Shown: positions 1 to 23,604 of the stretch, in pieces
Layout of the letters: each line of letters opens with the position of its first letter
Position numbering within the stretch: position 1 is the stretch's first letter
Source: a virus
Length of the DNA: 23,604 bases
Direction: 5' to 3' (one strand)
IMG/VR virus record: IMGVR_UViG_3300042914_001259
Coordinates: 1 to 23,604 of that record
The notes under the pieces: generated by a model
Database searches by the model: none
Seen by the model: the letters and a program-made list of their open reading frames with translations, nothing else
What the model was told of the DNA's origin: nothing
Program-made: the position numbers and the translations under genes

Positions 1-1
1 T

Positions 2-2104
2 CCGCAAGGCGCAGCCGGCCAGTCGTCGTCGTTCTACAACTACAAGGTCAAGACCACCGCCACAAGCGGCGACCCCGGCAACACCTACTTGCTCTACAAC
101 AACGCCACCCAGACCTCGGCGACGCAGATCAACGTGAGCCACATCGACAAGGACGGCTTCGACGTAGACCTGTTCCTCGGTCTACTCAACGACGGCGATA
201 CGTTCGTGATTCAGGACGCTTCGTTGTCCGACAACTTCCAACGGTGGGAGGTGAACGGGACTCCGACGAACCAGGTCGGTTATTGGGTGTTCCCTGTCAC
301 GCTGGTATCGAGCGGCGGCACCGGCACCACCGGGTTCGCCAACAACCACGAGGTCATCCTAGTTCTGGCGCTGACCGGCGATCAGGGTCCGCAGGGTCCG
401 ACTGGTCCGACTGGCGTTCAAGGACCGACCGGTCCGCAAGGTGCGACTGGACCTCAGGGACCGACGGGTCCTCAGGGTGCGGTCGGGGCGACCGGTCCGC
501 AGGGATCTACTGGTCCGCAAGGGCCTCAGGGCAGCGTTGGTCCGCAAGGGCCACAAGGCTCCACGGGTCCGCAAGGCGAGATCGGTCCACAGGGCGCTAC
601 AGGCGCTCAAGGGCCGACCGGACCTCAGGGTGCCACCGGTCCACAAGGTGCCACCGGTCCTCAAGGTTCGACGGGTCCACAAGGGCCGCAAGGGCCGCAA
701 GGGCCACAGGGCCAGGTCGGTGCTACGGGTGACACCGGACCAACAGGGTCACAAGGTCCACAAGGTCCACAAGGGGCGATCGGGCCTCAGGGTCCTCAGG
801 GCGACACAGGGGATACGGGTCCGGCTGGTCCTCAGGGTTCGGTCGGTCCGCAGGGAGCTGTGGGCGCTACGGGGGACACCGGTCCGCAGGGCGCTGTCGG
901 TGCGCAGGGTGCTACAGGTGCTCAGGGTGCCATCGGGCCGCAAGGCGATACGGGACCGCAGGGTCCGCAGGGTGCGGTGGGTCCTCAGGGCGCTCACGGT
1001 GCGACGGGTGACACAGGTGCCGCTGGTCCTCAGGGTCCGCAAGGAGCGCAAGGCCCGCAAGGTGCGGTGGGTGCGACGGGCGCTGTCGGTGACACAGGTG
1101 CGACCGGTCCGCAGGGTGCCACCGGGGCGAACGGTGCGACTGGTGCTGTCGGTCCGACCGGCGCAACTGGTCCGCAAGGCGCAACCGGGGCGAACGGGGC
1201 GACCGGGGCGACCGGGCCAACGGGTGCGTTCATCTCGACGTGGGAGGGCGAGTGGAACTCGGGGACCACCTACTCGGTTGGTGACATTGTTGTTTATACC
1301 GGGACGATCACCGGTATTGGTTTGACGGTCGGGTCGTACATAGCGACGGCGGGTTCCACTAATGAGGCTCCGGTCGTGGGCGGCACCGTCAATACCGCTT
1401 ATTGGGATTACATTGCGGCTGGCGTTCAGGGTCCGACCGGTGACACAGGTGCGGCGGGTGACACAGGCGCTACGGGTGACACAGGGCCTCAGGGTCCAAG
1501 CGGCGCTACCGGGGCGACGGGTGCGACGGGCGCGACCGGTCCCGGTCTCGCTATCAACAACCGGTTCGCTGTGAGTAACTGGTGGGGCTATCCCGGGTTG
1601 TTCATTAGCAGCGGGCAGACGATCAACTTCCTTGGCGCTTCGACCGCCTACTACCAACCTGTGTTAGTTGAGAAACAGATAACGGTCACGTCCATGATGG
1701 TGAGAGTTTCAAGCGCTGGCACGGCTGGCGCTCAGGGACGAATCTCTATCTACGAGGCAGGCGACGATTTCCAACCGGGCGACTTGGTTTCTGACGTTGG
1801 CCTTGTCACGGTGGACTCAACGGGAGATAAGGCGCTGACCTCTTTGAGCGTTGTGCTGTCTCCCGGTGTGTATCTGTTCAGGTATCAGACCGACGCAAGC
1901 GCAACCCGACCGCAGTTCACGGGCCATCGCGGTTTCATTGCCCGAGGGACTATTCCGATGAACAACAGCGATCAGTACCGTTTTACCGCTGAGGTTGCAC
2001 GAACGTTTGGTGCAGCGGAGGACCCCGGTACAGCATTCGGGGCCAGCGCAGGAACCTCTAGTAGTTTGTTCTGTTATTGGGTGCGGGCAAGGTGGAACAC
2101 ATGA
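2..2104 (+). CDS. Collagen-like phage fibre protein, 5' end missing
   Basis: The reading frame is open from the first codon of the window and already reads PQGAAG, so the gene begins upstream and the first TTG inside the window (89) is not its start. The visible order is: a short globular segment (about 2-376); an uninterrupted Gly-X-Y tract of about 94 triplets (377-1228), mainly GPQ, GAT, GDT and GAV; a module of about 64 residues (1229-1420) with the W...YSVGDIVVY...YW pattern of chitin/carbohydrate-binding ChtBD3-like modules; a second tract of 14 triplets (1421-1546); and a C-terminal beta-rich domain of about 185 residues with no recognised family. Collagen-like tracts trimerise into rigid rods in phage fibres, so a host-binding appendage on the virion is the likely role. 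The long tract contains no lysine, arginine or cysteine. Its stop overlaps the next gene's ATG (ATGA). The collagen call is secure; the location on the virion is inferred. Confidence 0.85.
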
Positions 2105-2331
2105 AACGTCTAGACATTGACGAAACGTGGGACGCCGACGGCAACCTTGTGTCTAGCGTTGAGGTATGGCGCGACCCGTCACCGCTGGACTCTGTCGGGG
2201 CACTCGCCACGCTCCTCGCCGTCACCGATGTCGTGACCGTGCAAGACGCTGCCAACGCTGTCGGGTTGGACCCGCAAGCACTCATCGACGAGGCCGAAGC
2301 ATGGGCCGAGTTCGCTGATGTGCAGCCATAA
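2101..2331 (+). CDS. Small acidic protein downstream of the fibre, unknown function
   Basis: A 76-residue acidic protein whose ATG overlaps the fibre stop in an ATGA arrangement, which decides the start and implies translational coupling. It opens with [19 protein letters not shown], a probable beta-hairpin, and continues with two predicted amphipathic helices containing [25 protein letters not shown]-type sequence. It has no cysteine, signal peptide or membrane segment. I do not recognise the family. Small genes directly after fibre genes are often fibre assembly chaperones or fibre-associated proteins, but nothing in the sequence proves that here. A hairpin overlapping its stop codon probably ends the transcription unit. 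Confidence 0.7.
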
Positions 2332-2340
2332 GGCTGACAT
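2318..2340 (+). terminator. Hairpin terminator overlapping a stop codon
   Basis: ATGT (2318-2321) and CAGCC (2323-2327) pair with GGCTG (2332-2336) and ACAT (2337-2340). This gives a 9-bp stem with one bulged G at 2322 and a four-base loop, ATAA (2328-2331). The loop contains the TAA stop of the preceding gene, and the stem is followed by TTTG. The U-run is short, as is common in actinobacterial terminators. It lies in the only gap between fibre and portal genes, so it could separate two transcription units. Confidence 0.5.
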
Positions 2341-2361
2341 TTGAGTGTTCTGGTGTAATCT
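2334..2361 (+). promoter_or_regulatory. Possible promoter for the head gene block
   Basis: CTGACA (2334-2339) matches the -35 consensus at five of six bases. A -10-like TAATCT (2356-2361) follows at 16 bases, or TGTAAT (2354-2359) at 14 bases. The -35 element overlaps the 3' arm of the hairpin before it. The portal gene starts about 30 bases downstream. The -10 match is modest, so this is tentative. Confidence 0.3.
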
Positions 2362-2399
2362 GTGACGGTAGTGTTTCCTCTCACCTGTCAGGACCGTTG

Positions 2400-4814
2400 A
2401 TGCCCTCACGCTTCGGAGTCAAGCCTGTTATAGCCCAGCGTCGCACACGTGCCATCACCGCAGCAGCAAGCCCACTTGCCACCATGCGACCTGTTGGCCG
2501 TGGCGGAGTTCCGGTTTGGCAGCAGCAAGCCTGGGATTTCTTCGATCAGATCGGGGAAGTTCGTTACGGTGCCCGGTACTACGGGAACAGCCTGTCGAGG
2601 CTCAGGTTGTATGTCGGTTGGCGGGAGTCGCCGTCTGAGCCGGTCGTCCCGATTGATGATGGTGAGCTGCCCGCTGGCCTCAATCGAGCTCTATACGAGG
2701 TTGCTGTCAATACAATCGCCCGACTTCACTCAACTGATGGCTCGGTCGCTGAGTTGCTGCGCGCTTTCGGCGTCAATCTGTTTATCGCCGGCGAGGGATA
2801 CATCGTCGGCAGGACTGATCCTAAGACTAGTCGTGAGGTTTGGGAGTTTCTGTCAGTTGATCAGATCGTTTGGCATGATGGTCAATGGAAGCTGCGGGCA
2901 TCAGTTTCAGATGGGCCGGCGCAGTATGAGCCTCTTGACCTTCAGGAAGATGTCGTGCGGCGAGTATGGATGCCGCATCCGAGGTTTGCCCAGGAGGCAG
3001 ACTCTCCTTTGCGGGCAGTCTTGACAGTTTGCGAGGAGCTGCTGCTGCTGTCGGCGTCGGTGCGGGCGTCAGCACTTTCACGCATTCCTGCTGGGTTGCT
3101 CGTTATGCCTGACACGATGCTGGAAGGCGGACCTGACACCTACATTGAGGGTGACGGTACTGACGGCGAGTCGCAGGCCGACCGGACGTTGCAGGATCTA
3201 GTTGATCACTTCGTGAAGCCGATCGGTGATCCGAGCAGTGCTGCTGCTGTCGCTCCCTTCATTCTCGTCGGGGACCCTGATGACGTTGACAAGGTCCGGT
3301 TGCTTGAGCCGTCAAGGTCTGTAGATGAGGTCGCTGCCAAGCAACGAGGCGAGCTGCTTATCAGGCTGGCAAACGGTGTGGATCTCCCACCAGAGGTATT
3401 GACTGGGTACGGCGACACCAACCATTGGGGAGCCTGGCTGATCGATGAGCAAATGTTCAGGGCACACATCGCGCCAGCTGCCCAGTTGTTCACGAACGCT
3501 GTCACGGAGGAGTTGGTGTGGCCGAGCATCGTGGCAGCTGGCCTACCAGTTGATGAGCGGCTCGTCGTTGGTTTCGACGCTAGTGACCTAGTCGGGCACC
3601 CTGACCGCAAAAGCAACGCTGAGTCTGCCTATCAGTCTTTGACGATCTCTGATGAAACGTATCGGCGTGCACTTGGGTTCGCTGATGAGGACGCTCCAGA
3701 TGCTGATGAGTACGCTCGTCGGGTTGCCCTTCGCATGAACAACGTTGAGTTGTACCCGATCGCTGCTGGTGTGCCTATCGGCCCTTTGGTAGAGGAGCCG
3801 GCTTCTCTGCCTCAGGCTCCTGCGATGCAGCCTTCAGTCTCCCCTGACGAGCCTGCTGACGTTGCGGCTGGGCCACCGCAGGCAGAGCCAGCCGAAGCGC
3901 TCACAGCAGCTTCTAGGGACCGTGCGCAGGACTTCGGTTTGCTGATCGCTAAGTTGGATCGGGTCACATTCGATAGGTTGCAGCAGGCATCATCCGATGC
4001 TTTGCAGCGTGCGTTGGAAAAGGCTGGCGCACGTTTGCGGTCGAGACTGGCTCGCAACTCTGATTTGAAGCCGTTGATCGCTGGCGTTCCAGCTGCTGAG
4101 ATTGCTGCCAGGTTGGGCCGAGACACCATCATCGCAGCCGGAATCATTGAAGATGAACTGTTGGAGGACAGCGAGTTCGAGGAGTTGGCCTTGCTGTTTG
4201 TCGCCTTGACAGCGAAGGCTCAGGATCGTGTCCGTCGTGAGCTTCGTGACGCATTTGGTTTAGGAAGGGCCGAGTATGAGTTGATGGGTCAGGAGCAGGC
4301 TTCGGCTCGAGCCGTTGGGGCAGCCTCATTGGTGGCTGGTTTGGCTGGTCTTGCGTTCGGTGCCTTGTATCGACCGTCTCCAGCTGCTCCAGCAGGTGGC
4401 GAGTTCGACCCGACAGCAAGAGTCCCTGCTGGTGTTGTTCGATCGGCGCTTTCTGAGGCTGGTGGCGGTGCCCCAACTGTCGTCGTTGACAAGAGCGGGA
4501 CCATCTCACCAGTTGCTCAGCCACCGGGACAGCAACCGGGTCTGGCGACAGAGGGACCGATCACGCGATCCTTTGGGGGAAGCGTCGGATTGGTCGAGAC
4601 TGGTTTTATCTGGGATTACGGTCCTGACGATCGTGATACCTTCGAACCGCACTTCGATCTAGACGGGCAGCAGTTTGCAGGCCCTGAGGATTCTTCGCTT
4701 TCGAACACTGAAGCGTTCCCTCCGGACCCGTTCTACTTCCCTGGGGATCACGCTGGCTGCCGCTGCTCCACCGTTCCGATCTATACAGCCATCGCAGTTG
4801 AGGACGCAGACTAA
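2400..4814 (+). CDS. Portal protein fused to a MuF-type head morphogenesis domain
   Basis: An 804-residue protein. Residues about 40-460 have the portal pattern familiar from actinophages (QQAWDFFDQIGEVRYGARYY near the N-terminus, then a long mixed region); portals form the dodecameric channel at one capsid vertex through which DNA is packaged. A proline- and alanine-rich linker (about 460-515) leads to a C-terminal region ending in the MuF signature DHAGCRC (His784, Cys787, Cys789) just before the end, preceded by a PPDPFYFPG stretch. MuF proteins usually come from a separate gene after the portal and attach to it inside the procapsid. ATG 2400 is preferred to the adjacent TTG 2397 because AGGA (2390-2393) is well spaced. 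The stop overlaps the protease ATG by one base (TAATG). Confidence 0.85.
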   Translation: MPSRFGVKPVIAQRRTRAITAAASPLATMRPVGRGGVPVWQQQAWDFFDQIGEVRYGARYYGNSLSRLRLYVGWRESPSEPVVPIDDGELPAGLNRALYEVAVNTIARLHSTDGSVAELLRAFGVNLFIAGEGYIVGRTDPKTSREVWEFLSVDQIVWHDGQWKLRASVSDGPAQYEPLDLQEDVVRRVWMPHPRFAQEADSPLRAVLTVCEELLLLSASVRASALSRIPAGLLVMPDTMLEGGPDTYIEGDGTDGESQADRTLQDLVDHFVKPIGDPSSAAAVAPFILVGDPDDVDKVRLLEPSRSVDEVAAKQRGELLIRLANGVDLPPEVLTGYGDTNHWGAWLIDEQMFRAHIAPAAQLFTNAVTEELVWPSIVAAGLPVDERLVVGFDASDLVGHPDRKSNAESAYQSLTISDETYRRALGFADEDAPDADEYARRVALRMNNVELYPIAAGVPIGPLVEEPASLPQAPAMQPSVSPDEPADVAAGPPQAEPAEALTAASRDRAQDFGLLIAKLDRVTFDRLQQASSDALQRALEKAGARLRSRLARNSDLKPLIAGVPAAEIAARLGRDTIIAAGIIEDELLEDSEFEELALLFVALTAKAQDRVRRELRDAFGLGRAEYELMGQEQASARAVGAASLVAGLAGLAFGALYRPSPAAPAGGEFDPTARVPAGVVRSALSEAGGGAPTVVVDKSGTISPVAQPPGQQPGLATEGPITRSFGGSVGLVETGFIWDYGPDDRDTFEPHFDLDGQQFAGPEDSSLSNTEAFPPDPFYFPGDHAGCRCSTVPIYTAIAVEDAD

Positions 4815-6502
4815 TGCCCCGAGTGCCCGATTGGATGCGAGACAACTTCCGGCGAGGCCTGATCTATCACGAGCAGGGTAAGTCTGGCGATGGGCTGCGA
4901 CCGCAAACTGTGCGAGAAGCGAGAATGGGTTCCCAAGAAGGGCACATCCCGTTCAACAAACCCAAGCGGATGGCCGCTTGGTTTGCACGCCACATGGTGG
5001 ATCTTGATAATGCCCCGAACCGTGGTGACGGCGATTACCCTTCGCCTGGGCAGGTCGCTCACCTATTATGGGGAGGCGGAGTTTCTAAAGGTGAGAGTGA
5101 ACGTGCGCAGCGATGGGCGGAGCGCATGGCTGAAAAGATTGAACGGGAGCGTGGACCGGTGGCTGACAAGACAAACGAGTTGCAGGCTGCAGCAGATGAG
5201 GAGTTGCTGCCTGACGAGCCTTTGATGGGCGGCGACGACGATGCCCTCGTTGATGACGAGGACGACATGCTGCTTGACGGCTGGGTTCCTGAGCGTGTGC
5301 TGATTGTTGTTGCGACTGAGGATGAGGAGACTGCTGACGGTCGGATTGCTGACGCTGGGGCGCTCTCGTGGAGGGAGCCTCCATTGTCCCTGACAGTCAA
5401 CCACGATCCGAATCAGCGTGTGGGCCGGCTCGATGCTTTGGGCAGGGTCGAGTCACTCGACGGTTTGACTTTGGACACGTTCGACGGCATGGTTGGCGAG
5501 GATGGGCCGATCATCGTGGCTCGAGGCACTCTCAACCTGAACACGGAGCTTGGTCGTGAGGTTGCTGCTGAGGTTCGCGACGGGTTCTTGACTGGCGTCA
5601 GCATGGAGGTTGGTGACGAGGTCGTTGAGTACGACAACGATGGCGTCATGCACCTTGTAGAAGGTCGGATTGGGGCGGTGTCAGTCGTTGTGTTCCAAGC
5701 GATTGAGTCGGCTCGAGTCGTGGAGGTCGCCTCAGCGCACCGCTGGCATCTACCAATGATCCGTTTTGAGCAGGAGGCGCTGGTCGCGGCTGCTGTGCCA
5801 GATACACCGCCGGCTGCCTGGTTCGCAGATCCATTGTTTGACGCACCTTGCCCGATGACTGTTACTGATGATGGACAGGTATTCGGACACATGGCTCTTT
5901 GGGAGACTTGCCATACGGGTAGGCCAGCCGATGTCTGCCTGACACCGCCACGCTCAGGCAGCGCGTATGCGTACTTCCTGACAGGATACTGCCGTGCGAT
6001 CAGCGACCTTTTCGAACCAGTTGACGTGCCGGTTGGCTGTCTGACTATGAGCACGGGCCATGCGTCGACAGCGCCAGGGACGAGTGCGGCTGCGGCCATC
6101 GCGCACTACGAGCACACTGGCTGTGCTGTCGCTGACGTGACTGTTGGCGAGGACGATTTCGGGATCTGGTTCGCTGGTGCTTTGCGGACCGGAGTGAAGC
6201 CTGAGCAGGTGCGGGAGCTTCGCGCTGGTTCGCTTTCCGGTGACTGGCGTTATCTGGGCGGCAACTTGGAGCTAGTCGCCGCATTGGCGGTAAACGTCCC
6301 TGGCTTCCCAGTCCCGCGGGTTCAGGCAGGGTTGGCTGCGTCTGGTGTTCAGACTGCGTTGGTTGCTGCTGGTATTGAATCCAGAGATTGCGGTTGCGGC
6401 CAGTCAGACGTTGATCACCGCTTGGCGAGGCTCGAGGCATTAGTCTCGGTGCTGGGCTTGACTGATGATGCTGTGACGAGGCTCGCTGCCCGGCTTTCCT
6501 GA
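4814..6502 (+). CDS. Capsid maturation protease, three-part protein
   Basis: A 562-residue protein. Residues 1-110 form a domain with SGDGLRPQTVREAR (24-37), then an RMAAWFARH segment and a SPGQVAHLLWGGG segment; I know this pattern from phage structural genes but cannot give it a function. An acidic linker (about 125-155) follows. Residues about 157-305 look like an HK97-type prohead protease: candidate catalytic His197 in LTVNHDPNQRVGR, candidate Ser263 in TGVSMEV, and the EGRIGAVSVVVFQAIESARVV segment that normally follows. Residues about 335-505 carry the DGQVFGHMALWETCHTG and NVPGFPVPR motifs found at this locus in actinophages. A CGCG motif and a terminal helix close the protein. It would cleave scaffold and capsid N-termini during head maturation. 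The position between portal and capsid genes fits. Catalytic residues are assigned by motif only. Confidence 0.8.
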   Translation: MPRVPDWMRDNFRRGLIYHEQGKSGDGLRPQTVREARMGSQEGHIPFNKPKRMAAWFARHMVDLDNAPNRGDGDYPSPGQVAHLLWGGGVSKGESERAQRWAERMAEKIERERGPVADKTNELQAAADEELLPDEPLMGGDDDALVDDEDDMLLDGWVPERVLIVVATEDEETADGRIADAGALSWREPPLSLTVNHDPNQRVGRLDALGRVESLDGLTLDTFDGMVGEDGPIIVARGTLNLNTELGREVAAEVRDGFLTGVSMEVGDEVVEYDNDGVMHLVEGRIGAVSVVVFQAIESARVVEVASAHRWHLPMIRFEQEALVAAAVPDTPPAAWFADPLFDAPCPMTVTDDGQVFGHMALWETCHTGRPADVCLTPPRSGSAYAYFLTGYCRAISDLFEPVDVPVGCLTMSTGHASTAPGTSAAAAIAHYEHTGCAVADVTVGEDDFGIWFAGALRTGVKPEQVRELRAGSLSGDWRYLGGNLELVAALAVNVPGFPVPRVQAGLAASGVQTALVAAGIESRDCGCGQSDVDHRLARLEALVSVLGLTDDAVTRLAARLS

Positions 6503-6524
6503 CCGACAACCCTAAGGGGTACTC

Positions 6525-6758
6525 GTGCGGTTATCTGACTTTGAGGACCATAGGCGCAAGCGTTCAGCGATTGACGAGTTGCCTGATGAGGTTCGGGACC
6601 AGTTGGTTTCTGCCCGAAAGTCAGGGAGTCATGGCCCAACCGGCATGGTCCGCTGGCTGCATCACAACCCTGAGTTTGGCGATGATTACAAGCATGTGAC
6701 AGTGAACATGCTGGATCACTGGTTTGTTCGGAACGGCATCGATGCCACATCTGAGTGA
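6525..6758 (+). CDS. Small helix-turn-helix-like protein
   Basis: A 77-residue basic protein starting at GTG 6525, five bases after AAGGGG (6514-6519). It reads KRSAIDELPDEVRDQLVSAR, then a glycine-rich turn, then MVRWLHHNP and a C-terminal VNMLDHWFVRNGI helix. The opening IDELPxEVRxxL followed by a short helical DNA-binding-type region resembles small terminase-like proteins of the DUF3486 (Mu gp27-type) kind, and more generally a HTH protein. A small terminase subunit would be unusual after the protease. The phosphoesterase gene starts 17 bases inside its 3' end, so the two are probably co-translated and may act together on DNA. Function is inferred only. Confidence 0.6.
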   Translation: MRLSDFEDHRRKRSAIDELPDEVRDQLVSARKSGSHGPTGMVRWLHHNPEFGDDYKHVTVNMLDHWFVRNGIDATSE

Positions 6759-7908
6759 TTACCTTGAGCCGAATGAGGGTCGGCAGGCGCAGCAGGCTGC
6801 AGCGCGACGCAAGCACGGTTTTCCGAGCGGCTGGGAGCCTCACGTTGTCGAATCTGGTGAGACTGCCGAGGCTGTATCTGCTGTATTCGATCAGGAGCCT
6901 GACGAGACATCGCTGCTGATCGGATGGCAGATGGACCCTGATGCCTGGAAGATTGCTGATGGGTCGCTGCTGGTCAACCGCTGGATGGGCGGCGACGGTG
7001 ATTGGCACTATCAGTACAAGGCGCGGCTGGCGCGTCGCACCGGCCAGCGGATCGACGTAGATGAGTTGCTGCGTGGATTGAGCCGTTGGAAGGCACCGAT
7101 CGCGAAGGACGGCAGCGGGTCACTTATCATCTGCCCGTCAGACTGGCAGATCGGAAAGGCTGATGGTGATGGCACAGCTGGAACTGTTCAGCGGGTCGTG
7201 GAGTCTGGTCAGCGTGTTCTGGCGCGAGCAAAGCAACTGAGGCCCGAGGCCATCTATCTCGTTGGCATGGGCGACTTGCTTGAAGGTTGCGATGGGCATT
7301 ACGCAACACAGACGTTTGCTGTGGAGCTCGATAGGCGGCAACAAGTACGCGTCGTTCGGCGGCTACTCCGTGACTGGGTTGTGGAGCTATCACGGCTCGG
7401 TATACCGATGGTCGTGTCAGCCGTAGCCGGCAATCACGGTGAGAACCGGAAGGACGGCAAGGCTTTCACAGGGCCAGGGGACAACGATGACGTAGCCGTA
7501 ATCGAGGTTTTGGCAGAGGTGCTCTCTAGCAATCCCGAGGCATTCGATCACGTCCGGTTTCACGTCCCCGATGACCGGCTCGAGGTTCTGTTAGAGGTGG
7601 CCGGGTATCGGGTCGGTTTCCATCACGGGCACATTGCCGGTCGTGGTTCGACACCGCAGCAGAAGCAGCAGAACTGGTGGAAGGACCATGCGTTTCAGCA
7701 GAGTTTGATTGGTGATGCCGATTACCTAGTGACTGGTCACTATCACCATCTATCAGTCGTGGATCACGGTCCCCGAGTTCACTTTCAATGCCCAGCGATG
7801 GATGGCGGTTCGGTCTGGTGGGAGAATCTCGGTGGTGGCCGATCGTCAACTGGCACGCTGACATTTATGGTTGGTGAGAGCGGCTGGGATCACCTACGGG
7901 TTCTGTGA
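6742..7908 (+). CDS. Mre11/SbcD-like metallophosphoesterase
   Basis: A 388-residue protein. Residues about 125-388 carry the calcineurin-like phosphoesterase metal-binding motifs in order: SDWQIGK (Asp134, with Gln136 in place of the usual His), GDLLEG (Asp178), GNHGEN (Asn231, His232), HHGH (His295, His297) and TGHYHH (His333, His335). Such enzymes use two metal ions to cut phosphodiesters; phage members are often annotated as Mre11-like nucleases, and the Bxb1 gp47 directionality factor is a relative in the broad superfamily. Residues 1-120 hold a separate region with WQMDPDAWK and WHYQYKARLARR, possibly DNA binding. ATG 6742 lies in the 3' end of the previous gene and lacks a clear ribosome-binding site, suggesting coupling. 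A nuclease or phosphatase role in DNA replication, recombination or packaging is plausible; substrate unknown. Confidence 0.75.
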   Translation: MPHLSDYLEPNEGRQAQQAAARRKHGFPSGWEPHVVESGETAEAVSAVFDQEPDETSLLIGWQMDPDAWKIADGSLLVNRWMGGDGDWHYQYKARLARRTGQRIDVDELLRGLSRWKAPIAKDGSGSLIICPSDWQIGKADGDGTAGTVQRVVESGQRVLARAKQLRPEAIYLVGMGDLLEGCDGHYATQTFAVELDRRQQVRVVRRLLRDWVVELSRLGIPMVVSAVAGNHGENRKDGKAFTGPGDNDDVAVIEVLAEVLSSNPEAFDHVRFHVPDDRLEVLLEVAGYRVGFHHGHIAGRGSTPQQKQQNWWKDHAFQQSLIGDADYLVTGHYHHLSVVDHGPRVHFQCPAMDGGSVWWENLGGGRSSTGTLTFMVGESGWDHLRVL

Positions 7909-8087
7909 CTGGCAGGTTTTCTTGCCTGCTTGACAGTCGCAGGTTTGACGCTCGGCGCAGAAAGACCCTTAGCCTGGAAAGAGACAGGTTTAGCCAGTCG
8001 TTGGCACGATAGCAGGTTGCTGATCCACGTTTGCTGTGGATTCACTGATGAGGCCAGAAGCCAGAGGCTGGTAGGCTGTTCGGTCCT
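7909..8087. other. Non-coding spacer with CAGGTT repeats and small hairpins
   Basis: No credible gene on either strand. CAGGTTT occurs at 7913-7919, 7940-7946 and 7985-7991, and CAGGTTG at 8013-8019. GCAGG/CCTGC (7912-7916 with 7925-7929) could form a weak hairpin just after the phosphoesterase stop. ATCCAC/GTGGAT (8023-8028 with 8036-8041) is a perfect 6-bp stem with a 7-base loop and may act as a terminator. A perfect TTGACA at 7930 has no -10 partner. Confidence 0.35.
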
Positions 8088-8240
8088 ATGACCCTGCTTT
8101 CTAATGATTCTGTAGTTGTGATTGGTTCCTGCCCACGATGCGATTGGCCAGTGACGCACAAGGTGCTGATGCTCGGTGTGTGCTCCCGATGCGGCCGCCA
8201 CCTTCCCCATCAGCTGCCAGCAGGCAGATCCCAGCGATAG
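8088..8240 (+). CDS. 50-residue zinc-ribbon protein
   Basis: An ATG-started frame of 50 residues ending in TAG at 8238. It contains two CxxC knuckles, SCPRCDW (Cys15, Cys18) and VCSRCGRHLP (Cys32, Cys35), separated by 13 residues, which is the layout of a small zinc ribbon. The short N-terminus is acidic to neutral and the tail is basic and proline-rich (HLPHQLPAGRSQR). The ribosome-binding site is poor; a TAGGCT element at 8072-8077 could be a -10 giving a nearly leaderless transcript. It lies alone between the phosphoesterase and the repeat array. Chance alone could give a frame of this length, but the paired CxxC spacing is hard to get by accident. Possible roles are nucleic-acid or protein binding, perhaps at the adjacent repeats. 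Confidence 0.6.
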   Translation: MTLLSNDSVVVIGSCPRCDWPVTHKVLMLGVCSRCGRHLPHQLPAGRSQR

Positions 8241-8246
8241 GCACCA

Positions 8247-8336
8247 CCTCCCCTGCAAACTGCGAGGGAGGGTGGCAAGTTGCCCACCAGTCTCCCCCGC
8301 AAGTTGCTAGGGAGCCTCCCCCGCAAATTGCAGGGG
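8247..8336. repeat. Array of four GCAANTTGC dyads
   Basis: Four inverted repeats sit side by side with cores at 8255-8263 (GCAAACTGC), 8275-8283 (GCAAGTTGC), 8299-8307 (GCAAGTTGC) and 8323-8331 (GCAAATTGC). The centres are 20, 24 and 24 bases apart, about two helical turns. Each core is flanked by complementary C-rich and G-rich arms, for example CCTCCC (8247-8252) with GGGAGG (8266-8271), and CTCCC (8292-8296) with GGGAG (8310-8314). Arms differ in detail while the dyad core is kept, the pattern expected of protein-binding sites. Options are an operator cluster, a replication origin, a packaging site or REP-like palindromes. Confidence 0.7.
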
Positions 8337-8343
8337 TCAATAA

Positions 8344-8376
8344 AGAACCGTCTTAGAACCCTCCTAGAACCGTTTA
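8344..8376. repeat. Three tandem 11-base direct repeats
   Basis: AGAACCGTCTT (8344-8354), AGAACCCTCCT (8355-8365) and AGAACCGTTTA (8366-8376) follow one another with no gap. AGAACC and the T at position 10 of the first and third copies are kept; the first six bases are invariant. An 11-base period places each copy on the same face of the helix. They begin eight bases after the dyad array. Iteron-like or operator-like function is possible. Confidence 0.6.
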
Positions 8377-8605
8377 GCGTTTGCTGGCCCACCTTTGAGG
8401 CGACTCCCCACCAACTACCTGTCCCACGTTCCTGCGACCTTCAGGGCACCAATCAGACGATGCTTGCAGCAGGCTGTGATGCCATGTACCATTTACGCAG
8501 TGTTGCTAGGTCCCCCGCATAGCCAGGGATCTTGATGACCCGCTTCGCCGGTCGCCAACTAGAGATCTGTCATATCAGACAACCACAATCTGGAGAAGTT
8601 GAACC
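8377..8605. other. Non-coding leader before the capsid gene
   Basis: No gene is supported here. Frames through the repeats that continue into this stretch lack ribosome-binding sites and look like repeat-derived peptides. The stretch contains a possible promoter (8464-8492). The rest would be an untranslated leader of roughly 100 bases before the capsid start. GACC/GGTC at 8537-8540 and 8550-8553 could form only a weak stem. Confidence 0.4.
8464..8492 (+). promoter_or_regulatory. Possible promoter for the capsid gene
   Basis: TTGCAG (8464-8469) and TACCAT (8487-8492) are separated by exactly 17 bases. Matches to the sigma-70/SigA consensus are three of six and four of six, so the pair is plausible for an actinobacterial host but not strong. 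It lies in the long gap upstream of the most highly expressed structural gene. Confidence 0.4.
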
Positions 8606-10324
8606 GTGGACCGTGTTACTGAGATTGCTGAAGCCCTTGAGGCTGGAACCCTCACCGACGACGAGATCGGCGCTGCCCGCACCGAACTGGTGACTCTGTT
8701 CGAACAGATTCGCGCCGGCGAGGTCGAAGGCATCGAACCGACTGATGTGGAGCTGCTCGCTCGCATCGTTGAGATCGCTGATCTGCTTGGCGTCGTGGCC
8801 TACCAGCGGCTCGAGGCTGCTGCCGAGGCAGCGATGACCATCGCTGAGTTGGAAGCTCGCCTTTCTGCTGAGGTTGCTGAGCCGGCTGACGGTGAAGCAG
8901 CTGAGCCAGTCGAGGCCGACGATGAGGCTCAGGCAACTACTGATGTTGTGGCCGAGGTCGTCGCTGAGGCTGAGGCAATCATTGAGGAGGCTGCGGCTCC
9001 TGTGGCTGCTGCTGCTCCGCCTCTTGCCAGCATCGCAAAGGCTGCGCCGGTCAAGGCGAACCCGCGTCCTCAGGCTCCTGCGAATTCGTACCGGATCGTC
9101 GGTCAGCATGGCGAAATCTCCGGCATGGGCGACCTTGCTCGTGAAATGGCAAACCTGTGGAACAGTGGCGCAGCTGGCGTCTACGGCAACAAGGTTCGCG
9201 GTGCCCGCATCGTGGCGGATTACCCCGAGGACCGAGTCCTGCCTGAGATGGATGGCTCCACTGTTGAGGGTCGGATCGAGGCAGTCGTTGCTGCCGCGCA
9301 GGATCCGGCGTCGTGGACCGAAAGCATTGTCGCCTCTGGCGGCTGGTGCGCTCCCACCGATGTGGATTACGGCTTGGCTCAGATCTCTGAGGCTGGTCGG
9401 CCCGTCCGCGATTCGCTGCCGGCGTTCCAGGCAACTCGTGGCGGCCTTCGTGTGGCCCAGCCTCGGACCCTCGCTGATATCGATATCACCTACAACGCGA
9501 GCGACGCTGATGCGGCCATCACGGTGTGGGACAACGACACCGACGAGGACCCTGATGGTGCGGTCAAGGGTGTGCAGACCATTGACTGCCCGACTTTCAG
9601 CGAGTACCTCACCTCTGCCATCGTGAAGCGGCTTCGCTTCGGCAACATGGGCGCTCGAGCCTTCCCTGAGAACGTCGCCAACTTCAACGAGCTCGCCTTC
9701 GCAGCGCACGCTCGGGCCGCAGAAACTGTCCTCCTTGACAGCATCAAGGGTGCCAGCACTGCTGTCACAGTCGGTCAGTCTTTCGGGGCATCTCGTGACC
9801 TTATCGAAGCGATCAAGCGTGCTGCTGCTGCGTACCGCAGCCGTCACCGTGCGCCGAACGTGGTGCTTCGTGCGCTGGTTCCTCGGTGGATCACCACGCT
9901 TGGTGACGTCGATCTGGTCCGTTCGCTTGCCAGCGACAGCCGGTTCGTGTCTGATGGTGAGGCTGTGTTCCGGAGCGGACTGGCTGTGGCCGGTGTGAAC
10001 GTGACGTTCTACGACGACACGCCGACGACTGGCACCTCGCAGATTTTCGGTGCTCAGGGCGCTGGCGCTCTGACTGCCTTCCCTGGCACCGTGCAATGGG
10101 GCCTGTACGACGAGGGGCATCACTTGTTCCTTGACGGCGGCACCCTTGATCTCGGGATCGTGCGGGACGCAACCCTCAACAGCACCAACGACTACGAAAC
10201 GTTCGTGGAAACCTTCGAAGGTGTCGCTCACCGAGGCATCGAGTCCCTGTGGATCACCTCCACCGTGTGCCCCGATGGAACCTCGGCAGCTGCCATCGAA
10301 GATGCCGTTGCGTGCGGCTCCTGA
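8606..10324 (+). CDS. Major capsid protein with N-terminal scaffold-like region
   Basis: A 572-residue protein starting at GTG 8606, ten bases after GGAG (8592-8595). Residues 1-155 are acidic, alanine- and glutamate-rich and predicted helical or coiled-coil, ending in a PVKANPRPQAPANS linker: the layout of a HK97-type delta/scaffold domain removed by the maturation protease. The HK97-fold shell part follows from about residue 160 and contains GGWCAPTDVDYGL (245 onward), a motif I know from actinophage major capsid proteins, and RGGLRVAQPRTLADIDITY just after it. The C-terminal part includes DEGHHLFLDGGTLDLGIVRD, consistent with the A domain, and a final Cys-containing stretch. It would form the icosahedral shell around the portal. 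Cleavage near residues 150-160 is inferred. Confidence 0.88.
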   Translation: MDRVTEIAEALEAGTLTDDEIGAARTELVTLFEQIRAGEVEGIEPTDVELLARIVEIADLLGVVAYQRLEAAAEAAMTIAELEARLSAEVAEPADGEAAEPVEADDEAQATTDVVAEVVAEAEAIIEEAAAPVAAAAPPLASIAKAAPVKANPRPQAPANSYRIVGQHGEISGMGDLAREMANLWNSGAAGVYGNKVRGARIVADYPEDRVLPEMDGSTVEGRIEAVVAAAQDPASWTESIVASGGWCAPTDVDYGLAQISEAGRPVRDSLPAFQATRGGLRVAQPRTLADIDITYNASDADAAITVWDNDTDEDPDGAVKGVQTIDCPTFSEYLTSAIVKRLRFGNMGARAFPENVANFNELAFAAHARAAETVLLDSIKGASTAVTVGQSFGASRDLIEAIKRAAAAYRSRHRAPNVVLRALVPRWITTLGDVDLVRSLASDSRFVSDGEAVFRSGLAVAGVNVTFYDDTPTTGTSQIFGAQGAGALTAFPGTVQWGLYDEGHHLFLDGGTLDLGIVRDATLNSTNDYETFVETFEGVAHRGIESLWITSTVCPDGTSAAAIEDAVACGS

Positions 10325-10354
10325 GTCGGCTGACAACAGAGAAAGGCTGGGCTG

Positions 10355-11230
10355 ATGCCTGACCTGTCTTACACGCCAGTTGACCCACCGCTCGTTCAGC
10401 CACCGCGTGTCTCACTGCTCTCCTCTGCGGAGGAGGTCGTTGATGGCACGCGGTGGACGGCTGGCCTTACTTTTGAGCCGTACGGTTGCGGCTACAACGG
10501 TGGCAACACGGTTCTTTGCGCTGATGCCTCAACTGACCCTGAGAACGTCAGCAAGGCTTTCGACTCTGAGCATCGGGTCATTGAGGTTGAGCCGTTCGTC
10601 GCTTTCTATGGCGACTCGTGCTCCTCAGCGACTTTTAGGAGCCGGGACTTTGTTGATCGGGCGACGCGCGTGTTCCTCGCAGCCGAGTCTGCGCTGATCG
10701 CACGCGAGCTTTGGGCCGGCGAAATCGCAGCTGCTGAGGGTTACCCGAATCCGTATTTTGGTGATGGCAACGCTGACGTGATCAGCAACCTTTGGCCGAC
10801 CTCTCCTGGTCTGCACCAGTTGCAGCGGGAGCTGGCCGACCGCATCCCGACGAGGGGCATGATTCACGCCACGCGTGATGTCGTGACTTCGTGGTACGAG
10901 GCTGGCGCTATCCGACGCGAGGGAGCCATCCTGCTGGACGCCTACGACAACATCGTGGTCGCTGACGCTGGTTACCCTGGAACTGGCCCGAATGGCGAGG
11001 CTCGGACAGATACGACCGCTTGGGCTTTCGCAACTGATCTTGTTCAGGTTCGTCGTGACGGGCAGGTTCGTGTCCTACCCGACCCTGGCGATTACGCAGC
11101 AGCGATGGATCGTGACGTCAACCTGATCGAGTGGCGTGCTGAGCGGATCGTGGCCGCGTACTGGTCTGTGTGCGCTCACGTCGCTATCGAGATTGACCTT
11201 TGTGCTGTAGAATGTCCTCTAGGAAGTTGA
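10355..11230 (+). CDS. Cysteine-rich probable virion protein, unknown
   Basis: A 291-residue protein 30 bases after the capsid gene, with AAAGG upstream of ATG 10355. It is rich in cysteine for a phage head protein: CGYNGGNTVLCAD near residue 46, GDSCSS near 89, and VCAHVAIEIDLCAVECPLGS at the C-terminus. The middle holds helices (VDRATRVFLAAESALIARELWAGEIA) and a region with HATRDVVTSWYEAGAIRREG. There is no signal peptide or membrane segment. I do not assign a family. Its place directly after the capsid gene and its size suggest a capsid-associated or decoration protein; a divergent second shell protein is another possibility. The cysteines could form disulphides or bind metal. Confidence 0.6.
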   Translation: MPDLSYTPVDPPLVQPPRVSLLSSAEEVVDGTRWTAGLTFEPYGCGYNGGNTVLCADASTDPENVSKAFDSEHRVIEVEPFVAFYGDSCSSATFRSRDFVDRATRVFLAAESALIARELWAGEIAAAEGYPNPYFGDGNADVISNLWPTSPGLHQLQRELADRIPTRGMIHATRDVVTSWYEAGAIRREGAILLDAYDNIVVADAGYPGTGPNGEARTDTTAWAFATDLVQVRRDGQVRVLPDPGDYAAAMDRDVNLIEWRAERIVAAYWSVCAHVAIEIDLCAVECPLGS

Positions 11231-11239
11231 GGTAGTCAG

Positions 11240-11929
11240 ATGACTGTTTGTCTTGGTTCATTGCAGGTTTGCCGCATCCGTGTGGCGAAACTCACCGCTG
11301 GTGGCGTCCCTGATTATGGCGCTGGCAACGGCTACGTGAGTGACGCCATCATTCAGGCTGACCTGTCTGTGGAGCTGTCCTCCGGTGACGACTTCGAACT
11401 CAAGAACGGTTGCGGCGATATCGCCCAGCAGTACAAGGACTGCGACAAGCCGAAGCGTGTCAACGTGGATATTGAGTTCAGCCAGTTGGACTCTGAACTG
11501 GTTGGCCTTCTGACCAACAGCGACACGTTCTACGACGCCGGCGAGGACGTCACTATCGGTGGGGCGCTCGCCTCTTCGACTGACCCGTGCCCCTACGGTG
11601 TGGCGCTCGAGATGTGGACCAAAGCCTGGAACAGCAACCAGCAGGCGAACGCTTCGCTCATCGGCGGTTCTGCGTCAGACGTGCTGTACTGGCGCTGGTT
11701 CTTCCCGTTCGTGCGTTTCCAGATCGGCAACATGACGCTGCAGAACGACATCCTCCGCATCCCAGTCACCGGGTACGCTCAGGAGAACGACGATATGCCA
11801 GCGTCTGGCCCGTACTTTGACTTCCCGGCTGCTGTGCAGTCCGCTGGTGGTATCACTACGAGCATGGGTTGGTTCCTTGACGACGAGATGCCAGCCGCGC
11901 AGTGCGGTTACATCGAAGTCGGCTCCTGA
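11240..11929 (+). CDS. Probable major tail (tube) protein
   Basis: A 229-residue protein starting at ATG 11240 after GAGG at 11229-11232. It opens with CLGSLQVCRIRVAKLTAGGVPDYGAGNGYVSD and continues with a GDDFELKNGCGD segment and a DCDKPKRVNVDIEFSQLD segment. This pattern of short beta strands with a lysine-asparagine-glycine-cysteine loop is what I associate with actinophage proteins annotated as major tail or structural proteins, and the overall length and beta-rich character fit a tail tube subunit. The gene lies before the head-tail adaptor, whereas tube genes normally follow the tail terminator, so a head decoration or other virion role remains possible. No other tube candidate of this size is visible in the window. 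Confidence 0.55.
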   Translation: MTVCLGSLQVCRIRVAKLTAGGVPDYGAGNGYVSDAIIQADLSVELSSGDDFELKNGCGDIAQQYKDCDKPKRVNVDIEFSQLDSELVGLLTNSDTFYDAGEDVTIGGALASSTDPCPYGVALEMWTKAWNSNQQANASLIGGSASDVLYWRWFFPFVRFQIGNMTLQNDILRIPVTGYAQENDDMPASGPYFDFPAAVQSAGGITTSMGWFLDDEMPAAQCGYIEVGS

Positions 11930-11941
11930 TCGGATCGTGCC

Positions 11942-12748
11942 GTGAGCCTCTTGGCTCCGTGGGTCACCGCTGACGACATTATTGGTGACGATTCGCTCTG
12001 CTCTGCGTGTGTAGCAGTCGACGCCATCTCACCTGAGATTGCTGACGCAGCAGGGCAGCTGGCGTCTGCTGTCCTGTATGAGCTCTCGGGACGCAAGTAT
12101 CCTGGGATTGCTGAGCAGACTGTCCGTCCGGCTGCAAGGCCACGAACTGACCCGCCTCCACCCGACCCGCGAGTCACTGTGGACCGTGTCTTTACTTCGG
12201 TCCCTACCGGTTGGCATGAGTCTTGGGGATGGTATGAGTGGGACGATCCTGACGATCATGCCAGTCGGCGGGCCATCACACTCGGCTTCTACCCGATCGT
12301 TTCGGTCACTCAGGTTGAGTTCGCTGGCACACCGTTAGACCCGTCTGCTTACAGAGTGGAGGAGGCCCGATGGCTGGTCCGGCAGGATGGTGCCTATTGG
12401 CCTTGCCGTCAGGACTGGTGGCGTGCGACTGGTGAGCCTGACACGTGGTCTGTGACGTTCGACTATGGAGTTGAGCCACCGCCTGAGGGTGTCACAGTCG
12501 CTGCGTATTATGCGTGTGAGCTGGCTCGAGGCATGTGCGGGATGGAGTGCAAGTTGCCGGCTCGGACGACGAGCATCACCAGACAGGGTGTTTCTCAGGT
12601 GCTGTTTGACCCGCTTGATCTCATCGCTGATGGGATGGTTGGGTTGCCGATGGTAGATACCTGGGTGAAGGCGGTGAACCCATCTCGTCGCCGTCGGCGT
12701 GCCCGCATCGCGTCTCCTGACGTGCCTAGAAGGGTTCATTATGGCTGA
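11942..12748 (+). CDS. Head-tail adaptor (connector) protein
   Basis: A 268-residue protein starting at GTG 11942. The N-terminal helices (SPEIADAAGQLASAVLYELSGRKYPG) and the later LGFYPIVSVTQVEF segment, WLVRQDGAYWPCRQDWW segment, TWSVTFDYGVEPPPEGVTVA segment and ARGMCGMECKLPARTTSITRQG segment match the recognisable actinophage relatives of the HK97 gp6/SPP1 gp15 adaptor that docks on the portal ring. The C-terminus carries a basic NPSRRRRRAR stretch, which could contact the DNA in the channel. It overlaps the following gene by eight bases, consistent with translational coupling of the neck genes. Confidence 0.8.
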   Translation: MSLLAPWVTADDIIGDDSLCSACVAVDAISPEIADAAGQLASAVLYELSGRKYPGIAEQTVRPAARPRTDPPPPDPRVTVDRVFTSVPTGWHESWGWYEWDDPDDHASRRAITLGFYPIVSVTQVEFAGTPLDPSAYRVEEARWLVRQDGAYWPCRQDWWRATGEPDTWSVTFDYGVEPPPEGVTVAAYYACELARGMCGMECKLPARTTSITRQGVSQVLFDPLDLIADGMVGLPMVDTWVKAVNPSRRRRRARIASPDVPRRVHYG

Positions 12749-13205
12749 CGTTTCCGAGGTCACTGAAAGGCTTCGAGACTACGGCAGGAGACTGTTTGAT
12801 GACGCTCTAGTCGGCATGGAGAAACGCTTGCAGGAGGTTGTACCAGTCGGTGAGCCGGACCCACTTGGGCGACCGAGGACTGGCGATAGGCTGATCGACA
12901 CTTTCTTTCGGCAGGCCACCTTCCCGTTGTTCGACTCGTTCGCTGCGACCATCGGGTATACCGCTCCGCAGGCCACGTTCTCCAATGACCTGATGCCACC
13001 GCACGTGATTCGGCCACGAGGCAAAGGCTACGCTCTCAGGTTCTGGTGGGAGGACGGACCAAACGGTCCTGGTGAGTATCGCTACATGGAAGTCAATCAC
13101 CCTGGCAACGTGAACAGCCGGTCGCTGGGCTGGTGGGATAAGACAGTCACAAACGAGAACTGGTCCATTGAGGTGGATTTGGCAGTCCGAGGGGTGACGT
13201 ACTGA
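12741..13205 (+). CDS. HK97 gp10-like neck/tail completion protein
   Basis: A 154-residue protein; ATG 12741 follows AGAAGGG (12728-12734) and overlaps the adaptor stop. A first helix (VTERLRDYGRRLFDDALVGMEKRLQEVVPV) is followed by GDRLIDTFFRQATFPLFDSFAATIGY and a beta-rich part ending in YRYMEVNHPGN...SLGWW. An N-terminal helix, a short 'G-L-I-D-T-F' strand and the H-P-G segment late in the protein are the general layout of HK97 gp10-like proteins, which complete the neck between adaptor and tail. A head-closure role is equally compatible. The assignment rests on layout and gene order. Confidence 0.6.
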   Translation: MADVSEVTERLRDYGRRLFDDALVGMEKRLQEVVPVGEPDPLGRPRTGDRLIDTFFRQATFPLFDSFAATIGYTAPQATFSNDLMPPHVIRPRGKGYALRFWWEDGPNGPGEYRYMEVNHPGNVNSRSLGWWDKTVTNENWSIEVDLAVRGVTY

Positions 13206-13654
13206 TGGATCTGTATGATCTTGGCAGCTCGGTGCTAGCCGAGTGCGAAGCGTTACTTGCTCAGCCGGTGACTGGTCGACGCCTGCCGCAACGACGCTAT
13301 GTATCGCACGGGCAACCACCAATCGAGGAGTGTGACGGTGTGCTCGTCGTCTGGTTCTCCCAGGTGGAGGTCAGGCAGATCGGGTTGCGTGACGCTGGAA
13401 TCACGAATCGGGTCGTGGCTGTGAACATTGACGTGTGGCGCTGTTGGCCGACCGGTGATACGCAGCCACCGCAGCCGACTGAGCTGTCTGCCGCCTCGTC
13501 AATCGTCGCTGATGATTGTGATCGTTTGACAGCTGGGCTTTCTGCCTGGCTCGTTGAGCGCTGTGGCCCTGTGGAGTGGCGGCCTGCTGTGCCCCTCGGC
13601 CCACAGGGCGGCCTTGCCGGATGGCGGCTTCAGGTTTCGTTGGCGCTTGATTAG
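13205..13654 (+). CDS. Tail terminator protein
   Basis: A 149-residue protein whose ATG shares one base with the upstream stop (TGATG). The pattern LGSSVLAECEALLAQ, ITNRVVAVNIDVWRCWP, a central helix (SAASSIVADDCDRLTAGLSAWLVERC) and a final GLAGWRLQVSLAL strand is characteristic of actinophage tail terminators, which cap the tube as a hexameric ring and join it to the head. Gene order, directly after the gp10-like gene, supports this. Two small hairpins begin at the last base of its stop codon, after which a new promoter and a group of unrelated small genes begin. Confidence 0.7.
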   Translation: MDLYDLGSSVLAECEALLAQPVTGRRLPQRRYVSHGQPPIEECDGVLVVWFSQVEVRQIGLRDAGITNRVVAVNIDVWRCWPTGDTQPPQPTELSAASSIVADDCDRLTAGLSAWLVERCGPVEWRPAVPLGPQGGLAGWRLQVSLALD

Positions 13655-13687
13655 AGGCGATCGGGCCTCCGAGCAACTTTTCTGCTC
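13654..13687 (+). terminator. Two adjacent small hairpins after the tail terminator gene
   Basis: GAGGC (13654-13658) pairs with GCCTC (13665-13669), loop six bases. Immediately after, GAGCA (13671-13675) pairs with TGCTC (13683-13687), loop seven bases and rich in T. Both stems are perfect but only 5 bp, and there is no T-run after them, so termination would be partial. The position, between a stop codon and a good promoter, supports a transcription boundary. Confidence 0.5.
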
Positions 13688-13693
13688 TAATAG

Positions 13694-13722
13694 TTGACGC
13701 CACGTTTCTCGTGTGTTACGAT
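13694..13722 (+). promoter_or_regulatory. Strong SigA-type promoter for the small-gene cassette
   Basis: TTGACG (13694-13699) and TACGAT (13717-13722) are separated by 17 bases, five of six and four of six consensus matches, the best promoter in the window. Transcription should start near 13729-13730. An ATG at 13730 is in frame with the gene below, so a leaderless start is possible in addition to the GTG with a ribosome-binding site at 13766. Confidence 0.7.
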
Positions 13723-13742
13723 GCTCTGCATGGCACAGGGCC

Positions 13743-13757
13743 ACACGACACAAGGAG
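13743..13757 (+). repeat. 15-base leader repeat, copy 1
   Basis: ACACGACACAAGGAG is identical to the sequence at 14012-14026. Each copy includes the AAGGAG ribosome-binding site of the gene that follows, so the unit is a repeated translation-initiation leader. Confidence 0.75.
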
Positions 13758-13765
13758 AGCAGATC

Positions 13766-13993
13766 GTGAGCAGCACCATCATCCCCAACCGGTTGAGCAA
13801 GATGTTTTGCGAGGGATACGGGTACATCGCCGGACTGGCCAACACCGACTCGGCCTTTGCCGACGATCCGCAGGATTGGATGACCTACTACGCCACCGTT
13901 GCTGAGGACGGCCTGCGTCACGGCGATCAGGATCAGGTCAACTTCAGCGCCGGCCAGATGTTGGCGCTTGAGTGGCTGAGCAGCGAGTCTTGA
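13766..13993 (+). CDS. Small cassette protein 1, unknown
   Basis: A 75-residue acidic protein. GTG 13766 has AAGGAG (13752-13757) eight bases upstream; an in-frame ATG at 13730 would add 12 residues if the transcript is leaderless. The sequence (MSSTIIPNRLSKMFCEGYGY, then DDPQDWMTYYATVAEDGLRHGDQDQVNFSAGQMLALEWL) suggests a small globular helical protein, with no membrane segment, signal peptide or known motif. It uses many AAC, ATC, GAC and GCC codons, a different flavour from the GCT/GTT-rich structural genes around it. First gene of the cassette and unrecognised. Small host-takeover or defence-evasion proteins often occupy such positions, but that is speculation. Confidence 0.7.
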   Translation: MSSTIIPNRLSKMFCEGYGYIAGLANTDSAFADDPQDWMTYYATVAEDGLRHGDQDQVNFSAGQMLALEWLSSES

Positions 13994-14011
13994 GCGCAAC
14001 ACAGACAACCG

Positions 14012-14026
14012 ACACGACACAAGGAG
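14012..14026 (+). repeat. 15-base leader repeat, copy 2
   Basis: Identical to 13743-13757 and again ending in the AAGGAG ribosome-binding site, here nine bases... upstream of the ATG at 14035 by eight bases. The match extends over sequence that is not needed for ribosome binding, implying duplication or selection. Confidence 0.75.
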
Positions 14027-14034
14027 CAGTCAAC

Positions 14035-14433
14035 ATGAACACGACCACCAAGATGACCTACCGACGGGCAGCAGAAGCCATCACCGACCTGATCCTCAAC
14101 AGCCCGATCACCAAGCAGGACGACCTGTGGCCGATTGCCGGACTGATCAGCGACTTGGCTTACTGCGAGAACGAGATCATGGACCACGCTAAATGGGTCG
14201 CAGAACGAGCCACCGCAGCAATCAACCGGATCAACTCCAACGATTCGTGCAACTCGCTTGGAGAGATCCAGTCAGCCGGGTCTCGGCTGGACGTGGCGAT
14301 TAGCCGGCGACAGACCTTGCGTGGAGCCATCCAGATGGTGGCTCCGTCACTCGGAATCGACGCTGCGATCCTGATGACCCCTGACCACATCGACTTGCCT
14401 TACCCTGGCGAGTTAGCCAATCACCAACAGTAG
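14035..14433 (+). CDS. Cassette protein 2, helical, unknown
   Basis: A 132-residue protein; ATG 14035 is chosen because AAGGAG (14021-14026) lies eight bases upstream in the repeated leader, although the frame is open further 5'. It looks all-helical: TYRRAAEAITDLILNSPITKQD, DLAYCENEIMDHAKWVAERATAAINRI, and a long SRLDVAISRRQTLRGAIQMVAPSLG region. There is no recognised domain, membrane segment or signal peptide. The first and third regions could form a small helical bundle. Its codon choice matches the neighbouring cassette genes. I cannot assign a function; its company in a self-contained cassette inside the tail operon suggests an accessory rather than virion role. Confidence 0.7.
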   Translation: MNTTTKMTYRRAAEAITDLILNSPITKQDDLWPIAGLISDLAYCENEIMDHAKWVAERATAAINRINSNDSCNSLGEIQSAGSRLDVAISRRQTLRGAIQMVAPSLGIDAAILMTPDHIDLPYPGELANHQQ

Positions 14434-14447
14434 AAGGAGCAAAGACC

Positions 14448-14681
14448 ATGACATTGACCCAGCAAGACCAATACACGCAGGCCATGAACGATCACGTTGG
14501 CGTTCTGATGGGCGCGACAGTCGTCAAGTGCACAGTCGTTCCTCTAGACGATGAGTGGCCTGATGAGCTCTGGACAGTTCTTCACCTTCGCACTGGTGAT
14601 GGCATGATCCTTGAGGTGGCTGTCAGTCAGGACGAGGAGGGAAATGGCCCAGGGCATCTGTTCATCGAACGCATTCAGTAG
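14448..14681 (+). CDS. Cassette protein 3, unknown
   Basis: A 77-residue acidic protein; ATG 14448 follows AAGGAG (14435-14440) and lies 14 bases after the previous stop. An N-terminal helix (QQDQYTQAMNDHVGVLMG) leads into alternating strands: ATVVKCTVVPLDDEWPDELWTVLHLRTGDGMILEVAVSQDEEGNGPGHLFIERI. The strand part reads like a small beta-barrel or beta-sheet domain of the kind found in short phage proteins of unknown function. It has a single cysteine and no membrane segment. I do not recognise a family. Co-transcribed with its neighbours from the promoter at 13694 by position. Confidence 0.7.
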   Translation: MTLTQQDQYTQAMNDHVGVLMGATVVKCTVVPLDDEWPDELWTVLHLRTGDGMILEVAVSQDEEGNGPGHLFIERIQ

Positions 14682-14711
14682 CAACCAACAACCAAAGAAG
14701 GAGAAAGCACA

Positions 14712-15218
14712 GTGGGCTATCACGTAGATTTGATGTGGGTGAACGCATGTATCCCAGCCGACAAACTCGATGAGGCGTATCAGATCCTGTGCGATCTGAA
14801 CAATCGCAACGACCTGAAGCGTGGAGGTGCCGGAGGTTACGCTTTCGGGGGAACCCCAGCAGGCGAGGAGCCTGTCAACTGGCCGCATCCGAATGTCTGG
14901 TTCTCATGGATGCCGTGGAACTATCCAGAGCTCTACTCCACGGCGCAGAGAATTCTGGAGGAGGTCGGGTTTGAGATGGCAATGGTTGACGGTGACCTGC
15001 ACTTCGTGGGTTACAGCAGCAAAACTGGTTGTGAGGACCGGTTCTTGGAGGCGCTGGCACCTTGCCTGATCGGCGTGGACGAGGTTGACCCATATTTCTG
15101 CTGGCACGGCGAAGATGACTCCATCTGGATGCAGGTTCTCCGTCAGGTCAATGGCGTGGACACTTTGGTCAACGTTGAGGCCAAGATGGTGCCGATGGAC
15201 AGCAAGGAAAGCTCATGA
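14712..15218 (+). CDS. Cassette protein 4, unknown conserved-looking phage protein
   Basis: A 168-residue protein starting at GTG 14712, with AAGAAGGAG (14696-14704) upstream. It begins GYHVDLMWVNACIPADKLDEAYQILCDLN and contains the tryptophan- and proline-rich stretch WPHPNVWFSWMPWNYPE, followed by AQRILEEVGFEMAMVDGDLHFVGY and a C-terminal FCWHGEDDSIWMQVLRQVNG. This arrangement, an alpha/beta protein with a WMPWNYPE motif and a GED-x-x-IW motif, resembles hypothetical proteins I have seen in diverse phages, but no activity is known to me. It has no catalytic signature or membrane segment. Its stop codon runs directly into a twin hairpin that ends the cassette. Confidence 0.7.
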   Translation: MGYHVDLMWVNACIPADKLDEAYQILCDLNNRNDLKRGGAGGYAFGGTPAGEEPVNWPHPNVWFSWMPWNYPELYSTAQRILEEVGFEMAMVDGDLHFVGYSSKTGCEDRFLEALAPCLIGVDEVDPYFCWHGEDDSIWMQVLRQVNGVDTLVNVEAKMVPMDSKESS

Positions 15219-15281
15219 TCTGAGGCTGTATCTGCTCCAGCCTCAGATGGGACCGCCGGTTTGTCGTGGGCCGGCGGTCCC
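15218..15281 (+). terminator. Twin perfect hairpins ending the cassette
   Basis: Two perfect 11-bp stems are placed end to end. The first pairs 15218-15228 with 15238-15248 (loop nine bases, left arm ATCTGAGGCTG). The second, GC-rich, pairs 15249-15259 with 15271-15281 (loop eleven bases, left arm GGGACCGCCGG) and is followed by TTCG rather than a long T-run. The first stem starts at the last base of the stop codon. This is the strongest terminator-like structure in the window; lack of a T-run is usual in actinobacteria. Confidence 0.8.
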
Positions 15282-15317
15282 TTCGCGTCTACCCTCACCA
15301 CTGCTGTCACAAGGCAC

Positions 15318-15326
15318 TGCTATGCT
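15318..15326 (+). promoter_or_regulatory. Extended -10 promoter upstream of the SSB gene
   Basis: TGC followed by TATGCT (15321-15326) is a full extended -10 element (TGN plus hexamer with four of six matches). No -35 is evident at the right distance, which extended -10 promoters tolerate. A start near 15333 would give a leader of about 30 bases containing the strong AAGGAGG at 15352-15358. Confidence 0.5.
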
Positions 15327-15362
15327 GAGCCTGCCGCATCAATGCGAGATCAAGGAGGAACT

Positions 15363-15755
15363 ATGAGTGCTGTAGTAACCATCATTGGTAACGTGACTCG
15401 CGACGCTGAACTGAGGTACACGTCGTCGGGCCTTTCTGTCGGCTCCTTCAGCGTTGCTGTCTCAGAGCGCCAGAGGGGACCAGGTGGAGATTGGCAGGAG
15501 GGTGAGCCGTCCTACTATGACGTCACTTGCTTTCGCTTGTTGGGCGAGTCCGTGGCTGAGACTGTCGCCAAAGGTGACCGAGTCATTGTGACTGGCCGGC
15601 TGAAGCAGTCACGCTGGGAGCAGGACGGCAACAAGCGCAGCAAGGTTGAGGTCATCGCTGATGACGTCGCCAAATCGGTTCTGTGGGCAGCGAAGGGCGA
15701 TAGCCCACGCTCCCCGAGCAATACGCGTAGCATGTCCGAAGAAGATCCGTTCTGA
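15363..15755 (+). CDS. ssb: Single-stranded DNA-binding protein
   Basis: A 130-residue protein; ATG 15363 is set by AAGGAGG (15352-15358). The OB-fold of bacterial-type SSB is clear: VVTIIGNVTRDAELRYTSSGL, then VGSFSVAVSERQR, the YYDVTCFRLLGESVAETVAKGDRVIVTGRL segment and a KVEVIADDVAKSVLWA ending. The linker is only about 20 residues, and the C-terminus is SEEDPF, an acidic tip like the DDIPF of bacterial SSBs that recruits partner proteins. It would coat single-stranded DNA during phage replication or recombination. The gene is out of place between the cassette and the tail chaperones; its own extended -10 promoter and the terminator upstream suggest separate control. The tail chaperone starts ten bases after its stop. 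Confidence 0.9.
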   Translation: MSAVVTIIGNVTRDAELRYTSSGLSVGSFSVAVSERQRGPGGDWQEGEPSYYDVTCFRLLGESVAETVAKGDRVIVTGRLKQSRWEQDGNKRSKVEVIADDVAKSVLWAAKGDSPRSPSNTRSMSEEDPF

Positions 15756-15765
15756 GGGGATGGCG

Positions 15766-16104
15766 ATGAGCAAGAGCAAAGATGGCGTAGAGCTGCTATC
15801 CGATGGCCGAGTCAAACTGGTGATTGACGGAACGTCGAATGTGCTTCGCCGGCCAAAGATCGGTGAGTTGCGGACGTTCGTCGAGGCCATCGAGTCGCTC
15901 GGTAAGAACCCTACAGAGGCCGATCGTTCGTTCATGGCTGGCGCTGAGGACGTCGCAGACTGGTGGCGTAACGTTGTCGCGACCCTTTCCGATGGGACAC
16001 TTTCGCAGGATCTAGACGAGCTGCCTGTCTGGCTCCTTGCCGGCGAACTCCTCGGTACGACCATCAGCCATTGGCGAGAGGTCCCTTACCAGTCTGGCGG
16101 TTGA
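15766..16104 (+). CDS. Tail assembly chaperone, short (gpG-like) form
   Basis: A 112-residue protein. Of two nearby in-frame ATGs (15760, 15766), 15766 is preferred because AGGGG (15755-15759) sits six bases before it. It starts with a beta-rich half (VELLSDGRVKLVIDGTSNVLRRPKIGELRTFVEAIESLG), followed by helices around ADWWRNVVATL and ELPVWLLAGELLGTTISHWREVP. This layout and the position just before the tape measure gene are those of the first of the two tail chaperones that bind the tape measure during tail assembly. The downstream frame overlaps by more than 100 bases in the -1 frame, as in lambda gpG/gpGT. Confidence 0.7.
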   Translation: MSKSKDGVELLSDGRVKLVIDGTSNVLRRPKIGELRTFVEAIESLGKNPTEADRSFMAGAEDVADWWRNVVATLSDGTLSQDLDELPVWLLAGELLGTTISHWREVPYQSGG

Positions 16105-16460
16105 CCGGAGCCGGTCCGTCAGACTCCCAGGCTCCCCCGACAGCATTGGCTGGCTCCTCGCTCGAGTGGTTCGCAGTCCTTTATCGGCGCTGCGCCAACA
16201 CGTTCGGCTGGTCACCAGCTGCTGTGAACGAGATGGAGGCTTGGGAGATCGGCGCTGCCTTAGGTTCAGCGACCGAGGAAACTGAGGCTTGGCTGGCGAT
16301 GAACCGTCCGGCTGACAACCCTGCTGACGTACAATCTAAGAGCCGTGATCTTGTGGCAGAAAGGGTTTTAGCCCATCGTGAGGGCCGCCCACAGCCAGAA
16401 GCATCGGTGATGAGTACCGGTCAGGTCGGCATGTTGCAGGAGCGTTTGCGTGTCAGTTAG
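16083..16460 (+). CDS. Tail assembly chaperone extension (gpT-like), made by -1 frameshift
   Basis: This frame is open from 15972 to the TAG at 16458-16460 and overlaps the short chaperone in the -1 frame. It has no ATG near its beginning, and the only early starts (TTG 16071, 16101) lack a ribosome-binding site. The unique part includes SSLEWFAVLYRRCANTFGWSP, then AAVNEMEAWEIGAALGSA and a RDLVAERVLAHREGRPQPEA tail, like the second domain of long tail chaperones. A -1 shift at CCCTTAC (16083-16089) would give a fusion of about 231 residues. The site re-pairs well for proline but poorly for tyrosine, so the exact slip point is uncertain. The tape measure gene overlaps its end by 11 bases. Confidence 0.6.
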   Translation, partial: PLPVWRLTGAGPSDSQAPPTALAGSSLEWFAVLYRRCANTFGWSPAAVNEMEAWEIGAALGSATEETEAWLAMNRPADNPADVQSKSRDLVAERVLAHREGRPQPEASVMSTGQVGMLQERLRVS

Positions 16461-18942
16461 GGAAACTCTTGAGTTGGATATCAGTCCGGCGCTGGCTTCC
16501 ATTGAGGAGCTCGGGAGCCGGCTGACCAACGTCGCGCAGGCGTTTGGCGAAGTGCTGTCCGACTCCATGCAGGCAGCTCTCGCTGGTCTACCAATCATTC
16601 AGCCAGAGGTTGATGCGACAGGCGTCACCGAGGAAGTTTCAGAAGCTCTTGCTGAGGCGACGGCAGAGGATCGCCCTGTTGAGGTCACAGTTGACGCTGA
16701 CGCTTCCGCCATTACAGAGGCCGGTGACGAGGCCGCAGCTGCGATTGACACCGAGGTTGAACTTTCTGTTTCTGTTGACTCAACAGCAGTGGATGAGTTC
16801 AATCAGCAGGTTGAGGAAACAGGTAAGAGTGCTGACACCGCGACTGAGTCTGTTGAGGGCATGGGCGGTGCTGCTGGCTTCTTAGGAGCGAAGTTAGGCA
16901 CTGCGAAAGCAGGATTGGCTGGCCTAACAACTGGTGCGGCTGCTGTCGCTGCTGGGGCAGCTGGCGCTGCGGTTGGCGTCAAGTTTCTGTATGACGCTGC
17001 GTTCGAATCTGTCGCTGTCACCCAAACCTGGGAGAACACGCTTGGGGCATTGGGTTCCCGCATTGAGGACCTAGAGTCCGGTAGCACCGGGTTCAGTCAG
17101 AGTTTGCGCCAGTTGGCTCAGGACACAGGCTCGTCCGATGAGGCGGTGCTGATCGCGACGTTGCGATATACGCAGTTCCAGCAGGCTGCCGGTCTAGCAG
17201 ACGATGAGATCGTAAAGAACACGCAAAACATCGCTGCGTTGGCTGCTCAGGTTCGCATCAACAATCCGCAACTGGGCACAATGGACGAGATCATCAGGAC
17301 CCTTTCTCGGAGTCTTGGCCGTGGCGGTCCACGCCTTCAGCAATACGGCATTGACATCAACACCGCAGCGATTGAAGTCCGCGCCCTGGAAATGACAGGC
17401 AAGGCTGCTGCTGATGAGTTGACTGGCGCTGAGAAGTCTGCTGCGGGTCTCTCGCTGGCGTTAGAGCAGGTTGCCCCGAATGCTCAAAGCGTCGCAGACG
17501 GCATGAGCAATGTGCAAGTCGCATCGGACCGCGCCAGCGAGAAGTTCGGTGACGCTCTGGAGGTCTTGGGCGAACCAGTTGTCGAACCGATCACCGAGGC
17601 CTTAGTGGATTTGGCCGAAGCGTTCGAGGGTTTGGCGAATGTCGTTGCACAGTCTGTGCCGTATATCAGCGCATTCTTGAGCGAGGCTCGCAATCTTGGT
17701 GATTGGGTCAACGACAACCTTGATCCGATCTCAAAGTTCCTTGCACTAGAAGCACCTGATGGCCAGTCATGGCTCGAGTTCGGTGAGGACGTTCGTGGAG
17801 GTGGCGAAGATGTTCAGGAAACAGTTTCTGATACGACTGTCTCCTTCAATGACTTTGGTGATGCCGTAAATGTTGCTTTCAGCAGTGCTGGTCAGATCAT
17901 TGGCGAGGCAGTGTCCACTGTTGCTGGTTTCGGTCGCGAAGCTGCGATCGCCGCGCAAAGCATGACTGTGTTGGCTGAGGCTGGTGCGTCGAATCTTCCC
18001 ACAGTCCTGAGCCTGTTCCAAGACATTACAGATGAAACTACGCCTGACCAGTTGAAAGCCAATCTTGACGAGCAGGTTGCTCTCACGCAGCAATGGGTAA
18101 CAACCATGTATCAGACGCAGGCTGATGGGTTCGGCAACGTGACTACACTCTTGGCGCAGCTCGGGCCGGAGCGGTCAGCGATGCTAGTCGGCATGTACGG
18201 GACACAGCTGCAGGATCTTGAGAATCATCTAGCCCAGGTATACGCAGCCGAGCAGCAGGCTCGAGTGGCCTTGAACGAATTGGCAGTCAGGGAGTTCCTC
18301 CGGTTGCGGGGAATCACTGGTGCCGAGGCCGACGCCATTGTTGGTGTGTTCAGAGCCAACCTGCAACTTGGCGTTCCAGCAGCTCAGGAGCTGGATGCTG
18401 TCATCCGCAACGCTGAGACTAAGAAACTCGCCGGCATGACAGCCTTTGGCGACTTCGGCACGGCAGTCACCAAGAGCGTTCAGGACGTTGTAAACGAGAC
18501 TGAGGGTCGGGCGATCGCTGACAATCTTGACAAAGGCTTGGGCGCTGGGCTTTCTAAGGAGCAGGCGCAGGCTGTATGGCAGGCAGCAATCTACGCTCAA
18601 AGGGTCAAAGACAAGATCAACGAGATTCTTGGAGTGAAGTCGCCGTCCACAGAGATGATGAGAACAGGTTACGAGTTGGCGCGCGGTTTGGCCATAGGCA
18701 TCGAGAGCAACACTGGTCTTGTCGACACAGCAATCGGGAGGCTGGGTAGTAGTGCGCTAGGTCTGAGTCTTACCGGCGCAGCTGGGGCTACTACCGCAGC
18801 AGGCAACATCGCTATCACTGTGCCCATCACAGTCGCTGCTGGCATGACCGCTGAGGACGGGGCGCGAATCGGTGAAGCAGCCGGCGAGGCCGTCGCTGAC
18901 CAGTTGCGTCGCCGGATGAGACTGGAGGCGATGGTCGCATGA
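16450..18942 (+). CDS. Tape measure protein
   Basis: An 830-residue protein starting at GTG 16450, seven bases after AGGAG (16438-16442). An acidic, alanine- and threonine-rich N-terminal part (to about 135) is followed by a glycine/alanine hydrophobic segment (about 137-185, GAAAVAAGAAGAAVGVKFLY) that could insert into the host membrane during DNA delivery. Long helical stretches fill the middle. The C-terminal part has the NEILGVKSPSTEMMRTGYEL motif at about residue 725-745, common in tape measure proteins. By the usual relation of about 0.15 nm per residue the tail would be near 125 nm. It lies between chaperones and minor tail genes as expected, and overlaps the next gene by ATGA. Confidence 0.85.
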   Translation: MSVRETLELDISPALASIEELGSRLTNVAQAFGEVLSDSMQAALAGLPIIQPEVDATGVTEEVSEALAEATAEDRPVEVTVDADASAITEAGDEAAAAIDTEVELSVSVDSTAVDEFNQQVEETGKSADTATESVEGMGGAAGFLGAKLGTAKAGLAGLTTGAAAVAAGAAGAAVGVKFLYDAAFESVAVTQTWENTLGALGSRIEDLESGSTGFSQSLRQLAQDTGSSDEAVLIATLRYTQFQQAAGLADDEIVKNTQNIAALAAQVRINNPQLGTMDEIIRTLSRSLGRGGPRLQQYGIDINTAAIEVRALEMTGKAAADELTGAEKSAAGLSLALEQVAPNAQSVADGMSNVQVASDRASEKFGDALEVLGEPVVEPITEALVDLAEAFEGLANVVAQSVPYISAFLSEARNLGDWVNDNLDPISKFLALEAPDGQSWLEFGEDVRGGGEDVQETVSDTTVSFNDFGDAVNVAFSSAGQIIGEAVSTVAGFGREAAIAAQSMTVLAEAGASNLPTVLSLFQDITDETTPDQLKANLDEQVALTQQWVTTMYQTQADGFGNVTTLLAQLGPERSAMLVGMYGTQLQDLENHLAQVYAAEQQARVALNELAVREFLRLRGITGAEADAIVGVFRANLQLGVPAAQELDAVIRNAETKKLAGMTAFGDFGTAVTKSVQDVVNETEGRAIADNLDKGLGAGLSKEQAQAVWQAAIYAQRVKDKINEILGVKSPSTEMMRTGYELARGLAIGIESNTGLVDTAIGRLGSSALGLSLTGAAGATTAAGNIAITVPITVAAGMTAEDGARIGEAAGEAVADQLRRRMRLEAMVA

Positions 18943-21731
18943 GTTGGAATCCGAATCGCGCGGCCGGCTGCGTCTATGGGATGGAGTGGCTGCCGACCCG
19001 TCAAGTAGATCGGCCCGTGGCTGGAACAGGTGGAGCCTCGTACTCATGGACCGTGGACTCAACTGTTGCTGAGGACATCGACCGGCTGTGGCTTTACTCC
19101 GGCAAGGAGGTGCCGAACGCCTATGACACGGTAGACATTTATGACGCTGCCGACCTGGAGCCGGTCGTCGTTGAGACAGATACCTATCTGATGAGCGGTG
19201 ATGGTGACTCGAGCCGGTTCATCCGCCCGACTGGTGCGATCTATGGCACGTTGCCTCCTGGCTCGCTCGGCAACGGGACGTATAGCGTCAATCAGACCCG
19301 TATGACAGCAGCTAGCCGCGACTGGTACGAGTTGATCGATGACTCTCCATTTACGGCAGGCACCTACCAGGGCTGGTGGACTAGCACAGTCGTGGCGTTC
19401 TTTGACCCTGTGCCGGTGCTGAACGATGAGTTCATTGGGTTGGTGCCGTGGCCTAAGGAGTTCTACCCGATTGGTAGCGCAGACGTTCTGAGTCCCTTCA
19501 GCCAATGGTCGTTTGTCGCTGATGGTCTAGAGACTGGCCTGAGTGGGCGCAGAATCTTGGGGCTGACAGTTTCGTGTGTGGCGCAACGAATCATTGACCC
19601 GAGAGCTCGTGGCTCCGAGTTCGATCAGCCGGTTCGGATCCGGCCGGCTATCTACGTCAACGGTGCGACAGTCTGGGGTCAGGCTCAGTTGATGCCATCC
19701 CAGCCGCAAACGATCTCCTACACCTGGTACAACAACCCTGTGACTGGCCTGCCGTGGACTGAAACAGATCTTGAGGATTTCGACTCGACAAACGAGATTC
19801 TCTGGCTGATGTCACGACCGGATGACCCTGAAGTGATCGATGCTGTCGGTGGCGCTATCTACCGTGTTGAGGCGGTAGTGACGCACTGCGAGGAGACTCG
19901 TTCGGCTGTAGCACGCCGTGTTGACTCGCAGCAGCTGTTCGGCTGGAACCAATGGTCGGTTGAGGCCATCAGCGGTGGGCCATGGGGCAAGACCAGCGGT
20001 GACCTGTTCCTGTTCAATGCCCGACTAGATGAGCAGCAGGCAGTCGACTGGCGTCCTACGTTGTCCTCAGAGGGCCTGTCGGTGCGCGCCTTAGGGGTTG
20101 GCACAGGAAACGCCAACAACGTCACAGAGGTCCAACCAGCGTTCATTGAGGGCATCCCTCGGTCGGAAGGCTCAGGCACTGGCTACGCTCCAGCCGTTCT
20201 GCTTCAGCGTGATGACAACGATCTGTCAGTTGACGGACAGCCCTATGCAGCGTTGCAGGACTTCTACGGCTTCGGATTGGTGCGAGAGCCTGGACAACCG
20301 ATTCTGTTACAAGTCCTTGACATTGACACCGAACCGGACCGAGTGCGTTTCTACGCTCGAGCCGAAGGGGACGGCCTGCCAGAGAACAATCTGTGCGTGT
20401 ATGTCATTGACGTACTCGGCAACACCATCGCAACCTCCACAGTTGTGACCCCGATGATGCTTGAGGCAGCCGGCGCGTGGCAGCTGTTCGACCTGCCTTT
20501 GACGACTACTGGCACATGGTCAACACCAGACCTATACGTGGCGTTTCTGTTTGCGTCTGGTGATGGCACCGGCTGGCAGGTTCTATCATTCACTGACGGG
20601 ACCAATGAGCCTGGGGCCAGCAGTGGAGGCTTGTTCCCAGCGTTCACCATCGGGTTCGCAGCAACTGGCGTGACGACTGAACTGATCGCATACGGTGGCG
20701 ATCCAGCCGACTTCCGCAACGACGGAACAACCTCAATCGCAGTCGGTGTTGCGCCAGAAACCCCGACCGGATTGACCGCGACCTACTACGGCTTCAACGA
20801 TTCGGACCCCTTGAACCTCAACCTGCCACTCATCGCCTTGCAGTGGGATGGTGTCACAGAGGAGGCCGAATGCTCAGAGGTCGCGTACTACGAGATTCAG
20901 AGACGGTCATATGTGGCCGACGCAGGTTTCTACGTGGACTCTGGCTGGCAGACCATCTTCCACGCCGAGGTTGATGGCTCAGAGGAGACATACACAGCGT
21001 ATGACGTCGAAGCGATTCGTGGCTCAACGGCCGGCTCAGGCAATGAGTATCGGGTTCGCATCGTGTCCACCACAGGGTTCGCTTCGGACTGGTCCGAGAC
21101 AGACGAGGTCGCCCCACCAGTTGATGATTACTGCGGGTACTTGTTTGCCTCCAACGTGTTTCCGCTGCGCAACATCTGGCTGATGGATGTTGGCGAGCGT
21201 AGCTATCAGATGCTCGAGCGTGTCACCTACTACGAGTTCGAGGACCGTGACGGGGCGCTTCCGGTTCGCGGTCTCAGTGACCGGCTTGATGAGTTTGAGG
21301 TTCAACTGCTGGTTGGCGCTGATGGGGCACGTAACAATCTGCCTGACATCGCAGATTTCGGGACGCGTGGCCGGCTGCGCTTTGGGAACCTATCAACATT
21401 TGCCGGCAACAAACGTCTGCCTGCTGCGACGCAGGATCAACTTGGACTACGAGACCCTCTCCGACTCCCGTATTTGGCAGTTCTTGACAATCGAGGCAAC
21501 CGTTGGTTTGCGTCAGTTGAGACTCCGACCGGCGTCGAACAGGAACCTGGAGGAAGGCACTCGTATCGTGCGCAGGTGCGGGAGATTACCCGCCAGCCAG
21601 AGGTCGTGACGCTAGTAGCCTCCCCTGATGACGCGACGGTACTCGTTTCACAGTTTGTCTACGATCTGCTGACGGTCGACCCTGAGCCACCTGTGCCCCC
21701 GTTGCCTCCTGGGCCTTATCCCGGTAGTTGA
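18939..21731 (+). CDS. Large minor tail protein with FN3 and Dit-like regions
   Basis: A 930-residue protein coupled to the tape measure gene by ATGA. Residues 1-380 form a beta-rich N-terminal part of unknown family. Residues about 445-590 look like a beta-sandwich of the carbohydrate-binding or jelly-roll kind (QPILLQVLDIDTEPDRVRFY, then a segment ending GWQVLSFTDG). Residues about 607-726 are a fibronectin type III-like domain (PETPTGLTATYYG to SDWSETDEVAPP). The C-terminal part (about 735-915) resembles a distal tail protein: LPVRGLSDRLDEFEVQLLVG, RLRFG, and LAVLDNRGNRWFASVETPTG. The tail is proline-rich (PEPPVPPLPPGPYPGS). It probably forms part of the tail tip, linking the tube to the hub and contacting host sugars. 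The domain assignments are by pattern only. Confidence 0.7.
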   Translation: MSWNPNRAAGCVYGMEWLPTRQVDRPVAGTGGASYSWTVDSTVAEDIDRLWLYSGKEVPNAYDTVDIYDAADLEPVVVETDTYLMSGDGDSSRFIRPTGAIYGTLPPGSLGNGTYSVNQTRMTAASRDWYELIDDSPFTAGTYQGWWTSTVVAFFDPVPVLNDEFIGLVPWPKEFYPIGSADVLSPFSQWSFVADGLETGLSGRRILGLTVSCVAQRIIDPRARGSEFDQPVRIRPAIYVNGATVWGQAQLMPSQPQTISYTWYNNPVTGLPWTETDLEDFDSTNEILWLMSRPDDPEVIDAVGGAIYRVEAVVTHCEETRSAVARRVDSQQLFGWNQWSVEAISGGPWGKTSGDLFLFNARLDEQQAVDWRPTLSSEGLSVRALGVGTGNANNVTEVQPAFIEGIPRSEGSGTGYAPAVLLQRDDNDLSVDGQPYAALQDFYGFGLVREPGQPILLQVLDIDTEPDRVRFYARAEGDGLPENNLCVYVIDVLGNTIATSTVVTPMMLEAAGAWQLFDLPLTTTGTWSTPDLYVAFLFASGDGTGWQVLSFTDGTNEPGASSGGLFPAFTIGFAATGVTTELIAYGGDPADFRNDGTTSIAVGVAPETPTGLTATYYGFNDSDPLNLNLPLIALQWDGVTEEAECSEVAYYEIQRRSYVADAGFYVDSGWQTIFHAEVDGSEETYTAYDVEAIRGSTAGSGNEYRVRIVSTTGFASDWSETDEVAPPVDDYCGYLFASNVFPLRNIWLMDVGERSYQMLERVTYYEFEDRDGALPVRGLSDRLDEFEVQLLVGADGARNNLPDIADFGTRGRLRFGNLSTFAGNKRLPAATQDQLGLRDPLRLPYLAVLDNRGNRWFASVETPTGVEQEPGGRHSYRAQVREITRQPEVVTLVASPDDATVLVSQFVYDLLTVDPEPPVPPLPPGPYPGS

Positions 21732-21733
21732 CG

Positions 21734-22750
21734 ATGCTGGCATACGCGATTGAGTGGCAGGTCACAGACGCTGCTGGCGTCACGATCGGTGCAGCAGGCT
21801 CAACTGGTGGAAGCATCACCTGGGATGGGCGCGCAACCATCCAGCGTGTCTGCCGTGGAGCGTCATTCGATCCTGCTGACTGGTCAGAGATAAACCCTCT
21901 CACCGATTGGCTCGTCCCTGTGTTCAGAACGAGTGAAGGTGTAGCAACGCGTCTCGGAATGTTCACAGTCGCTGGGCTTCCAGAGCGCTTTATCGCCGGC
22001 TCGGTCAAAACACCTCCCGAGCCTTACTTGGCTGACGCAGGGATCCTTCTCGGGTCAGCCTCCCCGTACAATCTGTCAGGGCGGGCCGGCGAGCAGCTAG
22101 ACCAAGTCTTGGCCCGCGTCTGCGATGCTGCTGGCGTCACCCGACGCAGAATCGATCCTGTCGGTGATCTGATCGGTGAGCCAGTCGCCTATCCGGTCGG
22201 CACGAAGTTCATTGATGCGCTACGAGGTTTCGCTGATCTTGCTGGGCTCCTCCCACCGCATTTTGACCGTGACGGTTTCCTCGTCCTCAAGAGTTACCCG
22301 TCTGGCGAGATTGAGCCTGTTGCGAGCTATTCTGGACCGTCCATCATCAGCGAGTCCCGTATTGAGGACAGCGACCTGTTTACGGCTCCAAACGTTTGGC
22401 TCGTAATCGGTGGCGGCGGCACTGGTGGCCCGATCGTCGTTCAGCAAGAGATCGCGCCAGACGCACCAAATAGCGTGCCCAACCGTGGCGGACGCAGGAT
22501 TGTGCAGGTGTACCGCGAGCAGGGCATCGACTCGATAGCGCAGGCGCAACGCATCGCTGGCGTGCGTGCCGAGCTATCCCGCCAATCGTTTCGGAGTATT
22601 GACTTTTCAGGCGCACCAAACCCCGATCATGATTGCTACGGGGTTGTCGAAGTGAACGGCAAGCGCTACTTCGAGACTGGCTGGACGTTGCCTCTCGTGA
22701 TCGGACGTGAGATGAGACACAGTGTTTCGTCAAGATTGGAGCTGGCATGA
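21734..22750 (+). CDS. Tail hub-like minor tail protein
   Basis: A 338-residue protein. ATG 21734 is chosen; TTG 21728, overlapping the upstream stop, would add only two residues and neither has a strong ribosome-binding site. The N-terminal part (WQVTDAAGVTIGAAGSTGGSITWDGRATIQRVCRG) is followed by TDWLVPVFRTSEG...RLGMFTVAGLP, then an AGEQLDQVLARVCDAAGVTRR region and YPVGTKFIDALRGFADLAGL...FDRDGFLVLKSYP. This order, with a paired 'G-T-x-x-x-D-A-L' and 'F-D-x-D-G' element, matches the hub (gp27/Tal-like) proteins that sit beneath the Dit ring in siphovirus tails. Its stop overlaps the next ATG (ATGA), in line with a tightly translated tip operon. Confidence 0.7.
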   Translation: MLAYAIEWQVTDAAGVTIGAAGSTGGSITWDGRATIQRVCRGASFDPADWSEINPLTDWLVPVFRTSEGVATRLGMFTVAGLPERFIAGSVKTPPEPYLADAGILLGSASPYNLSGRAGEQLDQVLARVCDAAGVTRRRIDPVGDLIGEPVAYPVGTKFIDALRGFADLAGLLPPHFDRDGFLVLKSYPSGEIEPVASYSGPSIISESRIEDSDLFTAPNVWLVIGGGGTGGPIVVQQEIAPDAPNSVPNRGGRRIVQVYREQGIDSIAQAQRIAGVRAELSRQSFRSIDFSGAPNPDHDCYGVVEVNGKRYFETGWTLPLVIGREMRHSVSSRLELA

Positions 22751-23442
22751 ACCTCGACGATGTTCGGACCTTGATTCAGGCAGTTGATGAACGCTCTGCT
22801 TCAACAGCTGGCCTTCTCCCTGGCACTGTCGGAGCCGTCTACGGGGCAGGCCGGCTGGATGTTGCGATGGATGGGGACCCTGAGGACACGACGATTCAGG
22901 CCACAAGCCTGTTTGCTGACGTGGCACCGGGCGACCGGGTAATGGTCATGTTTGACCCGCCACGAGGCGTCTATGCGGTAGGGCTGATCGGTCGGGTGCA
23001 GGAGGCCGGCATGGTTGTCGGTCTGTCTGAGGACGTGTTTGACGAGGAGTTCACCTGCAATGGAAACTGCACCGGCTCTTTGTCGTTTCCTGACATTGAG
23101 TTTGCTGGCAGGGCGGGCCGCATGTACCGGTTCGGTTGGAACATTTGGATCTACAAGTCTGCGTCCTTGGTTTACCCACCTTGGATGTTGTATCCGGGGA
23201 TGTTTGGCATGCGCAGTGATTTCTTGCCCGCAGGCGTAACGGGGATTGTTGATTTGGAGCAAAACATGACTCAGGTCATGTTGTCGTACTCATGGGTAGT
23301 GCCCTACTACGAGTCAGTTATTGAGACCATTACATGCAACGTAGGCATTTCGACTGGTGGAGCAGACACGTTCACACTGGAAGCCATCGGGCAGTTCACG
23401 ATCACAGACGCAGGACCAGTTGACGCTCTGACCGTCTTGTGA
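22747..23442 (+). CDS. OB-fold tail-tip protein with C-terminal beta domain
   Basis: A 231-residue protein overlapping the hub stop by ATGA. A short helix (1-20) is followed by a beta-barrel-like region at about 25-84 (LPGTVGAVYGAGRLDVAMDG to VYAVGLIGR) with the 'G-D-x-V-M-V' strand and closing 'G-x-I-G-R' typical of the OB-fold in tail spike and baseplate hub proteins. The rest (about 95-230) is a beta-rich domain with two close cysteines (TCNGNCTG) and aromatic strands (RMYRFGWNIWIYKS). The latter may be a receptor-contacting or trimerising domain. It is the last structural gene visible before the lysis region. The OB-fold call is moderate; the C-terminal role is inferred. Confidence 0.6.
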   Translation: MNLDDVRTLIQAVDERSASTAGLLPGTVGAVYGAGRLDVAMDGDPEDTTIQATSLFADVAPGDRVMVMFDPPRGVYAVGLIGRVQEAGMVVGLSEDVFDEEFTCNGNCTGSLSFPDIEFAGRAGRMYRFGWNIWIYKSASLVYPPWMLYPGMFGMRSDFLPAGVTGIVDLEQNMTQVMLSYSWVVPYYESVIETITCNVGISTGGADTFTLEAIGQFTITDAGPVDALTVL

Positions 23443-23448
23443 AGCAGT

Positions 23449-23476
23449 CCGACAACAACCTGCCGACTGATAAAAT
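23449..23476 (+). promoter_or_regulatory. Promoter giving a leaderless endolysin transcript
   Basis: CCGACA (23449-23454) and TAAAAT (23471-23476) are 16 bases apart, four of six and five of six matches. The expected start, seven to nine bases after the -10, falls at 23483-23485, on or next to the endolysin ATG. No normally spaced ribosome-binding site precedes that ATG, so leaderless translation, frequent in actinobacteria, is likely. Confidence 0.55.
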
Positions 23477-23484
23477 GGCAGGGT

Positions 23485-23604
23485 ATGGGCTACTACCTCC
23501 TCGACAACCCACCAGCGACGCAGCAGTTCTATCCCAACCGTGTCAAGGGCTGGACTGGCGGTGTTCTGATTCACACAGCAGAGAGCGTCATGGACTCGGT
23601 AGGT
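23485..23604 (+). CDS. Endolysin, amidase-type, 3' end missing
   Basis: The first 40 codons of a gene that runs off the window. The peptide begins MGYYLLDNPPATQQFYPNRV and reaches GGVLIHTAESVMDSVG, where the IHTAES segment is the first zinc-histidine region typical of actinophage N-acetylmuramoyl-L-alanine amidase (Amidase_2-like) endolysins. Such enzymes cut the bond between N-acetylmuramic acid and the stem peptide to open the host wall at the end of infection. ATG 23485 is the chosen start: the frame has no better start, and the promoter at 23449 places the transcript end on this codon. Only the N-terminus is visible, so catalytic residues beyond the first histidine cannot be checked. Confidence 0.7.
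   Translation, partial: MGYYLLDNPPATQQFYPNRVKGWTGGVLIHTAESVMDSVG

Follow-up and report, generated by a model that had tools for sequence, protein, structure and literature searches.

Morons are independently expressed groups of genes that lie in a virion operon, stand outside morphogenesis and lysis, and are absent in some phages; the 'ant moron' in the late operon of P22-like phages is of this kind (PMC2629481). They often encode features useful for host adaptation, and in the Bacillus phage SPP1 the virion genes are interrupted by a signal-bracketed segment with such genes (ORFs 8-10) and oriR (PMC6316719). Phage-specific elements dispersed just upstream of translation starts, SAS and ESAS, have been described in cluster K mycobacteriophages (PMC3203893), and mycobacterial leaderless mRNAs follow a simple rule, an ATG or GTG at the transcription start (PMC4633059).

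Here we analyze a cassette of four small genes in a 23.6 kb viral contig record (the window). The cassette is very probably a moron, that is, a complete transcription unit between the tail terminator and single-stranded DNA-binding protein (SSB) genes. Its features are listed in the table below.

The locus and its empty counterpart in relatives

Four near-identical sister contigs of the window were found, the longest of which (G001, 45.3 kb) is 99.2% identical to it over the shared part; the cassette is present in all four, as far as each reaches. The capsid and major tail proteins have distant matches only, nearly all of them from phages of actinobacteria, which makes an actinobacterial host likely. 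The phage is probably siphovirus-like.

Features of the cassette locus (window positions unless stated otherwise)
Feature	Position	Strand	Remark
Tail terminator-like gene, left neighbor	13205..13654	+	phrog_810, 1e-9 (unknown-function family); kept in all relatives
Upstream promoter element AACTTTTCTGCTCTAATAG	13675..13693	+	common to other promoter copies
Promoter, -35 TTGACG, 17-nt conserved spacer, -10 TACGAT	13694..13723	+	one of four genome-wide copies
ATG, predicted leaderless start, in frame with ORF1	13730..13732	+	7 nt after -10 box
Conserved leader/ribosome-binding site CACGACACAAGGAG before ORF1	13744..13757	+	exact
ORF1, 75 aa, GTG start, orphan	13766..13993	+	no database relatives
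Second CACGACACAAGGAG leader, before ORF2	14013..14026	+	exact
ORF2, 132 aa, predicted long helical hairpin, orphan	14035..14433	+	known only from contigs of this species
ORF3, 77 aa, orphan	14448..14681	+	no database relatives
ORF4, 168 aa, GTG start, phrog_38862 family (MGYY...WFSWMPWNY...GED)	14712..15218	+	profile match
Perfect 11-bp hairpin at ORF4 stop codon	15218..15248	+	folding z = -4.1
Second perfect 11-bp hairpin, T-poor tail (TTCGCGTCT), probable terminator	15249..15281	+	folding z = -3.5
GTCACAAGGC, common with the L037 empty site	15306..15315	+	right edge of insertion at or before here
SSB gene, right neighbor	15363..15755	+	Pfam SSB 7.6e-27
G012 promoter copies	L068 4045-4100 and 9679-9713		

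The original prediction had placed the cassette between the tail terminator gene and the tail chaperones. The right neighbor turned out to be the SSB gene, and the chaperone-like gene starts only at 15766.

Relatives were collected via the capsid protein: six contigs of three lineages (L037; L036/L041; L038/L039/L040) encode capsid proteins 69-72% identical to that of the window and have colinear head and tail genes. In all three lineages the gene order is tail terminator, SSB, chaperone-like gene, with the SSB gene at the same place and, in L036-L041, the tail terminator gene directly upstream of it. The gap between the first two genes is 48-74 bp, compared with 1.7 kb and four genes here. 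The nearest relative is L037 (contig G012), with 57% identity in the tail terminator and 58% in the SSB. In its empty site the stop codon is followed by CCG and GTCACAAGGC; as the same sequence stands at 15306 in the window, the insertion fills 13655 to about 15305. A search that found nine other records with ORF4 homologs revealed none anywhere in the six relative contigs. The locus thus shows the clean presence/absence expected of the moron layout. Gain in this lineage would be the simpler reading, because the site is empty in the nearest lineage and also in the more distant ones; loss in the relatives is the alternative, the nearest of them being only 57-80% identical in the neighboring proteins. 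The SSB gene lies outside the insertion and is ancestral to the tail operon of the clade.

Some observations concern the surrounding genes. The SSB gene is a constant component of the tail operon, placed between the tail terminator and chaperone-like genes in all four lineages; this is an odd site for a replication gene. From the tail terminator gene to the gene after the chaperone (13205-16457) the window and G001 have zero codon differences, while 12 and 46 codons differ in the capsid and tape-measure genes, respectively; this may be read as a recent exchange or sweep. The collagen-like fibre gene (1-1539) has 91% DNA identity to G012, most other aligned segments having 65-70%, and may have been exchanged recently. 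Upstream of the major capsid gene (8250-8371), GCGGGGGAGG-type repeats (GCAAGTTGCGGGGGAGG) are followed by GGGGTCAATAAAGAACCGTCCTAGAACC; this region is conserved in L037/G012 and is a possible regulatory or replication site.

Promoter, leaders and terminal hairpins

The sequence TTGACG-N17-TACGAT, singled out originally as the best promoter of the window, is indeed present at 13694-13722, but a generic sigma-70 scan does not lift it above chance level (four matches in the scan against 5.4 expected in shuffles). It stands out through repetition: the whole 30-mer has three further copies in the 45 kb of G001 with 4-5 mismatches each, whereas the next best site has 11 mismatches and the best sites in shuffled genomes have 10-12. 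No copies were found in viral contigs outside this species. The upstream element is similar or near-identical in two further copies, the fourth retaining ATAG only. In the self-comparison of G001 the only dispersed repeats reported were these promoters and one ribosome-binding leader, plus a pair at 45158-45253 within the collagen-like fibre gene.

Each of the four promoter copies in G001 heads a block of small genes. Two head early-region blocks, one behind the lysis genes and the other inside the early region, which holds ERF, C5-methylase, ArdC-type and ParB-like genes; the remaining two head inserted units in the virion operon. The second inserted unit (G001 38556-39661, with the fourth promoter copy at 38556) lies downstream of the large terminase gene, ahead of the late gene that comes next, and ends with a 12-bp perfect hairpin (39627-39661). 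It is absent in the relative G014, where the same two genes are 52 bp apart. G012 has its own promoter family of three copies, TTGTGT-N17-TACGAT in two of them and a weaker box in the third. One of these copies stands at the head of a unit that is flanked by a small zinc-ribbon-like gene and the major capsid gene and ends in a perfect 8-bp hairpin whose tail is rich in T. Unlike G012, the window has no unit before the major capsid gene, so such units occupy different sites of the virion operon in different lineages.

The predicted strong AAGGAG sites were found as well: exact CACGACACAAGGAG precedes not only ORF1 and ORF2 but also two genes of another promoter-headed block, and was not found before virion genes. 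The first gene that follows promoter copy 3 has a leader identical (27/27) to the segment 14012-14038.

In all four G001 promoter copies an ATG is located at the usual place of a transcription start, 6-7 nt beyond the -10 box. It stays in frame with the first gene despite a distance of 33 or 36 nt. In G012 the single promoter copy with such an ATG also has it in frame. This pattern predicts that the first protein is leaderless and N-extended, with a peptide of the type M(A/G)..HTTQG ahead of the start served by the ribosome-binding site; for ORF1, a start at 13730 would add 12 residues (MAQGHTTQGEQI). In terms of the mycobacterial rule, the ATG would coincide with the predicted transcription start in 4/4 copies. 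Of the three G012 copies, those at 29544 and 13125 have a leader hairpin, GTTGAGGA..TCCTCAAC, instead of the ATG.

Two perfect 11-bp hairpins had been proposed to end the unit, and both are there. They are the only perfect stems of at least 9 bp (loop 3-14) in the window, and no perfect stem of 11 bp or more occurred in 20 shuffles. The whole of G001 has three perfect stems of at least 9 bp (loop 3-14), two of which end this cassette while the third ends the second inserted unit. A T-run terminator scan missed the hairpin at 15249-15281; as the latter has no clear T run, termination is inferred, and transcripts would stop at the hairpins.

The paired hairpins proposed upstream of the promoter did not hold up. 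Their stems are 5 bp long and fold at chance level (z = -1.1; 24/200 shuffles fold equally well), and they were rejected as a terminator. The second of them pairs with the sequence upstream of the promoter (AACTTTTCTG..CTAATAG), which is conserved without pairing in another promoter copy; the other promoter copies do not form this hairpin.

The four cassette proteins

The cassette has the four small genes claimed for it, ORF1-ORF4. ORF1 had no match in Pfam, PHROGs, PADLOC or phages. ORF2 had no match in Pfam, PHROGs or phages, and in viral contigs, against which it was the only one of ORF1-ORF3 to be searched on its own, its matches were limited to this species. The single-sequence structure model of ORF2 (pLDDT 75) gave only helical-hairpin matches in PDB, none of them significant. 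ORF3 had no match in Pfam or PHROGs, and the phage search returned a chance-level fragment only. Hence these three are orphans, as originally stated for the whole set, while ORF4 belongs to an uncharacterised phage family, phrog_38862, of Arthrobacter phages (1.4e-27; residues 1-145 against profile positions 1-140 of 155). No paralogy was found between the cassette genes and the genes of the other promoter-headed units.

ORF4 had no match in Pfam, NCBIfam or PDB sequences, and a scan of bacterial genomes with a single short pattern gave no confirmed homolog. Viral contigs from outside the species encode relatives with 32-62% identity to it. In the closest of these relatives (L005) the homolog is followed immediately by a 13-bp perfect hairpin, the sole perfect stem of 9 bp or more in that contig, and then by a promoter-like TTGACA; therefore the gene ends a unit there too. 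In Arthrobacter phages the relatives are encoded immediately behind the primase/helicase gene, at a distance of four genes from the SSB gene. The predicted fold of ORF4 (pLDDT 76) matched nothing in PDB and, among viral models, only uncharacterised phage proteins; a YubB ferredoxin-like fold was considered and dropped, its matches among viral models being at chance level. Of the roles considered we tentatively favor that of an accessory protein that is made early and works near phage DNA replication, although this assignment could well be wrong. ORF1-ORF3 may be small accessory early proteins.

The different codon flavor ascribed to the cassette applies clearly to ORF1 and ORF2, with T at 15% and 11% of third positions compared with 25% in virion genes, and not to ORF3 (26%); ORF4 has 19%. 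The AT skew differs between cassette and virion genes (p = 0.001) and third-position C differs weakly. In third-position composition ORF1 and ORF2 agree with the genes that follow the other promoter copies.

Alternative readings and known systems

The unit would consist of a phage-specific promoter, a leader, four small genes and a double hairpin terminator. We suggest that host RNA polymerase reads the promoter early, alongside the early and replication blocks, that transcripts end at the two hairpins, and that the ATG where transcription is predicted to begin may serve as a leaderless start for the first protein. ORF4 may act near DNA replication, with ORF1-ORF3 as accessory proteins. Early expression is suggested solely by the position of the other promoter copies.

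The least probable alternative, highly improbable in our view, is that the cassette belongs to the tail operon proper and that its proteins take part in virion assembly. This reading is suggested by position and strand only; three lineages whose head and tail genes are colinear lack the cassette, which has its own promoter and hairpins and differs in composition from virion genes. A displaced replication module, in which ORF1-ORF4 and the SSB gene moved together into the tail operon as one island, would explain why relatives of ORF4 adjoin primase/helicase near the SSB gene in Arthrobacter phages and why the SSB gene comes next here. Yet the SSB gene is in place in all three lineages without ORF1-ORF4, and two perfect hairpins separate it from ORF4; therefore the SSB gene and the cassette differ in history, and this scenario is very unlikely. 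We give an equally slim chance to the double hairpin being the functional part and acting on read-through of the late operon. Two strong hairpins in the middle of that operon should affect read-through, but four intact ORFs with conserved leaders would then be superfluous, and relatives manage without the cassette.

A role in host interaction or anti-phage defence, guessed originally, is unlikely, though less so than the preceding readings. It fits the moron architecture, the small orphan proteins, the frequent part of morons in host adaptation (PMC6316719) and the ArdC-type antirestriction protein among the early genes of this phage. The searches gave the guess no support: PADLOC returned nothing below E = 0.03, with no match for ORF1, ORF3 and ORF4 and a chance-level DpdK match (E = 0.03) for ORF2. 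The relatives of ORF4 lie in replication regions, and lysogenic conversion is not indicated, no integrase or repressor having been noticed among the G001 genes examined.

The reading of the cassette as a moron, a known and well-documented kind of element, follows the comparative definition (PMC2629481). The relatives keep the operon without the cassette and no structural family was matched; the genes may stand outside morphogenesis and lysis. The promoter found four times in the genome and the perfect terminal hairpins also back this reading and point to independent expression, as far as it can be read from sequence alone. More speculatively, a standard expression cartridge (fixed-spacer promoter, in-frame ATG at the transcription start, leader and perfect terminal hairpin) could add accessory genes at varied sites of the virion operon, the promoter sequence being lineage-specific and the fixed spacer being bound by a phage-specific regulator of all units; we consider this possible rather than probable.

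In summary, the locus offers a clean sequence-level case of a moron among the genes of a virion operon: relatives have the empty site, another unit of the same genome uses the shared promoter, and the phage group is known here from metagenome contigs alone. The shared promoter raises the question whether the addition of morons proceeds by ready-made units that are controlled jointly; leaderless translation of phage early genes can be tested directly through the in-frame ATG at the predicted start; and the uncharacterised ORF4 family gains a genomic context. In that family, ORF4 aligns with the Arthrobacter phage Tank gp68 family (phrog_38862) over 83-86% of its length with 34-39% identity and the same predicted fold, but the gp68 family gene adjoins primase/helicase in the replication region, whereas ORF4 lies in the tail operon. 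The promoter resembles SAS/ESAS (PMC3203893) in being phage-specific, dispersed and just upstream of translation starts; it differs in having complete -35 and -10 boxes, 17 nt apart, and in lacking the 17-bp inverted repeats of ESAS. The closest described precedent is SPP1 ORFs 8-10 (PMC6316719), where virion genes are likewise interrupted by a signal-bracketed segment with morons; the SPP1 segment has oriR, while no hint of an origin was seen in the cassette, 13600-15400 showing neither iterons nor an AT-rich stretch. Like the 'ant moron' of P22-like phages (PMC2629481), the cassette is a group of genes in a virion operon, probably expressed independently and absent in some phages; the genes are unrelated, and here at least two units in one genome carry the same promoter at different sites.
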